From Acidobacteriaceae bacterium KBS 146 (lineage in GTDB: Bacteria; Acidobacteriota; Terriglobia; Terriglobales; Acidobacteriaceae): a stretch of 64,000 bases of DNA. The stretch is from NCBI GenBank assembly GCA_000688615.1, contig JHVA01000001.1:2108001-2172000 (forward strand), written 5' to 3'. A model generated the notes under the pieces. It did no database searches. It was not told the DNA's origin and saw only the letters and a program-made list of their open reading frames with translations. The translations under genes and the position numbers were made by a program. This document shows, one piece after another, positions 1-64,000 of this stretch (position 1 is its first letter; each line of letters begins with the position of its first letter).

Positions 1-255
1 GTTTACCTGTGTGGGGTCGTGCAGTGCGAAGAACGCATCCAGCAACTTCTCATAACTGATTCGCGAATTGTCGAACGTAACCTGAACTACCTCCGCATGG
101 CCAGTGCGGTCCGTACAAACATCCTTATAGGTAGGCTGGTCGAGGTCTCCGCCTTCGTAGCCCACCGCTGTATCGATGACTCCAATAATTTCATTGAATT
201 TTGCTTCCACACCCCAGAAGCATCCTGCTCCAAATGTAGCTTTTTCGATTGCCAC
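1..255 (-). CDS. msrA: Peptide-methionine (S)-S-oxide reductase MsrA, partial (C-terminus outside window)
   Basis: The minus strand from a GTG at 253-255 reads [20 protein letters not shown] and continues open to base 1, giving 85 N-terminal codons. The GCFWG motif (residues 10-14) is the MsrA active site, with the cysteine as nucleophile, and the following YEGG and TGHAEVVQV segments are also typical of the family. MsrA reduces methionine-S-sulfoxide in damaged proteins using thioredoxin. An AAAGGAG ribosome binding site lies five bases before the GTG, which decides this start. The 3' end and any resolving cysteines lie outside the window. The 273 bases between this start and rluB hold nothing else I can support. 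Confidence 0.93.
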
Positions 256-528
256 TTTTACTCCTTTGCTGCAAACTTCCGCCTTCTTGAGGGCCGTCCA
301 AACGGGGGCCAGTAATGTGCCGTCTGAACGATACCTATTGGATGCTCTTCTACATGCGTTTGTCATCCCCTGGAAGATGAATCGCGGAGAGTATTGTGTG
401 CGTCCCAATCAAACGCTGTCAATGGGTTTCCTCATATCTTTCGAGGATCGAAAGAGAGGTTGTTCTACTCCGACATCGACTTTCTCCGTCCTGTAACATC
501 CATCATCGGCGGAGGGAAAGAAGTGCCT

Positions 529-1428
529 TCAGCCGCGGCGCCGGTCCGAAGGAACTCGAGGTTTGGCTTTCTTTGGAGGGACAGGTTTTTTCAGCTGTGC
601 GAACTCGGGGGTTCTCTGCTTTGGAGTGACCTTCAGCCCTCGCGCCGCTCTCGCCAGTGCCGTCACTTCTCCGGGGGTGAGCTCCCGATACTCTCCTGGC
701 GGAACATCCAGCCTCAAGGCCCCATAGCCGATCCGGCGGATCTTCTCCACGTGGTGCCCGACCTCCTCGAACATCTTGCGGATTTGCCGGTTACGGCCCT
801 CCGTGAGGGCAAGTTCAAACCACGGGTTGTCGCCTCCCCGAACCTGTTCGATCTTTGCAGGAGACGTCACCACGCGATCGCGCCGTCCGCTCCGCACTTC
901 ATTCAACCGGCCCCGGTCGATCACAATGCCCCTACGCAGCTGATCGATGCTCTCAGCCGAAGGCACACCCGCCACCTTGACCAGATACGTCTTCTCGACC
1001 CCCGCCGCCGCCTTGGAGAGTTGGTTGGCGAGATCCCCGTCATTGGTCATCAACAGCAGGCCTTCAGACAGATAGTCAAGGCGACCTACTGGATAGAGAC
1101 GTACCGAGTCCCCATGAGGACCCCGGCGCTTCGACATCAGATCCATCACAGTTGGGCGCTTTTCAGGGTCAGATAGCGTCGTGACATAGCCGCGCGGCTT
1201 ATTGAGCATGTAATAGCGCTGTTGCTGACGACCGTGCAACAATTTGCCGTCAACCCGAACGTGGTCGCGGTCCAGATCGGCGCGCGTGCCCAGTTCGGTC
1301 ACTGTCTGTCCATTGACCTGGACGCGGCCTTCGAGAATGAGTTCCTCGGCCTTGCGGCGGCTGGCAATGCCTGCTGCCGCGAGAATCTTCTGGAGGCGCT
1401 CGCCCTTGGGTTCGGTCGGTTCGGTCAT
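529..1428 (-). CDS. rluB: 23S rRNA pseudouridine synthase, RsuA/RluB family
   Basis: 299 residues. An S4 RNA-binding domain (about residues 10-60, RLQKILAAAGIASRRKAEEL) is followed by an RsuA/RluB/E/F catalytic domain, with the GRLDYLSEGLLL motif around residues 116-126 carrying the catalytic Asp118. The family isomerises a single uridine in 23S rRNA (U2605 for RluB). The C-terminal 35 residues are a Lys/Arg/Pro-rich tail, probably disordered and RNA-contacting. It lies downstream of scpB on the same strand, with a cupin gene between; rluB next to scpAB is common in bacteria. RluB rather than RsuA is inferred from that context. Confidence 0.9.
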   Translation of the reverse strand: MTEPTEPKGERLQKILAAAGIASRRKAEELILEGRVQVNGQTVTELGTRADLDRDHVRVDGKLLHGRQQQRYYMLNKPRGYVTTLSDPEKRPTVMDLMSKRRGPHGDSVRLYPVGRLDYLSEGLLLMTNDGDLANQLSKAAAGVEKTYLVKVAGVPSAESIDQLRRGIVIDRGRLNEVRSGRRDRVVTSPAKIEQVRGGDNPWFELALTEGRNRQIRKMFEEVGHHVEKIRRIGYGALRLDVPPGEYRELTPGEVTALARAARGLKVTPKQRTPEFAQLKKPVPPKKAKPRVPSDRRRG

Positions 1429-1464
1429 CTTTCCATTATCTCCTGAAAAGCCGCCCCACCGGCA

Positions 1465-1881
1465 TCAGGAGGCACCGAGGGCCAAGCCATAGCGGCTGAA
1501 GATCTCGAGAATGCGTGTCATATCTTTAGCAGGCGAGAGCCCCGCTATCTCTTCGAAGAAGTTCTCCATTCCCGCCGGCGAGATGAAGACGGCTATCCTG
1601 CCCATCGTCGTCCCTGCGTTTCGGAATGTATGAACCCCGCCTCGTGGAGCGAAGAAGACCTCACCCACAGGAACTTTATGCCACTTTCCTTCGCTCAACA
1701 GTTCGAACTCGCCCTCCAGCACCGTAAAAGTCTCATCTTCAAACGTATGACTATGTGGCGGAGGACCGCCTCCCGGTGCCGTGTGCTGGATGATCGTCGC
1801 CGAGGTGCCGCCGGTCATCGTCCCATCGACGAGAATCTCTACCGTTTCGCCGAAGATCGTCAAACTTTTTAGAGGTTTCAT
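1465..1881 (-). CDS. Cupin-domain protein
   Basis: 138 residues, a single conserved-barrel cupin. GGGPPPHSHTFEDETFTVLEG (about residues 36-56) is cupin motif 1, with His/His/Glu metal ligands, and GGVHTFRNAG around residue 81 is motif 2 with the last histidine. Proteins of this type bind Fe, Mn or Ni and range from quercetinase-like dioxygenases to non-enzymatic small-molecule binders, so the substrate cannot be read from the sequence. A GGGGG purine run lies about seven bases before the ATG. It sits between rluB and scpB on the same strand, 36 bases from rluB, but has no functional link to them that I can infer. Confidence 0.8.
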   Translation of the reverse strand: MKPLKSLTIFGETVEILVDGTMTGGTSATIIQHTAPGGGPPPHSHTFEDETFTVLEGEFELLSEGKWHKVPVGEVFFAPRGGVHTFRNAGTTMGRIAVFISPAGMENFFEEIAGLSPAKDMTRILEIFSRYGLALGAS

Positions 1882-1943
1882 TCCATGCCCCCTGCGCGTA
1901 AAGCCGTGCTCACTGTAGCCACGGGAAGATCCACATCCTGAGA

Positions 1944-3008
1944 TCAGTGATTCGTCTCCTCAACCGGCTCTGAAGAGGGGTCCGCTGAACCTGATTCCGC
2001 GGGAGACTCATCGCCCTCATCGTCGGGAAGCTGGTCATCGAGAGGGTCGTCGATCGGGTCGGGGCTCCCGTCGGCCTGCGGCAAATGGGTGTGGCGCTCC
2101 GGCTCAAGCTCTGACGGCGTCTCCGGAGCATGATGCTCTTGAGCTGTCTCGCCTGTCTGTTGATCCGCAGGCGTCTCCATCTGGATCTCTTCCTGCTCGT
2201 TGAGCTCTCCGGCCATCTTCTCGAACTCTTCAATGGAGGGAAGCTCATTGATGTCCTTAAGGCCGAACCGAAGAAGGAAGTCTTTGGTCGTCTTGTAGAG
2301 AATGGGACGACCGATGACCTGCTTTCGTCCCGCTGTCGTGACCAGCTTGCGCGTCATCAGCGAACCCAGAACACCGCCTGAATCGACACCGCGAATCTCA
2401 GAGACCTCTGGCGCCGTGATGGGCTGCTTATAAGCGACGACGGCCAGCGTCTCCAGCGCCTGCAGCGAGAGCTTCAAAGGTGGTTTGAGGGACTTTACGA
2501 ATCCCCGAACCGCGTCGTGATATTCGGGTTTCGTGGCCAACCGGTACCCGCTGGCAACCTCACGGATCTCCAGGCCGCGATCCCCATTCGCATAATCAGC
2601 GATCAACTGATCGAGGATAGACCGGAAGTACTCGCGAAGCCGGCGATTCCGCTCCTTCTCTTCCTTTGCCTCCCGGGCACTCTGCCGCTGGGCGGTCTCT
2701 TCTGGTTGTTCCGGCTGTTCCGGCACCGCCTCCGCCGACTCTTCCGGGCCAGCATCTTGCGAAGGAGCGGGTTCGCTCTCGCCAGGGATCTCCCCGTCCA
2801 CTTCGTCCACGACCGCAGTATCTTCTGCGACAGGGTCAGCGTCGCCGTCGCTCGTCTCCTGCGCTTCCAGCGCAAGCGCCTGCTGCGCATCAGCCAGCTG
2901 GTCCAGCTCGACCTGGGCCTCCTGGCCGAGCAGACCCATCAGCTGGGCAAGGGTCACTGGTTCTTCCGACGCGTAAATGACGGCTTCAATCTTTGCTTTC
3001 AGGCTCAT
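1944..3008 (-). CDS. scpB: Segregation and condensation protein B with large acidic insertion
   Basis: 354 residues from the ATG at 3006-3008 (MSLKAKIEAVIYASEEPVTL). An upstream start would add 31 residues unlike any ScpB. ScpB is the winged-helix kleisin partner that binds ScpA in the Smc-ScpAB chromosome-condensation complex. Core segments are residues 1-30, the resumed first winged helix at 123-172 (ILDQLIADYANGDRGLEIRE) and the second at 180-250 (QALETLAVVAYKQPITAPEV). Residues about 45-122 are an acidic, Pro/Glu/Gln-rich insertion inside the first winged helix, and residues about 275-354 are an acidic tail. Typical ScpB is about 180-200 residues, so nearly half of this protein is added low-complexity sequence. 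Confidence 0.9.
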   Translation of the reverse strand: MSLKAKIEAVIYASEEPVTLAQLMGLLGQEAQVELDQLADAQQALALEAQETSDGDADPVAEDTAVVDEVDGEIPGESEPAPSQDAGPEESAEAVPEQPEQPEETAQRQSAREAKEEKERNRRLREYFRSILDQLIADYANGDRGLEIREVASGYRLATKPEYHDAVRGFVKSLKPPLKLSLQALETLAVVAYKQPITAPEVSEIRGVDSGGVLGSLMTRKLVTTAGRKQVIGRPILYKTTKDFLLRFGLKDINELPSIEEFEKMAGELNEQEEIQMETPADQQTGETAQEHHAPETPSELEPERHTHLPQADGSPDPIDDPLDDQLPDDEGDESPAESGSADPSSEPVEETNH

Positions 3009-3138
3009 TGCCTTTGAGTGTATAAGAACGACCCGGAGGAGGAGCACCCGGCAAAGGGGCCATTCCGGACGCGTTTTGCACAGCAGAAAGGGCAGGGACA
3101 CCCTCTCCCCACCCTTTTATGTCCCTTGTTGAAGCTGC

Positions 3139-4743
3139 CTACTTCACCAGCATATTGAACAGCCAGTACAGTACGCCTGACAGAATTGCCGCTGCCGGAA
3201 GCGTGAAGACCCAGGCGAGTGCGATATCGCGCAGGGTGCTGGTCTGGAGCCCGCTCTTGTTGGCCGCCATTGTTCCCGCCACACCGGACGACAGAACGTG
3301 GGTGGTACTGACTGGAAGACCATACCCGTCAGCGGCAAGGATCGTCATCATGGCGACCAGCTCCGCCGAAGCTCCCTGGGCGTAAGTCAGGTGCGTCTTG
3401 CCGATCTTTTCGCCGACCGTAACCACAATGCGCTTCCAGCCCACCATGGTCCCCAGACCGAGTGCCAAGGCGACCGCGACTTTCACCCAGGAAGGTATGA
3501 ACTTCGTCGATCGGTCCAGGAAGACCTTGTAGTTTCCGAAGACCTTCTTATCGTCGTCCGAGATGCTGGGGCCATACTTCGGCAGCAGACGCATCGTCTC
3601 GCTCACCAGGTACATTTGGTTCCGGACGTTGGACTGCATGTTGGCCGGAACGCGATTGAGAGCGCCATAGCGGCTGACCTCGTTCTGGATGTCGTTGATC
3701 ATCTGCTGCATCGCCAGCATGGTGGACGGATGGAACTCGCGGGAGGAGACGAAGTGCTCCAGTTCTTCGCCGGAGTCACCCACCACCGCATTGGAATCGA
3801 CATAGTGAGAGACCGCATCGGAGGTCTGGTGCGAGACCGCCACGAAGGTCTCCACCTGTCGCGTCGTCACGGTGTGATTCAGGGCATAGGCCGTGGGAAC
3901 CGTCCCGACCAGGATCAGCATGATCAGGCCCATTCCCTTCTGGCCATCATTCGATCCGTGGGCAAAACTCACCCCGGTGCAGGTAAGAACCAGCAGGGCG
4001 CGGATGTAGAACGGCGGAGGCGCCGTTCCTTTGGGAGCCTCGTAGAGACGGGGATCGCGCAGTAGCAGCTTGAAGAGGCCAAAGAGGATCGCGGCACCGG
4101 CGAAACCCACGAGGGGCGAAAACAAGAGGGCCTTGAAGACTTTCGTGACCTGCTCCCAGTCGACGCCGCTTACACCGCTGGCGCCATGGAGGAGCTGATT
4201 CGTAATGCCGACGCCGATGATGGACCCGATCATGGTGTGCGAGCTCGAAGCAGGCAAGCCGCGATACCAGGTGGCGAGGTTCCACAGAATCGCCGCAACC
4301 AGCAGCGCAAAGACCATGGCGAAACCCGAGCCCTTGCTGACCTTGAGGATTAGCTCGACCGGCAACAGCGTGATGACCGAGTAGGCGACGGCGCCCGAAC
4401 TGGTCAGCACGCCGACAAAGTTCCAAAGCCCCGACCAGACCACCGCAATGTGCGGCTCGAGCGAGTGAGTATAGATCACGGTCGCCACTGCATTCGCCGT
4501 ATCGTGAAAGCCATTGACGAATTCAAACCCAAGGGCGATCAGCAGTGCGATTCCCAGCAGAAAGTAAGGAAAAATTGAGCCCGTATGAACGAACGAGAGA
4601 TCTTCCGATAATTTGCTGGCGATGTATCCGACTCCGCCAAGAAGCAGAAGCCCGAAGACGATGCTTCCCAGCTTGCCGGGAGATTTCTTTTTGAGTTTTT
4701 CTTCGAGAAGAGAGCCTGATGGTAGCGTTGCTGGCGTTGCCAT
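3139..4743 (-). CDS. pit: Low-affinity inorganic phosphate transporter, PiT family
   Basis: 534 residues, a polytopic membrane protein. The PiT signature appears at residues 77-90 (NGFHDTANAVATVI) and its inverted-repeat copy near the C-terminus (GLPVSTTHVLSSG). SFAHGSNDGQKGMG in the middle is another family hallmark. PiT carriers import metal-phosphate with protons. A soluble stretch of roughly 130 residues after the GSNDGQKGM segment contains helices resembling the cytoplasmic loop of E. coli PitA. An AGGTGAT ribosome binding site precedes the ATG. It lies between scpB and the PEP-CTERM gene, interrupting the usual scpA-scpB pairing. No phoU-like partner gene is visible next to it. Confidence 0.92.
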   Translation of the reverse strand: MATPATLPSGSLLEEKLKKKSPGKLGSIVFGLLLLGGVGYIASKLSEDLSFVHTGSIFPYFLLGIALLIALGFEFVNGFHDTANAVATVIYTHSLEPHIAVVWSGLWNFVGVLTSSGAVAYSVITLLPVELILKVSKGSGFAMVFALLVAAILWNLATWYRGLPASSSHTMIGSIIGVGITNQLLHGASGVSGVDWEQVTKVFKALLFSPLVGFAGAAILFGLFKLLLRDPRLYEAPKGTAPPPFYIRALLVLTCTGVSFAHGSNDGQKGMGLIMLILVGTVPTAYALNHTVTTRQVETFVAVSHQTSDAVSHYVDSNAVVGDSGEELEHFVSSREFHPSTMLAMQQMINDIQNEVSRYGALNRVPANMQSNVRNQMYLVSETMRLLPKYGPSISDDDKKVFGNYKVFLDRSTKFIPSWVKVAVALALGLGTMVGWKRIVVTVGEKIGKTHLTYAQGASAELVAMMTILAADGYGLPVSTTHVLSSGVAGTMAANKSGLQTSTLRDIALAWVFTLPAAAILSGVLYWLFNMLVK

Positions 4744-4997
4744 AGGGGATCACCTGGTATGCGTATTGGGCCCGGTTCGTCACCCCGACACTAAGCTGCG
4801 TTTGCGAATAGAACATGAATACCGGGTAAAGATCGATCTCGCAAAGAAGAGAAAGTTTTTTCCTAAGGGGAACGCCGCAATACCCCAAAAGTGCAATTAA
4901 TTTCACACGACGAGACAGGAAGGCCTGATTTTCGGTCGAAACCGTCGTAAATCGCGGCTCTTACCGCTTTGGCTGCCGGCTTGCAATATGGCTCGGC

Positions 4998-6011
4998 ATG
5001 ATGAAGAACAAGTTCCTGTTTCTTTTTGCAGCAAGCCTTGCTGTTCTCCCAGGTATGTGTAAAGCGGACGCTTTAGCTCCTTTCGGCGTAGCCAGTGCGT
5101 ACAATCTCGTAGCCCTCGGCACGGTCGATTCTCACGGGAATGCGGTCATCGCCGGCAACATCGCAACCAACGCAGACATTACCGGGCGTGTCGCCGCCGC
5201 CGGTATGGTGACCAGCGGTACCACCATCGGAAGCAATCTCTACAGCGATCCGTGGGGATCCCTCGCCCCCTATGACCTCGTCTCCACCGGAGGCCTGAAC
5301 GCCGGCGAGCAGTTCAACATCAACAGCCACGGAAACGTCTTCGCCCCGGGGTCCAATGGCAACTTCAACTTCAACGGCGGAGGCCATCGGGTCAGCACGG
5401 GCACGTCAGGGATTGACTTCAACAGCCTGCGCTCCACCCTCGACAACCAATCCCTTGCCCTCGCCGCACTGAGCGCAAACGGTGACGTTCTCGGCACGAA
5501 TCACTCCTCCGTCAATCCGTCCTTCTTCGTGTTGAAGGGAACCAGCTCCACCCTCAATATCTTCAACATCACCGCCGCTCAGTTTGGCGACACCAACCAC
5601 CCACTCGACATCATCGCTCCCGCCGGATCGACCATCATCATCAATGTGGATGGCACAAACGTTACTCTCGGAACCGGAATCTACTACAACGACCAACAGA
5701 ATTCCGGTGATAGCAGCGCCAATTCCAATATCCTCTTCAACTTTTCAAACGCCGATACCGTCACGATCAACGGTCAGCTCACCGCATCCGCACTGGCGCC
5801 CTTCGCTATCCTGACCGGCAACGCTCAGATGGCAGGAACCTTCATCGCCGCGGCGATCGGTCAGACCGGAGAGGTCCATAACCAGGAGTTCACCGGCACA
5901 CTTCCTCCCGGCGACCCCATCGCTCCCACGCCTGAGCCCGCCTCACTCGCGCTGATGGGAACCGGGATTACCGCTCTTGCAGGGCTTGTTCGACGCCGTA
6001 AGAAAAAATAG
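4998..6011 (+). CDS. Secreted choice-of-anchor A family protein with PEP-CTERM sorting signal
   Basis: 337 residues. A signal peptide (about residues 1-23, MMKNKFLFLFAASLAVLPGM) is followed by a choice-of-anchor A type domain (APFGVASAYNLVALG, GNAVIAGNIATNADITGRVAA), rich in Gly/Asn/Thr and likely beta-helical. The C-terminus has the PEP-CTERM architecture: PTPEPASLALMGTG, a hydrophobic segment and RRRKKK. In this system an exosortase (EpsH/XrtA) cleaves at the PEP motif and the protein becomes extracellular matrix material. No exosortase or glycosyltransferase cluster is in the window. The 5' region has only a weak ribosome binding site; the second ATG at 5001 is an equally possible start. 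A hairpin terminator follows at once. Confidence 0.85.
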   Translation: MMKNKFLFLFAASLAVLPGMCKADALAPFGVASAYNLVALGTVDSHGNAVIAGNIATNADITGRVAAAGMVTSGTTIGSNLYSDPWGSLAPYDLVSTGGLNAGEQFNINSHGNVFAPGSNGNFNFNGGGHRVSTGTSGIDFNSLRSTLDNQSLALAALSANGDVLGTNHSSVNPSFFVLKGTSSTLNIFNITAAQFGDTNHPLDIIAPAGSTIIINVDGTNVTLGTGIYYNDQQNSGDSSANSNILFNFSNADTVTINGQLTASALAPFAILTGNAQMAGTFIAAAIGQTGEVHNQEFTGTLPPGDPIAPTPEPASLALMGTGITALAGLVRRRKKK

Positions 6012-6068
6012 CTGCGCCCCGCTCATAAAGAGCAACGCAGACAGAACAAGGAACTCCGTTCTTCCTAC

Positions 6069-6112
6069 GCATGCCCAACGGCCGATTCAGGCCAGGGCAT
6101 GCATTTTTTTTA
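6069..6112 (+). terminator. Rho-independent terminator of the PEP-CTERM gene
   Basis: Stem GCATGCCC at 6069-6076 pairs with GGGCATGC at 6095-6102. An inner GGCC/GGCC pair (6080-6083 with 6090-6093) extends it, and eight T residues follow from 6104. The T-run is on the plus strand, so it ends transcription of the PEP-CTERM gene. The T-tract runs into the last codons of the convergent scpA. Confidence 0.85.
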
Positions 6113-7105
6113 TCGCCAGTCGTCGCGCGCCTGCTGCTGATCGGCAAAGACCTGATCGAAGTTGTCGGTCTTCTTGATGAGAATGTCCCCTTGCAAGACC
6201 GGCTGGTGCAACAGGACCGCCTGCAGGCGCACCAGCTCGAGCATCGCCAGAAACATGCAGATCAGAGCGCGTTCGGTGTGCGTGTTGTGCAGTAGTCGAC
6301 GCAGAGAGACCGGCTTGTCCTCCATCACCAGGCGGCGCTTCACATAGTCGATCATCTGCGCCACCGTCACCGACTCCTCGTCGACATCGAGTACGGGCCG
6401 CTTGCGCAAGCGCCCCAGGACGTCCTGGAAGACTCGTACCAGATCCACCGTATCTGCCGCGATCTCACGCTCGGCATCCGCCGACTCGCGGAAATCGCGC
6501 ATCCCCGGATTCGTCCACGTCGCCTCTTCAATCTGCTGCTTCTGCATCAGCATCTGGGCCGCAGCCTTGAAGCGTTCGTGCTCAAGCAGGCGCTCCACCA
6601 GCTCGCGTCTCGGGTCTTCAGAGTCAGTACCGGTCACATCACTCGGATCGCGAGGCAGCAGCATCTTCGACTTGATATGGATCAGCAGCGAGGCCATATA
6701 AATAAACTCGCCCGCCGCATCCACATCCGTCTGCTGCAGCTTGTGGGTGTATTCCAGAAACTGCTCCGTGATTCGCGCAATCGGGATGTCGTAGATATCG
6801 ATATTCTGCTTCCGGATCAGGTCGAGCAGAAGATCGAGCGGGCCGTCGTAGACCAAGCCTACCGTCACTGAAAAAGGCGACTGCGATGCCTCTTCCTTTT
6901 CCCTGTCTTTCGCCGCAACCTTCTTCGGTTCCGGCGCCGGAGCAGGCGTGGGATGCTTCAACGCAAACGGTTCCTGAGCCGTTATCGGCTCCGCGGTTTC
7001 GGCAATCGGCTCTGAGGCTTCGACCGTCTGTTCCGTGACCTCATCCGCCTTCACTTCTTCAGGCTGCGAGGCGGCATCTTCGGGATGAATGGTTTCGTCG
7101 GTCAT
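6110..7105 (-). CDS. scpA: Segregation and condensation protein A
   Basis: 331 residues. The kleisin core starts near residue 78 (VGLVYDGPLDLLLDLIRKQN) and includes the typical MASLLIHIKSKMLLPRDP segment. ScpA bridges the two Smc heads and binds ScpB. The first 75 residues are an acidic, Ala/Pro/Glu/Thr-rich extension absent from most ScpA proteins; it is similar in character to the insertion in ScpB in this window. The start ATG overlaps the trpS stop as ATGA (7102-7105), so the two are translationally coupled. Its partner scpB lies 3 kb downstream, separated by the PEP-CTERM and pit genes. Confidence 0.92.
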   Translation of the reverse strand: MTDETIHPEDAASQPEEVKADEVTEQTVEASEPIAETAEPITAQEPFALKHPTPAPAPEPKKVAAKDREKEEASQSPFSVTVGLVYDGPLDLLLDLIRKQNIDIYDIPIARITEQFLEYTHKLQQTDVDAAGEFIYMASLLIHIKSKMLLPRDPSDVTGTDSEDPRRELVERLLEHERFKAAAQMLMQKQQIEEATWTNPGMRDFRESADAEREIAADTVDLVRVFQDVLGRLRKRPVLDVDEESVTVAQMIDYVKRRLVMEDKPVSLRRLLHNTHTERALICMFLAMLELVRLQAVLLHQPVLQGDILIKKTDNFDQVFADQQQARDDWR

Positions 7106-8277
7106 AAGGATAGAAGACCTACCGCGTTGCGAACTTCCTGCATGGTTTGATCGGCGCGCACCTTAGCCCGTACAGCGCCTCGCCGAAGAATCTCTTCCAC
7201 TTCTACAAAATTCGACTCGTAATAACGCCGTCGCTTTTGGATCGGAGCCAGATGCTCGACCACCGCGTCGGCGACCCAGCTCTTGCATTCGATACAGCCT
7301 ATGCCGGCGGTCGTGCAGCCAATCCGGACATTTTGTTGGGTCTCCTCGCTGGAAAACACCTTGTGCAAATCAAAGACGGGACAAACGTCCGGATTCCCTG
7401 GATCTTCACGCCGTACGCGAGCCGGGTCCGTCACCATCGTCTTCAGCTTGGCTCGTATCTCGGGCTCGGGATCCGAGAGCAGAATCGTGTTCTTGTAGCT
7501 CTTGGACATCTTTCGCCCATCGGTTCCTGGCAGCTTCGGAGAAGGCGTCAGTAGAACATCGGGTTCCGGCAAGATCTCTTCGCGGCCAAAGCCAGTCAGC
7601 TTCTTTGTCTGCTTCGCCGCTTCATACATCTCGTGTGCAGAAAAAGCCGTCTTCGTTTTGTCGCCTGCAAGTTTTCGCGCCTTTTCCTCGATCGCTCCTC
7701 TCTCCCACGGTGCGGCATCGGGAGCGAGATAAAACTCACCGGGAAAGAACTGGTTGAACCGCCGCGCCACCTCCCGCGTCAGCTCGATATGCGCAACCTG
7801 ATCGGCGCCCACAGGAACATACTTCGGTTTGTAGAGCAGAATGTCCGCGCTCTGCAGCAGCGGATAGCCGAGGAATCCAAAGGTCGCCAGATCCTTCTCC
7901 TTCAGCTGCTCCTGCTGGTCTTTATACGTTGGGACACGTTCCAGCCAGCTGAGTGGAGTGATCATGCCTAACAGATCATTGAGCTCGAAGTGCGCCTTCA
8001 CGTCGCTCTGAAGAAACAACGTGCAGACCTCCGGGTCCAGCCCGCCGGCCAGAAAGTCCAGGATGACGTCGCGAATGTTCTGCTTCAGGTTTGAAGTATT
8101 GGCGTAGTCCGTCGTCAGCGCGTGATAATCCGCGATAAAGAAGTAGCACTCATAGTCGTGCTGCAGCCTGACCCAGTTGTAGAGCGCGCCCATGTAGTTG
8201 CCAAGGTGCAGCCTGCCCGTGGGTCGCATACCGCTCAGAATCCGCGGACGTGAAATCGATGATGTGGAATCAGTCAT
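7102..8277 (-). CDS. trpS: Tryptophanyl-tRNA synthetase
   Basis: 391 residues from the ATG at 8275-8277 (MTDSTSSISRPRILSGMRPT); a TTG nine bases upstream is a less likely start. This class I aminoacyl-tRNA synthetase has the HIGH-type motif in PTGRLHLGNYMGAL near the N-terminus and the KMSKS loop in GTDGRKMSKSYKNT. It charges tRNA-Trp. It is about 50 residues longer than the shortest bacterial TrpS proteins, which fits the longer bacterial subgroup with an insertion after the HIGH region. It is the first gene of a coupled pair with scpA and follows the site-2 protease gene by 36 bases, so the three are probably co-transcribed. Confidence 0.95.
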   Translation of the reverse strand: MTDSTSSISRPRILSGMRPTGRLHLGNYMGALYNWVRLQHDYECYFFIADYHALTTDYANTSNLKQNIRDVILDFLAGGLDPEVCTLFLQSDVKAHFELNDLLGMITPLSWLERVPTYKDQQEQLKEKDLATFGFLGYPLLQSADILLYKPKYVPVGADQVAHIELTREVARRFNQFFPGEFYLAPDAAPWERGAIEEKARKLAGDKTKTAFSAHEMYEAAKQTKKLTGFGREEILPEPDVLLTPSPKLPGTDGRKMSKSYKNTILLSDPEPEIRAKLKTMVTDPARVRREDPGNPDVCPVFDLHKVFSSEETQQNVRIGCTTAGIGCIECKSWVADAVVEHLAPIQKRRRYYESNFVEVEEILRRGAVRAKVRADQTMQEVRNAVGLLSL

Positions 8278-8313
8278 GTTGCCCAAATAGAGATGATACG
8301 GGAAAGCCTGCCC

Positions 8314-9015
8314 TCAAAGCGCCGCCAGGATACTGTCGAACGCCGACTGCAGCGGATACAGAAAGACGCGGAAGATAAATCCTCCGGCCACCAGCATGAA
8401 GATCCACAACGCCAGCATGCCCATCCGGTCATAGAGCTGCAGCGCTTTGTACGGAAGAAAATGGCGCAGGATGCGGCTTCCGTCCAGCGGAGGAAACGGC
8501 ACCAGGTTGAAGACAAACAGCAGCAGATTGATCAGGATGATGAAATACAGCAGCAGCGCCAGAGGAAACAGCGTCGGAAGGTTCTCCGTCGATACCCCGG
8601 GATAGTGCATGGCAAGCGCCATCGCGGTAAAGACCGCCACCGCACCGCCAGAGACCAGATGCTTGATCAGCAGAAGCACGATTAGCGCAGCCGTTGCCAG
8701 CAGCAGATTGCTCGCAGGTCCCGCGAGCGTGACCAGGATGTCGTCCCGCTTGTAGTTCTTAAAATTACGGGCCGTCACAGGGGTCGGTTTGGCCCATCCG
8801 ATCAAAGGCCAGTGATAGACCAAAGCGATTAGCGGCATGAGGACCGAACCAAACAGATCAAGGTGTTTCAGCGGGTTCAAAGTGACTCGCCCCAGCATGC
8901 GGGCCGTCGGATCCCCCAGCCGCCACGCGACCCAGGCATGGGCGCACTCATGCACGCTGAAAGCCAGGACAAGCGCAAACACCTGGAAGAGTATGAGAAT
9001 GACGTTCTGATCCAT
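8314..9015 (-). CDS. Site-2 protease family (M50) membrane metalloprotease
   Basis: 233 residues with about six hydrophobic segments. HECAH at residues 22-26 is the HExxH zinc motif inside the first membrane helix, and LVPFPPLDGSRIL near the C-terminal third is the family's second motif with the metal-binding Asp. There is no PDZ domain, so it belongs to the short, YwhC/Rip-like group of intramembrane proteases rather than the RseP group. The substrate is unknown. In many bacteria this family sits directly upstream of trpS-scpA-scpB, as it does here, with 36 bases to trpS. Confidence 0.9.
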   Translation of the reverse strand: MDQNVILILFQVFALVLAFSVHECAHAWVAWRLGDPTARMLGRVTLNPLKHLDLFGSVLMPLIALVYHWPLIGWAKPTPVTARNFKNYKRDDILVTLAGPASNLLLATAALIVLLLIKHLVSGGAVAVFTAMALAMHYPGVSTENLPTLFPLALLLYFIILINLLLFVFNLVPFPPLDGSRILRHFLPYKALQLYDRMGMLALWIFMLVAGGFIFRVFLYPLQSAFDSILAAL

Positions 9016-9088
9016 ACTCTTAGCCTAAAGGATCAGAAGGGGAAGCGTGCAATCAAAGCTTCGCATCCACCACAGCCACGTAGTCCAT

Positions 9089-9883
9089 CTATTTGGAAGC
9101 ATTCTTCTCCCGCTTCACCTTCGCCGGAATCCCGACGGAGACAACGTCCGGAGGCACCGGCTTGGTCGCCAGCGCCATCGCTCCCACCATCGCATTCTCC
9201 CCCACGTTGGCTCCTGCCAGCACAGTCGCATGGTAGGTGATGCGGGCGCGCGGTCCCAGCTCCGTCGGTTTGTTGGTCACATCCGCCTGCACGTTAATGT
9301 CATGCGTGTGCGAATAGATATTCGCGTAATCCGACACGCTGGTTCCCGCGTGCAGAATGATGCCGCCGCGATCGTCCAGCATCACGTTCCGGTGAATCGT
9401 GCAGTTGTCCTCGATGGTGAGGTTGTAGCCGTAGGTAAATTCCACGTTGTGGAAGATCTTCACGCCCTTGCCCATGGACCTGAAGATGTGATGCCCCAGC
9501 ATGCAGCGAAAGCGGAAGCCCAGCCAGTGATTCAGTCCCAGGGGAGAACGGTCGAACATCTGCCAGAACCAGATCAGCGGCTTCCGGATGGCATATTTTT
9601 CGGCATCGATATCGCCGTAGTACTCCGGCTCGAGCGTCACATTGCGCGGGTCAAAAGACTCCACCAGCGCATGACTGGCCAGCTCGCTGTTCAGCGTAAC
9701 CGGGGTACGTCCACCGTGGGGTTTTCCCAGATAGATCTGGTAGAGCTCGTCCCGTACGATCTCAGACCGGCGATCCACTGACTGGTGCCGCCCAAACTCC
9801 TCGTTCAGCTGCGCCAGCCAACGGCGAAAAGAGGCTTCCGCCTCGGGGGTCGGCTTCAGTTCGCGATACGTGTACTGGGGCAT
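9089..9883 (-). CDS. Hexapeptide-repeat acyltransferase (WbbJ/maltose O-acetyltransferase type)
   Basis: 264 residues from the ATG at 9881-9883 (MPQYTYRELKPTPEAEASFR), preceded by an AGAGAGAG purine tract. A longer reading frame starting at 9994 adds 37 residues that do not look like a domain. The C-terminal half shows the left-handed beta-helix pattern (IEDNCTIHRNVMLDDRGGI, YANIYSHTHDI, VLAGANVGENAMVGAMALA) with the SHTHD catalytic-histidine region typical of these CoA-dependent O-acetyltransferases. The N-terminal 110 residues are not repeat sequence. Acetylation of a sugar in a surface glycan is likely, but no glycan gene cluster surrounds it. Confidence 0.82.
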   Translation of the reverse strand: MPQYTYRELKPTPEAEASFRRWLAQLNEEFGRHQSVDRRSEIVRDELYQIYLGKPHGGRTPVTLNSELASHALVESFDPRNVTLEPEYYGDIDAEKYAIRKPLIWFWQMFDRSPLGLNHWLGFRFRCMLGHHIFRSMGKGVKIFHNVEFTYGYNLTIEDNCTIHRNVMLDDRGGIILHAGTSVSDYANIYSHTHDINVQADVTNKPTELGPRARITYHATVLAGANVGENAMVGAMALATKPVPPDVVSVGIPAKVKREKNASK

Positions 9884-10041
9884 GGACTCTCTCTCTTTCT
9901 GGATGCGTTCATGACCATATATGCATGGACCTTCAAATGCCTGGAACTCTAAATACATCGACCTTAGCACCCCCCGATGCATGATCCCAGGCATTGAGCC
10001 ATCTTTCGTGCGTCGGCAAACTTTGCATCAACTTCGTTAAG

Positions 10042-10096
10042 GGCACGGCTTCAGCCGTGCCGCAATCCCCATTACCTAGAGGGCGGCTTCAGCCGC
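10042..10096. repeat. Pair of GC-rich palindromic repeat units (core CGGCTTCAGCCG)
   Basis: GGCACGGCT-TC-AGCCGTGCC (10042-10061) is a 9-bp inverted repeat with a two-base centre. GCGGCT-TC-AGCCGC (10083-10096) repeats the same core. The two units share flanking text (GGGCACGGCTTCAGCCG and GGGCGGCTTCAGCCG) and are separated by 21 bases, so they look like the two arms of one composite REP-like element. Such elements are, to my knowledge, common in Acidobacteriaceae intergenic regions. They may act as transcript-end stabilisers. There is no T-run, so they are not ordinary intrinsic terminators. Confidence 0.7.
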
Positions 10097-10162
10097 TGAG
10101 GGCACAAACTCCACTTTAAAATATCTCAGTCGCATGAACGTTCCTCTCGTGCCCTGCAGGTA

Positions 10163-10203
10163 CCATCCTGAGCGCAGCGGAGTCGAAAGAATCTGCGTTT
10201 TTT
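10163..10203 (+). repeat. Dispersed intergenic repeat copy (CTGAGCGCAGCG type), copy 1
   Basis: The text CATCCTGAGCGCAGCG followed by GAGTCGAAAGAATCTGCG and a T-run matches, in reverse orientation, the segment at 56122-56147 (CTGAGCGCAGCG, then AAGAATC, then CCCTG). The two share the 12-base core exactly and the following AAGAATC after a short length difference. The repeat is intergenic in both places, which argues for a mobile or REP-type element rather than coding sequence. Confidence 0.6.
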
Positions 10204-10249
10204 ACGCTCAATTCCGCTTTAGCAGAGCTTTTTTTATGGCACATTTCAG

Positions 10250-10969
10250 CTATTCAATGGAAAAAACTGCGTATACCGTCGCCGATTTGGTGATCCTTTC
10301 GGGGGCGATAGCGAGAGGCTTCAGATTTACATTTCTTGCCTTGACAGATGCACTTTCCGTATTCAGCATCCCGCCAAAAAATCCTCGGACAGGAACCTGA
10401 TTGCTCGCGTAAACCATAGGTCCTAATTTGCATTTCAGGCCGGCAGCGTAGCGCTCAGCGATCTTTTGCGCATGAGCCAGAGCCTTATCCTCCGCCGAAG
10501 CTTCAAGAACTTCGTCCTTATCTAGCTTCCATTGAATTCCGCCGCTATCGTTCGCACCTGCGGTCACAGCGGTGTGAATCGTGTCGGCCGCTGCGCCTGC
10601 AGGAACCGTAACGTGCCAGGACTGAGAAAAGCGAAAACGAATCCCCTTCGTATAGCGCAGTTTATCGTTGTCGTCGATCTCGGTAAGGCTCTGGTCTGCG
10701 CTTTCGATAGCATCCTGCTTAATCCCCGATGCGTGCAAAGCGTCAATAACCGCATTCGATGTTCGCGTCGCATCCAGATAGGTCTGCTGCTGATCGGATC
10801 CGTACGCCGTAAATCCGACGGTCACGACTGCTACATTAGCTTCAACCTGAGCATCATCCGTCACCATCACAGCGACCGTTCGATTTTCTTTGTTGACCGT
10901 AATGGTCTGGCAAAAGGAACTCTGGACCGCAGTGATCAGCAATGCTGCGAAAAATAGTCGCACGCTCAA
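10250..10969 (-). CDS. SIMPL domain (DUF541) secreted protein, copy 1
   Basis: 239 residues from a TTG at 10967-10969 with GGAG eight bases upstream; this gives MSVRLFFAALLITAVQSSFC as a signal peptide ending before QTITVN. The longer open frame upstream reads through the neighbouring gene's region and has no domain character. The mature part (ENRTVAVMVTDDAQVEANVA, VGFTAYGSDQQQTYLDATR) is a periplasmic SIMPL/DUF541 domain, the family of E. coli YggE and human SIMPL. Its biochemical function is not established; YggE is linked to oxidative stress and the oligomers form rings. It is a tandem paralogue of the next gene, with 59 bases between them. Confidence 0.82.
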   Translation of the reverse strand: MSVRLFFAALLITAVQSSFCQTITVNKENRTVAVMVTDDAQVEANVAVVTVGFTAYGSDQQQTYLDATRTSNAVIDALHASGIKQDAIESADQSLTEIDDNDKLRYTKGIRFRFSQSWHVTVPAGAAADTIHTAVTAGANDSGGIQWKLDKDEVLEASAEDKALAHAQKIAERYAAGLKCKLGPMVYASNQVPVRGFFGGMLNTESASVKARNVNLKPLAIAPERITKSATVYAVFSIE

Positions 10970-11028
10970 AAGGATCTTCTCCAGGAATTGCGAAGCAAAT
11001 AGTACATCATGGAATTTACGAAAGGAAT

Positions 11029-11760
11029 CTATTCGATTGCAAAGACCGCATACACGGTCGCTGTCTTTTCCACCTCTCGTGGATTGATCGCCAGCGGCTG
11101 GACCTTCTCCATTGCCGCCGGACCTGCCGTCATCGCGCGGAACATCGGCCTCGGACCGCTGGGCTGAACCTCGTTGCTGGCGTACAACAGCGAACCGAGC
11201 TTTGCGTTGAGGCTGCTCGCCATCTGCTCGGCCTGGGTGTGTGCGCGCTTCAAGGCCTTCGCAGCCGCCTGCGTCTCGGGAGCATTCTCGTCCTTGAATC
11301 CCCACTCAATCTGGCCGGACTGATTCGCGCCCGCCTTGACGGCAACGTCCAGCGCCTTCGCTGCATCGGCAGCTTCCATCTTGATCGTCCAGCTCTGGTT
11401 CACCTGAAACTGCCGCTGCGCCTTCTGGGCTTCGGTCAGCTTGTCGAGCTGGTAGTTCTGCACCGGCGCAATCTGCTGATTTTCGCTCTGGATCGCATCC
11501 TTTGGAACCCCGGCGTCGGTCAACGCCTTCACGATCGCATTGGAGAGCTTCGAGCCGTTCGCGTAGGCCGTATTGCTGTCCGGTCCATAGGCGATAAACC
11601 CGACGTGCAGTGTGGCCTGATCGGCGATCGCCGTTACCTTGTCTGTCGCCGTAATCGCGATGGTGCGGTTCTCGCGATTGACCTGAATGGTCTGGGCCTG
11701 ACTTGAGAGGGTAACTCCGGCGAGCAATACGCTCAGTGTGGCAACGTGTAATCGGATCAT
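11029..11760 (-). CDS. SIMPL domain (DUF541) secreted protein, copy 2
   Basis: 243 residues, with signal peptide MIRLHVATLSVLLAGVTLSS ending at AQA. The mature domain (IQVNRENRTIAITATDKV, LHVGFIAYGPDSNTAYANG, and a C-terminal KTATVYAVFAIE) parallels copy 1 through its whole length. The shared ends (TATVYAVF.IE) and shared TVNKENRT/QVNRENRT start show an old tandem duplication. The ATG overlaps the stop of the small basic protein upstream (ATGA at 11757-11760) behind an AGGAGAAGAAGG sequence, so translation is coupled. An envelope-stress or structural role is possible but not shown. Confidence 0.85.
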   Translation of the reverse strand: MIRLHVATLSVLLAGVTLSSQAQTIQVNRENRTIAITATDKVTAIADQATLHVGFIAYGPDSNTAYANGSKLSNAIVKALTDAGVPKDAIQSENQQIAPVQNYQLDKLTEAQKAQRQFQVNQSWTIKMEAADAAKALDVAVKAGANQSGQIEWGFKDENAPETQAAAKALKRAHTQAEQMASSLNAKLGSLLYASNEVQPSGPRPMFRAMTAGPAAMEKVQPLAINPREVEKTATVYAVFAIE

Positions 11761-11939
11761 CCTTCTTCTCCTGTCCTGTTGATCAGAGCATCAAGCGTCT
11801 CTTTATGCTTCTCTTTCTCGCGGCGTTTCTGCTTCGGGTCGGGCAGCACCCGTTCCGGCGGTGGTTGGCCCACGCGCTCGCGCGCATTTTCCTTAACCGC
11901 CTTCACCGCAGAAAAGACCTTTTTCTTTGCTTTGCTCAT
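11757..11939 (-). CDS. Small basic hypothetical protein coupled to SIMPL gene
   Basis: 60 residues from the ATG at 11937-11939 (MSKAKKKVFSAVKAVKENAR), strongly Lys/Arg-rich (RVLPDPKQKRREKEKHKETL) and predicted helical, with no signal peptide or membrane segment. I do not recognise the family. Support for its being real is the ATGA overlap between its stop and the start of the SIMPL gene, which implies translational coupling. It could bind nucleic acid by charge alone; that is speculation. A frame extending to 12014 adds 25 residues without a better start. Confidence 0.55.
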   Translation of the reverse strand: MSKAKKKVFSAVKAVKENARERVGQPPPERVLPDPKQKRREKEKHKETLDALINRTGEEG

Positions 11940-12076
11940 GCCGTCTGCCGTGGCTCCCGCATCGCTGCGAGGCCCTCTGCGATTATGCAATACTTTGTAC
12001 CAATGGTCCGGCACCGCCGGTCCGCACGAAGTATGCGGCTTCTCGAGAAATCAGGGCCGCAGCCCAGGAGCGCAGG

Positions 12077-12349
12077 ATGGAAGAACGGGATTTTTTCGAT
12101 GAGCGGCCGGAGCAGCGGACCCACACCATGACCTGCCCGCACTGCGGACAGCAGGGCGAGTATGAACTCGGCTGGATTGTGCGAAGAAAGAAGAGTCAGG
12201 TGCCCCGCGGAGCCGACGAACGAGATCGAGCCCGCTTTGCCAAGGCGCAAAGCTACATGGTTCGCCGGGATGACATGGTCGGCTGTAAAAATATCCGCTG
12301 CCGGAAGCGTTTCGAGGTCGCCGGAATTCAATCGGTAGCTTTTCTGTAA
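12077..12349 (+). CDS. Zinc-ribbon-like hypothetical protein
   Basis: 90 residues from the ATG at 12077, with AGGAG six bases upstream, which decides this start over longer frames. MTCPHCGQQGEYELGWIVRR (from about residue 18) contains a CxxC, and a second pair CKNIRCRKRFEV lies near the C-terminus, so the four cysteines could bind one zinc as a ribbon. The middle is highly charged. I do not recognise the family. It is divergent from the SIMPL operon across a 137-base gap that should hold both promoters. Confidence 0.65.
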   Translation: MEERDFFDERPEQRTHTMTCPHCGQQGEYELGWIVRRKKSQVPRGADERDRARFAKAQSYMVRRDDMVGCKNIRCRKRFEVAGIQSVAFL

Positions 12350-12390
12350 GAAGCGCGGAGGACCCTCCGTAGAATCTCATCCTTTACGAA

Positions 12391-12404
12391 TGAATGAGCG
12401 TTCA
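12391..12404. promoter_or_regulatory. Near-palindromic candidate operator upstream of the ETF/Fe-S genes
   Basis: TGAATG-AG-CGTTCA at 12391-12404 is a near-perfect inverted repeat (five of six arm positions pair). It lies 157 bases before the first gene of the Fe-S/ETF cluster. The half-site resembles the TGAATGA arm of the TetR-family FadR/YsiA operator that controls etfBA and beta-oxidation genes in Bacillus. The likeness is by eye and no matching regulator gene is in the window. Confidence 0.3.
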
Positions 12405-12561
12405 GTTATGCTTCCCGCTGCTGAACGAAGACCTGTCGACCCGGTGTTTTGGGAGGATCAGAAGACACGATCGCGAGCTATGCTTTAATGGAAGAAAAGC
12501 TGCTGCCCGTCGGTAGTGCTTTCTAAGAACCGTAACAAACGCAGGGAGACGAAAAGGACTC

Positions 12562-12846
12562 ATGGCTAACACGCTGCTGCCCATCGAAGAACGAAACCTG
12601 ACCCCCGATGAGGTCGAACTTCTGGACCGGCGTCGCCGCCGTGGTCAGCTCTTTTTGGTGATCGGTTTCCAGTGCCTCATTGTCTTCACTCTGGTCACGG
12701 TCTGGGCTGGGCAGGACTTCACGCTGTCGCCAGGCCTGGCGCATCCCATGGTCTACTGGGACGCCCTGACTGGTCTGCTTGCCTTGATCTTTCTCCTCGC
12801 GGGGATTCGTCTGCGCCGCGGCTCGACCGAGTTCATCAGCTACTAA
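12562..12846 (+). CDS. Small two-helix membrane protein of unknown function
   Basis: 94 residues: a charged N-terminus (EERNLTPDEVELLDRRRRRG), then two hydrophobic segments at about residues 31-50 (LFLVIGFQCLIVFTLVTVWA) and 65-82 (ALTGLLALIFLLAGIRL), with a short tail. The RRRRR block before the first helix predicts an N-in topology with both ends cytoplasmic. GGGAG and AAGGA purine stretches precede the ATG. I do not recognise the family. It is 88 bases upstream of the Fe-S oxidoreductase on the same strand, so it may be an accessory subunit of that membrane complex; this is inferred from position only. Confidence 0.7.
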   Translation: MANTLLPIEERNLTPDEVELLDRRRRRGQLFLVIGFQCLIVFTLVTVWAGQDFTLSPGLAHPMVYWDALTGLLALIFLLAGIRLRRGSTEFISY

Positions 12847-12934
12847 CTTCAGGCTGAGCTCGTAACGACCTCGGAAGATTGTTCGAAAGAGCGAGCAGCA
12901 CGCCTCACAACGTCCTGCTCGCGGACAGGTTCGG

Positions 12935-14968
12935 ATGATTGCAGGGGGGCTTCCGTCGACGGCAACAACCCGGTTCTTCCCGGGTGCCTTTCTCCTTTCC
13001 AACCAGCAAAACATCGGGACCTACGGAACCCTGGCGGAGCCAGGACCACTATCCGCACCCGAAAAAATCGTTCTGGGCCTCGGAATCCTGCTCGCTGCAG
13101 CCCTCTTTCTCTGGCGCTTCCGCCCCATCCTCCGCAACATCCTCCGCTCCAAAAAAGATCCGGGCTTCAAGCTATCTCCTCTCGGCCCCCGCATCTGGGA
13201 CTTCTTCTGGGAGGTCCTTTGCCAGGGCAAGGTCATCCGTCAGCGCCCCCTTCCCGGTCTCGCTCACGCCTTCGTCTTCTGGGGCTTCCTTGCCTTTGCG
13301 CTGGTGACTCTCAACCACGTCGCCACCGGGTTCGGAATCGGTTTTCTCTCCCCCTACAGCTTGATCGGCCGGTTTTACTTCTACTTCGCCGCCATCTGGG
13401 CCGTGCTGGTCGCTGTTTCCATCACCGGGTTGTTCATCCGCCGCTTCTTCGTCCGGCCCGTCTGGCTCGGCCGTAAGGTCTCCTATGAGTCGGGCGTGAT
13501 CGCGCTGCTGATCTTCCTCCTGATGGTCACCTATCTCGGAGCATTTTTTGTGGCGAGTGGAAGTACCGAGGTTCGGTTATTGTGGTGGGCCCATATCCTG
13601 ACCCTGCTGGCCTTTCTTCCGCTGATTCCCCATACCAAGCACCTGCACCTGGTGCTGAGTCCCGTAACCGTCTTTCTCAAGAATGACGGTTACTCTAAAA
13701 TCCCTCCTTTGACGGGCGATGAGGACTTCGGTCTGGTCACAGGCAAGGACGTCACCCAACTGATCTCGCTGCAGACTTACAGCTGCGTCGAGTGCGGACG
13801 CTGCACCGAGCACTGCCCTGCCGCCAATACCGGCAAATTACTCAATCCCAAGGAGATCGTCCTTGGAATCCGAACTTATCTGAACGAGTTCGGCCCAGCC
13901 TCAGAAGTTCCTCTGCTGACCGAATCCCGAATTGCCTCGCCCGACAATCCTCCCGAGAGATATCTCAGCATGGAGGCCGCCTTCGAATGCACGACCTGCG
14001 GGAGCTGCGAGTTCCAGTGCCCGGTCGGAATCCAGCATCTCCCTGTGATCGTTGGACTTCGGCGCGGAGTCACCAACACAGGCGTCTGGGAAGACACCTA
14101 CGGAACCAAGCTCTTTCTAGCGCTGGAGAAGAACGGCAATGCCCTCGGGCTAAGCAGCACCGAGCGGGACAAGTTCCTGCAAAGGCAGGCTTTCCCCATC
14201 TTCGATGGAACCCAGGAATACTGTCTCTGGCTGGGCTGCATGGGGGGCTACGACCCCAAGGGACGCGAGATCATCGCAGACTTCGCCCGGGTGATGCAGT
14301 ACCTGGGGACCAGCTTCGGAGTCCTGAAAAAGGAAAAGTGCACGGGAGATCCGGCCCGCCGGCTCGGCAATGACCTGGTCTTCCAGACGCTCGCCGAGAG
14401 CGGGTTGAAGAACTTCGAGACCGCGAAGGTGAAGAAGATTGTGGCGATCTGCCCGCATTGCGTCCGGACCATCGCGACGGACTGGCGCGAGTTTGGTATC
14501 GCGCCGGAGATCGAGCATCACTCCGAGTTCATGGCACGCTACAAAGACCGCCTGCCCAAACAACAGGGCGAAAAGATCGTTTACCACGACCCCTGCTACC
14601 TCGGCCGCTATCAGGATGTCTACGAGGAACCTCGCGCCGTCGTCGAGCAGGCCGGCACCCTTGTCGAAGCGCCACGTTCGCGTGAGCGCAGCTTCTGCTG
14701 CGGAGCCGGGGGAGGACTCGCCTTCCTGGGGGAGGAGAAAGGCGAGCGCGTCAGCCATGTTCGCGCCCGTGAGCTTGCAGGCACCGGGGCCCAGGTCGTG
14801 GGAACGGCGTGCCCGTTCTGCAACACGATGTTCCGGGACGCTCTGACCGCAGTCTCGGAAGCTCCGCCGCAACTGCTTGATATCGCACAGCTGACCGCAC
14901 GCGCGCTGCCAGCATCGCAACCGTCACAGGGTCCGCATCACTCACCGGTAACAGGAGGAGCGCAGTGA
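12935..14968 (+). CDS. Membrane Fe-S oxidoreductase, HdrD/GlpC-like (ETF:menaquinone oxidoreductase type)
   Basis: 677 residues. The N-terminal 250 residues have five to six membrane helices resembling nitrate reductase gamma-type cytochromes. Two ferredoxin clusters follow (CVECGRCTEHCPAANTGK and CTTCGSCEFQCPVGIQHLP), then two CCG domains of the heterodisulfide reductase type, the second ending RSFCCGAGGG. This layout matches the membrane EMO proteins described in anaerobes, which take electrons from EtfAB and pass them to menaquinone. The gene overlaps etfB by GTGA, which supports that role strongly. The N-terminal start is uncertain: the first 35 residues (MIAGGLPSTATTRFFPG) are unusual and a start nearer residue 36 is possible. 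Confidence 0.85.
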   Translation: MIAGGLPSTATTRFFPGAFLLSNQQNIGTYGTLAEPGPLSAPEKIVLGLGILLAAALFLWRFRPILRNILRSKKDPGFKLSPLGPRIWDFFWEVLCQGKVIRQRPLPGLAHAFVFWGFLAFALVTLNHVATGFGIGFLSPYSLIGRFYFYFAAIWAVLVAVSITGLFIRRFFVRPVWLGRKVSYESGVIALLIFLLMVTYLGAFFVASGSTEVRLLWWAHILTLLAFLPLIPHTKHLHLVLSPVTVFLKNDGYSKIPPLTGDEDFGLVTGKDVTQLISLQTYSCVECGRCTEHCPAANTGKLLNPKEIVLGIRTYLNEFGPASEVPLLTESRIASPDNPPERYLSMEAAFECTTCGSCEFQCPVGIQHLPVIVGLRRGVTNTGVWEDTYGTKLFLALEKNGNALGLSSTERDKFLQRQAFPIFDGTQEYCLWLGCMGGYDPKGREIIADFARVMQYLGTSFGVLKKEKCTGDPARRLGNDLVFQTLAESGLKNFETAKVKKIVAICPHCVRTIATDWREFGIAPEIEHHSEFMARYKDRLPKQQGEKIVYHDPCYLGRYQDVYEEPRAVVEQAGTLVEAPRSRERSFCCGAGGGLAFLGEEKGERVSHVRARELAGTGAQVVGTACPFCNTMFRDALTAVSEAPPQLLDIAQLTARALPASQPSQGPHHSPVTGGAQ

Positions 14969-15732
14969 AGATCGTCGTAGCCATCAAGCAGGTTCCGGAG
15001 CGCGACGCTCCCATCCATATCGCCGCCGACGGCAGATGGATTGAAGAGGGCGACCTGAACTACACCATCAACGAACCGGATGCCTATGCCCTGGAAGAGG
15101 CGCTTCAATTGAAAGAAAAACAGGGAGACGCAGAGGTGGTGGTGGTCTCCGCGGGTCCGGAGCGCGTGCAAAGCACCCTGCGCGAAGCCCTGGCAAAGGG
15201 TGCCGATCGCGCCATCCATATCGAATGCGACGATCTCAGCACACGCGACACACTTGGCGTCGCACAGGTCCTTGCCGAAACGATCAAAGCCGAATCCCCC
15301 GACCTGATCCTGACGGGCCTGCAGTCGGACGATCTGGGGCTGGGGCAGACGGGAGTTGTTCTTGCTGAACTGCTCGGCATTCCGCACGCCACCATCATCC
15401 TGCAAGTGGAGTTCAGCGGAGCGGGACTGAAGGTCAAGCGCGAGCTCGAAGACGGCTGGTTTCAGCACGTCGAGATGCCCCTTCCGGCGCTGCTCACCAT
15501 CCAGTCGGGTGGCAACAAGCTGCGCTACGCGACCCTGATGGGGATTAAGAAGGCGAAGACGAAGGAGCTGAAGACCGTGCTGGCAGCAGAGGCATCAGCC
15601 GCAGCGACGATCTCGATGGAACGCGTTTACCTTCCGGAGAAGCAGAAAAAGACGGAGATGCTGACCGGCTCCCCACAGGAGATCGCGGCAAAGATCGTGG
15701 AGAAGCTGAAGTTCGAGGTGAGGGTGATATGA
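14965..15732 (+). CDS. etfB: Electron transfer flavoprotein beta subunit
   Basis: 255 residues starting at a GTG (14965) within the stop of the preceding gene (GTGA overlap), with an AGGAGGAG ribosome binding site five bases before. MKIVVAIKQVPERDAPIHIA and the LQSDDLGLGQTGVVLAELLG segment are diagnostic of EtfB. The subunit binds AMP and docks dehydrogenases. With EtfA it collects electrons, probably from acyl-CoA dehydrogenases, and here passes them to the upstream membrane Fe-S protein. It overlaps etfA by ATGA. The order Fe-S protein, etfB, etfA forms one coupled operon. Confidence 0.96.
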   Translation: MKIVVAIKQVPERDAPIHIAADGRWIEEGDLNYTINEPDAYALEEALQLKEKQGDAEVVVVSAGPERVQSTLREALAKGADRAIHIECDDLSTRDTLGVAQVLAETIKAESPDLILTGLQSDDLGLGQTGVVLAELLGIPHATIILQVEFSGAGLKVKRELEDGWFQHVEMPLPALLTIQSGGNKLRYATLMGIKKAKTKELKTVLAAEASAAATISMERVYLPEKQKKTEMLTGSPQEIAAKIVEKLKFEVRVI

Positions 15733-16718
15733 GCGGAGTCCTTGTCGTCATGGAGCAGCGGAGCGGGGCCTGGAACCGGATGAGCTTTGAGGCCCTCGCG
15801 GCAGGTCAGCAGCTGGCGGCGAAGCTGGGAGCCGAGTGCTCCGCCGCCGTGGTGGGGTCCGATCCGGGAGCGCTGGCTACGGAGCTGTCCTCGAAAAAGC
15901 TGAAGAAAGCCTTTGCGGTTCAGCATGCCCTGCTGGGAATCTATACCTCAGACGGCTACGTCGCAGCCCTGGAACAACTCATCAAAGAGGAGAATCCGGA
16001 CTTCGTCCTCTTGCCTCATACCTATCAGGTTCGCGACTACGCTCCGGCGCTGGCGACCCGCTTTCAACAGGTTCTGATCAGCGACGTAATTGGGATTCGC
16101 ACCGAGGACGACCGCGCCGACAGTCCCATCTTTGTGCGGCAGCTGCTGCAGGGCAAACTCAACGCCGATTATCGTCATATTCCCCCTGGGCCGTGTTTTG
16201 TTTCGATTCAGGCTGGCACCTTCCGGGCCGATGCGGTTGAAGACGGAACCGCCGCCACGGAGACCTTCTCCCCGCGACTGTCGCCCGACCAAATTCGCAA
16301 TAAACCGGGCGAGCCTTTCCGCGAGTCCTCGCACACCGTCGATCTGACGGCCGCTCCGGTCATCGTCTCCGTCGGCCGCGGAATCGGCGAAGAGGGGAAT
16401 CTTCCGATCGTCGAAGAGCTCGCGAAGGCTCTCGGTGCGGAGCTCGCGGCCTCACGTCCTATCTGCGACAACGGCTGGCTCCCCATGGAACGGCAGGTCG
16501 GAAGCTCAGGACAGACCGTCTCTCCGAAGCTTTATGTTGCCATTGGCATCTCCGGTGCGATCCAGCATCTGGTAGGAATGAAGGGGTCGAAGGCCGTTTT
16601 GGCGATCAACAAAGACGAGAATGCGCCAATCTTCGAGATCGCCGACTACGGGGTAGCAGGAGATCTGTTCGAGATCGTGCCAGAGCTGACCAAAGCGATC
16701 CAGACCGCAAAGTCCTGA
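15729..16718 (+). CDS. etfA: Electron transfer flavoprotein alpha subunit
   Basis: 329 residues, the usual EtfA length. The N-terminal half is the less conserved Rossmann-like domain. The C-terminal FAD domain is unmistakable: [20 protein letters not shown], the [20 protein letters not shown] segment, then [19 protein letters not shown] and [19 protein letters not shown]. It holds the FAD that shuttles electrons. The start codon overlaps the etfB stop by ATGA. It is the last gene of the Fe-S/ETF operon; moaA follows behind its own promoter. Confidence 0.97.
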
Positions 16719-16769
16719 AACCTCAAGGTATCGCGGAAGGCTCGGTCTTTCGAGACGCTATGCTACCTT

Positions 16770-16798
16770 CTGACATTTCAAGGGGGGCCATCTATACT
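16770..16798 (+). promoter_or_regulatory. Sigma-70 type promoter of moaA
   Basis: CTGACA (16770-16775) is one base from the TTGACA consensus and is followed, after exactly 17 bases, by TATACT (16793-16798), one or two bases from TATAAT. The expected start point is near 16805, 55 bases before the moaA ATG. I see no molybdenum-cofactor riboswitch fold in the short leader. Confidence 0.7.
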
Positions 16799-16860
16799 GA
16801 ACACTCTGCTTCATTTGCTTCGCTTTGCGGCCACGTGCATCGAAATGGAATGAGAGGGCC

Positions 16861-17943
16861 ATGGCAACTATCTCCCCATCTCTGCCGCCCCAGGAAGAAT
16901 CAGCGGCTCGGGTAGTGTCCGACCAGCGACTCCGCGACCGGTTTGGCCGCGCACTCACGGATTTGCGCCTTTCGGTAACGGACCGATGCAACTATCGCTG
17001 TGTCTACTGCAGGACGGGAAACGAAGGCGCGCAATACACGGAACTGGCCATTGAAGAGTACCTGCGGATGGTGCGGATCCTGGTTTCGCTGGGGATTGAA
17101 AAAGTCCGCCTGACCGGAGGCGAGCCCCTGCTGCGCTCGGGGCTGGTGGAGATGGTCCGAGAGCTTTCGACTCTGAAAACCGCGTTTCTGCCGGATGGAA
17201 CCCCGACAAACGACGGCCTGCCTCTCGACCTGGCGTTGACCACGAACGGACATCTCCTGGATGGACTCGCCATGCCGCTCAAGGAGGCCGGCCTGAGACG
17301 GGTTACGGTCAGCATGGACGCGGTGGATGCCGAGACGTTCGCCACGATCACGCGGGTTCCGCGCAGCTACGATCGTGTTCTGGCCGGTATCCGGAAGGCA
17401 GCCGACGCCGGTCTGGGGCCCGTCAAAGTGAACTGCGTTCTGCTGCGGGGATTCAATGATCACCAGATCGAGGGATTTGCAGCGTTCTCGCGCCGTGAGA
17501 ACGTGATTGTCCGGTTCATTGAATTTATGCCGCTCGAAGAAGACCGGAGCTGGAGACCCGAGACGGTCGTCCCTATGAGGGAGATTCTGAAGCGGTTGGA
17601 CGCTTATCGTCCGCTGGTGGAGCTTCCGCAGCACTCTGCCAGTGAAACGGCACGACGCTTTACCTTTGATGACGGGATTGGAGAGATCGGGATTATCGCT
17701 CCGGTCTCGCAGCCTTTTTGTGGACACTGCAGCCGGATTCGAATTACCTCAGACGGAAAGCTGAGAACATGCTTGTTTTCACAGAGTGATCATGATCTTT
17801 ATGGACGGATGTTACGAGGCGGAACCGACGAGCAACTCGCGGCGTACATACGTCAGGTGGTTCTCCACAAAGAAGAACGACACCATATTGGAGAACCTGG
17901 TTTTGAAAAGCCTTCGCGGAATATGGTCCACATTGGTGGATAG
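16861..17943 (+). CDS. moaA: GTP 3',8-cyclase MoaA (molybdenum cofactor biosynthesis)
   Basis: 360 residues from the ATG at 16861 (MATISPSLPPQEESAARVVS) with a GAGAGGG ribosome binding site. The radical-SAM motif is DRCNYRCVYC near residue 54, followed by the GGEPLLR SAM-binding motif. The C-terminal cluster motif FCGHCSRIRITSDGKLRTC provides the second [4Fe-4S] site that binds GTP. The protein ends in Gly-Gly, which is essential for MoaA activity. It makes 3',8-cyclo-GTP, the first step to molybdopterin. The formate dehydrogenase 20 kb away is a likely consumer of the cofactor. No other moa gene is adjacent. Confidence 0.95.
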   Translation: MATISPSLPPQEESAARVVSDQRLRDRFGRALTDLRLSVTDRCNYRCVYCRTGNEGAQYTELAIEEYLRMVRILVSLGIEKVRLTGGEPLLRSGLVEMVRELSTLKTAFLPDGTPTNDGLPLDLALTTNGHLLDGLAMPLKEAGLRRVTVSMDAVDAETFATITRVPRSYDRVLAGIRKAADAGLGPVKVNCVLLRGFNDHQIEGFAAFSRRENVIVRFIEFMPLEEDRSWRPETVVPMREILKRLDAYRPLVELPQHSASETARRFTFDDGIGEIGIIAPVSQPFCGHCSRIRITSDGKLRTCLFSQSDHDLYGRMLRGGTDEQLAAYIRQVVLHKEERHHIGEPGFEKPSRNMVHIGG

Positions 17944-17957
17944 AAGACTGTTTTTTT
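17937..17957 (+). terminator. Possible weak terminator at the end of moaA
   Basis: TCCAC-ATTG-GTGGA (stem at 17937-17941 and 17946-17950 counted within the line ending 17940 and its continuation) sits at the very end of moaA, followed eight bases later by seven T residues (17951-17957). The five-base stem and the gap before the T-run make this a weak call. Confidence 0.25.
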
Positions 17958-18024
17958 CAGCACTTTATGCTATACGGGATTTATGGCCTCTCCTGGTTGA
18001 TCGGACCCTAGGAGCGCATAGCCA

Positions 18025-19137
18025 ATGAACTTCAAGGGATCTGCAGTGAGAGAACGGCGCCCGTTCGAGGTGATTGACAGCCGCCAGTTGGACCACCTTC
18101 GTGTGTTCCACGATGTGGCACGCGCGCTTACTGCAAGCCTGGAACTCGAAGAGATTCTGAGCGCCATTATGAACAAGATGGCGCAGTTTTTTGGTCCCGA
18201 GCGCTGGTCGATGCTGATGGTGGACGAGAAGAGCAATCAGCTTTATTACGCGATCGCGGTGGGGGAGAATGCGGAGAGCCTCAAGGGACTTCGCGTTCCT
18301 ATAGGGGAAGGCGTTGCCGGATGGGTGGCTTCGACCGGAAATCCGCTTGTGGTGCCCGACGTAAAACTCGACCCGCACTGGGCCGCTTTTTCAGCGAAGC
18401 ATCCGGACCTGAATATCCAGTCGATCGCCTGCGTCCCGGTACGTTCCGGAGATAAGACACTGGGGGTCATCCAGCTGCTCAACAGCAAGCTGGACCTGCT
18501 TTCGGAGTACTCCATCTCATTCCTGCGTATCCTGTGCGACTACGCTGCAATCGCGATCCAGAATGCTCGATCGATGACCCTGATCCAGGAGCTCACCATC
18601 ACCGACGACTGCACGGGACTCTTCAACGCGCGGCATTTGTACACGATGCTGGACGAGCAGGTAGCCAAACGCGGGGAGTTCAGCCTGATGTTTATCGATC
18701 TTGACCGCTTTAAGTCGGTCAACGATACGCATGGTCACCTGATCGGGAGCCGCCTGCTGGCCGAGGTCGGAAACCTGATGCGGAGGTCTCTTGGACCGGC
18801 AAACGCTGCCTTCCGCTACGGCGGTGACGAGTTTGTCGCCTTGATGCCGGGAATGGGTAAGGCAGCGGCTACAAACGCAACACTTGCCCTGTGGGAAGAT
18901 CTGCGTCGCACACCATTCCTGGAAGGAGCCGGGCTTTCACTGAGCCTTTCCGGTAGCTTCGGACTCGCAACCTTTCCCGAAGATGGCAATACCGTGCCGA
19001 CGATCCTTCGCTCGGCAGACGAAATGATGTATGAGGCAAAGACGACGCGCGATAATGTCGCTGTCGCTGGCCGTGGACTGCTCAAGGATCGGGTGAAGGT
19101 TCCGACTGCGATTCGCTCGTCTCGCAGCTCTTACTGA
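18025..19137 (+). CDS. GAF-GGDEF protein, probable diguanylate cyclase
   Basis: 370 residues, cytoplasmic. A GAF sensor domain occupies about residues 25-185 (VARALTASLELEEILSAIMN, VPIGEGVAGWVASTG, IACVPVRSGDKTLGVIQL), then a GGDEF domain about 190-360 with the intact active site RYGGDEF at residues 264-270. The FIDLDRFKSVNDTHGHLIG substrate and metal-binding segment is present. It should make cyclic di-GMP from GTP in response to a small molecule or redox signal bound by the GAF domain. I see no RxxD inhibitory site five residues before GGDEF, so product feedback is probably absent. No phosphodiesterase is nearby. AGGAG precedes the ATG by eleven bases. Confidence 0.93.
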   Translation: MNFKGSAVRERRPFEVIDSRQLDHLRVFHDVARALTASLELEEILSAIMNKMAQFFGPERWSMLMVDEKSNQLYYAIAVGENAESLKGLRVPIGEGVAGWVASTGNPLVVPDVKLDPHWAAFSAKHPDLNIQSIACVPVRSGDKTLGVIQLLNSKLDLLSEYSISFLRILCDYAAIAIQNARSMTLIQELTITDDCTGLFNARHLYTMLDEQVAKRGEFSLMFIDLDRFKSVNDTHGHLIGSRLLAEVGNLMRRSLGPANAAFRYGGDEFVALMPGMGKAAATNATLALWEDLRRTPFLEGAGLSLSLSGSFGLATFPEDGNTVPTILRSADEMMYEAKTTRDNVAVAGRGLLKDRVKVPTAIRSSRSSY

Positions 19138-20201
19138 TCGGGCCGACGTGGAGAAAGCGCAAATGGCCGTTTGGGCTGCGGCAGAATGGCGTCGCGATTT
19201 GCGGGTGCGGTGGGGTGGACACCGAAGTCCCACACACCGAGGTTTACCTCGCGATCGGAGAGCACTTCCATCAGGGCATACTCTCCAAAGGTGAGTGACT
19301 GGTTTGGCGTGAGCTTCATCCAGTGGCCTCCTGGAAGGACCTCGGTCGTCGTCTGAACCACATCTTCCATCTGCTGGACGTCACCGAGGAGACTGATCTT
19401 AAAAGAGGCGACAGTCCGCGACCCCGTTCTGACATCGGCGCGCACAATGACATATCGACTGGCTCTGGGATCGCCTGCGGGGCCGTCCTTCATCGCAGTT
19501 GAGGCTCCATGGGTATCGACCGTGAGGGGAGCAGCGCCATTAGGAACAATCGCCTCGCCGAGGCGAATGTAGAGGATCGGCTTATCGACATGGAGCTGCA
19601 CCATCGAGCGCTCGCCCTTCAGCTGCACCAGCTGATGAGGGCTGGAGAGCGGATTGACCACGCCCTTCAGGATGTTGTGCGCCGTGTTGTGGTTGAGCTC
19701 GCCATCGGACTGGGGTAAAGGAACCAGCTGTGGCTGCCCCTGAAAGGTGTCGAGAACGAGTACGTTGTCCAGCTCAGGCAAGCGCAGGTCTGTAGCGACC
19801 TCTGGAGTCATGGCGGCGCGATCTGCTTCTTCCTTGAGGAGCTCGGGGTCGATTGCGGGCGCAGTTCCAGGATTTTGAGAATCATTCGGTTCCGCATGGC
19901 TTCGCTCCCATCGCTGGGTTGCATCAAAATCAACCAAGGAGGCAGGAATCTCTTCCTGGGCTCCGCCGCGCTCGGCAGAGATGTAAAGGACGCGATTGCC
20001 GACGACCTTGTAGCTCATCACGACCTGATAGCTGCCGTCTTTGAGGATGAGGCGCGTGCGGTGCGAGGACGGCACATCGGTCGGAGGGAGGGGTTTCTGT
20101 TGCCGCGATTGGGCAAGCAGGGGGGTATGCGCCGTCGAACCCAGCGCCGAGAGGAGCAATATCAGAAGGAACTTTGTGTGTACTTGCTTCGTCTTACCCA
20201 T
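19131..20201 (-). CDS. Secreted protein of unknown function
   Basis: 356 residues. A signal peptide (about residues 1-30, KFLLILLLSALGSTAHTPLL, then AQS) is followed by an SLA1/SH3-like beta segment (TRLILKDGSYQVVMSYKVVG, VLYISAERGG) and a C-terminal beta-rich region (about 170-350). I do not recognise a named family; the RLILKDGSYQ start is seen in many acidobacterial secreted proteins. Its 3' end overlaps that of the GAF-GGDEF gene by seven bases in convergent orientation. A periplasmic or surface location follows from the signal peptide. Confidence 0.8.
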   Translation of the reverse strand: MGKTKQVHTKFLLILLLSALGSTAHTPLLAQSRQQKPLPPTDVPSSHRTRLILKDGSYQVVMSYKVVGNRVLYISAERGGAQEEIPASLVDFDATQRWERSHAEPNDSQNPGTAPAIDPELLKEEADRAAMTPEVATDLRLPELDNVLVLDTFQGQPQLVPLPQSDGELNHNTAHNILKGVVNPLSSPHQLVQLKGERSMVQLHVDKPILYIRLGEAIVPNGAAPLTVDTHGASTAMKDGPAGDPRASRYVIVRADVRTGSRTVASFKISLLGDVQQMEDVVQTTTEVLPGGHWMKLTPNQSLTFGEYALMEVLSDREVNLGVWDFGVHPTAPANRDAILPQPKRPFALSPRRPDQ

Positions 20202-20322
20202 AGACCTGATCCACAGTGTAGTGCCCGCGCTTCATTAGACGTACCCCCTTTGAACTGACGAGCAGGGATACTCGATTTTGGCATTGCTGTTGGCCTGTGC
20301 TAAACAAAAGAGACGGATTGTC

Positions 20323-20676
20323 ATGCGAGCAGTCACCCAACTCGGGCTGAAAGAACACCGGCCGCTCTGGCTGCAGGTGATCGCTCTGGTCTGCGTTCTG
20401 GCCGTCTGCGTGATGAGCACCGTACAGGTTTCGCATACGCACGCGGAGTTTTCAGCGCTGAAACAACAGGGGTCGCATCACAATGGACCGTCGCCCGACG
20501 ACCATTGCCCGCTGTGCGTGGCGATGCATTCGGCACTTGCCGTTCCGAGTCACTTCACGCCTGAGCCGATGCTGGCCATGCAGCGGCTCGATTCTGTCGC
20601 GGCCGAGACAGCTCGCATCTTTCGCTGGCGCTTTGAGATGGCCAGTCGCCCCCCGCCTGCGCAGGACCGCGCCTAG
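20323..20676 (+). CDS. DUF2946-like small membrane-anchored protein with His-rich and CPLC motif
   Basis: 117 residues from the ATG at 20323. One N-terminal hydrophobic segment (about residues 14-35, QVIALVCVLAVCVMSTVQVS) is followed by a His-rich stretch (SHTHAEF, GSHHNGPSPDDHCPLCVAMH) that looks metal-binding. The DHCPLC motif after a signal-like helix is the pattern of DUF2946 proteins, which are often found beside TonB-dependent copper receptors. The family assignment is by pattern and not certain. It is directly upstream of a TonB-dependent receptor on the same strand, separated by a terminator-like hairpin. Confidence 0.65.
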   Translation: MRAVTQLGLKEHRPLWLQVIALVCVLAVCVMSTVQVSHTHAEFSALKQQGSHHNGPSPDDHCPLCVAMHSALAVPSHFTPEPMLAMQRLDSVAAETARIFRWRFEMASRPPPAQDRA

Positions 20677-20743
20677 TTCCTGCAGGCTTTAATGTTTTCC
20701 AGGATGTAGCTTTCCCTCCGAACATATTGCCCGCTGTCATGCA

Positions 20744-20775
20744 GTTCAGAGCCGCCTCTGAACGCACCCTTTTTT
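20744..20775 (+). terminator. Terminator/attenuator hairpin between the DUF2946-like gene and the TonB receptor
   Basis: GTTCAGAG (20744-20751), loop CCGC, CTCTGAAC (20756-20763) form a perfect 8-bp stem. After six bases there is a T6 run (20770-20775). It ends only 27 bases before the TonB receptor start, so it may attenuate rather than end transcription. Confidence 0.5.
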
Positions 20776-20802
20776 CTCAGGTTCGACAGGAGCTTTTCTT
20801 CC

Positions 20803-23526
20803 ATGCGCAAGTCCGTCTTTTGGAGTTTCACGGTTTTTCTTCTCATCCTCTCAGGCCTCGTTCCATGCGCGCACGCCTTTCAAAGCAACTCAGGTACCGT
20901 CTCAGGAGCAATTACTGATCCAAGTGGCGCTGTAGTTCCCGGGGCCAAGGTTCAGATTGGCAATCATGTCACCGGCTACAGCCGCACGGCGACCAGCGAT
21001 TCTACGGGCCGATTCACGTTCTATAACGTGCCCTTCAACCCGTATCGCATCAGTGTCACCGCAGATGGCTTTGGCCCTGCGGGAAAATCAGTCGATGTGA
21101 ATGCCGCTGTGCCGATGGTGGTGCCCATTCAACTGACTTTGGCGGGATCTTCAACGACGGTAACTGTGGAAGGAGGCTCCGATCTGATCGAGAATGACTC
21201 GACCTTTCACACAGACGTCGATCGTAATGTGATCGACCGGTTGCCGGTGGAGAGTCAGTCGTCTTCACTCAGCTCGATTGTCACGCTGTCTTCGCCGGGA
21301 GTCTCGGCAGACTCCAACGGGCTCTTCCATGGGCTAGGCGATCATGCGGAGAATTCGTTTTCAGTCGACGGCCAGCCGATCACCGATCAGCAAAGCAAGG
21401 TCTTCTCCAATCAGCTTCCGGCCGACGCTGTGCAGTCTCTTGAGGTCATTGGAGGAGCGCCGACGGCAGAGTACGGCGACAAGACCAGCCTGGTCATCAA
21501 AGCCACAACACGATCCGGTCAGGGCGTGACCACGCCGCACGGCAGCATTGCGTTCGACTACGGGAGCTTTGGTACCACCTCCCTGGATGGAAACGTCGCC
21601 TATGGCGGGCAGCGCTGGGGAAATTTTGTGGCCGTCAGTGGCATGAACTCCGGACGCTTTCTCGATGGCCCTGAGTTCCAGACGCTGCATGACAAAGGAA
21701 ATCAGCAGAACATCTTCGACCGCGTCGACTATCAGTTCAAAGATGAAGACTCGCTGCACACCAATCTGCAGTACACCCGCTCCTGGTTCCAGACGCCAAA
21801 CTCCTTCGACACGATGCATGTGCTCGATCAGTTTGGAAGCCCGGTGGGTGGGGCAGATCAGCGCTCGAAGATCGAGACCTACAATATTGCGCCCACATGG
21901 ACGCATATCCTCACCCAGAACACAGTGTTGAACTTCGGGACGTACATCCGTCGCGACGCTTACAACTACTATCCCAGCAACAACCCTCTGGCTGATCTTG
22001 GCCCCATCCAGCAGGAGACCGTCCAGCAGTACCGTACCCTGACGAATACTGGCGCGCATGCGGATATCTCCTGGGTAAAGGGAATCCACAACTTCAAGGC
22101 CGGTGCGCTTTACCAGCAGACCTTTCTTCGCGAGAACCTCGGCACAGGCCTGGTTGATCCTGCATTGAATGCTCCCTGCGTCGATGCCGATGGAAATCCT
22201 GTCAACGGATTTACCGATCCAGGCGACTGCGCCGGTTCCGGGCTTGTGGCGAACGATGCCTTCAATCCGGTACTGCTTCCCCATGACATCACGCGTGGAG
22301 GCATCAATTACACATGGCATGGCAGAACGGACATCAAGCAGCTGGCGCTGTATGCTCAGGATCAAATCACAAAAGGTCCCTGGCTGCTTAACCTTGGGAT
22401 TCGCGGCGATCTTTACAACGGGCTCTCAGTTCAGCGTCAGGCGGAGCCGCGCGTAGGAATCTCCTACAACATCAAGCGCACCAATACCATAGTCCGGGTC
22501 TCGTATGCCCGTTCCATGGAGACTCCTTTCAACGAGAACCTGGTGCTATCGACCAAAGGATGCTACGACCCGGTGATCCAGGGAATCTTTCTTACCCTGG
22601 GCACCTGCACCCCAACGCCGTTCGATCCAGGTTTTCGCAATGAGTTCCATGCCGGGCTGCAACAGGCCTTCGGCAAACACCTCGTTGTAAGTGGAGAGTA
22701 CATCTGGAAGTACACCCACAACGCTTATGACTTCAGCGTCTTTGGCGCCACTCCCATCACCTTCCCGATTGCGTGGCACAACTCGAAGATTCCGGGATTT
22801 GCTCTTCGCGCCAATGTGCCGGAGACCCACGGCTTTACCGCCTTCGTCGTGATGTCGTCGGTTGCAGCGCGATTCTTCAATCCGCAGATCGGCGGCGTTG
22901 GCGCGACCGTCGGCTCTCCGGGAGGATTTCCGTTCCGTATCGATCATGACGAGCGGTTCAACCAGACTACGCATCTGCAGTATGCCCTGCCTATGCACAA
23001 GAGCACGTGGGTCGGCTTCAACTGGCGGTATGACAGCGGACAGGTCGCCGGTGCTACACCGTGCTACAACATCACCGACCCCAACAGCGGCTGCGCGGAC
23101 TTCTCATTCGATAACCATGGCGATCCACTTACGATCAACGGGCAGCCCGCGGTCAATCTGAGCAGCCTTACTCCGGATCAGCAGTTCCAGGCAGGTCTGG
23201 CTTGCGAAGGGGTAAGCGCTACTCCGACTGCGGGATTGCCTGGCCTTTGCCTCGCTTCACAACTGACCTCGTCGCTGCTTCACATCCCGAATGCGAATAC
23301 AGCGAACGACGATCGCAATCCTCCGCGTATTCAGCCGCGAAACCTGTTCGACATTGCCGTGGGCGAGGACAATCTCTTCCATGGCGACAAGCACAAGGTA
23401 GGCGTGCGGGTCACCGCTGTGAACGTGACGAACAAGTACGCTCTCTACAACTTCCTCTCGACCTTCTCGGGAACGCACTATGTCACACCTCGCGCGATCA
23501 CCGGAGAGATCAGCTATAACTTCTAA
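20803..23526 (+). CDS. TonB-dependent receptor with N-terminal carboxypeptidase-regulatory-like domain
   Basis: 907 residues. A signal peptide (FWSFTVFLLILSGLVPCAHA) is followed by a CarboxypepD_reg-like domain at about residues 30-110 (GTVSGAITDPSGAVVPGAKV, a frequent feature of Bacteroidetes/Acidobacteria receptors). Next is a plug domain (FSVDGQPITDQQ, SLEVIGGAPTAEYGD) and then a 22-strand barrel ending in ITGEISYNF with a terminal aromatic residue. It imports a large ligand across the outer membrane using TonB energy. The DUF2946-like gene upstream and MerC-like gene downstream suggest the ligand is a metal or metallophore. An AGGAG lies ten bases before the ATG. It is somewhat shorter than the 1,100-residue Oar-type receptors. 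Confidence 0.92.
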   Translation: MRKSVFWSFTVFLLILSGLVPCAHAFQSNSGTVSGAITDPSGAVVPGAKVQIGNHVTGYSRTATSDSTGRFTFYNVPFNPYRISVTADGFGPAGKSVDVNAAVPMVVPIQLTLAGSSTTVTVEGGSDLIENDSTFHTDVDRNVIDRLPVESQSSSLSSIVTLSSPGVSADSNGLFHGLGDHAENSFSVDGQPITDQQSKVFSNQLPADAVQSLEVIGGAPTAEYGDKTSLVIKATTRSGQGVTTPHGSIAFDYGSFGTTSLDGNVAYGGQRWGNFVAVSGMNSGRFLDGPEFQTLHDKGNQQNIFDRVDYQFKDEDSLHTNLQYTRSWFQTPNSFDTMHVLDQFGSPVGGADQRSKIETYNIAPTWTHILTQNTVLNFGTYIRRDAYNYYPSNNPLADLGPIQQETVQQYRTLTNTGAHADISWVKGIHNFKAGALYQQTFLRENLGTGLVDPALNAPCVDADGNPVNGFTDPGDCAGSGLVANDAFNPVLLPHDITRGGINYTWHGRTDIKQLALYAQDQITKGPWLLNLGIRGDLYNGLSVQRQAEPRVGISYNIKRTNTIVRVSYARSMETPFNENLVLSTKGCYDPVIQGIFLTLGTCTPTPFDPGFRNEFHAGLQQAFGKHLVVSGEYIWKYTHNAYDFSVFGATPITFPIAWHNSKIPGFALRANVPETHGFTAFVVMSSVAARFFNPQIGGVGATVGSPGGFPFRIDHDERFNQTTHLQYALPMHKSTWVGFNWRYDSGQVAGATPCYNITDPNSGCADFSFDNHGDPLTINGQPAVNLSSLTPDQQFQAGLACEGVSATPTAGLPGLCLASQLTSSLLHIPNANTANDDRNPPRIQPRNLFDIAVGEDNLFHGDKHKVGVRVTAVNVTNKYALYNFLSTFSGTHYVTPRAITGEISYNF

Positions 23527-23532
23527 GCCATT

Positions 23533-23574
23533 GCGGACGCGGCTGGTCATCCCGCCGCGTCCCGCTTTCTTTTG
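23533..23574 (+). terminator. Probable terminator after the TonB-dependent receptor
   Basis: GGACGCGGC (23535-23543) pairs with GCCGCGTCC (23554-23562) as a 9-bp stem around a ten-base loop, followed by CGCTTTCTTTT. It is 44 bases before the MerC-like gene, so MerC expression depends on read-through or its own promoter. Confidence 0.6.
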
Positions 23575-23617
23575 ACGTCTTCTACGCTCCATCACAATCC
23601 ATAAGGAAGAACGAATC

Positions 23618-24064
23618 GTGGGAGTTGCCCTTCGCCCGTCGCAGACACCTCTGCGTCCCCATGTCGATTTCGCAGGCACCGTGGCTTCGGGAGCCTGTAT
23701 CGTCCACTGCCTGCTGACCCCTGTTCTAATCAGCCTCTTCCCGGGATTGATCCCCTACCTTCCGGGCGACGCTGCGTTTCACCGCATCCTTGCGGTCGGC
23801 GTCGTCCTGCTGGGAGCGGCTGCCTTTGTGCCCGGCTATAGGATTCATCGCCGAAGATCTCTGCTTCTTCTCGCGGGAACGGGAATCCTGCTGATTCTTG
23901 CTGTCGCATGGTCTGGCGCGATCCTTGGCCGCACGCCCGAACTTCTTCTCAGCATGTCGGGATCGCTGATGCTAGTGGGGGCACATCTACTCAATCGCAC
24001 CTTCTGCAGGGAGTGCGTTCGCTGCGCTGAATCCAGTGCATGCGACACGACCGGCATTGAATAG
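23618..24064 (+). CDS. MerC-domain-like membrane protein
   Basis: 148 residues from a GTG (23618), with AAGGAAG eight bases before it. Four hydrophobic segments follow. The first contains SGACIVHCLLTPVLISLFP, the MerC-type paired cysteine motif, and a second cysteine set lies at the C-terminus (FCRECVRCAESSAC). MerC domains move Hg(II), and MerC-like genes next to TonB receptors in other phyla are often Zur-controlled and presumed to carry zinc. The C-terminal cysteine cluster is compatible with metal hand-over. It is convergent with the aminotransferase gene across eleven bases. Confidence 0.82.
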   Translation: MGVALRPSQTPLRPHVDFAGTVASGACIVHCLLTPVLISLFPGLIPYLPGDAAFHRILAVGVVLLGAAAFVPGYRIHRRRSLLLLAGTGILLILAVAWSGAILGRTPELLLSMSGSLMLVGAHLLNRTFCRECVRCAESSACDTTGIE

Positions 24065-24075
24065 CGTCGGAGTGC

Positions 24076-25464
24076 TCACCCGGAGGCCGCCTCCTCGAGA
24101 GCCTCCTCCAGCAGATTGAGTCCCATGTCAGCCTCGGCCTGCGAGAGGATCAACGGTGGACAGAGACGGATGGTGTTTTCTCCGCACCCAAGGATGAGCA
24201 GACCTCGCTCGAACGCGCACTGCACCACACGATCGCGGAACTCGCCCGCAGCTACGCGGGTTTTTTGATCCGTCACGAGCTCGATGCCGATCATCAGCCC
24301 TCGGCCGCGAACGTCTCCGACCTTCGCGTGTTTCCGCGTCCAGGTTCGCAGCCGTTCCATCATCCTGTCGCCTACGATCGCAGCGTTCGCGATCGCTTCC
24401 CTCTCCAGAATGTCCATCGTCGCAAGCGCTGCTGCGATCGATATCGGATTCCCCCCAAAGGTGCTGGCGTGTGATCCCGGGACCCAATCCATGATCTCCG
24501 CGCGAGCCATACAGATGCTGAGGGGCATCCCGCTTGCGATTCCCTTTGCGATGCAGACGATGTCTGGTTCAACTCCGGTGTGTTGAATCGCCCACCACTT
24601 TCCTGTCCTTCCAGCGCCGGATTGCACCTCATCGGCGATCAGCAGGATTCCATGCCGATCGCAGATGCCTCGAAGCTCCTGCATAAAGTTATCGGGTGCA
24701 GGGACGTATCCACCCTCGCCCTGAATCGGCTCCACGATGATGGCCGCGACTTCCTCTGGCGGGAGAACCGTTCGGAACAGGCGGTCTTCGATGTAGCGCG
24801 CGCACCCCAGCGCATACGCCTCCTGCTCGCGTGCATCCTCGCTGTTGCATCCCCGATAGCAGTACGGATAAGGGACATGGTGCACACCTGGGACAAAGGG
24901 AGCGAACCTTCTTCGCTGCTGGGGCTTCGAGCCGGTCAAGGATAAAGCTCCCATCGTCCTGCCGTGAAAGGCGCCGAGAAAACTGATGATGTTCTGCCGG
25001 CCCGTGTGATATCGCGCCAGCTTGAGCGCGCACTCGACGGCCTCTGCGCCTGAGTTGCCATAGTAGAACCGGTGAGGTCCGGGCATCGGAGCGACAGCCG
25101 AAAGTCTCTGCGCGAGAATTGCCATACTCTCGTAGTAGAAGTCGGTTCCGGACATGTGAATGAGATCTTCGGCCTGCCGCTGAATCGCCTGTACGACCTC
25201 AGGATGACAGTGGCCGGTCGCGGTCACGGCAATGCCGGCGGTGAAGTCCAGAAATTCGTTTCCATCGACATCGACGATGCGGGCTCCCCGGCCCGACTTC
25301 ACAACCAGCGGGTACGAGCGGGTATAGCTTGGCGACATCAGGCGCATGTCTGCTGCAATGGCCCTGGTCGCCTCCGGTCCCGGCACCGTTGTCTTGCGAA
25401 TCAAAGAATGATCGGCAACGGAAGACTCGCCGACTACCGCGTCGGACCTGCTGTTCCTGTCCAT
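24076..25464 (-). CDS. Class III aminotransferase (4-aminobutyrate/acetylornithine type)
   Basis: 462 residues from the ATG at 25462-25464, where GGGAGG stands five bases upstream; a longer frame adds 21 unsupported residues. PLP-binding features are GNSGAEAVECALKLAR, SFLGAFHGRTMGALSLTG, IADEVQSGAGRTGKWWAIQH and the Schiff-base lysine in CIAKGIASGMPLS. The N-terminal segment (SPSYTRSYPLVVKSGRGARI) is usual for GabT-like omega-amino acid transaminases. Exact substrate is not readable: GABA, ornithine, lysine and diaminobutyrate types share these motifs. It lies 325 bases downstream of pqqE on the same strand, behind a possible promoter of its own. Confidence 0.88.
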   Translation of the reverse strand: MDRNSRSDAVVGESSVADHSLIRKTTVPGPEATRAIAADMRLMSPSYTRSYPLVVKSGRGARIVDVDGNEFLDFTAGIAVTATGHCHPEVVQAIQRQAEDLIHMSGTDFYYESMAILAQRLSAVAPMPGPHRFYYGNSGAEAVECALKLARYHTGRQNIISFLGAFHGRTMGALSLTGSKPQQRRRFAPFVPGVHHVPYPYCYRGCNSEDAREQEAYALGCARYIEDRLFRTVLPPEEVAAIIVEPIQGEGGYVPAPDNFMQELRGICDRHGILLIADEVQSGAGRTGKWWAIQHTGVEPDIVCIAKGIASGMPLSICMARAEIMDWVPGSHASTFGGNPISIAAALATMDILEREAIANAAIVGDRMMERLRTWTRKHAKVGDVRGRGLMIGIELVTDQKTRVAAGEFRDRVVQCAFERGLLILGCGENTIRLCPPLILSQAEADMGLNLLEEALEEAASG

Positions 25465-25789
25465 GATTCCTCCCTGACGGTCGAAGTGAAACGCTGCAAA
25501 ATACCGGCGGATGAGCCGGTGATGCAACGTAAACCATCAAGAGAGAGTTAGTCGCCGGAGAAGAGCCCGGGCCTGAGTCGCGAAGGAAGCTCATGCAGGC
25601 AGACGTTCGGCTTGCGCATCCAAGGCTGCGCTCCTGTGCCGACGCACGCGATGGCGAGAGCATTTGTCATGCCGCTAAACCACGGCGTGAGTATAACTCT
25701 CCCGGCGGGAGAATCGGCAAGCACACGTTTCGGCTGCTTGTCCGGAACGGAACAGCCTTACGCTACCTCAGGGGGATGAGAGAGAGATG
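25465..25789. other. 325-base region between pqqE and the aminotransferase gene
   Basis: No gene is supported. On the minus strand it has a small inverted repeat (TCTCCC-GCC-GGGAGA at 25697-25712) and, beside it, a TATACT hexamer (25690-25695) with TTGCCG 19 bases further upstream. These could form a weak promoter for the aminotransferase, leaving a 225-base leader. The rest shows nothing I can name. Confidence 0.4.
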
Positions 25790-26875
25790 TCAGTCGCGCC
25801 AGATGGGAAGCACCTCAGGATCGGAGATGCGAAGGTCCTTCAGGAGATCGTGATGCGGGCTGAGACTGCAGACCGGATCGATGGCGTTAGGATCGCCGGT
25901 CATCAGAAAGGCCTGGCAACGGCAGCCGCCAAAGTCTCGCTCCTTCCGCGGACAGGAGAGACAGGTCGGAGACATCCAATCATCTCCGCGAAAGCGCTGA
26001 AAGGCGGAAGATGATTGCCAGATCCATGCGAGGTCGTGGTCGCGAACGTTGTCAAAGGTCATTCCCGGGATAATGGCGGCGGAATGGCACGGCAGCGCCT
26101 GGCCTGCCGGATCGATCAACATCATCTGGCGACCCCAGCCACCGACGCACGCTTTGGGAAAACTTCCGAAGTAGTCAGGGAAGACCGCTTCAACATGGAT
26201 CTTTCCCTTCAGACGTTCCTTCGCGGCCTCGACGATGGGAATCGAGCGCTCAACCTGTTCCTGGGTCGGCATCAGCAGCGAACGATTCTTCAGCGCCCAG
26301 CCGTAGTACTGCACATGAGCGATCTCAAGCCGGTCCGGGTGGAGATCTTCTGCCAGCGCGATAAACTCTGCCAGCCGGTCAAGATTCATTCGATGAACCA
26401 CGAGATTGATCGTGAACGCCAGATGGAATCGCTTGAGCACCGGCACCAGAGCCAGTTTGATGGCGTGGGCCCGAGTTCCTGCAATGTGATTTGCAGACGT
26501 CTCTTCGAGATCCTGAAAGCTAAGCTGGAGATGTTCCAACCCTGATTCGACCAGCGTCGCCAATCGCTCTTCCGTCATGCCCACACCAGAGGTGATCATG
26601 TTGACATAGAGGCCGGCATCTCTCCCCGCGCGGATCAGCTCGGGAAGATCACGACGAGCCAGCGGTTCTCCGCCCGTCAGATGCAGGTGCAAAACCCCCA
26701 TCTGCGCAGCCTGATGAAAGACCCGCCTCCAGTCCTCCGTCGAAAGCTCTGTCTCCGCCCGCTGCATCTCGAGCGGGTTTGAGCAGTAGAGGCAGTGCAG
26801 CGGACAACGATGCGTCACCTCCGCAATCAACGAAAGTGGCGTGCTCAACGGCGATATGGCGTTAGACGAGGTCAT
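25790..26875 (-). CDS. pqqE: PQQ biosynthesis radical SAM enzyme PqqE
   Basis: 361 residues. The radical-SAM motif is CPLHCLYC near residue 24, followed by LTGGEPLARRDLPEL. A C-terminal SPASM region includes CVGGWGRQMMLIDPAG, PTCLSCPRKERDFGGCRC and a final VCSL cysteine for the auxiliary clusters. PqqE cross-links the Glu and Tyr side chains of PqqA bound to PqqD, the first step of pyrroloquinoline quinone synthesis. It begins two bases after the pqqD stop, with AAGGA about nine bases upstream. All expected cysteine sets appear present. Confidence 0.95.
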   Translation of the reverse strand: MTSSNAISPLSTPLSLIAEVTHRCPLHCLYCSNPLEMQRAETELSTEDWRRVFHQAAQMGVLHLHLTGGEPLARRDLPELIRAGRDAGLYVNMITSGVGMTEERLATLVESGLEHLQLSFQDLEETSANHIAGTRAHAIKLALVPVLKRFHLAFTINLVVHRMNLDRLAEFIALAEDLHPDRLEIAHVQYYGWALKNRSLLMPTQEQVERSIPIVEAAKERLKGKIHVEAVFPDYFGSFPKACVGGWGRQMMLIDPAGQALPCHSAAIIPGMTFDNVRDHDLAWIWQSSSAFQRFRGDDWMSPTCLSCPRKERDFGGCRCQAFLMTGDPNAIDPVCSLSPHHDLLKDLRISDPEVLPIWRD

Positions 26876-26877
26876 AC

Positions 26878-27138
26878 TCAGGTCCTTACGACGCCCCTTT
26901 GCTGCAACCGATCCAGCAGCCCCAGAACATCACGCTGCACTTCGACCGCATCGGCTCCCTCAAACTGCTGGAGCAGATCTGTAACCACATCGGTTACGTT
27001 TCGTTTGCCATCCAGCATCCGGAGAATCTCTCGCGTGGGTCCGGTCAGGTTGAGGGTTCCTTCCGGGATCAGCAACACGCTCTCGGTGGGATGCAAACGG
27101 CATCCGGGTGCAAGACGAGGAATTGAATTCAGCTCCAT
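26878..27138 (-). CDS. pqqD: PQQ biosynthesis peptide chaperone PqqD
   Basis: 86 residues from the ATG at 27136-27138, with GGAAGG seven bases upstream; a TTG two codons earlier is less likely. PRLAPGCRLHPTESVLLIPE, LNLTGPTREILRMLDGKRNV and a C-terminal LDRLQQRGVV are the typical PqqD winged-helix (RRE) fold. It binds the PqqA peptide and presents it to PqqE. Length is normal for the family. It lies between pqqC and pqqE in the operon. Confidence 0.94.
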   Translation of the reverse strand: MELNSIPRLAPGCRLHPTESVLLIPEGTLNLTGPTREILRMLDGKRNVTDVVTDLLQQFEGADAVEVQRDVLGLLDRLQQRGVVRT

Positions 27139-27157
27139 CCGCAAACCTTCCTATCGT

Positions 27158-27913
27158 TCATGCGCACTCCGGGACAAAAGCTCCCGGAGGAATATTGCCG
27201 GGCAACACGTAGGCGTAGTCGATGGCGTCGAGCTGTGCCCACAGAATGGAGCATTTTGCTTCGAGCGCGCCGATCACCTGCTCCTGCTGCTTGCGTGTAG
27301 TCGCGTGGGTCGCGACGTAGTCAAAGGCGAAGTCTGCGTCTTCAGGTGCCTGTGTCAGACGGCCTTCGAAGTACGCCAACCCCGGCACAAGAAAGGGATA
27401 ATGGAGCCTCATCTGATCCATTCGCAGCGAGATCAGGTCGCGCGAGAACAGCTCCGTCAACGAAGACGCTACCGCCACCAGCAAGGAGCTATCCCGCACC
27501 AGCGCAAGGTAAGCATCGACAGCGTAGCGCACACCCGGCAGGACTCCGGTACACGGAATCACCTGTTCGCGGTTAAGTCCGGAGGCCTCGGCGAGTCGAA
27601 TCCACTTCTCGACGCCACCATAGCCATCCTTGTCTCCATCATGGTCGAGGATGCGCTTTCTCCATGCGCGGCGAAATGCGGGGTCTTCGCTCTTTGCAAG
27701 GAGCAGGGAGTCCTTAATCGGAATACGGCTCTGGTAGTAGTAACGATTGAGGGCCCACGCCTGCAACTGCCCACGGGTCAGTTTGCCCGCGTGCATGCGC
27801 AGGTGAAAAGGATGCCGATGGTGATAGCGGCTGTCACCAACCGCCTGCAGACGCTGTCGTAACTCCTGCCGCGAGAGCAAGGCGCTCTCCGTGTCTACGT
27901 TCGCTGTCGTCAT
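27158..27913 (-). CDS. pqqC: Pyrroloquinoline-quinone synthase PqqC
   Basis: 251 residues from the ATG at 27911-27913, which overlaps the pqqB stop as ATGA; the open frame upstream adds 12 residues inside pqqB. YHHRHPFHLRMHAGKLTRGQ, QAWALNRYYYQSRIPIKD and RILDHDGDKDGYGGVEKWIR are diagnostic of PqqC. It is a cofactor-free oxidase that closes the second ring and performs the eight-electron oxidation to PQQ. The catalytic His/Arg/Tyr region and the C-terminal helix appear intact. Confidence 0.95.
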   Translation of the reverse strand: MTTANVDTESALLSRQELRQRLQAVGDSRYHHRHPFHLRMHAGKLTRGQLQAWALNRYYYQSRIPIKDSLLLAKSEDPAFRRAWRKRILDHDGDKDGYGGVEKWIRLAEASGLNREQVIPCTGVLPGVRYAVDAYLALVRDSSLLVAVASSLTELFSRDLISLRMDQMRLHYPFLVPGLAYFEGRLTQAPEDADFAFDYVATHATTRKQQEQVIGALEAKCSILWAQLDAIDYAYVLPGNIPPGAFVPECA

Positions 27914-28821
27914 TGATCCAGTTGCCATCCGTCGTGTGCCACCTGCCATCCCGCGTCCAGCACTGCGCGATGTTCCACGCTGTTGCTATCGAGGATGGGA
28001 TTTGTATTGTTAATATGGACGAAGATCCTGCCCGGAAAGTCTAGGTCCGCGAGCAGGGCGATTGTGCCGTCGTCGCCACTCAGGGGTACATGGCCGATGG
28101 ATCGGGCCAGCGGGGTTCCGGCGTGCGTCCGGTTGAGTTCGGCATCGCTCCAGAAGGTTCCATCCACCAGGACGGTGTCGCAGGTGCGGTAGATCGCACG
28201 AAGCTCTTCGGTGATCTCGGGAAGCGCTGGCGTATATGCGATCTTGCGGCCGTCTTTTTCCAGCAACAATCCAAGACTTGCCTGTCCCGGTTCCCCGGTA
28301 TCGAGTTCCTTCGCATAGAAGGGGAGTGAACCCTCGAGCGGAATGGGCGTGCAGAGGATTCCAGAATCTCCCAGCAAAAAGCTTTGGCCGGGAACAATCT
28401 CGGCCCAGGTCAACTGCCCGGGGATACGCTGCAACATGCGGAAGAATGAGTTCGCTTCAAGAGTCCTGCGCACCAGCGACGTTGCGTAAATCGTCAACGG
28501 CTGGAACTCACGAAGTAGTAAAACGCCAAGGACCTGATCCAGATCGGCGCTGGTCAGCACAATGCCTTTGATAGGCGTATTTCTGCGTCCGAACTCGGGC
28601 GAAGGTTGTAGCTCAGGGTTAGCTTCGATCTGAAATCGGAGATCGGGAGAGGCGTTCAAAAGGAACCAGCCTTTTCCGTCTCCGGAGACGATGGCCTGCA
28701 GTTGGAGACGCGGGGCCACGCTAAGAGGTCGTGTTCTGCTCAACACACAAAGAGTGCAAGCGCAGTTCCACTGGGGAACGCCACCGCCGGCGGCGGTCCC
28801 CAGCATCTTGAAAAAGAACAT
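27910..28821 (-). CDS. pqqB: PQQ biosynthesis hydroxylase PqqB
   Basis: 303 residues, a metallo-beta-lactamase fold protein: AAGGGVPQWNCACTLC near the N-terminus is the PqqB variant signature, with two cysteines expected to bind a zinc. VLTSADLDQVLGVLLLREF and FVHINNTNPILDSNSVEH supply the iron-site residues. PqqB hydroxylates the cross-linked Glu-Tyr intermediate. The ATG follows the pqqA stop by only three bases with a poor ribosome binding site, so its translation probably depends on that of pqqA. Its stop overlaps the pqqC start. Confidence 0.95.
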   Translation of the reverse strand: MFFFKMLGTAAGGGVPQWNCACTLCVLSRTRPLSVAPRLQLQAIVSGDGKGWFLLNASPDLRFQIEANPELQPSPEFGRRNTPIKGIVLTSADLDQVLGVLLLREFQPLTIYATSLVRRTLEANSFFRMLQRIPGQLTWAEIVPGQSFLLGDSGILCTPIPLEGSLPFYAKELDTGEPGQASLGLLLEKDGRKIAYTPALPEITEELRAIYRTCDTVLVDGTFWSDAELNRTHAGTPLARSIGHVPLSGDDGTIALLADLDFPGRIFVHINNTNPILDSNSVEHRAVLDAGWQVAHDGWQLDQ

Positions 28822-28824
28822 TCT

Positions 28825-28905
28825 TTAGCGTTCTGCAGGGGCGTAGCAGTTGATCTCGCAAGCAAGGCAAACTTCCTGGAAATCGGGACGTGTCCATGTC
28901 TTCAT
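28825..28905 (-). CDS. pqqA: PQQ precursor peptide PqqA (26 residues)
   Basis: The minus strand from ATG 28903-28905 reads MKTWTRPDFQEVCLACEINC followed by YAPAER and a TAA. Glu17 and Tyr21 give the ExxxY motif that PqqE joins to make PQQ; a Trp-Thr-Xaa-Pro start and 26-residue length are also typical. AGGAGA lies eight bases upstream. The stop is three bases before pqqB. Three cysteines (13, 16 and 20) flank the crosslink site, which is unusual compared with the Met/Leu-rich peptides I know. It is too short for normal ORF calling. Confidence 0.93.
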   Translation of the reverse strand: MKTWTRPDFQEVCLACEINCYAPAER

Positions 28906-29042
28906 CAGTGATTCTCCTGTTCTTCGGATCAATCCAGAGGGATCGCTACCCTTGCCTCACCCACCGGAATGGTAACCGGAATTGTACCTAACTTTAAGGA
29001 CGACTGGGAATGGAAGTGGTTAGCTTGTCTGACCACCAAGAC

Positions 29043-30515
29043 CTATTTTCTTCTCCAACGGACCCCATCTTTTGAGTCCTCGATGAGGATCCCCTTTGTC
29101 ATCAGATCGTTACGGATCGCGTCGGCACGCGCGAAGTTTCTGGCTTTTTTGGCCGAAGTCCGCTCCGCAACGAGTTTTTCGATCTCGTCGTCCGAAAACG
29201 CGAACTTTGTTACCAGCTCTGGAGCAGCCTCCGACGAACGGCCTTCCTTCTCGGCCCAAGCCAGGGCAGCGCGGGTAATCTCCGCGTCATTGTCCTTGAG
29301 GACGGCAAAGACTCCATCGAACAGGTCCAGAACCCGCAGAATCTCTTGGACGTTCCCTGCGCGCAACATACCGGCATCGGCAGCCGAGTTAGCGGCTCGA
29401 ACCAGGTCGAAGATGGCCGCACGTGCCTCAGCTGTATTCAGGTCGTTCGCCAGAGAGGCGGTGTAGCTCTCCTCTGCCTTCGCAGTCGCCGCAGCCAGCG
29501 TCTCGTCGGTCCCTTCCGGGAAGCCACCCTTCAGCATCCGCTGATGGAAGGTACGCAGGCGGTCGATCGCGTTGGTCGACTCCAGCAGCGATTCGAAGGT
29601 GAAGTTCATCTGATGCCGGTACGGCACTGAGATCAGCAGAAAACGGATGGCGGAGGCTCGATATCCCTTCAGCAACAGGTCGCGAAGAGTGTAGAAGTTG
29701 CCCTCCGACTTCGACATCTTGCGTCCTTCCACGAGCAAGAAGCGAACATGCATCCAATGCCGTGCGAAGGGCTGTCCTGAGGCCGACTCCGACTGAGCGA
29801 TCTCATTTTCGTGGTGCGGGAACATCAGGTCTTCGCCGCCACAATGCAGGTCCAGCGATTCTCCCAGAAATTTGGTCGCCATCGCAGAGCACTCGATATG
29901 CCAGCCCGGCCGGCCGCATCCCAGCTCCGTCGTCCAGCTCTGCTCTCCCGGCTTGCAGGCCTTCCAAAGGGCAAAGTCGCGAGCGGCATCTTTCTCGTAC
30001 TCATCAACATCGACGCGAGCACCGTCCTCGATGCCGTCGAAGTCTTTCCGGGAAAGCTTGCCGTACTCCGGAAACCGCGCAATACGGAAGTACCAGCTAC
30101 TATCTTCCGTCTGGTAGGCGATGTCCTGCTCTGCCAGCTTCTGAATCAGGGAAACCATGTCCGGGATGCAACTGGTCGCGTGGGCCACGATCTCCGGCCG
30201 CAGAATTCCGAGAGAATCGGAATCTTCAAAAAACGCGTGCTCGTACTTTTCCGTGTACTCGGCAATCGGCTTGCCGGCAGCAGCGGCATTGCGGATGATC
30301 TTGTCGTCGACGTCCGTGACGTTCATGACGAACTTCACGGCCATTCCCTGCTGGCGCAGAAAGCGCCGCAGAACATCGACATGGAGGAAGGTCCGGAAGT
30401 TCCCGATATGGCCGTAGTCATAAACCGTCGGCCCACAGCAGTACATCCGCAGCTCGGGCGCGCCCACCGGTTCCAGATTCTCGACTTTACCGCCCAGCGT
30501 GTTGAAGAGTTCCAT
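29043..30515 (-). CDS. cysS: Cysteinyl-tRNA synthetase
   Basis: 490 residues from the ATG at 30513-30515 (MELFNTLGGKVENLEPVGAP). CCGPTVYDYGHIGNFR carries the catalytic zinc cysteine and the HIGH motif; the KMSKSEGNF loop and the GWHIECSAMATKFLG zinc segment are also present. It charges tRNA-Cys. A longer frame from 30554 adds 13 basic residues without a ribosome binding site. It stands 138 bases upstream of the pqqA start, on the same strand, so pqqA could receive read-through, but pqqA probably has its own promoter in that gap. Confidence 0.96.
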   Translation of the reverse strand: MELFNTLGGKVENLEPVGAPELRMYCCGPTVYDYGHIGNFRTFLHVDVLRRFLRQQGMAVKFVMNVTDVDDKIIRNAAAAGKPIAEYTEKYEHAFFEDSDSLGILRPEIVAHATSCIPDMVSLIQKLAEQDIAYQTEDSSWYFRIARFPEYGKLSRKDFDGIEDGARVDVDEYEKDAARDFALWKACKPGEQSWTTELGCGRPGWHIECSAMATKFLGESLDLHCGGEDLMFPHHENEIAQSESASGQPFARHWMHVRFLLVEGRKMSKSEGNFYTLRDLLLKGYRASAIRFLLISVPYRHQMNFTFESLLESTNAIDRLRTFHQRMLKGGFPEGTDETLAAATAKAEESYTASLANDLNTAEARAAIFDLVRAANSAADAGMLRAGNVQEILRVLDLFDGVFAVLKDNDAEITRAALAWAEKEGRSSEAAPELVTKFAFSDDEIEKLVAERTSAKKARNFARADAIRNDLMTKGILIEDSKDGVRWRRK

Positions 30516-30646
30516 CGTTGCCACGTGCGCTTTTTTCCTGCCGCACGCGAGCACAGAGCGCGGTGCAGACCTCTCCTTTAGAGTCTTTCCTTGTCGATTT
30601 TAGCCGATACCCGCCCTCTGCTTACGGCGAAAGCCTGGCTCCGTAC

Positions 30647-31837
30647 TTAACCGAGGCGGAGCTGCGGAGTTGCTCCCAGTGTATCGGGCGCAAACTTCCC
30701 CGCGACAAACTTTGGCCAGGCCGCAGCCGCAATCATCGCAGCGTTATCTGTTGATAAGGCGAGCGACGGAAACGCGATCGGGAGCACTCGTTGATCCGCC
30801 TCGGACTGGAAACGCCGCCTCAATTCGCTGTTCGCGGCCACTCCCCCCGAGACGACGATCCCTCTCGCCCCAAAGACCTCTGCAGCGGCGAACGTCTGGC
30901 GAAGCAGGTTGCCGACCACGGCGTATTGAAAAGACGCGATCAGGTCCAGCGTTTGGGAGTCGCACAACGCTGCAGCCTGAACGGATCGCGGTCCCCACTC
31001 CGGGTGGTCCGCTAAGACCTTGCGCCGTTCCTCGACACGCTCACGCATCCCGTGCGTTTCAACGTAGCGCAGCACGGCGGTTTTGATGCCGCTGAAGGAG
31101 AAGTCGAAGTTCTGCTGTTCAGAAGGGTTGGCAAACTCTTTTTTCCCGGAAGGCGAAGCAAACGAGCTGTCTTCCCGATGCCCGCGAGACCTGATCCTGC
31201 CGAAACGGAACGGCACAGCACGCGGATTCCCCCTCGCGGCTAGAGCGTCGATCCAGGGTCCGCCGGGGTATCCCAGGCCAAGCAGCTTCGCAACCTTGTC
31301 ATAGGCCTCACCGGCGGCATCGTCCACGGTACGCCCTACGTTGCGGTACCGCCAGGCACCCTCTTTGCTGAGATTGGCAAGATAAAGATGCGTATGGCCT
31401 CCTGAGACCACCAGCGCGAGCAGGGGAAGCTCCATCGCCATTTCGCTGCGCTGTCGTGCCTCCATCAGCACGGCATGAATGTGCCCCTCAAGATGGTTTA
31501 CCCCGATCAAAGGCTTGCTGAGCCCGAAGCTCAAGGCTTTGGCGTAGGTAATGCCGACCAGAAGCGCCCCAGCCAGTCCTGGGCCTTCGGTAACGGCGAT
31601 GGCGTCGAGGTCCTCAAACGCGACTCCGGCCTGTTCCATCGCGGCCCGAACCACCGGGACGACATTGCGGAGATGCTCGCGAGAGGCCAGCTCCGGGACC
31701 ACACCGCCGTAGTTTGCGTGCAGGTTCATCTGCGAAGCGACGATGTTGGAGAGCGCCTCGCCTCCAGCACGGACCACCGCCGCGGCCGTCTCGTCGCAGG
31801 AGCTCTCGATGCCCAGAATCAGCCCGCTTCGCTCCAT
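30647..31837 (-). CDS. tsaD: tRNA N6-threonylcarbamoyladenosine synthase subunit TsaD
   Basis: 396 residues from the ATG at 31835-31837 (MERSGLILGIESSCDETAAA); an ATG seven codons upstream at 31856-31858 with AAAGAG beside it is an alternative. The ASKHA-fold kinase-like motif SCDETAAAVV and the metal-binding HLEGHIHAVLM are diagnostic. TsaD, with TsaB and TsaE, makes t6A37 in ANN-decoding tRNAs. An insertion of about 25 residues (around GHREDSSFASPSGKKEF) precedes the FDFSFSGIKTAVL motif. The gene is divergent from the cca-type gene with roughly 40 bases between starts. Confidence 0.94.
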   Translation of the reverse strand: MERSGLILGIESSCDETAAAVVRAGGEALSNIVASQMNLHANYGGVVPELASREHLRNVVPVVRAAMEQAGVAFEDLDAIAVTEGPGLAGALLVGITYAKALSFGLSKPLIGVNHLEGHIHAVLMEARQRSEMAMELPLLALVVSGGHTHLYLANLSKEGAWRYRNVGRTVDDAAGEAYDKVAKLLGLGYPGGPWIDALAARGNPRAVPFRFGRIRSRGHREDSSFASPSGKKEFANPSEQQNFDFSFSGIKTAVLRYVETHGMRERVEERRKVLADHPEWGPRSVQAAALCDSQTLDLIASFQYAVVGNLLRQTFAAAEVFGARGIVVSGGVAANSELRRRFQSEADQRVLPIAFPSLALSTDNAAMIAAAAWPKFVAGKFAPDTLGATPQLRLG

Positions 31838-31880
31838 GGTCTGGTCGTTCTCGCGCATCTCTTTATCATAGGGGAGCAGG

Positions 31881-33266
31881 ATGGCTGAGTCGGAAAACCC
31901 GAAGTATCTTGCCGCTCGTGAGATCGCCAACAGGCTTCGCGCGGCGGGCCACCAGGCTTACCTGGCGGGCGGCTGCGTGCGCGATCTGCTGCTTGGACTC
32001 ATCCCCAAGGACTACGACGTCGCCACTTCCGCAACTCCGGATACGGTCCTCTCTTTGTTCCGCGAAAAGAAAGCGCTGACCGTAGGGGCCCACTTCGGGG
32101 TGGTCCTGGTGTGTGAGCCGGATGGGATTGCTACGGAGGTGGCAACCTTTCGCAATGATGGCGCCTACACAGACGGCCGCAGGCCCGATTCAGTACGTTT
32201 CTCCACCGATCCGCGCGAGGACGTTCGACGTCGCGACTTCACCATCAATGGCATGTTGCTGGATAACGAGATCTACGACCGCACCGGGGATGTGGCCGAG
32301 GCAACGCTGGACTTCGTCGGCGGTCGCGACGACCTGAGCTCTCGAGTTGTGCGCGCCATTGGCGATCCGTCTCTTCGTTTCCAGGAAGATAAACTTCGCA
32401 TGCTTCGCGGAGTGCGCTTTGCAGCACGCCTCGGATTCGCGATCGATCCCGGAACTGCTGCCGGCATTCGCCGGTTGGCCAGCCAGGTCACGGTGGTCAG
32501 CCCCGAACGCATACGCGACGAGGTAAGCCTCATCCTGACGGAAGGAAGTGCACGGGTTGGCTTCGAATTGCTCGATCAGCTTGGCCTACTCCTCCATATC
32601 CTGCCGGAGATTACAAAGCTGCATGGCGTCGAGCAACCTCCGGAGTATCACCCTGAGGGAGATGTCTGGGTTCACACGATGCTCCTGCTCGAGAAGCTGC
32701 CTCGCGGAGCGTCATCGACACTCGCCTGGGGAGCCCTGCTTCACGATGTAGGAAAACCTGCAACCTTCCGCGCCCCCGATCCGAACGATCCCAAGGACCG
32801 GATCCGTTTCAACGGACACGTGGAGGTGGGAGTAAGGATCGCGGAAGAGATTCTCTCGCGCCTCCGTTTCTCCAACGAAGAGATCGACCAGATTACGGCT
32901 CTCGTTAAAAATCACATGCGCTTTGGCGATGTGCGCCACATGCGCGAAGCCACACTGAAGCGCTTCCTCCGTCTGCGCCATTTCGACGAGCACCTTGCGC
33001 TGCATCGCATGGACTGCCTCTCTTCGCATTGCGACCTCAGTCTCTACGATTTTGCCAAAGAGAAGTACGAGACGGTCCCGCCGGAATCGATACAGCCAAA
33101 GCCTCTGCTGTCGGGTCACGAACTGATCTCGGCAGGCTACGCTCCGGGGCCTCGGTTTAAAAAGATGCTGGAAGCCGCTGAAGATGCACAGCTGGAAGGT
33201 ACGGTACGAACTGCTGCCGAAGCTCTTCGCTTCGTACAGGATCGCTTTGGAGCCCCCACGAAATAG
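31881..33266 (+). CDS. CCA-adding enzyme/poly(A) polymerase family nucleotidyltransferase with HD domain
   Basis: 461 residues. The class II nucleotidyltransferase head is AYLAGGCVRDLLLG (residues 27-39) with catalytic DYD at 44-46. The RRDFTINGM and RLRYLRGVRFAARLGF-like (LRMLRGVRFAARLGF) segments bind nucleotide and RNA. A C-terminal HD domain (HTMLLLEKLPRG, LLHDVGKPATF) makes this the CCA tRNA nucleotidyltransferase/PcnB type with phosphohydrolase activity. It adds or repairs tRNA 3' CCA, or adds poly(A); the two cannot be separated from sequence alone. GGGGAG precedes the ATG. Confidence 0.93.
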   Translation: MAESENPKYLAAREIANRLRAAGHQAYLAGGCVRDLLLGLIPKDYDVATSATPDTVLSLFREKKALTVGAHFGVVLVCEPDGIATEVATFRNDGAYTDGRRPDSVRFSTDPREDVRRRDFTINGMLLDNEIYDRTGDVAEATLDFVGGRDDLSSRVVRAIGDPSLRFQEDKLRMLRGVRFAARLGFAIDPGTAAGIRRLASQVTVVSPERIRDEVSLILTEGSARVGFELLDQLGLLLHILPEITKLHGVEQPPEYHPEGDVWVHTMLLLEKLPRGASSTLAWGALLHDVGKPATFRAPDPNDPKDRIRFNGHVEVGVRIAEEILSRLRFSNEEIDQITALVKNHMRFGDVRHMREATLKRFLRLRHFDEHLALHRMDCLSSHCDLSLYDFAKEKYETVPPESIQPKPLLSGHELISAGYAPGPRFKKMLEAAEDAQLEGTVRTAAEALRFVQDRFGAPTK

Positions 33267-33296
33267 AAGGCGTCTTCTCCGAGCCTCCGTTCGTCC

Positions 33297-34628
33297 ATGA
33301 GCTTAAACATGCGTAACTCTTTTTATGCTTTCGCCCTGGGCTTCGTGCTGAGCTCTTCGCTTCCCGCTGCCGTCCTCGGAACCAGCAAACCTGCTGAATC
33401 GATCACCGAGGCGCGCATTGCACAGCTTCCTCCCGCAGACCGCGCGGCCTGGATAAGGTACCTTCAGCGTTCGCAGAAACAGCACGAAGCCGATCAGGCA
33501 GCGCTCGCAGCCGAACGCACCTCGGGAAACCCTGTACCGCCACTGCCGAAGGAAAGCTCTGCCGCTCGCAGCATGCCGCTGAATCGCCCGGCTGCATGGT
33601 ATGGGTCAGCCGAGGCTCAGCATATCGCCGGTGTGATTGTCAGCTTCCAGACGCCCGCGGGCGGATGGAGCAAGAATCTCGATATGACCGGGGAAGCCCG
33701 CGTGAAGGGGCAAAGCTATGCTCCCGACAACCTGAATAAACATCCGTCGGCCGCAGACTTTGATACTCCGCTCGATGCCCAATGGAACTACGTCGGAACC
33801 CTCGACAACGATGCCACGACGACGGAGATTCGCTTCCTTGGGCTGGTCGCTGCGGCTAAACCTGAGCGGGCGGAGGCCTACCAGAAAAGCATTCTGAAGG
33901 GAGTTCGCTACCTGCTTTCCGCTCAGTTCCCAAATGGAGGATGGCCGCAGGTGTGGCCGCTCGAGGGCCGATACCACGACGCCATCACGTACAACGATGA
34001 TGCGGTCTCCGAGGCAGCCGAGATTCTCCGCGACGTCTCCGCCGGACAGTCACCGTATGCCTTTGTTCCGAAGGAGCTGAGGGAACAGTCGGCCACTGCT
34101 GCAAAGCGCGCCATCGATTGCATTCTTGCGACCCAGGTCAGGATCAAAGGAAGGCGCACCATCTGGGCTCAGCAGCACGACCCGCTGACGCTCGAGCCAA
34201 CGACAGCCCGCAACTACGAACCGGCAGCGCTGGCTACAGGGGAAAGCGCTGATCTTCTGCTCTACCTGATGCATCTTCCGCACCCTTCTCCGCAAGTCGT
34301 CGATGCAATTGAAGCAGGAGTCTCCTGGTTCAAATCCAAAGCGATCTACGGCGAGCTGTGGTCAGGCGGTAAAGAGACGCCGGGGGGACGGCATCTCTCG
34401 CGCGCTGCGGGGGCGGGTCCAATCTGGGCTCGTGTCTACTCCATCACGACCGAGACGCCCGTCTTCGGCGATCGCGACAAGACCATTCACGATGATGTAG
34501 CCGACTTATCGGCTGAACGGCGCAACGGATACCAGTGGTACAGCGGCGGTCCGCAGAGGGCTCTCGATGCCTACATCGACTGGAGCAAGGAACACGTATC
34601 GGCCACTCAAGCGTCTAACGGTAGATGA
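33297..34628 (+). CDS. Pectate lyase, polysaccharide lyase family 10, secreted
   Basis: 443 residues. A signal peptide (SFYAFALGFVLSSSLPAAVL) is followed by the PL10 catalytic region: IVSFQTPAGGWSKNLDMTGE, the YVGTLDNDATTTEIRFL stretch, then SAQFPNGGWPQVWPLEGRYH and ITYNDDA, which are the characteristic PelA motifs (TIGR02474-type). The enzyme cleaves polygalacturonate by beta-elimination using calcium and an Arg base. It fits a plant-debris lifestyle. Start is MSLNMRN or four codons later; neither has a strong ribosome binding site. Its stop overlaps the next gene by ATGA, an unexpected pairing. Confidence 0.9.
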   Translation: MSLNMRNSFYAFALGFVLSSSLPAAVLGTSKPAESITEARIAQLPPADRAAWIRYLQRSQKQHEADQAALAAERTSGNPVPPLPKESSAARSMPLNRPAAWYGSAEAQHIAGVIVSFQTPAGGWSKNLDMTGEARVKGQSYAPDNLNKHPSAADFDTPLDAQWNYVGTLDNDATTTEIRFLGLVAAAKPERAEAYQKSILKGVRYLLSAQFPNGGWPQVWPLEGRYHDAITYNDDAVSEAAEILRDVSAGQSPYAFVPKELREQSATAAKRAIDCILATQVRIKGRRTIWAQQHDPLTLEPTTARNYEPAALATGESADLLLYLMHLPHPSPQVVDAIEAGVSWFKSKAIYGELWSGGKETPGGRHLSRAAGAGPIWARVYSITTETPVFGDRDKTIHDDVADLSAERRNGYQWYSGGPQRALDAYIDWSKEHVSATQASNGR

Positions 34629-35902
34629 TCGAAACGGATACCCTCATCGTGGGAGCAGGTATGGCGGGTCTTACCGCCGCGCGGACGCTCGCCGAAGCTG
34701 GCGTCCCGGTGACTGTCGTCGAGGCGCGGAACCGCGTCGGGGGACGCATCCTGAGCCATCATATCGGCGAGCATGCGATCGAGCTGGGCGCCGAGTTTAT
34801 TCACGGCCGGCCGCCGGAGCTTTGGGCTCTCATCGCGGAGGCCGGCCTTGAAACGTACGAGCGCGGCGGCACCGATGGTTGTGCCGAGGATGGCTCGGTC
34901 AAGTCGTGCGACATGCCGGGCGGGGCCTTCGACCTTCTGGAAGACCTCAAAGATCCTCCCACGCCCGATGTCAGCTTCGCGGAATATGTTGGTTCGTGGC
35001 AGATTAGCGACCTTGAGCGAGTCTCCCTACTGAACTTTGTCGAAGGATTCAATGCAGCCGATGCGCGAGAGATCAGCTCAGCCTCATTGGGAGCACAACA
35101 AGAGGCCGAAGACGCCACGGACGGAGATCTCGCTTTTTCACTGCCCGGCGGATACGACCAACTGGCGGAGTATCTTGCGCAACGCGTGAAGAATTTCGAA
35201 GGATGCATCCACCTCAATCGACACGTTCGCGAGATCCGATGGAGTCACCATGCGGTTCAGGCCATCTCTCCTGACGAAACCTTCACGGCGAGGCGAACGG
35301 TGATCACCGTTCCGCTGGGAGTTCTGGTCTCCGGAGGGCTCAGCGTCAGTCCTCGTCCACGACAGATATTCGATGCAGCATCACAACTTCGCATGGGCCA
35401 TGCAATCCGCTTTACGCTGCGGTTCCGCGAGCCATTCTGGAAACAACTTCCGAAGTCGCCCATCGAAGATCTCGGTTTTCTCTTCAGCTTTGACGAACTG
35501 CCGTCAGTCTGGTGGACGACGCATCCGCGTCCTTCCTGCTTGCTTACGGGATGGGTTGGAGGGCCGCGCTCAGAGGCACTGGCCGCGCTTACGCCAGCCG
35601 AACTGGCGAGTCATGCCTGCTCCACCCTCGCGCGTATCTTTTCTATCGAAACCGCCCGGATCAGCGATCTTCTTCTCGAGTGTCACACCCACGACTGGAG
35701 CCGTGATCCGTTCTCTTTGGGGGCGTACAGTTATGTCGCCGCCGGCGGTCTCAACGCTCCGCAGCAGCTCTCCCAGCCGGTGGAAGACACGCTCTTCTTC
35801 GCAGGAGAACACACCGACACAACCGCAAACTGGGGAACCGTTCACGCCGCGATGCGTTCGGGCCTGCGTGTAGCGCAGCAGATCCTCAAGGGGATGCCGT
35901 AA
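34625..35902 (+). CDS. Flavin-containing amine oxidase
   Basis: 425 residues. The N-terminal FAD dinucleotide motif is LIVGAGMAGLTAARTLAEAG (residues 7-26), then VVEARNRVGGRI and GAEFIHG typical of monoamine/polyamine oxidases. The C-terminal FFAGEHTDTTANWGTVHAAM segment closes the FAD site. There is no signal peptide, so it is probably cytoplasmic. The substrate (polyamine, tryptophan or similar) is not readable. The ATG overlaps the pectate lyase stop by ATGA, so they are translationally coupled. Its last 17 bases overlap the convergent DUF72 gene. Confidence 0.9.
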   Translation: MIETDTLIVGAGMAGLTAARTLAEAGVPVTVVEARNRVGGRILSHHIGEHAIELGAEFIHGRPPELWALIAEAGLETYERGGTDGCAEDGSVKSCDMPGGAFDLLEDLKDPPTPDVSFAEYVGSWQISDLERVSLLNFVEGFNAADAREISSASLGAQQEAEDATDGDLAFSLPGGYDQLAEYLAQRVKNFEGCIHLNRHVREIRWSHHAVQAISPDETFTARRTVITVPLGVLVSGGLSVSPRPRQIFDAASQLRMGHAIRFTLRFREPFWKQLPKSPIEDLGFLFSFDELPSVWWTTHPRPSCLLTGWVGGPRSEALAALTPAELASHACSTLARIFSIETARISDLLLECHTHDWSRDPFSLGAYSYVAAGGLNAPQQLSQPVEDTLFFAGEHTDTTANWGTVHAAMRSGLRVAQQILKGMP

Positions 35903-36800
35903 CGCCAGTCAATCCGTCGACACGCTCGCGCAGCCCCAGAGCATCGAAGGGCGCGCGGACCTTTGCATCATTATCGAAATAGACATAGACGTCGCGAGGG
36001 GTAATGCAGGCGGAAGTGCCGTGAGCACAGCGTCCCTCAGCCTGCTGTCCTCGTGCCCATCTCACGACTTTCTGAGCCCACTCATTGAGTGCCACATCTT
36101 CGTATCCGCTCGTGTACAGCTGTTCAGAGCCGTGCAGACGGCAATAGACAAAATCGGAGGTCACATCCATCAGGAGCGGCCACTCGGCCGTATCTGCAAC
36201 CACAAGTCCGATGTTGTACTCGCGCAGCAGTTCGATGAACTCCGGAACAGCAAAGCTCTCATCCCGAATCTCGACGCAGTGGCGAAGCGGGGCGTCTTTT
36301 TTCACCCGGAATCCAGGATCTTCCCGCATGCGGTCCGCATGTTTCCGCATCATGGCAGCGGCCTCGCGATGGGATCGCGGTAATAACCGGAAGAAGGTCT
36401 CGAAACGAGCACGATCAAATCGCATCTGAGGAGCAAATTGCCATAAGAGCGGCCCGAACTTATCGCCCAGCCGCAGGACACCGCTGCCGAAGAAGTTCGC
36501 CAACGGAACCTTCGCCTCCCGCAGCTTCAACATGTGCGTAATGAATCGCGATCCTTTGACCGAGAAGACAAAGTCGTCGGGGGTTTGCGCTGACCACTCG
36601 GAAAAACTCTCGGGACGCTGTAACGAATAAAAAGTGCCGTTGATCTCGACCGTGTCGAATTGCTGTCCGGCAAACTCCAGCTCCCTTCTCTGTGCGAGGC
36701 CCTTGGGATAAAACACGCCTCGCCAGCCTGCGTATCTCCAACCGGATATACCGATTCGGATACGTCCTGGCGTCTGCATCGTATTCGCGGCCGTGCTCAT
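35886..36800 (-). CDS. DUF72 domain protein (YecE-like)
   Basis: 304 residues from the ATG at 36798-36800 (MSTAANTMQTPGRIRIGISG); the true start may be the internal Met 7. The TIM-barrel pattern of DUF72 is clear: RIRIGISGWRYAGWRGVFYP, FDTVEINGTFYSLQ, FVFSVKGSRFITHMLKL, then YCRLHGSEQLYTSGY and VYVYFDNDAKVRAPFDAL. Function is not established; structures suggest a TIM-barrel possibly handling nucleic acid or sugar substrates. Neighbours give no clue. Confidence 0.9.
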   Translation of the reverse strand: MSTAANTMQTPGRIRIGISGWRYAGWRGVFYPKGLAQRRELEFAGQQFDTVEINGTFYSLQRPESFSEWSAQTPDDFVFSVKGSRFITHMLKLREAKVPLANFFGSGVLRLGDKFGPLLWQFAPQMRFDRARFETFFRLLPRSHREAAAMMRKHADRMREDPGFRVKKDAPLRHCVEIRDESFAVPEFIELLREYNIGLVVADTAEWPLLMDVTSDFVYCRLHGSEQLYTSGYEDVALNEWAQKVVRWARGQQAEGRCAHGTSACITPRDVYVYFDNDAKVRAPFDALGLRERVDGLTGVTASP

Positions 36801-36899
36801 GTCCTGCTTGGATGGCAAACCTCACGGCGAAAGTTTCAGCAGGATTCCACAAAGTCGTAAATCAGCAACGGGTTCTTGTGGTGTAGCATCTGAGCCAAT

Positions 36900-39800
36900 A
36901 TGGCCATCCTACGCCCTCTGCTCAATACTCCCCGCGATAGCACGCCTGATACTCAGATGACGCTGGATGGTGTCTCGATTTCCGCACGCGCCGGCGATCT
37001 TTTGATCGACGTCATCAACGATTATCGCAACGAACAACAACGGAAACCGCTCCCGCAAGTGTGTTATCTGCCGCAGATGGGCCCTATCGAGAGCTGCGAT
37101 ACCTGCATGGTCGAGGTCAACGGTCAGCTAGCCCGCGCCTGTGGCACTCAGATCACACCTGGAATGAACGTCATCACGGCAGGCAACGCCGTCGATATCG
37201 CGCAGCGCGAGGCCTTCGACCGCATCCTGCAAAATCACGATCTCTACTGTACGGTCTGCGACAACAACAACCAGAACTGCACCATCCACAACACGACTGC
37301 CGTGCTGGATGTGAAGCACCAGGCCCGCCCGTTCACCCACAAGCCGTACCCTCAGGATCACTCGAATGCGTTTTACCGGTATGACCCCGACCAATGCATT
37401 CTGTGCGGCCGCTGCGTCGAAGCATGCCAGAACGTCCAGGTTAACGAGACCCTCACCATCAACTGGGAGAGCGAGCATCCGCGCGTCCTCTGGGACGGCG
37501 GAGAAAAGATCGAAGGCTCCTCCTGCGTCTCCTGTGGCCACTGCGTCAACGTGTGTCCCTGCAATGCGCTGATGGAAAAATCGATGCTCGGCCACGCGGG
37601 CTATCTCACCAATCTTCCTGCAAATGTCCTGGACGAGATGATTGACGTGGTCAAAGCCATCGAACCCCCTATCGGCTACGGCCCTATCCTCGCGCTGTCT
37701 GATATTGAGTCCGAGATGCGTCACGCCCGCGTCAAGCGCACCAAGACCGTCTGCACCTATTGCGCGGTCGGCTGCAGCTTTGAGGTGTGGACGCGGGATC
37801 GCCACATCCTCAAGATCGAGCCGACACACGGCCCGGCGAACGGGGTATCAACCTGCATCAAGGGCAAGTTTGCCTGGGGTCATATCAACTCCTCCGATCG
37901 CCTCGTGAAGCCGCTCCTTCGGAGAGGAGACACCTTCGTCGAGATCTCCTGGGATGAGGCTCTCGACCTCATCCAGCAGAAATTCACAGAGGTCAAGCAG
38001 CAGCACGGTCCCGACGCCCTCGCATTCATCGCCTCCTCCAAGTGCACCAATGAGGAGAGCTACCTGATGCAAAAGCTCGCTCGCGCTGTCATCGGAACCA
38101 ACAACATCGACAACTGCGCGCGCTATTGCCAGAATCCCGCCACGATGGGCCTGCAGCGCACCGTCGGCTACGGCGCGGACTCCGGAGCCATCGCCGATAT
38201 CGAACGTGCGGGCCTGGTCCTGCTCATCGGAGCCAACGCCGCCGAGAACCATCCCGTCCTCGCCACACGCATCAAGCGATCCCACAAATTCCGCGGACAA
38301 CGACTGATCGTCGCCGACCTCCGCAAGCACGAGATGGCGGAACGCGCCGACATCTTCATGCGGCCAAATCCATCCACAGATTCCGCATGGCTCAACGGCG
38401 TAGCCCGCTACATCATCGATCACAATCTTCATCAACCGAAGTTCATCGAGAAGTGGGTCCATCACTTCGAGGAATATAAGAAGTCTCTCGAGCCATACAC
38501 GCTGGAGCACACAGAACGCATCACCGGAATCCCTCAGGCGACCCTCATCACCGTAGCCAACGAGATCGCCGCTGCCGATGGCGTCTGCATCCTCTTCGCC
38601 ATGGGAGTCACCCAGCATACAGGGGGTTCCGACACCGCCACGGCGCTCTCTAATCTTCTCCTCCTCACCGGGAACTACATGAGGCCCAACGCCGGCTCGT
38701 ATCCGCTGCGTGGACACAACAACGTCCAGGGAGCCAGCGACTTCGGGTCAATGCCCAACGTCTACTCCGGCTACCAGAAGGTCGATGACGAAGCAGTCCG
38801 AGCGAAGTTTGAAGCTGCCTGGGGAGTCACCTTGCCGACGACCACCGGCAAAGACAATCACGAGATGATCGACGCTATCCATGATGGAACCCTCAAGGTG
38901 ATGTACATCAAAGGCGAAGACACCATCACCTCGGACTCGAACGCCAACTACGTCGCCACCGCTCTCTCCAAGCTCGACTTCTTTGTCGTGCAAGATATTA
39001 ACTTCTCCGAAACCTGCCGCTATGCCGACCTTGTGCTTCCTGCGGCGGCGTCCATTGAAAAAGACGGTACCTACGTTTCCACCGAGCGCCGCGTTCAGCG
39101 CATCTACAAAGCTCTCGAGCCGATCGGAGAATCCAAGGCGGACTGGGAGATCATCCAGCTCATCGCCAATCGCATGGGAGGCAAATGGAAGTACCGGCAC
39201 CCCTCCGAGATCATGGATGAGATCGCCTCCGTCACCCCCATCTTTGCTGGAGTCACCTACGATCGCCTCGAGGGTTTCAAGAGCTTGCAGTGGCCTGTCG
39301 CTCCCGATGGCACCGATACCCCCGTGCTCTTCATGGACAAGTTCCACTTCCCTGATGGCAAGGCTCGCTTCTATCCCGTCCAATACATTCCTCCTTCGGA
39401 GGAGATCAACGAGACCTATGACCTGCACCTCAACAACGGGCGCCTGCTGGAGCACTTCGAACAGGGTTCGATGACCCGGCGTACACCTGGCATCCATGCC
39501 ATGACGCCGGACAACTTCGTGGAGGTGTCCCCCGAGCTGGCAAAGGAACGCGGCATCAGCACCGGCTGTTACGTTCAGCTGCGCTCGGCGTATGGTGAGG
39601 TTCGCGTTCAGGCACTGGTCACAGACAGGGTTCAGGGCAAGCAGCTCTACATGCCGTTGAACTCCGTCGACGAGCCTGTCAACCGCCTTACCAGCAGCCA
39701 TACCGATCGTGCCACCCACACCCCCGCATTCAAGGAGACCGCAGTGAGCATGGTGATTTTGCCCGACCAGGAAGCTCAAGCCAAGGTCGACGAACGCATG

Positions 39801-39965
39801 GGGAAAAAGAGTCGGCATCCTCTGGGCCCGGGAAACTTCCGCTTCGGAACCCGCACTCCGCAGGGTGGCGTGGAAATCGAGCGAAAGTGGGCGCGCAGAG
39901 ATTATTATGTGCCCGGTACTGGTGCCGATGACAAGCTGGTGCAGATTACCAGCACAAAAGTCTGA
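36900..39965 (+). CDS. Formate dehydrogenase catalytic subunit, ForC/YrhE type (Mo/W)
   Basis: 1,021 residues, cytoplasmic. From the N-terminus: a plant-type [2Fe-2S] domain with CYLPQMGPIESCDTC at about 55-69, an H-C3 cluster (H113, C117, C120, C127), two [4Fe-4S] sets (C166-C176 and C209-C219), and the molybdopterin-domain cluster CTYCAVGC at about 285-292. The Mo/W ligand is Cys410 in NCARYCQNPATMGL, followed by Gln411 where FdhF-type enzymes have His. KGKFAWG (Lys322) and the C-terminal molybdopterin-guanine dinucleotide domain are complete. It oxidises formate to CO2, or the reverse. The DUF1641 gene 60 bases downstream is its known partner in Bacillus ForCE. Confidence 0.92.
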   Translation: MAILRPLLNTPRDSTPDTQMTLDGVSISARAGDLLIDVINDYRNEQQRKPLPQVCYLPQMGPIESCDTCMVEVNGQLARACGTQITPGMNVITAGNAVDIAQREAFDRILQNHDLYCTVCDNNNQNCTIHNTTAVLDVKHQARPFTHKPYPQDHSNAFYRYDPDQCILCGRCVEACQNVQVNETLTINWESEHPRVLWDGGEKIEGSSCVSCGHCVNVCPCNALMEKSMLGHAGYLTNLPANVLDEMIDVVKAIEPPIGYGPILALSDIESEMRHARVKRTKTVCTYCAVGCSFEVWTRDRHILKIEPTHGPANGVSTCIKGKFAWGHINSSDRLVKPLLRRGDTFVEISWDEALDLIQQKFTEVKQQHGPDALAFIASSKCTNEESYLMQKLARAVIGTNNIDNCARYCQNPATMGLQRTVGYGADSGAIADIERAGLVLLIGANAAENHPVLATRIKRSHKFRGQRLIVADLRKHEMAERADIFMRPNPSTDSAWLNGVARYIIDHNLHQPKFIEKWVHHFEEYKKSLEPYTLEHTERITGIPQATLITVANEIAAADGVCILFAMGVTQHTGGSDTATALSNLLLLTGNYMRPNAGSYPLRGHNNVQGASDFGSMPNVYSGYQKVDDEAVRAKFEAAWGVTLPTTTGKDNHEMIDAIHDGTLKVMYIKGEDTITSDSNANYVATALSKLDFFVVQDINFSETCRYADLVLPAAASIEKDGTYVSTERRVQRIYKALEPIGESKADWEIIQLIANRMGGKWKYRHPSEIMDEIASVTPIFAGVTYDRLEGFKSLQWPVAPDGTDTPVLFMDKFHFPDGKARFYPVQYIPPSEEINETYDLHLNNGRLLEHFEQGSMTRRTPGIHAMTPDNFVEVSPELAKERGISTGCYVQLRSAYGEVRVQALVTDRVQGKQLYMPLNSVDEPVNRLTSSHTDRATHTPAFKETAVSMVILPDQEAQAKVDERMGKKSRHPLGPGNFRFGTRTPQGGVEIERKWARRDYYVPGTGADDKLVQITSTKV

Positions 39966-40025
39966 TCGCTCTAAAGGGCGTCACTCTAACCTCGAGCGAG
40001 GCAAACTCAAAACGGGAGCTCCACG

Positions 40026-40481
40026 ATGGCTATTCCGCTTTCCTTCAAACCGCAGTCCTTGGACCCGCATCTGGAGCTCGAGCGCCGCCTCGCAAATGCG
40101 CCGCGGGAACGCGCAGAAGCCCTGCTGGTGGTCTACGACATCCTTCAGGCGGCGCATGAAAATGGCACCCTCGACGCCGTGCACGGTCTGGTCAGCGCAC
40201 GCGACAAGATTGCGGGGCGACTGGCTGAGTACGCTGGAACGCAGGAAGGCAAGACCGCGCTTCTCAACCTGCTGGAGGCGGGTAAAGTACTGGCGTCTCT
40301 CGACCCCAAGGTGCTCGCACCGATAGCCAACGCACTGCACCAGGGAGCAGAAGAACACAGGCAGCAAGGCGATCCACCTTCGATGTGGCAGCTCTTTCGC
40401 CGCGCCTCCAGCAAGGACGGACGCCGCGGACTATCCTTCATTACGCTGATCCTGACAAACCTCGGCAGGTCGCTCACGTGA
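40026..40481 (+). CDS. DUF1641 protein, partner subunit of formate dehydrogenase (ForE/YrhD-like)
   Basis: 151 residues, mostly helical. RAEALLVVYDILQAAHENGT, TLDAVHGLVSARDKIAG and GRRGLSFITLILTNLG are DUF1641 features. In Bacillus subtilis the DUF1641 proteins (YrhD/YjgD, named ForE) assemble with the cytoplasmic formate dehydrogenase ForC and link it to the membrane. That is the most likely role here, given the catalytic subunit immediately upstream. It has no membrane segment. Its last base overlaps the start of the following acetyltransferase gene. Confidence 0.85.
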   Translation: MAIPLSFKPQSLDPHLELERRLANAPRERAEALLVVYDILQAAHENGTLDAVHGLVSARDKIAGRLAEYAGTQEGKTALLNLLEAGKVLASLDPKVLAPIANALHQGAEEHRQQGDPPSMWQLFRRASSKDGRRGLSFITLILTNLGRSLT

Positions 40482-41020
40482 TGAAGAACCGAAGCTGCGA
40501 GCAGAAGCCTGCAGGACCCCACAGAGAACCTCCAATCCTCCTACGCTCGCATCAGCCGGGCGACATGGGCTGGGTGGTCGAGCGACATGGTCTGCTGTAT
40601 TGGCAGGAGTATGGCTGGGACGAACGCTTCGAAGCCCTCGTCGCCCGCATTGCCGCTGACTTTATCGACCTGCTGGAATCTGAACGCGAACGCTGCTGGA
40701 TCGCAGAACGTGACGGCCAGCGTCTCGGCTGCGTCTTCCTCGTCCGCGACGCGGAATCTGACCCCGCCACCACGGCGCGCCTGCGCCTCCTGCTTGTTGA
40801 CCCGGCGGCGCGCGGACTCGGTCTCGGCCGCACGCTCGTACAACAGTGCACCACCTTCGCTCGTAGCGCGGGCTATAAACGCATCGTCCTTTGGACGAAT
40901 AGCGTCCTCACCTCGGCCCGTCGAATCTACGAGCAGGAGGGCTACCGGCTTCTCCGCGAAAAGCCGTACACTGCCTTCGGCAAAGACCTCGTATCACAGG
41001 ACTGGCAACTCGATCTCTAG
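40481..41020 (+). CDS. GNAT-family N-acetyltransferase
   Basis: 179 residues from the ATG at 40481, whose first base is the last base of the DUF1641 stop (TGATG). RLLLVDPAARGLGLGRTLVQ is the acetyl-CoA pyrophosphate loop and ARRIYEQEGYRLL is the C-terminal strand-helix typical of GNAT. N-terminal HQPGDMGWVVERHGLLYWQE is reminiscent of MarR-associated GNAT domains, in which the acetyltransferase follows a MarR domain; here the MarR part is absent. The acceptor substrate is unknown. Its tight spacing implies co-transcription with the formate dehydrogenase. Confidence 0.88.
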   Translation: MKNRSCEQKPAGPHREPPILLRSHQPGDMGWVVERHGLLYWQEYGWDERFEALVARIAADFIDLLESERERCWIAERDGQRLGCVFLVRDAESDPATTARLRLLLVDPAARGLGLGRTLVQQCTTFARSAGYKRIVLWTNSVLTSARRIYEQEGYRLLREKPYTAFGKDLVSQDWQLDL

Positions 41021-41039
41021 AACTCGGAAGGAGCCCTCG

Positions 41040-41423
41040 ATGCTCGCACAGGCTGAACTCCTCGCCTTCATTCCCACCGTCGATGCCGATCGTGCCCGCC
41101 GCTTCTATGTCGATAGCCTCGGCCTCGCCTTCGTCACCGACGACCCTTTTGCCATCACCGTTCGCTCCGGCCAAACAGACATTCGCATCGTCCGCATCGG
41201 AGCCTTCAATCCTTCGCCCCATACCATACTTGGCTGGGAGGTGAAAGACATCGAGGCTACGGTCCGGCAGTTCACCCTCGCCGGAATCACCTTCGAACGC
41301 TATCCTTTTTTAGAACAGGACGCCAACGGGATCTGGTCCGATTCCGAAAGGCTAGCTAAAGTCGCATGGTTTAAAGACCCCGACGGGAACGTCCTCTCCC
41401 TCTCTCAGCACGTCGAGCAGTAG
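41040..41423 (+). CDS. VOC (glyoxalase/bleomycin-resistance) family protein
   Basis: 127 residues from the ATG at 41040, with GGAAGGAG six bases upstream; this is in frame with a longer reading frame that runs through the GNAT gene. LLAFIPTVDADRARRFYVDS and the KVAWFKDPDGNVLSLSQHV ending show the paired beta-alpha-beta-beta-beta VOC units. Such proteins bind a divalent metal and act on small electrophiles or quinols, or bind antibiotics. It is the last gene of the formate dehydrogenase cluster, convergent with the MarR operon. Confidence 0.88.
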   Translation: MLAQAELLAFIPTVDADRARRFYVDSLGLAFVTDDPFAITVRSGQTDIRIVRIGAFNPSPHTILGWEVKDIEATVRQFTLAGITFERYPFLEQDANGIWSDSERLAKVAWFKDPDGNVLSLSQHVEQ

Positions 41424-41442
41424 GACGAACACCGATAACCCT

Positions 41443-41787
41443 TCACTCGCCTCTTTTCTTCCACTCTGAAAAGAGTGGAGCTGCATCTCCTGCTTTGATC
41501 TCCTTGCCGTCGTTCGAGATAATGCCGGCTGCCGTCCGAGGACAGCAAATCGTCGAGTACGCTCCGAACTCGAATAAGACACCTCGCTCTCCCGCCCGCC
41601 CAACCCTCACGCGGTCGCCATACGTCTCAAAAAAACGGCCAGGCTTAATCCCCCGGGCAAATTGGATCGTGCCCGGAATCTGCAGTACGTCTAACCAGCC
41701 GACGAATTGCCCCGGCTTCTGCTCCCTAATGTGAACCACCCTGCCGCTCGAAGTCCACACTCCAGCAATCGCGTCGTGAGTCTTCAT
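41443..41787 (-). CDS. Hypothetical protein, last gene of MarR operon
   Basis: 114 residues from the ATG at 41785-41787 (MKTHDAIAGVWTSSGRVVHI), with a GGGGGGTGGA ribosome binding site. A GTG at 41812-41814 directly after the upstream stop is an alternative. The IAGVWTSSG opening and beta-rich sequence (IREQKPGQFVGWLDVLQI, GDRVRVGRAGERGVLFEF) suggest a small lipocalin- or calycin-like barrel; the upstream gene opens similarly (SLSGLWETSNG). I do not recognise the family. It has no signal peptide. Confidence 0.6.
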   Translation of the reverse strand: MKTHDAIAGVWTSSGRVVHIREQKPGQFVGWLDVLQIPGTIQFARGIKPGRFFETYGDRVRVGRAGERGVLFEFGAYSTICCPRTAAGIISNDGKEIKAGDAAPLFSEWKKRGE

Positions 41788-41814
41788 TCCACCCCCCGGG
41801 CGATTCAGCGTCAC

Positions 41815-42321
41815 CTACTCATCGAAGTTTCCCCGATGGAAATGTCCCACCCAGCAGTCGTTTTCCTTCTTCCTCAGATCCAGATCCACAGCCAGCATCC
41901 CCGCGACCGGAGGGACCAAATGCAGTACCAGATGCCCATCCTCGATCATCACCGCCGCGGCTCCTGCGCTATCTGAGAAATAATTCTCCTCTCCAACCGA
42001 GAGCTCAGCTCCCTTCTGCTCATACATCCCGAGGTTTAGATACTCCCACTGCTGTTCCACCCCATTCAGCGTCCTGCCATCAGTCTTCGCATCCGGCGCG
42101 ACTGAAGTCCCGAGCATTATGTGAATCCCAACGAATCCACCATGCCCATTCGAGGTCTCCCACAAACCCGACAGGCTCCCCGGATCAATCACAACTTTGC
42201 GCCGATAAGGACTGGAATCCGGTGAGGCATTCCCCGTCTGCGCCGGAACCAGCGGAACAGCGACGAAGATAAAAGCCGCACACAGAATCGTCGCAGACCT
42301 CAGCCCACCACCAGCTTCCAT
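41815..42321 (-). CDS. Secreted hypothetical protein of MarR operon
   Basis: 168 residues with a signal peptide (SATILCAAFIFVAVPLVPA, then QTG). The mature part begins with a Pro/Ser-rich linker, then GSLSGLWETSNGHGGFVGIH and regular beta strands (GHLVLHLVPPVAGMLAVDLD). Like its neighbour it has an early Gly-Xaa-Trp motif, as in lipocalin-like folds, but I cannot name a family. It is 16 bases downstream of the MarR gene and its stop directly precedes the last gene. Its location should be periplasmic. Confidence 0.62.
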   Translation of the reverse strand: MEAGGGLRSATILCAAFIFVAVPLVPAQTGNASPDSSPYRRKVVIDPGSLSGLWETSNGHGGFVGIHIMLGTSVAPDAKTDGRTLNGVEQQWEYLNLGMYEQKGAELSVGEENYFSDSAGAAAVMIEDGHLVLHLVPPVAGMLAVDLDLRKKENDCWVGHFHRGNFDE

Positions 42322-42337
42322 GCATCTAAAGACACCG

Positions 42338-42793
42338 CTACTCCTGCTTTCGTTCCCCTGCTCCCGCCACGGCTTTGTTCATGGCCTCGAGACTTGCCCA
42401 CATCCCGGCCCATTCCCGTTCCGTCATTCCCTTGCGCAGCTCTTCTCCTGCCCTGCGCCACGCCGGTCGCGCCTCTCGCAACTTCGCTCTTCCCGCCGCA
42501 GTCAAAGAGATGCTTCTTCGCCGCGCATCCTTCCCAGGCGCCGATTCCACCCAACCTCTTTCTCGCAGCAGCTTCAGGTTGCGAGAGAGCGTCGTCTTAT
42601 CCATCCCCAGCATCTGCCCCAGCGACGCCTGTCCCTTGTCCTGCGCCGCATCGAGTGTCATCAGCAGCGCAAACTGCGCAGCTTCGATGCCTGCCTCCGA
42701 CAGACAGGCATCGTAAAACTGCGTCATCAGCCGAGCCGTGCGCCTTGTCGCCGCCAGCGCGCATGGCGCATCCTCTATTCGTCTTCCATTCAT
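42338..42793 (-). CDS. MarR-family transcriptional regulator
   Basis: 151 residues from the ATG at 42791-42793 (MNGRRIEDAPCALAATRRTA). The winged helix-turn-helix is at about residues 55-105: ASLGQMLGMDKTTLSRNLKL as HTH, DARRRSISLTAAG as the wing. N- and C-terminal helices form the dimer interface. Cys11 and Cys29 in the dimerisation helices could sense electrophiles or oxidants. It is the second gene of a four-gene operon, and the first gene is preceded by palindromes of the size MarR dimers bind, so auto-repression is likely. Ligand unknown. Confidence 0.9.
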   Translation of the reverse strand: MNGRRIEDAPCALAATRRTARLMTQFYDACLSEAGIEAAQFALLMTLDAAQDKGQASLGQMLGMDKTTLSRNLKLLRERGWVESAPGKDARRRSISLTAAGRAKLREARPAWRRAGEELRKGMTEREWAGMWASLEAMNKAVAGAGERKQE

Positions 42794-42803
42794 TGCTTTA
42801 ACC

Positions 42804-43220
42804 CTACTTCGCTTCACTCTCTCCCGGCTGTGGCTGGGTCAGAAACCGCATAGGGGCCAGCGGCCCTACCGGAATAAACTCCAGATCAACCATCCCAGCC
42901 TTGTCCAGCGGCAACGACTCCATAATTGCCCTGGCCTCCTCTACCGTCGAGCAACGCAGGAAGAAGACCACTCCCTTGCCATCTGCTCGCGAATACCACT
43001 GACCGATCTTGCCGTTCAGATACAACAGCATCGTCTCCCGAGCCTCTTCTGGCAGCACCTTCATCAGATCGGACAGACTCACGCTCGGCTTTCGTGTGAG
43101 AAGCACCATCACATCGGTTACCTGCACAGGAGGAGGCGAAGGCACAGCGGCTGCCAGTGGCTGTGCCTGCATACCCATACCGGCACTAAGAACAAGTGCA
43201 GAAAGACTGAGAAGGCTCAT
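42804..43220 (-). CDS. Secreted YCII/muconolactone-isomerase-like protein, first gene of MarR operon
   Basis: 138 residues. A signal peptide (SLLSLSALVLSAGMGMQAQP) is followed by a ferredoxin-like alpha-beta domain (VTDVMVLLTRKPSVSLSDLM, GVVFFLRCSTVEEARAIMES, VDLEFIPVGPLAPMRFL). The DLEFIPVGPLAPMRFL ending with an EEARAIMESLPL helix matches dimeric YCII and muconolactone delta-isomerase-like proteins. Those are cytoplasmic, so the export signal is unusual. AAAGGAG precedes the ATG, and an 18-bp palindrome lies directly upstream. Function unknown. Confidence 0.72.
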   Translation of the reverse strand: MSLLSLSALVLSAGMGMQAQPLAAAVPSPPPVQVTDVMVLLTRKPSVSLSDLMKVLPEEARETMLLYLNGKIGQWYSRADGKGVVFFLRCSTVEEARAIMESLPLDKAGMVDLEFIPVGPLAPMRFLTQPQPGESEAK

Positions 43221-43231
43221 AAAACTCCTTT

Positions 43232-43249
43232 AAGTTGCATATGCAACTT
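43232..43249. promoter_or_regulatory. Perfect 18-bp palindrome, probable MarR operator
   Basis: AAGTTGCATATGCAACTT at 43232-43249 is a perfect inverted repeat. It abuts the AAAGGAG ribosome binding site of the first gene of the MarR operon, so a bound dimer would block transcript initiation or early elongation. The length and central TTGCATATGCAA fit typical MarR/SlyA operators. Its position between the operon and divergent kdsA is where auto-regulation would act. Confidence 0.78.
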
Positions 43250-43257
43250 TCTTAATT

Positions 43258-43273
43258 GTTGTAGATGCAACTT
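43258..43273. promoter_or_regulatory. Second, imperfect copy of the MarR-type operator
   Basis: GTTGTAG-ATGCAAC at 43258-43271 followed by TT repeats the right half ATGCAACTT of the first palindrome exactly and its left half with two mismatches. The centres are 24 bp apart, a little over two helical turns, which allows cooperative binding by two dimers. Confidence 0.6.
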
Positions 43274-43331
43274 TCGGGAAGATCGCTCCAAAAACTTTGC
43301 CGCCTTTCTTCGCCGTGGTCAAATATCTCTT

Positions 43332-44168
43332 GTGAGCAACGCAACCAGCCATCCCTTCGATATCGGCAACGTCTCTGTGGGCCGTGGAAAGCTCTTTCTG
43401 ATCGCGGGTCCCTGCGTCATCGAATCCGAGCAGCATGCGCGCATGATGGCTGATTCCATCCAGCGAATCACCTCTGACCTCGGCATCCCGTACATCTTCA
43501 AAGCCAGCTATGACAAAGCCAATCGCACATCGATCCATAGTTTTCGCGGACCCGGCGTAGTCGAGGGAACACGTATCCTGCGGGTCATTCGAGAGGCGAA
43601 TAACCTTCCTGTTCTAACGGACGTCCACACTGCGGAGAGCTGTGCGAAAGTCGCTGAAGCTGTGGACCTATTGCAGATTCCAGCGTTCCTCTGCCGACAG
43701 ACCGATCTTCTGATTGCAGCTGCCGAGGCCGCCCGAGAACACAACCGGGCCGTCAACATCAAGAAGGGTCAGTTCGTCGCACCCTCCGATATGCGCCATG
43801 CTGTGGAAAAAGTCCGGGAGGGCGGCTGCGCTCGCGTTTCGCTGACGGAGCGGGGGGTCAGCTTCGGATACAACAACCTGGTTGTCGATATGCGTTCGCT
43901 TCCGGTTCTGCGCAGCTTCGCTCCGGTCATCTTCGATGGAACTCATTCAGTGCAAACGCCTTCGGCAGCCAACGGGGTCTCCGGAGGACAGCCTGAATTC
44001 ATTCCGGTGCTCACCCGGGCTGCGGTGGCAGCCGGAGTGGACGGTGTCTTTCTCGAGGTCCACGACGATCCGCCCCATGCCAAATCGGACGGAGCGAATG
44101 CCCTGCACCTGAACCATCTTCGGGGCATTCTCGAACAACTTCTTGCAATTCACCAGATAGTGACCTAG
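43332..44168 (+). CDS. kdsA: 3-deoxy-8-phosphooctulonate (KDO8P) synthase
   Basis: 278 residues from a GTG at 43332 (VSNATSHPFDIGNVSVGRGK), the usual KdsA length; a much longer open frame upstream runs antisense to the MarR operon and is not coding. FLIAGPCVIESEQHARMMAD, YIFKASYDKANRTSIHSFRG, FLCRQTDLL and NIKKGQFVAPSDM are diagnostic. It condenses phosphoenolpyruvate with arabinose 5-phosphate for lipopolysaccharide Kdo. The PTG/AAGVDGVFLEVHDDPPHAKS-like end is intact. The ribosome binding site is weak. The gene is separate from other lipopolysaccharide genes. Confidence 0.95.
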   Translation: MSNATSHPFDIGNVSVGRGKLFLIAGPCVIESEQHARMMADSIQRITSDLGIPYIFKASYDKANRTSIHSFRGPGVVEGTRILRVIREANNLPVLTDVHTAESCAKVAEAVDLLQIPAFLCRQTDLLIAAAEAAREHNRAVNIKKGQFVAPSDMRHAVEKVREGGCARVSLTERGVSFGYNNLVVDMRSLPVLRSFAPVIFDGTHSVQTPSAANGVSGGQPEFIPVLTRAAVAAGVDGVFLEVHDDPPHAKSDGANALHLNHLRGILEQLLAIHQIVT

Positions 44169-44238
44169 CATCTTCCTTGACTCCCCGACCCGTCTCCTTG
44201 GTTCTCCTTTCGGTGTTGTTACTTCCCAAAGAAAGTTA

Positions 44239-44268
44239 AAAAAAACGGCCCCTCGCATGAGGGGCCAA
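44239..44268 (-). terminator. Rho-independent terminator for the OmpA-like gene
   Basis: On the minus strand GGCCCCTC-ATGC-GAGGGGCC is an 8-bp stem with a four-base loop, followed by G and eight T residues. It lies about 130 bases beyond the OmpA-like stop and is convergent with kdsA. Confidence 0.8.
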
Positions 44269-44349
44269 TCTGCCTTGGTTCTCTCTGGTTAGGAGAGTCT
44301 ATTGCGGGAGTGATCTAAGCCACTCGCCGACAAACCGTTCTAAACTTGC

Positions 44350-44382
44350 GGGCGGTACGGAGCTGCTCCATACCGCCCTTTT
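44350..44382. terminator. Strong hairpin just after the OmpA-like gene, possible terminator
   Basis: GGGCGGTA and TACCGCCC with an inner GGAG/CTCC pair and one mismatch form an almost continuous 12-bp stem (44350-44378), followed by only four T on the plus strand and a poor U-tract on the minus strand. It may assist termination of either convergent gene or protect the OmpA-like mRNA end. Confidence 0.45.
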
Positions 44383-44397
44383 GGGGGAGGGCCTACA

Positions 44398-45315
44398 CTA
44401 CTGATTTGCCTCGGGTGGAGCGCTGACGCCCGATGCTGAACTTGGGGGCGCGGCGGGTACCGAGTTCGATGCAGAGTTGGAGTCCATCGTTGCCAGGCTG
44501 TTATGCAGCAACGTTACGCGAACCCCGTTGGTGACAGCCTTTTCGCCATCTACAGGCTTAGCCGTGTTCTTTCCAAGACCGGAGCGATAGATCCGGTAGA
44601 CCGGAACCTGATGTTCCGTCACGAGATAACGTACAACCGCATCGGCCATCGCCTGCGAGTTCTGGACGCCGGAACGGCTGTAACCCTGAACCTCGACGAT
44701 ATATCCCTTCTCATTAGCGAGCTTCGCGGCTACGTCGTCCAGCTCTCCTTTTGCCTTTGGACCAAGGGTCGTTCGGCCTGAGGCAAACGGGACCGAGGTC
44801 GAAGCGATCTCCTGATACTGATCGAGGTGAGTTACCGTGTTATTAAGGGACGCGGTGCGAGTGCTGGCACTGGTTGCCAGCTGCTGTGCGGCGTTGGCAC
44901 GGTTAGCCGCAGCAGCAGCATGCTGATCGGCCAGCTCGGCTGCGCTCTGTGCCTTGTTGATACCGCTCGTTGCACGGCTGTCTACGTCGCGAATGTCATT
45001 TGCGTTCTTTGCCTGAAGCTGGTCCAGCTCGTTGGTGCGATCCTTGATCGGATCGACTTGTCTGTGAACCCACTTCTTGCGAGCCAGCGGATTCATGTGA
45101 CCCCAGAATCCTTCTTTGGACTGATTCTCCAGAGGCTTTCCAGTGGCGTAGGTCGACTTGTCATCGACGCTCATCTGACTTCCAGCTGCAGGGGCAGTCG
45201 CTGTGTCCTGTCCCGAGGGAGTGGCTTGAGTAGCAGATTGAGCCAGCGCGCTCATACTCATCGCGGTGCCGAGTACTACAACTGAGAGACCAAATTTAGT
45301 TCCGGTTTTCATCAT
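44398..45315 (-). CDS. OmpA-family outer-membrane/peptidoglycan-associated protein
   Basis: 305 residues from the ATG at 45313-45315, with GAGGAG seven bases upstream. A signal peptide (FGLSVVVLGTAMSMSALAQS) is followed by a linker, an Ala/Asn/Gln-rich coiled-coil stretch (about residues 110-165, ADQHAAAAANRANAAQQLAT) and an OmpA C-terminal peptidoglycan-binding domain (about 175-280: VPFASGRTTLGPKAKGELDD, VEVQGYSRSGVQNSQAMADA, VYRIYRSGLGKN). It probably tethers the outer membrane to peptidoglycan. There is no N-terminal eight-strand barrel. A 7-bp inverted repeat sits in the leader. Confidence 0.88.
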   Translation of the reverse strand: MMKTGTKFGLSVVVLGTAMSMSALAQSATQATPSGQDTATAPAAGSQMSVDDKSTYATGKPLENQSKEGFWGHMNPLARKKWVHRQVDPIKDRTNELDQLQAKNANDIRDVDSRATSGINKAQSAAELADQHAAAAANRANAAQQLATSASTRTASLNNTVTHLDQYQEIASTSVPFASGRTTLGPKAKGELDDVAAKLANEKGYIVEVQGYSRSGVQNSQAMADAVVRYLVTEHQVPVYRIYRSGLGKNTAKPVDGEKAVTNGVRVTLLHNSLATMDSNSASNSVPAAPPSSASGVSAPPEANQ

Positions 45316-45335
45316 GTTTTCGCTCCTCATGCACT

Positions 45336-45355
45336 GCGTCTGCCGTTTCAGACGC
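45336..45355. promoter_or_regulatory. Inverted repeat in the leader of the OmpA-like gene
   Basis: GCGTCTG-CCGTTT-CAGACGC (45336-45355) is a perfect 7-bp inverted repeat 20 bases before the start codon of the OmpA-like gene. In RNA it would be a stable stem just upstream of the GAGGAG site; as DNA it could be an operator. OmpA mRNAs in other bacteria have stabilising leader stems. Confidence 0.4.
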
Positions 45356-45552
45356 CTGTACACTCGGATATGTAGCATGTCCGGTGCCAAACCGCTTTCT
45401 CGCTAACTATGCTGAAAATAAAGGGTTTGCGTTTTTCTACAGGTGGGAAAAATTGTGGGGGTCCTGGCCTACACCTGCAATTTCTTCCGGGTGCCCAGTA
45501 AGTATTTCTGGTCCAACCCGACAGGCATCGTCTTTCTCCCGCGGAAACGGAA

Positions 45553-46188
45553 CTACTTCTTATCTACCTTGATGATGCGGACCTCCGGCATCTGCATGTT
45601 CCAATTCCCCGGAATCGACTCGAAGATAAGCCGGAACTCGCGGTCATCTCCTGGCTTCAAGGGAGCCGACCGAACCGGCTGCGTGTCGACATAGGGTTCG
45701 CGGGTGCGGATGAGCGAGAGGGGGAGGGTTTCCACCTGCGGAGGCATCTGCTCCTCGTTTTTGAACAGGACCTGCACGGTGATGCCGGTTACTTCAGATG
45801 AGCCGGTATTGCGGATTTCGCCGTCGATAAAAGTCGATTTTCCGCCGGAGAGGCTGGTCGATTCGCTCATCTTGAGTTGCGAGATGGGCAGGCTGGAGGA
45901 GTAACCATCTAAAGGCTGAACGCCGGTTACGGCCGCTGTCTTCCGATGACCCGCCAGCACCAGCGCGCCGAGGACCGCAAGGACAACGGCACCGGCAACG
46001 AGCCACGCAGAGAGAGGCATGCCGGTCGACCGCGTCGGTGGAGGGGTGAATATCTCCGAGGAGGGCGCCGGATTGACGGAGATGGGCGGGTTCCTTCGAT
46101 CGCCGGTTCCCTGTCCTCCGGCTGCTGGATTTCCGGTTGGATTTCCTGTAACGCCCGAACCTTCTGTTCTGTTTTCCAGATCGCTCAT
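45553..46188 (-). CDS. Membrane-anchored protein, DUF2393/FxLYD-like
   Basis: 211 residues. A Gly/Pro/Asn-rich cytoplasmic region (1-55) is followed by one membrane helix (about 57-79, LSAWLVAGAVVLAVLGALVL) and an external beta-sandwich domain (about 95-211): STFIDGEIRNTGSSEVTGIT, VQVLFKNEEQ and a C-terminal PGDDREFRLIFESIPGNWNM. The FIDGEIRNTG and VQVLF pattern matches DUF2393/FxLYD modules found across Acidobacteria. Function unknown. It lies upstream of the OmpA-like gene on the same strand, but 160 bases apart. Confidence 0.75.
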   Translation of the reverse strand: MSDLENRTEGSGVTGNPTGNPAAGGQGTGDRRNPPISVNPAPSSEIFTPPPTRSTGMPLSAWLVAGAVVLAVLGALVLAGHRKTAAVTGVQPLDGYSSSLPISQLKMSESTSLSGGKSTFIDGEIRNTGSSEVTGITVQVLFKNEEQMPPQVETLPLSLIRTREPYVDTQPVRSAPLKPGDDREFRLIFESIPGNWNMQMPEVRIIKVDKK

Positions 46189-46366
46189 AATCTGGCGAGG
46201 ATTTTATACCGGACGCTCAGGAATCCGAATGTCCCATCGAGTGGATGGACACGCAAAGCTTCTTATTTCCATAGTTAGCGTAATTTTCATGACAAAAAAA
46301 CAGTTATGGGTGCATCATCATGGCAACAGCTTTCATCTACTGCTTTTAGAGCAGGAGAACTGAGCC

Positions 46367-46567
46367 ATGACTCCCCCCATTGCGTTCCGATCCGACAAAA
46401 ACTCAGACTTGAAGGGCTCGGTGCTGGAGATTCGGCCGCCGACTGCGGTTCCCTGTGCCACCAGAGGTCCTGCTTCCGCTCCTTCAACATCCGTACGAAG
46501 CGCTGATTATGCCTATCGCATCGCCGCCCTGACGGCGGGACTGGTGCTGCTCGCTACAGTCATGTAG
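46367..46567 (+). CDS. Small single-helix membrane protein
   Basis: 66 residues with a soluble N-terminus and one C-terminal hydrophobic helix (YRIAALTAGLVLLATVM), a tail-anchored layout. AGGAGA stands eight bases before the ATG, which is the main evidence that it is translated. I do not recognise the family. Its stop is six bases from the end of the convergent DnaC-like gene. Confidence 0.5.
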   Translation: MTPPIAFRSDKNSDLKGSVLEIRPPTAVPCATRGPASAPSTSVRSADYAYRIAALTAGLVLLATVM

Positions 46568-46573
46568 GTCTTA

Positions 46574-47332
46574 TCAGGCGAAGCTTGCCCGTTTGACCTT
46601 CTGACGAAAGTCCTCTCCCTGCATCTCGACCACAACGCACATCTCCTGCAGACGCGATCGCATCCGTTCCCCGATCCGATCTCCCAGGGTCTCCTCGCGG
46701 AGGCGGCCTGAGGCATCTCCGCCTACGGCCCCTAAGGGAGAGCTGTTCGGGTAGTTGGTCGTAATGATCGTGGTCCGCCGGTCGTTATAGCGAGTGTTGA
46801 GGATATGGGCGACGGTGTCCCACACCCAGTCAGTCGGCTTGGCGGCACCCAGTTCGTCCAGGACCAGGACCTCCGCCTCAAAGACGGGACGGAGAATTTC
46901 GAGCTCCGTCTCGCGGACCTGGGCGTTATAGCTGTTCTGGACCTGCTTCAGAAGGTCGCGGTAGTCGTAAAAGAGTCCTGTTGCACCGCGATCGATGACC
47001 AGCGACTGCAGGATGCCCACGGCAAGATGCGTCTTCCCTACGCCGATATTTCCCGTAAGGAGCAGGCCGGTTCCATCGGTCTCCAGCGGATAGCTCTCGA
47101 CAAAGCGCTTTGCGCGCAGCAGAGCTGCGCCGAGAGATCGATGGGATGAGGGAAAGTTTGTCTCATAGCTTTCGAGCGTGCAGTGCTCATAACGCCGTGG
47201 GATAGCCGCACGCTTCACCCGAAGCCGGGCACGTTCCTGGATGCGGCAGATGCAATCTTCGGCAAACCTGCGGCCATCGCGCTCGACGATCCGCAGCCCC
47301 GCACCTTCGCAGATGGAACAAACCTCAGCCAT
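46574..47332 (-). CDS. DnaC/IstB-like AAA+ ATPase with N-terminal zinc motif
   Basis: 252 residues from the ATG at 47330-47332 (MAEVCSICEGAGLRIVERDG); upstream codons in the same frame are not protein-like. CSIC and CIC near residues 5-35 form a likely zinc site. Walker A is GNIGVGKTHLAVG and Walker B VLVLDELGA, with sensor-1 TTIITTNYP. This matches helicase-loader proteins DnaC and DnaI and the IstB transposition helper. There is no transposase next to it, so a replication role is more likely than IstB. The start has a modest GGAAAG ribosome binding site. Confidence 0.88.
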   Translation of the reverse strand: MAEVCSICEGAGLRIVERDGRRFAEDCICRIQERARLRVKRAAIPRRYEHCTLESYETNFPSSHRSLGAALLRAKRFVESYPLETDGTGLLLTGNIGVGKTHLAVGILQSLVIDRGATGLFYDYRDLLKQVQNSYNAQVRETELEILRPVFEAEVLVLDELGAAKPTDWVWDTVAHILNTRYNDRRTTIITTNYPNSSPLGAVGGDASGRLREETLGDRIGERMRSRLQEMCVVVEMQGEDFRQKVKRASFA

Positions 47333-47405
47333 TGGTCTTTCCAGTATCGCAGGAGCGGCTTCACCCTGTTGCTGTGAGAAACCCGGCTGCGCGCAGGAAA
47401 TCTTT

Positions 47406-49940
47406 CTATTCGGTCCGGAGGGCCTCCATGGGATCGATCGAGGCGGCTCTCTTTGCCGGAATGAGCCCTGCAATTACGGCGGCCACGCCGAGCACTCCCA
47501 GCGCTGCAATCAGCACGGATGCATCGACCCGGATGATGCCATAGAGCTGGGCGCGCACAAATCGTGCACAGGCCATAGCCACTGGAATCCCGAGGGCGAG
47601 CCCGATGAGTGCCTGCGCCATTGCGCCCCGCAGGATCATGGCGACGACGCCGGTACGGTCGGCTCCCAGGGCCATACGGATGCCGATCTCCTGGGTCCTG
47701 CGCACTACGGTGTATGCCGTGACGCCATACAGACCGATAGCTGCAAGCAGCAACGCCAGACCGCCGAACATCAGCGTCAGTCGCGACAGCATCCTCTCCT
47801 GGGTGAACCGGTCGGCGATCTGCGCATCGAAGGTCTGGAACTTCACCACCGTAAGATTCGGGTTGATTCCGGCCAGCGTCCTCCGTGCGATCGTCTCCAT
47901 CTCGCTCATCGGATGGTCTGTTTGGATCACGAGCGCTCCGGCGTACACGTCAAGGTCTTCCTGAATTGGCCCATTGCTGGCCGGCCGCTGCAGCGTAGGA
48001 ACGAAGACCATCAGGTGATCGGTCCAGCGAACGCTGGTGTAGACGGTATCCTCGACCACGCCGACGATTTCAAAGTCTCCCGGATGAGAATCTCCTGTGC
48101 CGATCCGTCTTCCGATGGGATTGCCGTCCCCAAAAAACTTCTTCGCAAATGCCTTATTCACAACTGCCACCATGGGGGCTGTGGGGGTATCGCCGATGCC
48201 AATTCCGCGCCCTGCCAGCACCTTTGTCCCTACGGAATCGAAGTACTCCGGATTGACTCTCAGGACGGAGGCACCGTGGATCACCTTCGGCATTCCCTCC
48301 ACCTGCCATCCCCAGCCGTTGTTGTTGTCTTCCATGGGCGTATAGCTTGTAATCCCCACCTTCACGACTCCTGGAATCGCATGGAACCTGTCCTCCATCT
48401 CGCGGTAGAGAGCCTCCAATTGCGGCTGTTTATATCCGGCTGCCTGCGGGTTGATATGCACGAGATACCGGTTTCGCGCGTCCAGCTTCATGTCCGTGGA
48501 TTCCAGCTTCCTCAGGCTTTGGGCAAACAATCCCGCGCCCACCAGCAGCACAAACGACAACCCCGCCTGCAATACGACCAGGGTCTTCTGGAGCTTCGAG
48601 GCTCCACTGGTGGTCGTCCTTGCACCACTGCGCAGCACATCCGCCGGCTCAGCCCTGGACGCCATCCATGCGGGAGCCACTCCGAACAGCACCCCCGTTA
48701 ACATGCTTAGACCGAAGGCGAACCCAGCTACCTGCCATGAAGGGTTGGCCTCAATGGGAACGCTCTGTTCTCCCGGGAACGCCAGTGCAAGCAGCATCCG
48801 CGTGCCACCATAGGCCACGGCGAGCCCCAGTGCGCCTCCCAGTCCCGAAAGCAGAACGCTCTCGGTCAGCAGCTGCCGAACGAGTCTCGTGCGTCCGGCT
48901 CCCATTGCGGCGCGAACCGACATCTCAACCTTGCGGGCCATGCCGCGCACCAGCAGCAGGTTCGCGATGTTCGCGCATGCCACCAGCAGCACAAGACCCG
49001 CAATCCAGGTCAGCAGATGCAGCTGCTCTCCATACTGCTTCTGCATCCATTGAATGCCGGCACCGGCCGGCGTCAGCGTGACGTGCGTCTTTGCGAACTT
49101 CTCCTTGCCTTCTGCCGAGGTGAAGTTCAGGTTTGTCTTCAGCAGCGCCTGCCGCAGCGCGGCGCTCAACTTCTGCTGCAAGGACGGCATCGCCGTTCCC
49201 GGCTTCACTCTTCCGACGATGTAGAGCCAGTTCGTATTCGGGTCATGGACGTAGGAGACTCCCATAATCTCCGGCATCGTCTCAATCGGCAGGTAGTAAT
49301 CGGGCGGAGTCGCCAGCAGCCTGTCTCCGTAGAAGCCTTTCGGAACCACACCGATCACGGTCACGGGCTTGGTGTTGATCCAGAACGTGCCTCCGACAAT
49401 GTTCGGATCGCCCCCAAAATCCCGCTGCCACGCCGTGTAGCTGATCACCGCGGTCATCGGAGCTCCCTTGGCATCGTCTGCATCGGTAAAGAGCCTTCCC
49501 GCGTAGGAGCGCAGGCCGAAGGTGCGGAAGTAGTTTCCGGAGACATATTCTCCCATCACGGACTTCGGCAGGGCGTCCGGTCCGTCTCTGCGGACGGTCA
49601 CGGGCCTAAAACTGAACCCCGCCTGGATTGCGGCCAGCTCCTCGAACTCGGGAGCGTTTCTCTTCATCTGCTCGTAGGCCTCGGTCGGAAAGAGGGAGTA
49701 ATTTCCGTCTCTGGCCCAGCCAGAGCCCACACAGCAGGCTTCCGGGTCATCTCCGACCCGCACCAGCATTGCCGGATCGGCTACGGGAAGATTCCGCAGC
49801 AGGACGCTGTTGACCAAGGTGAAGATGGCGGCGTTGGCCCCGATTCCCAGAGCGAGTGTCAACAACACAGTCACGGTGAAGGCGGGGGTCTTCTTCAACT
49901 GCCGGAGGGCGTACCGGACATCCTGAATCAGGGTGCTCAT
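47406..49940 (-). CDS. Orphan ABC transporter permease, MacB-like (acidobacterial duplicated orphan permease type)
   Basis: 844 residues. QDVRYALRQLKKTPAFTVTV at the N-terminus is followed by a first membrane helix, a MacB-type periplasmic domain (about 50-290), an FtsX triple-helix block (about 320-430), a second periplasmic domain and a final FtsX block (about 730-840, RTQEIGIRMALGADRTGVVA). This is the duplicated MacB layout called ADOP (TIGR03434), expanded in Acidobacteria. No ATPase gene is nearby. It may work with a shared MacB ATPase or have a mechanotransmission role. AGGAG precedes the ATG. Confidence 0.9.
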   Translation of the reverse strand: MSTLIQDVRYALRQLKKTPAFTVTVLLTLALGIGANAAIFTLVNSVLLRNLPVADPAMLVRVGDDPEACCVGSGWARDGNYSLFPTEAYEQMKRNAPEFEELAAIQAGFSFRPVTVRRDGPDALPKSVMGEYVSGNYFRTFGLRSYAGRLFTDADDAKGAPMTAVISYTAWQRDFGGDPNIVGGTFWINTKPVTVIGVVPKGFYGDRLLATPPDYYLPIETMPEIMGVSYVHDPNTNWLYIVGRVKPGTAMPSLQQKLSAALRQALLKTNLNFTSAEGKEKFAKTHVTLTPAGAGIQWMQKQYGEQLHLLTWIAGLVLLVACANIANLLLVRGMARKVEMSVRAAMGAGRTRLVRQLLTESVLLSGLGGALGLAVAYGGTRMLLALAFPGEQSVPIEANPSWQVAGFAFGLSMLTGVLFGVAPAWMASRAEPADVLRSGARTTTSGASKLQKTLVVLQAGLSFVLLVGAGLFAQSLRKLESTDMKLDARNRYLVHINPQAAGYKQPQLEALYREMEDRFHAIPGVVKVGITSYTPMEDNNNGWGWQVEGMPKVIHGASVLRVNPEYFDSVGTKVLAGRGIGIGDTPTAPMVAVVNKAFAKKFFGDGNPIGRRIGTGDSHPGDFEIVGVVEDTVYTSVRWTDHLMVFVPTLQRPASNGPIQEDLDVYAGALVIQTDHPMSEMETIARRTLAGINPNLTVVKFQTFDAQIADRFTQERMLSRLTLMFGGLALLLAAIGLYGVTAYTVVRRTQEIGIRMALGADRTGVVAMILRGAMAQALIGLALGIPVAMACARFVRAQLYGIIRVDASVLIAALGVLGVAAVIAGLIPAKRAASIDPMEALRTE

Positions 49941-50277
49941 GGGTCGCTCCTTGTGCGTGTGTAGGAATGATGTGTCAGACGATGAGGGGGCACGCGCACA
50001 GCCACTTTATCCCGGCCATAACACGTTTAGAATCAGGACGGTTCGGTTCGTGGGGCGATGCCTCCCGTCCGAAAACGGAATCGGTTGTCCGAAGCCGGAC
50101 AGTGCACGGCCCAGGAGGCGGAGGTGGTAAGATAGAGAAAGCTTGCCGCCCGAAACGGCGTGGGGCTCGCGACAGGCACATCGATGTGACGTGACCATAC
50201 CGTTGCAAGCGATCCGCGAAACCGAACAAGCAATTCTGAAAGCGCAAGCGTAAAGAACGTCTTGCGAAAGGATCGTT
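49941..50277. other. 337-base region between the ABC permease and rpmE
   Basis: The two genes are divergent, so both promoters should lie here. A TAGAAT hexamer at about 50029-50034 and TAAGAT at 50128-50133 are possible -10 elements, but neither has a convincing -35 partner. AAAGGA lies six bases before the rpmE ATG. I see no riboswitch, L31 autoregulatory stem or small gene. Confidence 0.4.
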
Positions 50278-50511
<234 letters not shown>

Positions 50512-50533
50512 GCGGAGAGCGCGATTTACCAAG

Positions 50534-50575
50534 AAAGGCCTCCGCGAAACGGAGGCCTTTCTGTTGTTGAAGCTG
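50534..50575 (+). terminator. Rho-independent terminator after rpmE
   Basis: AAAGGCCTCCG (50534-50544), loop CGAAA, CGGAGGCCTTT (50550-50560) is a perfect 11-bp stem followed by CTGTTGTTG. It ends rpmE transcription and also reads as a terminator stem on the other strand. The next gene starts 28 bases after the stem. Confidence 0.85.
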
Positions 50576-50588
50576 ACGGGAGATCAGC

Positions 50589-51005
50589 ATGAACCTCAGG
50601 CAACAGCTTGCAGCCGATCTTGCCAGGCGAATCAACGGCTCAACCGCCGGTCTCGACCGCGGACACGGCTGCCTGATGATCGACAACAAGATCTTCGCCT
50701 TCACCCGGCCGGATGAGAGCGGAGCTCTCAAGCTGCCGGAAGCACGTATCGCTGAACTGTTGGAGGGCGGCGAAGTTCGCAATCTGGTCATGGGCCAGCG
50801 AGTAATGCGGGAGTGGGTTGTCGTTCCCGACATTGCGGCGCCTGCGAACCTCACGCTGCTACTCGAGGCCAAGGCGTATGTAAGCTCGCTGCCCAGGGAG
50901 ATGCGTCGCAACGGAGCAAAGAAGTCATCCAAGAGAGCAGTAAACAAAAAAGCAGCAAAGAAGATTGCTGCGAAGGCACCAAAGGAAGCTACGAAGAAGC
51001 GATGA
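50589..51005 (+). CDS. YjbR/TfoX-like protein with lysine-rich tail
   Basis: 138 residues. The N-terminal 95 residues (MIDNKIFAFTRPDESGALKL, GEVRNLVMGQRVMREWVVVP) resemble MmcQ/YjbR and TfoX N-terminal domains in their IFAFTR and MREWVVV strands. The last 40 residues are Lys/Ala-rich (KKSSKRAVNKKAAKKIAAKA), a histone-like tail that would bind nucleic acid. The function of this family is not established. Its TGA overlaps the dus start by ATGA, so the two are coupled. GGGAG lies close upstream of the ATG. Confidence 0.7.
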   Translation: MNLRQQLAADLARRINGSTAGLDRGHGCLMIDNKIFAFTRPDESGALKLPEARIAELLEGGEVRNLVMGQRVMREWVVVPDIAAPANLTLLLEAKAYVSSLPREMRRNGAKKSSKRAVNKKAAKKIAAKAPKEATKKR

Positions 51006-52276
51006 AGAAGCGCTACACGCTCGAGCAGAAGAAGTGGGACTCGCCCGTCGAGTACACCATGCCTGCGCATGCCCGCGTGCCTGCCAGTTTTACCGTCGGC
51101 GATGTTCGCATTGCACCTGCCACCGTTCTCGCGCCGATGGCGGGAGTGACCGATACGGTCTTTCGCCGGTTTATCAAAAATGCCAGCCAGTTCACGGCAG
51201 ATTCTGCATCGACCGATGTCGATGCGGCGCAGAGCAACCAGCAGTCGGGCTGTGGACTGATCATGACCGAGTTCACCTCGGCGGATGGACTTTCGCGCAT
51301 GCGCGAGACCAAGCGCAAGCGCTATCTGACCTACTACGACGATGAGCACCCGATCTCCGCGCAGTTGTTCGGCTCGAATCCGGAGACGCTGGCGGATTCG
51401 GCGCGCATCGTTGAGGATGCCGGTTTCGATATGGTGGACCTGAATCTGGGCTGCCCGGCCAAGCGCGTGGTGGCCTGCAATGGAGGGTCAGGGCTGCTGA
51501 AGGACCTGCCGCAGATTGAGCGCATCTTCAGGGCGATCCGCTCTGCGGTGTCGATTCCCTTCACGGTCAAGTTTCGTCTGGGTTGGAACGACAACCACAT
51601 CGTCTGCGTTGAGCTGGCGAGAATGGCCGAAGATTGCGGGCTGAACGCCTGTGCGCTGCATGCACGCACCCGCGAGGATGGATACACCGGCCAGGCTCGC
51701 TGGGAGTACATCGCCGCCGTCAAAGACGCGGTGAAGATTCCAGTCATCGGGAATGGTGACATACGCACGCCGGAAGACGCGGCGGCGATGGTGGAGAAGA
51801 CCGGCTGCGATGCCGTGATGATCGGCCGTACGGCTCCGGCGAATCCATGGATCTTTCGTCAGATCGCGCAGTACACCGCGACGAAAGAAGCCACGGGCGT
51901 TGGTACGTACGATCGGCCCACAAACGACGACCGCTATCGCATGATCCGGACCTACTTCCAGATGCTGGTGGACGAGATTGCGGTGGAAGAGGCTGCAGAG
52001 GCCGCGCGTGCCGAGGCCCTGATTGCCGCCGGTCAGATTGCTCGCGAGAAACGCCATCGCGATGCCGTCGGCAAGATGAAGCAGTTTGCCGCCTGGTTTA
52101 CGCATGGCGTTGCCGGAGGAGGAGCGCTGCGGAAGCAGATCTTCGAATCGAAGAATGGCGTCGCGGTGATCGATGCTGTGGAACGGTTCTTCTCGACACT
52201 TCCTGAGGGAAGCATGGATGATCTTGCGGCGAGTCCGGACGGTTCGCTGGAAGCGCTTGGCGCGGGCTGCGACTAG
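51002..52276 (+). CDS. dus: tRNA-dihydrouridine synthase, Dus family
   Basis: 424 residues from the ATG at 51002, overlapping the previous stop by ATGA. The FMN-binding TIM barrel begins at APATVLAPMAGVTDTVFRRF and contains the DLNLGCPAKRVVACNGGSG motif (the cysteine is the presumed proton donor), FTVKFRLGWNDNH, HARTREDGYTGQARWEYI and VIGNGDIRTPEDA. The C-terminal tRNA-binding region has FAAWFTHGVAGGGALRKQ. It reduces uridines in tRNA D-loops with NADPH. A 40-residue insertion after FTADSAS is unusual (SCG-type). DusB is likely, but the subtype is not certain. Confidence 0.94.
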   Translation: MKKRYTLEQKKWDSPVEYTMPAHARVPASFTVGDVRIAPATVLAPMAGVTDTVFRRFIKNASQFTADSASTDVDAAQSNQQSGCGLIMTEFTSADGLSRMRETKRKRYLTYYDDEHPISAQLFGSNPETLADSARIVEDAGFDMVDLNLGCPAKRVVACNGGSGLLKDLPQIERIFRAIRSAVSIPFTVKFRLGWNDNHIVCVELARMAEDCGLNACALHARTREDGYTGQARWEYIAAVKDAVKIPVIGNGDIRTPEDAAAMVEKTGCDAVMIGRTAPANPWIFRQIAQYTATKEATGVGTYDRPTNDDRYRMIRTYFQMLVDEIAVEEAAEAARAEALIAAGQIAREKRHRDAVGKMKQFAAWFTHGVAGGGALRKQIFESKNGVAVIDAVERFFSTLPEGSMDDLAASPDGSLEALGAGCD

Positions 52277-52297
52277 GGTTGACGCGAGTCGGCGGGC

Positions 52298-53134
52298 TTA
52301 CTGCTTGTAGACCCGAACGTAATCGACCAGCATTCGCTGCGGGAACACGGTTGTCTGATCGGGATAGCCGGGCCATCCTCCACCGACGGCGACGTTGAGA
52401 AGGAGAAAGAATGGATGGTCGTAGACCCATTTTGTGCCGGCGGGGAGATCTTTCGGGGTTCGCTCGACGATGAGTCTGTCGTCGAGAAAGAAGCGGATCT
52501 TCTCCGGGCTCCACTCTACTGCGTAGACATGAAAGCCGGAATGGACTGAGCCGCCACCAGGAAGGTCGTAGCGGGTGGAGATTCCTTTTTCTCCGCTGTA
52601 GCCTGGGCCATGCAGGGTGCTGTAGATGGTTCCGGCTTCGCCGATGTTTTCCATGATGTCGATCTCACCCGCACCGGGCCATCGCGTGGTGTCAATATCG
52701 TTGCCCAGCATCCAGAATGCGGGCCAGATTCCTTTACCCAGCGGCAGTTGCATTCGGGCTTCGAAGCGTCCGTAGGTCTGCGAGAACTGGCCCTTCGTCG
52801 TCAGTCGTCCTGAGGTGTAGGGGCGTGCGTTGCCGTCGAGGCCAGTGTAGTTCTCTTTTCTTGCGGTGATGACGAGATTACCTCCTCGCTGTTCAAGATT
52901 TTCAAGGCGCGAGGTGTAGGTCTCGAGCTCCTTGTTGCCCCATCCGCCTCCGCCGGTATCGTAGGTCCACTTTGCGAGATCTGGAGAGCTGCCGTCCGGG
53001 CCGTTGAACTCGTCACTCCAGATGAGCTTCCAGGGTGCCGATGTCGCCTGGAATGGTTGCTTTGCCACGGCGTGATTCGAAGGCAGGCTCATCACCGTCA
53101 GGAACGCAGCAAGAGTCACGATTCGCGTTTTCAT
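52298..53134 (-). CDS. Secreted glycoside hydrolase family 16 (beta-1,3/1,4-glucanase type)
   Basis: 278 residues. A signal peptide (VTLAAFLTVMSLPSNHAVAK) is followed by a single jelly-roll domain. The catalytic GEIDIMENIG has the ExDxxE signature, with a Met between Asp and Glu as in laminarinase-like beta-1,3-glucanases. KLIWSDEFNGPDGSSPDLAK and YGRFEARMQLPLGKGIWPAF are also GH16 hallmarks. It should cut beta-glucans such as laminarin or lichenan. With the PL10 lyase it indicates plant and fungal wall degradation. There is no carbohydrate-binding module. Confidence 0.93.
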   Translation of the reverse strand: MKTRIVTLAAFLTVMSLPSNHAVAKQPFQATSAPWKLIWSDEFNGPDGSSPDLAKWTYDTGGGGWGNKELETYTSRLENLEQRGGNLVITARKENYTGLDGNARPYTSGRLTTKGQFSQTYGRFEARMQLPLGKGIWPAFWMLGNDIDTTRWPGAGEIDIMENIGEAGTIYSTLHGPGYSGEKGISTRYDLPGGGSVHSGFHVYAVEWSPEKIRFFLDDRLIVERTPKDLPAGTKWVYDHPFFLLLNVAVGGGWPGYPDQTTVFPQRMLVDYVRVYKQ

Positions 53135-53256
53135 GGTATTCGCCTGAGAGTCAGACTGCTGCAGGTCACGATTGGTTTCCGATCACGATCCAGTTGTTCG
53201 AGCGGGGGCGCGGTTTTGTTTGAGCAGACAGGAATGCCATGACGGTTCACCTCGGA

Positions 53257-54900
53257 TTATGGATGGGTCTGCTCGATACTGCGCTTTCTCCAGACCGTCC
53301 TCACCTTCCATCGCCATCGCTCGTCAATCCCAACCAGCTCCCAGTCAATGTCCGGCGATAGATAACGCAGCACGATCTCTGTCGCGGGGTGCACGCGGAG
53401 AGCGGGAGCGACGAGATAGAGCTTAGGCGGAAGCCGCGAGAGAACGGTGTCGCGGAAGTAGCCGGCACGCTGGAGCTCGCCGGGGCCATACTCCTGGCCT
53501 GAGCCGTTGCTGTTCTGGAGATGATGCCAGCGGACGCGAATCCAGTAATCGAGCCCCTGCAAGGCGAGATGCAGATCCTCCTCCGCCTTCAGCTCGATAA
53601 CCGCGAGCCTGCCGTCGTGAAGAACTCCCAGAAGATCCAACATTCCACGATCCCGCGCAACGAAGGCGGGAACCTGCGTGTAAACATGCCGGGGATCGAG
53701 GTGAGCATCCAGCGGCTCCAGATTTTCCCGCAAGACGCTTTCGAGCCAGCGCTCCGGCTGCATGCGGTAGAGGGGATCCCGTTTATCCGCATCGGCGTGA
53801 CGGCGCTCGAACAGACAGGCGACCAGCTCGCGCAGCAGGTCCTCGTTCTCGGCCGTGAGCGGCGTCTCCTGGGGTCCGGCACCAAAGGTGATCTGTTCCT
53901 GCACATTGAAGGAGTTTCCCGCGTATCCTGTGCGAATTCGCGCAAATTCCAGGCCGTGCAGCAGAAAAACCATCTCCGCACCGCTGGACACGATGGTCTC
54001 GACTGATGTGCGCATGAGGTCAGGAACAATTTCCATTACACGAGCTTTCGCGGCGGCAAAACGCTCGCGCACCGCTGCTCGATCGGGGGCATGGATCAGT
54101 CGCGTGGTGATATTGCCCGTATCGGCGGGCTCGCGCTGTTCCAGATCTTCGGTGTGGGCATCCAATTCCCACAACTCCCACTGGGCGGCGCGCTGGTTGA
54201 GCCAGAGCATGCGCGTGGCGGTGAGGGTTCCTGTTCCCTGGGGAACGATCACCTTCAGCCCCTGCCAGACACGCCTTCCGTCGCCGGATGCGCGGCAATT
54301 GTCGAGCCACAGGAGTCCGATGGTCAGAATGCCGTCGATCGTCGGCTGCGATTCTTCAGGATTGGCAGCGATGAGTGCCCAGGCACTCTGCCCCTGCACC
54401 AGGGTTCCGCGGGCATAGGCGGGTCCGAAGCTCTTCTCGAGATCCATTGCGGTTCGCAACCCATCGATCCTGTACTGGGGAAAGGCGCGGGTCAGGACGC
54501 GCTCGAGAACACGAAGGTATTTTCCTCTTACGGCCTCGCGGGTGGACGGCGTTCTGCGGTCGCGGTCAACAACAATCTCGAGCGTTTGCGGCTTCGCCTG
54601 CCCGAAGCGAACGATGGCGAGCCGCAGAACCCCCAGGCGCTCTTCAACCGCAATCACGCGGCGGACGACATTTGCCTCTTCGTTCCAGAGGTGGAGTGTG
54701 CATCGACTATATTCGATGGAGAGACGATACTTCGCGGAGCGCATGTCGAAGACGATGCGGCCCTCTTCGAGAACAGCGGCATGAGGGTGACGCAAAAAAA
54801 AGTCTTCAATCGCTGCGGCGATAGTCTCGGGGGGTTGCGCTTCAATCGGCTTACGTGCCTTGCCGAGCGACCCGGCTTCTGCTCCACGTGGAAAAGGCAT
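53257..54900 (-). CDS. Conserved unknown protein with C-terminal PD-(D/E)xK nuclease-like domain
   Basis: 547 residues, soluble. I do not recognise a named family. The C-terminal part (about 410-530) contains RGMLDLLGVLHDGRLAVIEL then KAEEDLHLALQGLDYW: Asp422, Glu436 and Lys438 give a D-x13-ExK pattern with a downstream Gln448, as in PD-(D/E)xK nucleases such as NucS and archaeal endonucleases. The N-terminal 400 residues are beta-rich, with a FLLHGLEFARIRTG strand. A DNA repair or restriction role is possible but inferred from the motif alone. It is an isolated minus-strand gene between GH16 and a GNAT gene, with no toxin, helicase or methylase nearby. Confidence 0.7.
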   Translation of the reverse strand: MPFPRGAEAGSLGKARKPIEAQPPETIAAAIEDFFLRHPHAAVLEEGRIVFDMRSAKYRLSIEYSRCTLHLWNEEANVVRRVIAVEERLGVLRLAIVRFGQAKPQTLEIVVDRDRRTPSTREAVRGKYLRVLERVLTRAFPQYRIDGLRTAMDLEKSFGPAYARGTLVQGQSAWALIAANPEESQPTIDGILTIGLLWLDNCRASGDGRRVWQGLKVIVPQGTGTLTATRMLWLNQRAAQWELWELDAHTEDLEQREPADTGNITTRLIHAPDRAAVRERFAAAKARVMEIVPDLMRTSVETIVSSGAEMVFLLHGLEFARIRTGYAGNSFNVQEQITFGAGPQETPLTAENEDLLRELVACLFERRHADADKRDPLYRMQPERWLESVLRENLEPLDAHLDPRHVYTQVPAFVARDRGMLDLLGVLHDGRLAVIELKAEEDLHLALQGLDYWIRVRWHHLQNSNGSGQEYGPGELQRAGYFRDTVLSRLPPKLYLVAPALRVHPATEIVLRYLSPDIDWELVGIDERWRWKVRTVWRKRSIEQTHP

Positions 54901-54940
54901 AGCGGAACCCTACCACAGGACCGCGTCGTTCGTACTCTCT

Positions 54941-55363
54941 CTAAAGTGTCATCTGAAAGTGAAAATCTGTAATACGAAGCCCCTGACGAAAGTAGAAGGC
55001 ATGGGCCTCATACCGGTGGGTTCCGGAGTCGAGTGAGAAGGTTTCGCACCCCGCGTTACGGGCGAAATCCCGAAGCCATCCAAGGATCTGCGTGCCGAAG
55101 CCATGCGACCGCGAAGCCTCGTCTGTCACGAGGTCATCGACGTAGAGCGTCCTTCCACTCCAGAGAACGCTCATGATGCGAAATCCGGCCACTGCAGCGA
55201 CCGCACCTTCATGTTCAAGGAAGGCGAGCTGATATCCCTCGCAGCGTTGCTGCTCGATCCTTGCAACGAAGGTATCGGCCGTCAAACGAGGTCGCAATTG
55301 ATGCATTACGGAAAAGCAGCGAGCGATCTGTTCCTGACTCTCCGCCAAATAAATTGCGGTCAT
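54941..55363 (-). CDS. GNAT-family N-acetyltransferase
   Basis: 140 residues from the ATG at 55361-55363 (MTAIYLAESQEQIARCFSVM), preceded by GAGGGATGG. LYVDDLVTDEASRSHGFGTQ is the acetyl-CoA binding strand and loop (R/Q-x-x-G-x-G variant SHGFG), and AHAFYFRQGLRI the C-terminal feature. The VAGFRIMSVLWSGRTLYVDD core is seen in many short GNATs of unknown acceptor. It lies four bases downstream of the YfiT-like gene, so the two are probably one transcript. Confidence 0.88.
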   Translation of the reverse strand: MTAIYLAESQEQIARCFSVMHQLRPRLTADTFVARIEQQRCEGYQLAFLEHEGAVAAVAGFRIMSVLWSGRTLYVDDLVTDEASRSHGFGTQILGWLRDFARNAGCETFSLDSGTHRYEAHAFYFRQGLRITDFHFQMTL

Positions 55364-55367
55364 GAAG

Positions 55368-55901
55368 CTACCATCCCTCGCGCGTCCGGAGATGGGTGAT
55401 ATGTGCAAGATGGTGACGAGAGTGCCAGGCATAGAGGAGGGTGGCTGCATCCACCAGAGTCTCGCCACTTTCGGGGTGCCGATACCCTCGTAGCCACTGC
55501 ACTTCTGTGAGGGACTGCAATAACATGACCCAGCGAGCGTGCAAGCTTTCGATCAACTCCAGCGACCACTCAATGGGCGCAGTCGAGTCGTGCAGCGTAG
55601 CCCAGGCGTTCTCGTCATATGGCTTGATGACAGGCCAGTCTTCTGTCAACGCCAGACGTACACGAATAAATGCGTTCATGTGACTGTCGGCGATGTGATG
55701 GACCAATTGTCGCACGGTCCAGCCACCTTCACGATAGGGTGTGTTCAGTTGTGCTGAGCCAAGACCTTCGACTGCATTCCGCAAGTCTTCCGGCAGCGCG
55801 GCCAGGATAGCGATTGCATTCAGCCTCTCATCTGGAGAGATCGTCTCAGGACATTCAAATCGTCCGATCGGGTAGCGCGGATCTGCCAGCGTAATGCTCA
55901 T
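55368..55901 (-). CDS. YfiT/DinB-family metal-dependent hydrolase/bacillithiol-transferase-like protein
   Basis: 177 residues, four-helix DinB fold. REGGWTVRQLVHHIADSHMN, RLALTEDWPVIKPYDENAW and YAWHSRHHLAHITHL match the YfiT/BstA group; His68 (or 69), His160 and His164 are the likely metal ligands. BstA enzymes conjugate bacillithiol to toxic electrophiles. Bacillithiol genes are known in Acidobacteria, but none is in this window, so the thiol is not certain. The gene has four bases to the GNAT gene. Confidence 0.88.
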   Translation of the reverse strand: MSITLADPRYPIGRFECPETISPDERLNAIAILAALPEDLRNAVEGLGSAQLNTPYREGGWTVRQLVHHIADSHMNAFIRVRLALTEDWPVIKPYDENAWATLHDSTAPIEWSLELIESLHARWVMLLQSLTEVQWLRGYRHPESGETLVDAATLLYAWHSRHHLAHITHLRTREGW

Positions 55902-56121
55902 CCGTGTATCTCCTCTCTGATCTTCTTTTTAAAAAAGCTAGCACAGCCGGGTTGCGTCACCCTGAGAAAAGACGAGGCGCAGGTTTCTTTTCCACAATGC
56001 TGGCCCTTCGAGCCCCTTGGCAGCGGAGATCACAGCGCCGGAGTGCGTTCCAGGAAGAGAGGGCTGCGATGAATTAGCTTTCGGGCGCTCGGTAAAACAG
56101 GCACCGACAAAAACAAATACA

Positions 56122-56147
56122 GGGATTCTTCGCTGCGCTCAGAGTGA
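56122..56147 (-). repeat. Dispersed intergenic repeat copy (CTGAGCGCAGCG type), copy 2
   Basis: On the minus strand this reads GTCACTCTGAGCGCAGCG, then AAGAATCCC. It matches copy 1 at 10163-10203 over the 12-base CTGAGCGCAGCG core and AAGAATC. It lies in the 280-base intergenic space upstream of the YfiT-like gene and downstream of the sensor kinase, in which I see no gene. Confidence 0.6.
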
Positions 56148-56181
56148 CGACGTCAAAGGCATTGCATGGCGATCTAAGGCT

Positions 56182-57609
56182 TTAGGCTGGTGGCAGTGAA
56201 ACGCGAAACTCGGTCCGTCCGGGCTCGGATTCAAAATCAATAGCGCCGTCGTTATGGCGCACCAGGCGCCGTGCGATATCCAGTCCGAGTCCTGTTCCCT
56301 GTCCCATAGGCTTGGTCGTAAAGAAGGGATCGAAGATGTTCGACCGGATGGCTGCGGGGATGCCTGCACCGTTATCGGCAACGCGGATGACGACACGTTC
56401 GCCCTCCTGCGCGGCCCTCACCTTCACACATCCTCCGTCGGGCGCTGCATCCAGCGCGTTGTCGATCAGGTTTCCCCAGATCTGATTGAATTCGGCAGCA
56501 TAGCCGACGACCTGCGGCAGGCCTTCAGCGATCTCGAGGGTCACTGAAACCGACTTCTCCCGTGCCTTCGCATTAAGCACCGTAACTGCATTGCTCAAAC
56601 CAATCGCGAGATCGATTCGATCGGCGGTGATGGCCTGATCCATATGGGTGAATCCTTTCACCGCAAGGATGAGGCTGGAGATTCGCATAGCTGCTCCACG
56701 AATCTCGGAGGCGAGCCTTCGCACGGCGCATCCGCTTGCGGTCCAACGCAGGACGGAAGAGAGAGCCTCCCCCTGAACGACCTTCGCAACTGCATCGAGA
56801 CCTTCAAGGGTAACCTCGGTGTCGGCCAGCATCTGGGTGTCGCGCGTTCCAAGGCCATGCGCTGACAGCCAAACGGCTATCGCTTCTTCGCGATCCAGTT
56901 CTTCGAGAGGAGAGCGTGGGATCACCTGGGTCGCCAGGCAGTGCTCCCGGACGACTTCAATAGCGGAGAGTTGCGCCTCGGACAGGCGCGCCATGCCGAG
57001 CGCGAGCGTCGCCGCTTCCGACTGCTCCAGACGGTCTGTCAATACGCTGACGCTGCGTTCGATCGCCGAAGCGGGATTATTGAGCTCATGCGCCAGCCCC
57101 GCGGAGAGCTTACCCAGCGAGATCATCTTTTCGTTCTGCAATTCTGCTGAGGTAAACAGCCTTGCGCGATCGACCAGACGATGCACGAGCAGCGAGGTCA
57201 GCTCGAAGCAGTCGCGAGTCAGCTCGCGGATGAGGTCGCGATGGAGGGTGAAGACTTCGCTTGGCTCCAGGGCCATGGAGTTTCCGGGGGCGACCGTAAT
57301 TCGCGAATAGGGCAGCAGGCCAGCTACGTCGCCGGCGTGCCACTCGACGAGTTTGTCGGGGCCGGCGCCTCGATCGACAATTAAGGCCATTCGACCGGAC
57401 AGAACCAGATACATCCATTCCACGGGATGCCCCTTGTGAGAGACGATCTCGCCGGGTGCCAGGGCGCGCAGGCTTCCGTGAGCAGCCAGCCATGCCAGTT
57501 CCTCCCTCGGCGCGGAGTTTATGGCCGCGTGGGCCGCCAACCGCTCAAGGATGTCCGTCGTCGCCTCTGCCACCGCCCCACTCCCTTGCTGACTCCGTGT
57601 GATTTCCAC
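56182..57609 (-). CDS. Sensor histidine kinase with N-terminal cyclic-nucleotide-binding-type domain
   Basis: 475 residues, no membrane segments. A cNMP-binding jelly roll is at about residues 40-140 (ALAPGEIVSHKGHPVEWMYL, VLSGRMALIVDRGAG). The dimerisation and phospho-acceptor box is GLAHELNNPAS near residue 175; the ATPase domain has IWGNLIDNALDAAPDGG (N box), VADNGAGIPAAI (G1) and GTGLGLDIARRLVRHN (G2). An inserted helical region of about 115 residues separates H-box and N-box. No response regulator is nearby. The cNMP domain lacks the clear PRAAT arginine, so it may bind another ligand or none. Confidence 0.9.
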   Translation of the reverse strand: MEITRSQQGSGAVAEATTDILERLAAHAAINSAPREELAWLAAHGSLRALAPGEIVSHKGHPVEWMYLVLSGRMALIVDRGAGPDKLVEWHAGDVAGLLPYSRITVAPGNSMALEPSEVFTLHRDLIRELTRDCFELTSLLVHRLVDRARLFTSAELQNEKMISLGKLSAGLAHELNNPASAIERSVSVLTDRLEQSEAATLALGMARLSEAQLSAIEVVREHCLATQVIPRSPLEELDREEAIAVWLSAHGLGTRDTQMLADTEVTLEGLDAVAKVVQGEALSSVLRWTASGCAVRRLASEIRGAAMRISSLILAVKGFTHMDQAITADRIDLAIGLSNAVTVLNAKAREKSVSVTLEIAEGLPQVVGYAAEFNQIWGNLIDNALDAAPDGGCVKVRAAQEGERVVIRVADNGAGIPAAIRSNIFDPFFTTKPMGQGTGLGLDIARRLVRHNDGAIDFESEPGRTEFRVSLPPA

Positions 57610-57706
57610 GTCACAAGGTACCAGATTGCGGAGGAGGACCTGTCAAAGATGCCCCAAAAACTGGCATTTGCCGCATCCCCGCGAGGCTCCTATCATCAAA
57701 GTTAAG

Positions 57707-59146
57707 ATGACTACTCCTGCCCCCGATCACAAGCGCTACTTTACGGACAAGCTCGGCATCGCCGAACGGCTGATGGAACGCTGCCTCGCCGAGGCCCTTT
57801 CTGCCGGGGGCGACTACGCAGACCTCTATTTTGAGTCGGTTACGTCGACCTCGCTTGGAATTGACGAATCCCTGGTCAAGTCGGCGTCGCAGGGGGTGAG
57901 CCTTGGCTGCGGGGTTCGTGTGCTCTCGGGAGAACGCACCGGTTATGCCTATACCGACGACCTGTCATCTGCCGCCTTGCTGAAGGCTGCGCGGACCGCG
58001 GCCCTGATCGCCTCCGGCCCGGCAAAGGACCTGATGCAGGGCTTTCGTCATGCCGAGGCCGATTCCCTGTACCCCATCGCGGGAGCGACGGCCGACGCCG
58101 AGATTGCCCAGAAGCTTACGCTGATTCAACGCGCCGACGCCGCAGCCCGTGCCTATGATTCGCGCATTACCCAGGTCCGCGCCAGCTTCTCCGATGAGCT
58201 GCGCCGCATCCTGATCGCGGCCTCGGACGGAACCTACGCCTCGGACACCCAGCCGCTGTCGCGGCTGAACGTCTTCGTGATCGCCAAGGATGCGACCAAT
58301 ACGGCCCGGGGATCTTCGGGCGGCGGCGGCCGTATCACGATGGATTTTTTTACCGGAGAGAAGTCTCCCGAGCATTTTGCGCAGGAAGCCGCCAGGACTG
58401 CGATTCTGCAACTGGGCGCGGTCGATGCGCCTGCGGGCGAGATGGAGGTCGTGCTCGGACCAGGCTGGCCCGGTGTTCTGCTGCACGAGGCTGTGGGCCA
58501 CGGTCTGGAAGCGGACTTCAACCGCAAGAAGACTTCGGCGTTCGCGGGCCTGATCGGGCAGCAGGTCGCCAGCCCGAAGGTCACGGTCGTCGACAATGGC
58601 CGCATGCCGAACCGGCGCGGCTCCATCAACGTGGACGATGAAGGGAACCCGACGCAGGAGAACGTACTGATCGAGAACGGGATCCTCAAGGGATATCTGT
58701 CGGATAAGCTTTCAGCGAAGCTGATGAACATGCCGAACACGGGATCAGGCCGCCGCGAGAGCTACCACCACATTCCGATGCCGCGCATGACGAATACCTA
58801 TATGCTCAACGGCGACGACATGCCGGAGGACATCATCAAGTCGGTCAAGCGCGGTCTGTATGCGGTGAACTTTGGCGGCGGGCAGGTGGACATCACCAAC
58901 GGCAAGTTCGTCTTCTCGGCGTCCGAGGCCTATCTGATCGAGGACGGCAAGGTTACACGGCCAGTCAAGGGCGCTACGCTGGTCGGCAATGGTCCTGAGG
59001 CATTGAAGTATGTTTCGATGGTCGGCAATGATCTTGCGCTGGATGAGGGGATCGGAACCTGCGGGAAGTCGGGGCAGTCAGTGCCGGTGGGTGTGGGGAT
59101 GCCTACGGTTAAGCTGGATAAGATGACGGTGGGTGGAACGAGCTAG
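57707..59146 (+). CDS. tldD: Metalloprotease TldD
   Basis: 479 residues from the ATG at 57707 (MTTPAPDHKRYFTDKLGIAE); upstream in-frame codons are not protein-like. HEAVGHGLEADF is the family zinc motif HExxxH, and the VGAPAGEMEVVLGPGWPG-like (DAPAGEMEVVLGPGWPGVLL) strand precedes it; the C-terminal GTCGKSGQSVPVGVGMPTVK is also diagnostic. TldD, usually with TldE/PmbA, degrades unfolded peptides and in some bacteria matures RiPPs such as microcin B17. No tldE is in the window. It is divergent from the sensor kinase. Confidence 0.95.
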   Translation: MTTPAPDHKRYFTDKLGIAERLMERCLAEALSAGGDYADLYFESVTSTSLGIDESLVKSASQGVSLGCGVRVLSGERTGYAYTDDLSSAALLKAARTAALIASGPAKDLMQGFRHAEADSLYPIAGATADAEIAQKLTLIQRADAAARAYDSRITQVRASFSDELRRILIAASDGTYASDTQPLSRLNVFVIAKDATNTARGSSGGGGRITMDFFTGEKSPEHFAQEAARTAILQLGAVDAPAGEMEVVLGPGWPGVLLHEAVGHGLEADFNRKKTSAFAGLIGQQVASPKVTVVDNGRMPNRRGSINVDDEGNPTQENVLIENGILKGYLSDKLSAKLMNMPNTGSGRRESYHHIPMPRMTNTYMLNGDDMPEDIIKSVKRGLYAVNFGGGQVDITNGKFVFSASEAYLIEDGKVTRPVKGATLVGNGPEALKYVSMVGNDLALDEGIGTCGKSGQSVPVGVGMPTVKLDKMTVGGTS

Positions 59147-59388
59147 GAGAGCTGGTCCCGACGTTGCGATAAAGCCCCTTTGCGGTGGATCGAGCTTCGA
59201 GAATTGCCCTTTGATACTGTGACCTCGATCCTGGAGTGATCGGAATCACCGTCGCGGAGAGGGGTCTGCACGGCAGCGGGTTGCACACCCCAAAGGTTGG
59301 ATTGCGCGCCTTTGTCTCCACGGGCGAAAGTCATTAGGAGCGGCATCATTCCATTTGCAGCGCTGTCTGCCCAAGGCCATCGAGTTTT

Positions 59389-60117
59389 ATGGAGATTGAA
59401 GTACCGGAACACCCCATTACTACCTGGAAGCAGTTTTTTGCTCACATGGGCACGATTGTGCTCGGGCTGCTGATCGCGATCTCGCTGGAGCAGACGGTCG
59501 AATGGCTACACCATCGCCATCAGCGTCATCGGCTGATCGAGGACATGCACGAGGAGGCTGAGGAGAACATCCGGGTGATCGACGAAGATACGAAGCTGCT
59601 TGAGCAGGAGCTGGTGACGCTGCAGTCGGTGGCCGATCGTTTGAATGGAGCGGCCGTGAACAAGGGAAACATCTCGATCGATCTGTCGAAGGAGTTTGGC
59701 CCGCAGTCGCAGGTCGAAAACATGACGTCGCCGTCACGTGGCACCTGGGCAGTCGCTCGTGATGCAGGACTGGTACCACTGCTGAAGCATGAGCAGGCGC
59801 GCATTTACACGCGTCTGGACTTTGAGGCCGAGCAGGAGCTCAAGGCCGAGGATGAAGCGACCCTGCGGTACAACGATCTTGGAGCGGTGCTGGACACGCA
59901 CCGGGCTGCCGGTGGCTCTCGCTATCAGCTTCGATTTTCTACCGCCGATCGCGATCTGGCTTCGCAAAAGCTCCACAGCTATATGGCTGCTCAATCGATC
60001 GTTCTGACCCGTCTCGCCTTCTGGAAAGGAGCCAGCGAGGCCATCGTGCGTGAGGTCAAGACAGAGGAAGCGATGATCCCGTATCTCTCCGAGGCAGCGA
60101 AGAGGGCGGAGCAATAG
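59389..60117 (+). CDS. Membrane-anchored helical protein of unknown function
   Basis: 242 residues: one hydrophobic segment at about 14-34 (WKQFFAHMGTIVLGLLIAIS) and then a long charged helical region (EDMHEEAEENIRVIDEDTKL, coiled-coil-like to about residue 85). The C-terminal half is soluble and mixed. The EHPITTWKQFF and HMGTIVLGLLIAISLEQTVE text is a pattern I associate with Acidobacteria/Proteobacteria proteins of unknown function. No functional partner is visible. The 242 bases before it hold no gene. Confidence 0.75.
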   Translation: MEIEVPEHPITTWKQFFAHMGTIVLGLLIAISLEQTVEWLHHRHQRHRLIEDMHEEAEENIRVIDEDTKLLEQELVTLQSVADRLNGAAVNKGNISIDLSKEFGPQSQVENMTSPSRGTWAVARDAGLVPLLKHEQARIYTRLDFEAEQELKAEDEATLRYNDLGAVLDTHRAAGGSRYQLRFSTADRDLASQKLHSYMAAQSIVLTRLAFWKGASEAIVREVKTEEAMIPYLSEAAKRAEQ

Positions 60118-60173
60118 CCCCGCCCTTCATCCCCACAAAACAGCTCCATTGAGATCGGCATAGGACCTTGTGA

Positions 60174-60209
60174 TTGGAGCCTGCCGATGGATCTCATGGC
60201 AGGCTCCAA
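60174..60209. terminator. Bidirectional terminator-like inverted repeat
   Basis: TTGGAGCCTGCC (60174-60185) and GGCAGGCTCCAA (60198-60209) form a perfect 12-bp stem between two convergent genes (ending at 60117 and 60216). It lacks a strong T-run on either side, so it may act as a Rho-assisted stop or transcript-end stabiliser in both directions. Confidence 0.55.
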
Positions 60210-60215
60210 CTACGT

Positions 60216-61256
60216 TTACTTCTCGCTCGGACTGTCGTTCGCGGGCAGATCTCCCAGCGTGTACTGGATGCCTGCCAACAGATGCTCCATGATGGGTGTC
60301 ATGGCGTAGATATGCTCGCTGTGACCGAGCGCTTCATAGAAGACGCGGCCTTTGCCCTCGTGACGAATCCAGCTGAGACCGTAGTCGCCGTCGGTGCGCT
60401 TGGTTGCCGCCGTTTCCTTCGCTTTGTCGGCATCGCTCATCTTGGCGTAGTCCACACTGGTGAGGACGTGTACGCGTTTGCGCGAGAACGAGTCCTGCAC
60501 GAAGGTGTAAATCTCGTCGTGGACGGTGAACTCGCCGTGGAACATCTGCGTTAGCGGGCTCTTGGGGTCGTCGATCTTGACGGTGATCTGCTGCGGAAAC
60601 AGCCAGTGGAACTTGAAATAACCACCGATCATCACGTTGAAGTCCGACCAGGTGCCCGTTGGAGGATGATCTGCATTGTGATAGCTATCCCCAGCGGCAT
60701 GGATGCCTGCCAATCCTTTACCTCCGCGCACGAAGTCGAGCAGAGCCTTCTTTCGTGCTTCGGTTGCAGCGGGATCCTTCGGATCGTCGAGGAAGCCGAG
60801 GGTGGTGCTGTCCAGAAAGATGGCGTCGTATCCGGCGAGATTCTCGGCGGTAATCTGTGCCGGGTCGTAGGTGATGGTCGTCGACCATGCTCCGGTCTTG
60901 TCGCCCATCGCTTTCACGGTTTCGGCCGCCAATGGAATAGAGGAGTGGACGAAGCCTGCGGCATGGGCCAGCACAAGAATCTTACGTGCCTTCTTCGGGT
61001 GCGCGTACGGCTTCGAGGGCAGGTTATCGAGCATCGCAACGTAGTCCTCAAGCTGCGGCTTCTGGATCTGCACACCGTTTTCAATGCTCTGCTTGCGCGG
61101 AGGGCTTGGTACGGTCAGTTCTTTAAGCTCCGTGGTGGAAGGCGTGCTTGCCTGTTGCGCAACTGCCGGAAGGCAGCACAACGTGGTTAAGGCGAGAGAG
61201 ATCGACCGGACCATTTCCCTTTTGTGGGAAAAGGGGGACCGCAGCAGCTGCTTCAT
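60216..61256 (-). CDS. Secreted ThuA-like domain protein
   Basis: 346 residues from the ATG at 61254-61256, behind AGGAGG with short spacing; an ATG 14 codons later (MVRSISLALTTLCCLPAVAQ) is an alternative with a cleaner signal peptide. The mature protein has the ThuA fold (KILVLAHAAGFVHSSIPLAA, GYDAIFLDSTTLGF, GLAGIHAAGDSYHNADHPPT, RVFYEALGHSEHIY). The domain is glutamine-amidotransferase-like and associated with sugar metabolism or heme/secreted signalling; no enzyme activity is established. The His-rich GHSEHIY and HAAGDSYH motifs are normal for the family. Confidence 0.86.
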   Translation of the reverse strand: MKQLLRSPFSHKREMVRSISLALTTLCCLPAVAQQASTPSTTELKELTVPSPPRKQSIENGVQIQKPQLEDYVAMLDNLPSKPYAHPKKARKILVLAHAAGFVHSSIPLAAETVKAMGDKTGAWSTTITYDPAQITAENLAGYDAIFLDSTTLGFLDDPKDPAATEARKKALLDFVRGGKGLAGIHAAGDSYHNADHPPTGTWSDFNVMIGGYFKFHWLFPQQITVKIDDPKSPLTQMFHGEFTVHDEIYTFVQDSFSRKRVHVLTSVDYAKMSDADKAKETAATKRTDGDYGLSWIRHEGKGRVFYEALGHSEHIYAMTPIMEHLLAGIQYTLGDLPANDSPSEK

Positions 61257-61373
61257 AAGCCTCCTCAAAAATCCTCACAAGGATATATCGACGACAGGGA
61301 CTTTCGGAATGGGGAGAGAAAGATCGCCCGCACGACGTCGAAACTAGCGGCGCGGACGTGATAAAGGTGGTGC

Positions 61374-61922
61374 ATGCATATCCCAGGTTCCTGGATCCTG
61401 CTCGGCTTCGTCGCTCTGATGGCGGCAGCGGCCCTGATGCTGCTGCACCTCACCAAGATCGGCCATGTGATTCACCAGCGCATTCCGGACCGGCCCCATC
61501 GCCGCCTGCTGCTGGCATCGATCTCTTTTTTTATTACATTTCTTGCCGCACGGCTCCTTGTCGCTTCCATTACGCATCATGTCGGCCCGTTCGGTTACGT
61601 GGTGGTTGGAGGAAGGCATATCCACCACCTGGTCTGGGGGATTCTACTGCTGCTTCTCAGCGGCTATGCGACTCTCGCGGAGGCCGGGACGGGAGACACG
61701 CCGCAATCCCTCTTTGTGAGCCGACTGCTGGCGATTGCTTACGGGACGGGCGCTGCACTCACGCTTGACGAGTTTGCTCTCTGGCTCAACCTCGATCCGC
61801 AGGCCTACTGGTCCAGTCAGGGCCGGGAAAGCATCGATGCCGTTGTTCTGTTCGGAGCCCTGCTCGCCATCGGTACCTGGGGAGCTCCGTTGCTGCGGTG
61901 GACTTCAAAGCGTCTCCCTTGA
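61374..61922 (+). CDS. Integral membrane protein of unknown function, HHxxW motif
   Basis: 182 residues with about five hydrophobic segments. RHIHHLVWGILLLLLSGYAT and YGTGAALTLDEFALWLNLDP carry His and Asp/Glu residues placed inside membrane helices, which suggests a catalytic or ion-binding role. The IHHLVWG motif is conserved in a widespread family of unknown function. MHIPGSWILLGFVALMA is a first helix rather than a cleaved signal. It is convergent with the antiporter gene. Confidence 0.75.
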   Translation: MHIPGSWILLGFVALMAAAALMLLHLTKIGHVIHQRIPDRPHRRLLLASISFFITFLAARLLVASITHHVGPFGYVVVGGRHIHHLVWGILLLLLSGYATLAEAGTGDTPQSLFVSRLLAIAYGTGAALTLDEFALWLNLDPQAYWSSQGRESIDAVVLFGALLAIGTWGAPLLRWTSKRLP

Positions 61923-61969
61923 GGACGAGAAGTTGGGGATCGCGGCGATCCAAGGGCATGGCGATGGAT

Positions 61970-63136
61970 TTATGTCTCGCTCCCCACAAGCATCCCGACC
62001 TGCGGCGCGACGACAAGGCGGGGCAGAACAAAGGAGGGCAGAATGGTTGAGATTGCCGCATAGACCAGCAAGCCTCCAAAGAGCGCGTCGTCCACGTGAA
62101 ATGTTTCGTGAAGTATGCCTGCAATCACGAGCGTAAAGATGAGGGTCGGTACCAGCGCAACGGCCACCCGGGAACCGCTCTTTGCGCTTCGGCCCGCAAA
62201 GAAACGACAGCCGATCCAGTCCTTTGCGATACGGATGGGAAGCACGGTCAAGGACATCACTACACCGTACAGTAGCGACTTGAGCACGAGAGCGCTCGCA
62301 GGGACTTCGAGCCCTTCGTTGAAGAAGTAGAACGGCACAAAGAAGGACGCGAACAGGCGCACGGCCTGCAGATTTTCGTCCGAAGCCAGCGTTGTCATTC
62401 GCTTGCGCAACAGGCCTGCAACAAAACCGGCGACGAAAGCACCCACAAGCACATGCACGCCGAGGCTCTTGCTGATAACCCCACAGATGATAGCGACCAT
62501 GATGAGGAGTGAAAACTCCGAACCGGGTGCGTGGGGAACGATGTACTTTCCTAACGCGAGGAAGATCAGCGGAGTGAAGACCACCAACAGCATCAGGATG
62601 CCGCTCGAGACCGCCAGCATTCGCATCGATTCGGCCTGAGACAACACGAAGAGGACGAGCAGAGCAGCAATTTCGCCCGCGATGGCACTGATCGAAACCA
62701 GTTTCTGTTCGTCGCCGTCCAGTCCGGAGTGCGGGAGCGCATCCAGAATGAAGCCCGTCGACGGCGTGAACAGACCCAGCGCCAGTAAGGCCGCCGGTTG
62801 CCAGGCCAGATGCAGATAGTGGATGCCAACCCACGAACCACCGATCAGAAAGGCTCCGCTGACCGCAAGATAGGTGGTCAAACGCGGAATCTGCCGGCGA
62901 AGCTCGACGAGATCGACCTCGAGGCCTGCAAACAGGAACAGCGAAGCGATTCCCAACGTCGCGACTACCGGCATGACGCTGTCATCGACGACATTGGGAA
63001 AAAAGAGCGAGACAAGGATGCCCAGCATGACGCAGGTCAGCGGCGCCGGAAGACGGAAGCGCTGCAGTGCGCGTGGGATGACCAGAAGTCCAAAGACAAA
63101 ACCAAGATAGATAAGTGTGCCACTGGGAATGTGCAT
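61970..63136 (-). CDS. Cation:proton antiporter, CPA2 family
   Basis: 388 residues with about 11 hydrophobic segments. PAPLTCVMLGILVSLFFPNV, GIASLFLFAGLEVDLVELRR and FFVPFYFFNEGLEVPASALV are typical of KefB/GerN-type Na+(K+)/H+ exchangers (PF00999). The SLFLFAGLEVDL segment carries the acidic residue near the core. There is no C-terminal TrkA-N domain, so it is the short form. It would exchange Na+ or K+ for H+ in pH or salt stress. Confidence 0.9.
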   Translation of the reverse strand: MHIPSGTLIYLGFVFGLLVIPRALQRFRLPAPLTCVMLGILVSLFFPNVVDDSVMPVVATLGIASLFLFAGLEVDLVELRRQIPRLTTYLAVSGAFLIGGSWVGIHYLHLAWQPAALLALGLFTPSTGFILDALPHSGLDGDEQKLVSISAIAGEIAALLVLFVLSQAESMRMLAVSSGILMLLVVFTPLIFLALGKYIVPHAPGSEFSLLIMVAIICGVISKSLGVHVLVGAFVAGFVAGLLRKRMTTLASDENLQAVRLFASFFVPFYFFNEGLEVPASALVLKSLLYGVVMSLTVLPIRIAKDWIGCRFFAGRSAKSGSRVAVALVPTLIFTLVIAGILHETFHVDDALFGGLLVYAAISTILPSFVLPRLVVAPQVGMLVGSET

Positions 63137-63293
63137 CGTGCGTCACCCCGCAGCCGTAAGCGGCAGCCTGTATTGAAAAATATTTCTGTTGCCGGAGAAT
63201 ATCAGAGCCGGTAACCGGTTCCTCAGAATCGATTCAATCAGCTCCGTCGCTCCGGCAGAAGACCATACCGACAACCAATCGGAGTAGGCATGT

Positions 63294-64000
63294 TTATCTG
63301 GGTGCAGGTCGAAGGAGCACCTGATCGCTGGTTAGAGCTGGTTCAGAGTGAACCAGATCGAAACCGCCCTGCTTCGCAAGATCCGCAAAACGATCGAGTC
63401 CACGATGGACGAGCTTGATTGCACCGTGCGCATACATCTTCCTGGTGAGATCGTCGGATCGAGTTACCGAGCCTGCGATCACTTTCAGCGCTTCCCCTCC
63501 CTCGCGAAGAGCTTTGAGATTGGCGACCACGGCTTCGTCATTGCCATACTCGAAGAGCGCGCCTTCTGAAGACGCGGCGATGATTCCTTGCCTCTCTCGA
63601 AGCTGCTGAACAAGTGCACGAAGCGGCGCTGCGTCATTCCAGTTATAGCTGGCACGGCTGATCTGAAGGTCCAGGCCGGACAGAGGAGCTCCGGGAGTCA
63701 TTAGCTGTGCCAATGCCTGTTGTCCGAAGGCGGGGCCAGCCGTATCAAGATCGAAGATATGGATGACGATCGGCCGGAGCAAGAGCTGCGGAGAGCGTTG
63801 CTGCAGCAGTAAGAGAGCGTTGACGCTATCGATTGCGGGGCCTCCGCCGATGTTGATCAGATCCAGCGGACTTCCAGGCGCCTTCCCGAGTTCCGGTTCG
63901 AGCGCGTCCGCCAGCATGCGCGCGGTCTGCTGCAGACGGATCCGGATGGCTCTTGCCGGTGGAGATGCAGCGATCTTTCGATCCAGCTCGGTATTGAAGG
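63294..64000 (-). CDS. Class I SAM-methyltransferase-like protein, partial (N-terminus outside window)
   Basis: The minus-strand frame ending at 63294 is open to the right edge: upstream of Met at 63917 it continues as FNTELDRKIAASPPARAIRI, so the true start lies outside. LDLINIGGGPAIDSVNALLL is a Gly-rich motif I and VIHIFDLDTAGPAFGQQALA the motif II acidic strand of a SAM-binding Rossmann fold. RSDDLTRKMYAHGAIKLVHR lies near the C-terminus. The substrate is unknown; a non-methylating Rossmann protein is possible. Confidence 0.75.
   Translation of the reverse strand, partial: FNTELDRKIAASPPARAIRIRLQQTARMLADALEPELGKAPGSPLDLINIGGGPAIDSVNALLLLQQRSPQLLLRPIVIHIFDLDTAGPAFGQQALAQLMTPGAPLSGLDLQISRASYNWNDAAPLRALVQQLRERQGIIAASSEGALFEYGNDEAVVANLKALREGGEALKVIAGSVTRSDDLTRKMYAHGAIKLVHRGLDRFADLAKQGGFDLVHSEPALTSDQVLLRPAPR

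Follow-up and report, generated by a model that had tools for sequence, protein, structure and literature searches.

The first two genes of a minus-strand operon in the genome of Acidobacteriaceae bacterium KBS 146, which encode a small protein (P1) and a MarR-family regulator, are best explained as a dedicated autoregulating repressor operon with P1 as its putative effector and the third gene (P3) as a broken passenger. We put the probability of this reading at about 0.72. The comparative evidence for a dedicated pair of autoregulating MarR and predicted operator is strong, and comparison of genomes shows the P1 and MarR sequences to be inherited together. The locus lies in the window, the whole stretch of 64,000 nucleotides that was analysed. 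The genome from which it comes (5.0 Mb; G000 in the genome comparison) is that of a congener of Edaphobacter modestus DSM 18101 (G350).

Gene organization of the locus

P1 (42804..43220, minus strand), the first gene of the operon, is an open reading frame for a muconolactone-isomerase/YCII-like protein of 138 amino acids with a hydrophobic N-terminus. Based on its reading frame, Pfam and the nearest solved relative (4fx0/4fx4), the second gene (42338..42793, minus) was assigned to a MarR-family repressor of 151 amino acids carrying Cys11 and Cys29. The successive minus-strand frames (P1, MarR, 41815-42321 and 41443-41814) are separated by 10, 16 and 27 bases. The original prediction gave the same strand and spacing and counted four genes; there are three, since the last two frames are a single frame parted only by a TAG codon at 41815..41817 (minus), which aligns with a Gln codon in E. 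modestus. P3 (41443..42321, minus) is accordingly one gene of 292 codons for a two-part protein with a signal peptide and the motifs GLW and GVW, as shown by the reading frame, which continues unchanged past the stop, by unbroken homologues and by the intact gene of E. modestus. The operon therefore consists of three genes, the third being broken or read through.

The divergent neighbour kdsA (KDO-8-phosphate synthase; 43332..44168, plus) lies outside the operon. The convergent neighbour, a gene of the VOC/glyoxalase fold (41040..41423, plus), is kept at this locus and belongs to a separate transcript. No RNA element was found at the P1-MarR-P3 locus.

Elsewhere in the window an apparent pqqABCDE cluster was recognized by eye at 25790-28932 (minus), comprising a PqqA-like peptide within 28825-28932 (EINCY motif), PqqB, PqqC, a PqqD-like frame (26878-27144) and a PqqE-like frame. 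A tRNA-Val called by ARAGORN at 31188-31282 (minus) falls inside a tsaD-like frame (30647-31930) and is probably a false positive.

Conservation of the P1-MarR pair

P1 followed by MarR in adjacent tandem was identified in 13 genomes of two genera, namely G000, G350 (E. modestus), G360, G012, G033, G094, G021 and G011 in the genus of the window and G187, G206, G091, G237 and G155 in the second. Co-occurrence of P1 with this type of MarR had been proposed as a check on the original prediction, and it was found in all of these. The pair adjoins kdsA in 6/13 genomes, including that of the window, and is located elsewhere in 7/13 (G021, G011, G187, G206, G091, G237 and G155). The identity matrices of P1 and MarR are correlated (r 0.84, 0/5000 permutations), as common ancestry alone would likewise bring about. 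Comparison with E. modestus gave dN/dS values of 0.15 for P1 and 0.13 for MarR, indicating purifying selection. One genome, G028, has kept kdsA and lost P1, most of MarR and the operators. At this site (L106, 3501-3596) a 32-codon C-terminal remnant of MarR, the trace of a deletion, lies 28 bp from the start of kdsA. Searches found no relatives of either protein in phages or viruses.

Operator palindromes

The proposed operator 1 is a perfect 18-bp palindrome, AAGTTGCATATGCAACTT (43232..43249), which abuts the P1 ribosome binding site AAAGGAG, and operator 2, 24 bp upstream of it, is an imperfect copy, AAGTTGCATCTACAACAA (43256..43273); both had been described correctly from the sequence. With three or fewer mismatches allowed, AAGTTGCATATGCAACTT at 43232-43249 was the sole match in the window, with none in 100 shuffles, and each operator surpassed all of 500 shuffles. 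A 16-bp operator, RGTTGYANNTRCAACY, is present upstream of P1 as an exact match in 11 of the 12 genomes searched, the exception being G012 (15/16). Beyond the P1 promoters of these 12 genomes a single further exact site was identified, in G091; the reversed pattern, used as a control, hit three sites in total, in two genomes. Within the 5.0 Mb of the window genome the only exact match to RGTTGYANNTRCAACY is at operator 1.

The palindrome RGTTGYATATRCAACY or a close form of it occurs upstream of P1 in 12/13 tandem genomes and scored above all 500 shuffles, while G011 carries a different long palindrome that is off the consensus. Twin sites were recognized in four genomes, with offsets of 24 (window), 20 (E. 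modestus), 21 (G360) and 20 (G094). Conservation of the palindrome upstream of orthologous operons was a further check that had been suggested; its retention in 12 of 13 genomes, together with the pair itself in 13, supports the predicted self-regulated MarR operon with twin operators.

P1 relatives that have no MarR partner possess a TetR-like gene upstream and another common palindrome, AAGAGTAC..GTACTCTT, so that P1 appears as a regulated target in both arrangements. The loci at which this palindrome was seen beside TetR-preceded P1-like genes are L006, L139, L140 and L142. A convincing -10 box for P1 was not found. A block conserved at the kdsA locus, TATTTGACCA (43310-43332), lies just outside the kdsA start and could be the P1 -35 box or a kdsA promoter element. 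Literature searches for the operator core, and for a MarR operon in Edaphobacter, returned nothing relevant.

The MarR regulator and its cysteines

The regulator matched the winged-helix families PF12802 (37.3 bits, cut-off 27) and PF01047 (30.8 bits, cut-off 24.6) above their gathering scores. The closest solved sequence was 4fx0/4fx4 (E 1.3e-17), which is MosR (Rv1049) of Mycobacterium tuberculosis (PMC5823404); the nearest solved regulators were MosR (4fx0) and a Staphylococcus epidermidis MarR (5hlg/4hbl). MosR senses oxidation through a Cys10-Cys12 disulphide switch and represses a secreted oxidoreductase, and the corresponding pair of 2-Cys OhrR is Cys22/Cys127' (PMC5823404).

The window protein contains the two cysteines that had been noticed, C11 and C29, and no others. 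All 13 MarR proteins paired with P1 have Cys11, whose aligned counterpart in the MosR CxC motif is the first Cys. The motif is complete in the seven pairs located away from kdsA; in the six pairs at the kdsA locus its second Cys is Leu or Val, the window protein reading CAL with Leu13. Cys29 is common to the window, E. modestus and G360 only. Of the MosR-type CxC at the start of helix 1 the window MarR therefore has the first Cys only, and with C11 and C29 alone it does not have the N-terminal and helix 5 cysteines of a 2-Cys OhrR. Since CxC is kept in seven pairs and cut to its first Cys in six, a redox response of the window MarR is plausible by descent.

A stronger form of this idea, in which MarR acts as a genuine thiol switch of the MosR or OhrR kind and P1 as an exported antioxidant protein, is possible but doubtful. 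The invariance of Cys11, the full CxC of the seven relatives and the precedent of MosR all speak for it, and the two systems are alike in having a conserved Cys where helix 1 begins and a MarR repressor whose target, here a predicted one, is the gene of a possibly exported small protein (PMC5823404). However, the second Cys of MosR has been replaced in every kdsA-locus MarR, Cys29 is confined to three genomes and P1 of the window clade has a poor signal peptide. The targets of the two systems differ: that of MosR is called an oxidoreductase, and P1 of the window is MIase/YCII-like.

The P1 protein

No significant family match was obtained for P1 of the window, and none to Pfam PF02426. Among its relatives, the best match to the MIase family PF02426 scored 25.9 bits against a gathering cut-off of 26.7, and matches to YCII were weak. 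The P1 model has the order beta-alpha-alpha-beta-alpha-beta, suggesting a small ferredoxin-like alpha+beta fold as in muconolactone delta-isomerase (CatC) and 5-chloromuconolactone dehalogenase (ClcF), both of PF02426, and in YCII (PF03795). A fold search gave nothing at E <0.001; the best weak matches include the YciI-like HI0828 and ClcF, and a second aligner placed other ferredoxin-like folds, Lrp/AsnC among them, equally high. In a non-significant profile alignment (E 0.63), which pairs query positions 38-97 with chain positions 14-73, ClcF residue 27, the position mutated in the ClcF E27A structure entry, lies opposite Glu59, invariant in the P1 alignments. P1 differs from both families in scoring below their cut-offs and in its N-terminal hydrophobic segment, and no catechol or muconate genes stand beside it in the loci read. 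The earlier muconolactone-isomerase/YCII-like call holds at a sub-threshold level, and P1 is probably a divergent protein of this kind.

P1 had also been called secreted. P1 does begin with a hydrophobic stretch, but no basic residue precedes this, and its G360 counterpart is less hydrophobic, with Pro and Glu in it. Export is faintly suggested by the hydrophobic start and is doubtful in this clade. In other genomes P1-like genes were observed near TetR-, NmrA- and VOC-like genes (translations read by eye), which fits a role in the handling of reactive small molecules and is not proof of one.

P3, a single interrupted gene

The frames 41815-42321 and 41443-41814 share one reading frame, with a usable ATG at 41787 in the latter, and every P3 homologue in other genomes that reaches the position of the stop reads across it. 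In E. modestus DSM 18101, P1, MarR and an intact P3 follow one another in the identical order, likewise with a 16-bp gap before P3; the identities to the window are 83% for P1, 82% for MarR and 67% for P3. The dN/dS of P3 against E. modestus is 0.12 upstream of the stop and 0.26 downstream, the half behind the stop having the higher dN. Outside the signal peptide the window branch has 25 changes versus 16, which is no clear excess. Because dN/dS is below 1 on either side of the TAG and the window branch shows no clear excess, the stop is probably recent. The full-length product has probably been lost in this strain through this one nonsense codon, and the window genome yielded no further copy of P3.

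It is unlikely that P3 still functions, either as two proteins through re-initiation at GTG 41814 or ATG 41787 or through read-through of the TAG. The constraint on both sides of the stop and the unremarkable number of changes would agree with continued function, and ATG 41787 is preceded by a G-rich stretch. On the other hand, the second half lacks a signal peptide and has the higher dN, the split is seen in no homologue and the internal Met is conserved only as far as E. modestus; moreover the constraint, averaged over the whole branch, is mostly older than a recent stop. Alongside read-through and re-initiation, an assembly error at the TAG is conceivable.

The original prediction had treated the two frames as a secreted and a cytoplasmic unknown, and as two small Gly-Xaa-Trp proteins among three unassigned products. 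The two are the halves of P3, the supposed cytoplasmic protein being its C-terminal part. Their pairing with P1, which had been regarded as new, is a local accident. P3 stands beside P1-MarR in only two genomes, that of the window and that of E. modestus, and is missing from the kdsA locus in G012, G033, G094 and G360; its relatives elsewhere occur in unrelated neighbourhoods with neither P1 nor MarR near. P3 was on these grounds ruled out as a conserved partner and is, as judged from the loci compared, a later passenger outside the conserved operon. The apparent novelty of the operon arose because its third gene is broken.

Searches of Pfam, NCBIfam, PHROGs and PDB sequences gave no relevant match to P3, and its AlphaFold model (pLDDT 33) was too poor for use. 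An internal duplication, with the two Gly-x-Trp halves as repeats, was considered and rejected after profile comparison of the halves (probability 0.1). Two Cys residues are nearly invariant in P3 relatives (NNC-H and C-terminal) and may form a disulphide pair there; both are absent only in the copies of the window and E. modestus, and the relative at L094 is also without the C-terminal Cys.

Proposed regulation and comparison with known systems

In the proposed mechanism a MarR dimer would bind RGTTGYATATRCAACY between the promoter and the ribosome binding site, blocking transcription of P1, of MarR itself and, in this lineage, of P3. MarR would leave the DNA once a small compound, be it an oxidant, an electrophile or some other ligand, acted on it, probably at the invariant Cys11 or close by; the original prediction had proposed a small aromatic or an electrophile as this signal. 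P1 would be made and would convert or bind the inducing compound, and MarR produced from P1's own transcript would close the operon again.

A reading in which the operators serve chiefly to regulate the divergent kdsA, and with it envelope synthesis, while P1 and MarR are incidental is very unlikely: the kdsA start at 43332 is about 60-80 bp from the operators and kdsA is also the neighbour in the other five genomes with the pair at this locus, but the seven remaining genomes carry pair and palindrome away from kdsA, and kdsA persists in G028 after their loss.

Like the autoregulating MarR proteins YvmB/PchR and AesR, which have several inverted repeats at their own promoters (PMC4992311, PMC13413800), the regulator of the proposed P1-MarR operon would act at repeated palindromes at its own promoter. 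The regulons of YvmB/PchR and AesR hold more genes or a divergent operon, whereas here the strict operator occurs at only one promoter in the genome. The architecture of the operon is ordinary; what is new is this member, and its third gene is broken. More tentatively, a possibly exported MIase/YCII-like protein under a single-target, MosR-related Cys switch might constitute a two-gene cassette for sensing and detoxification, one that takes its operator along when it changes locus and that can exchange its MarR for a TetR regulator.

This reading of the locus sets an annotation right: what looked like two small new proteins is a single interrupted gene. With one target site per genome, it offers a clean regulator/operator pair for experiment in the acidobacteria, a phylum with few studied regulators. 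The regulators, which form a natural gradation from CxC to a single Cys over one conserved operator, may also help in asking how the signal of a MarR protein changes.
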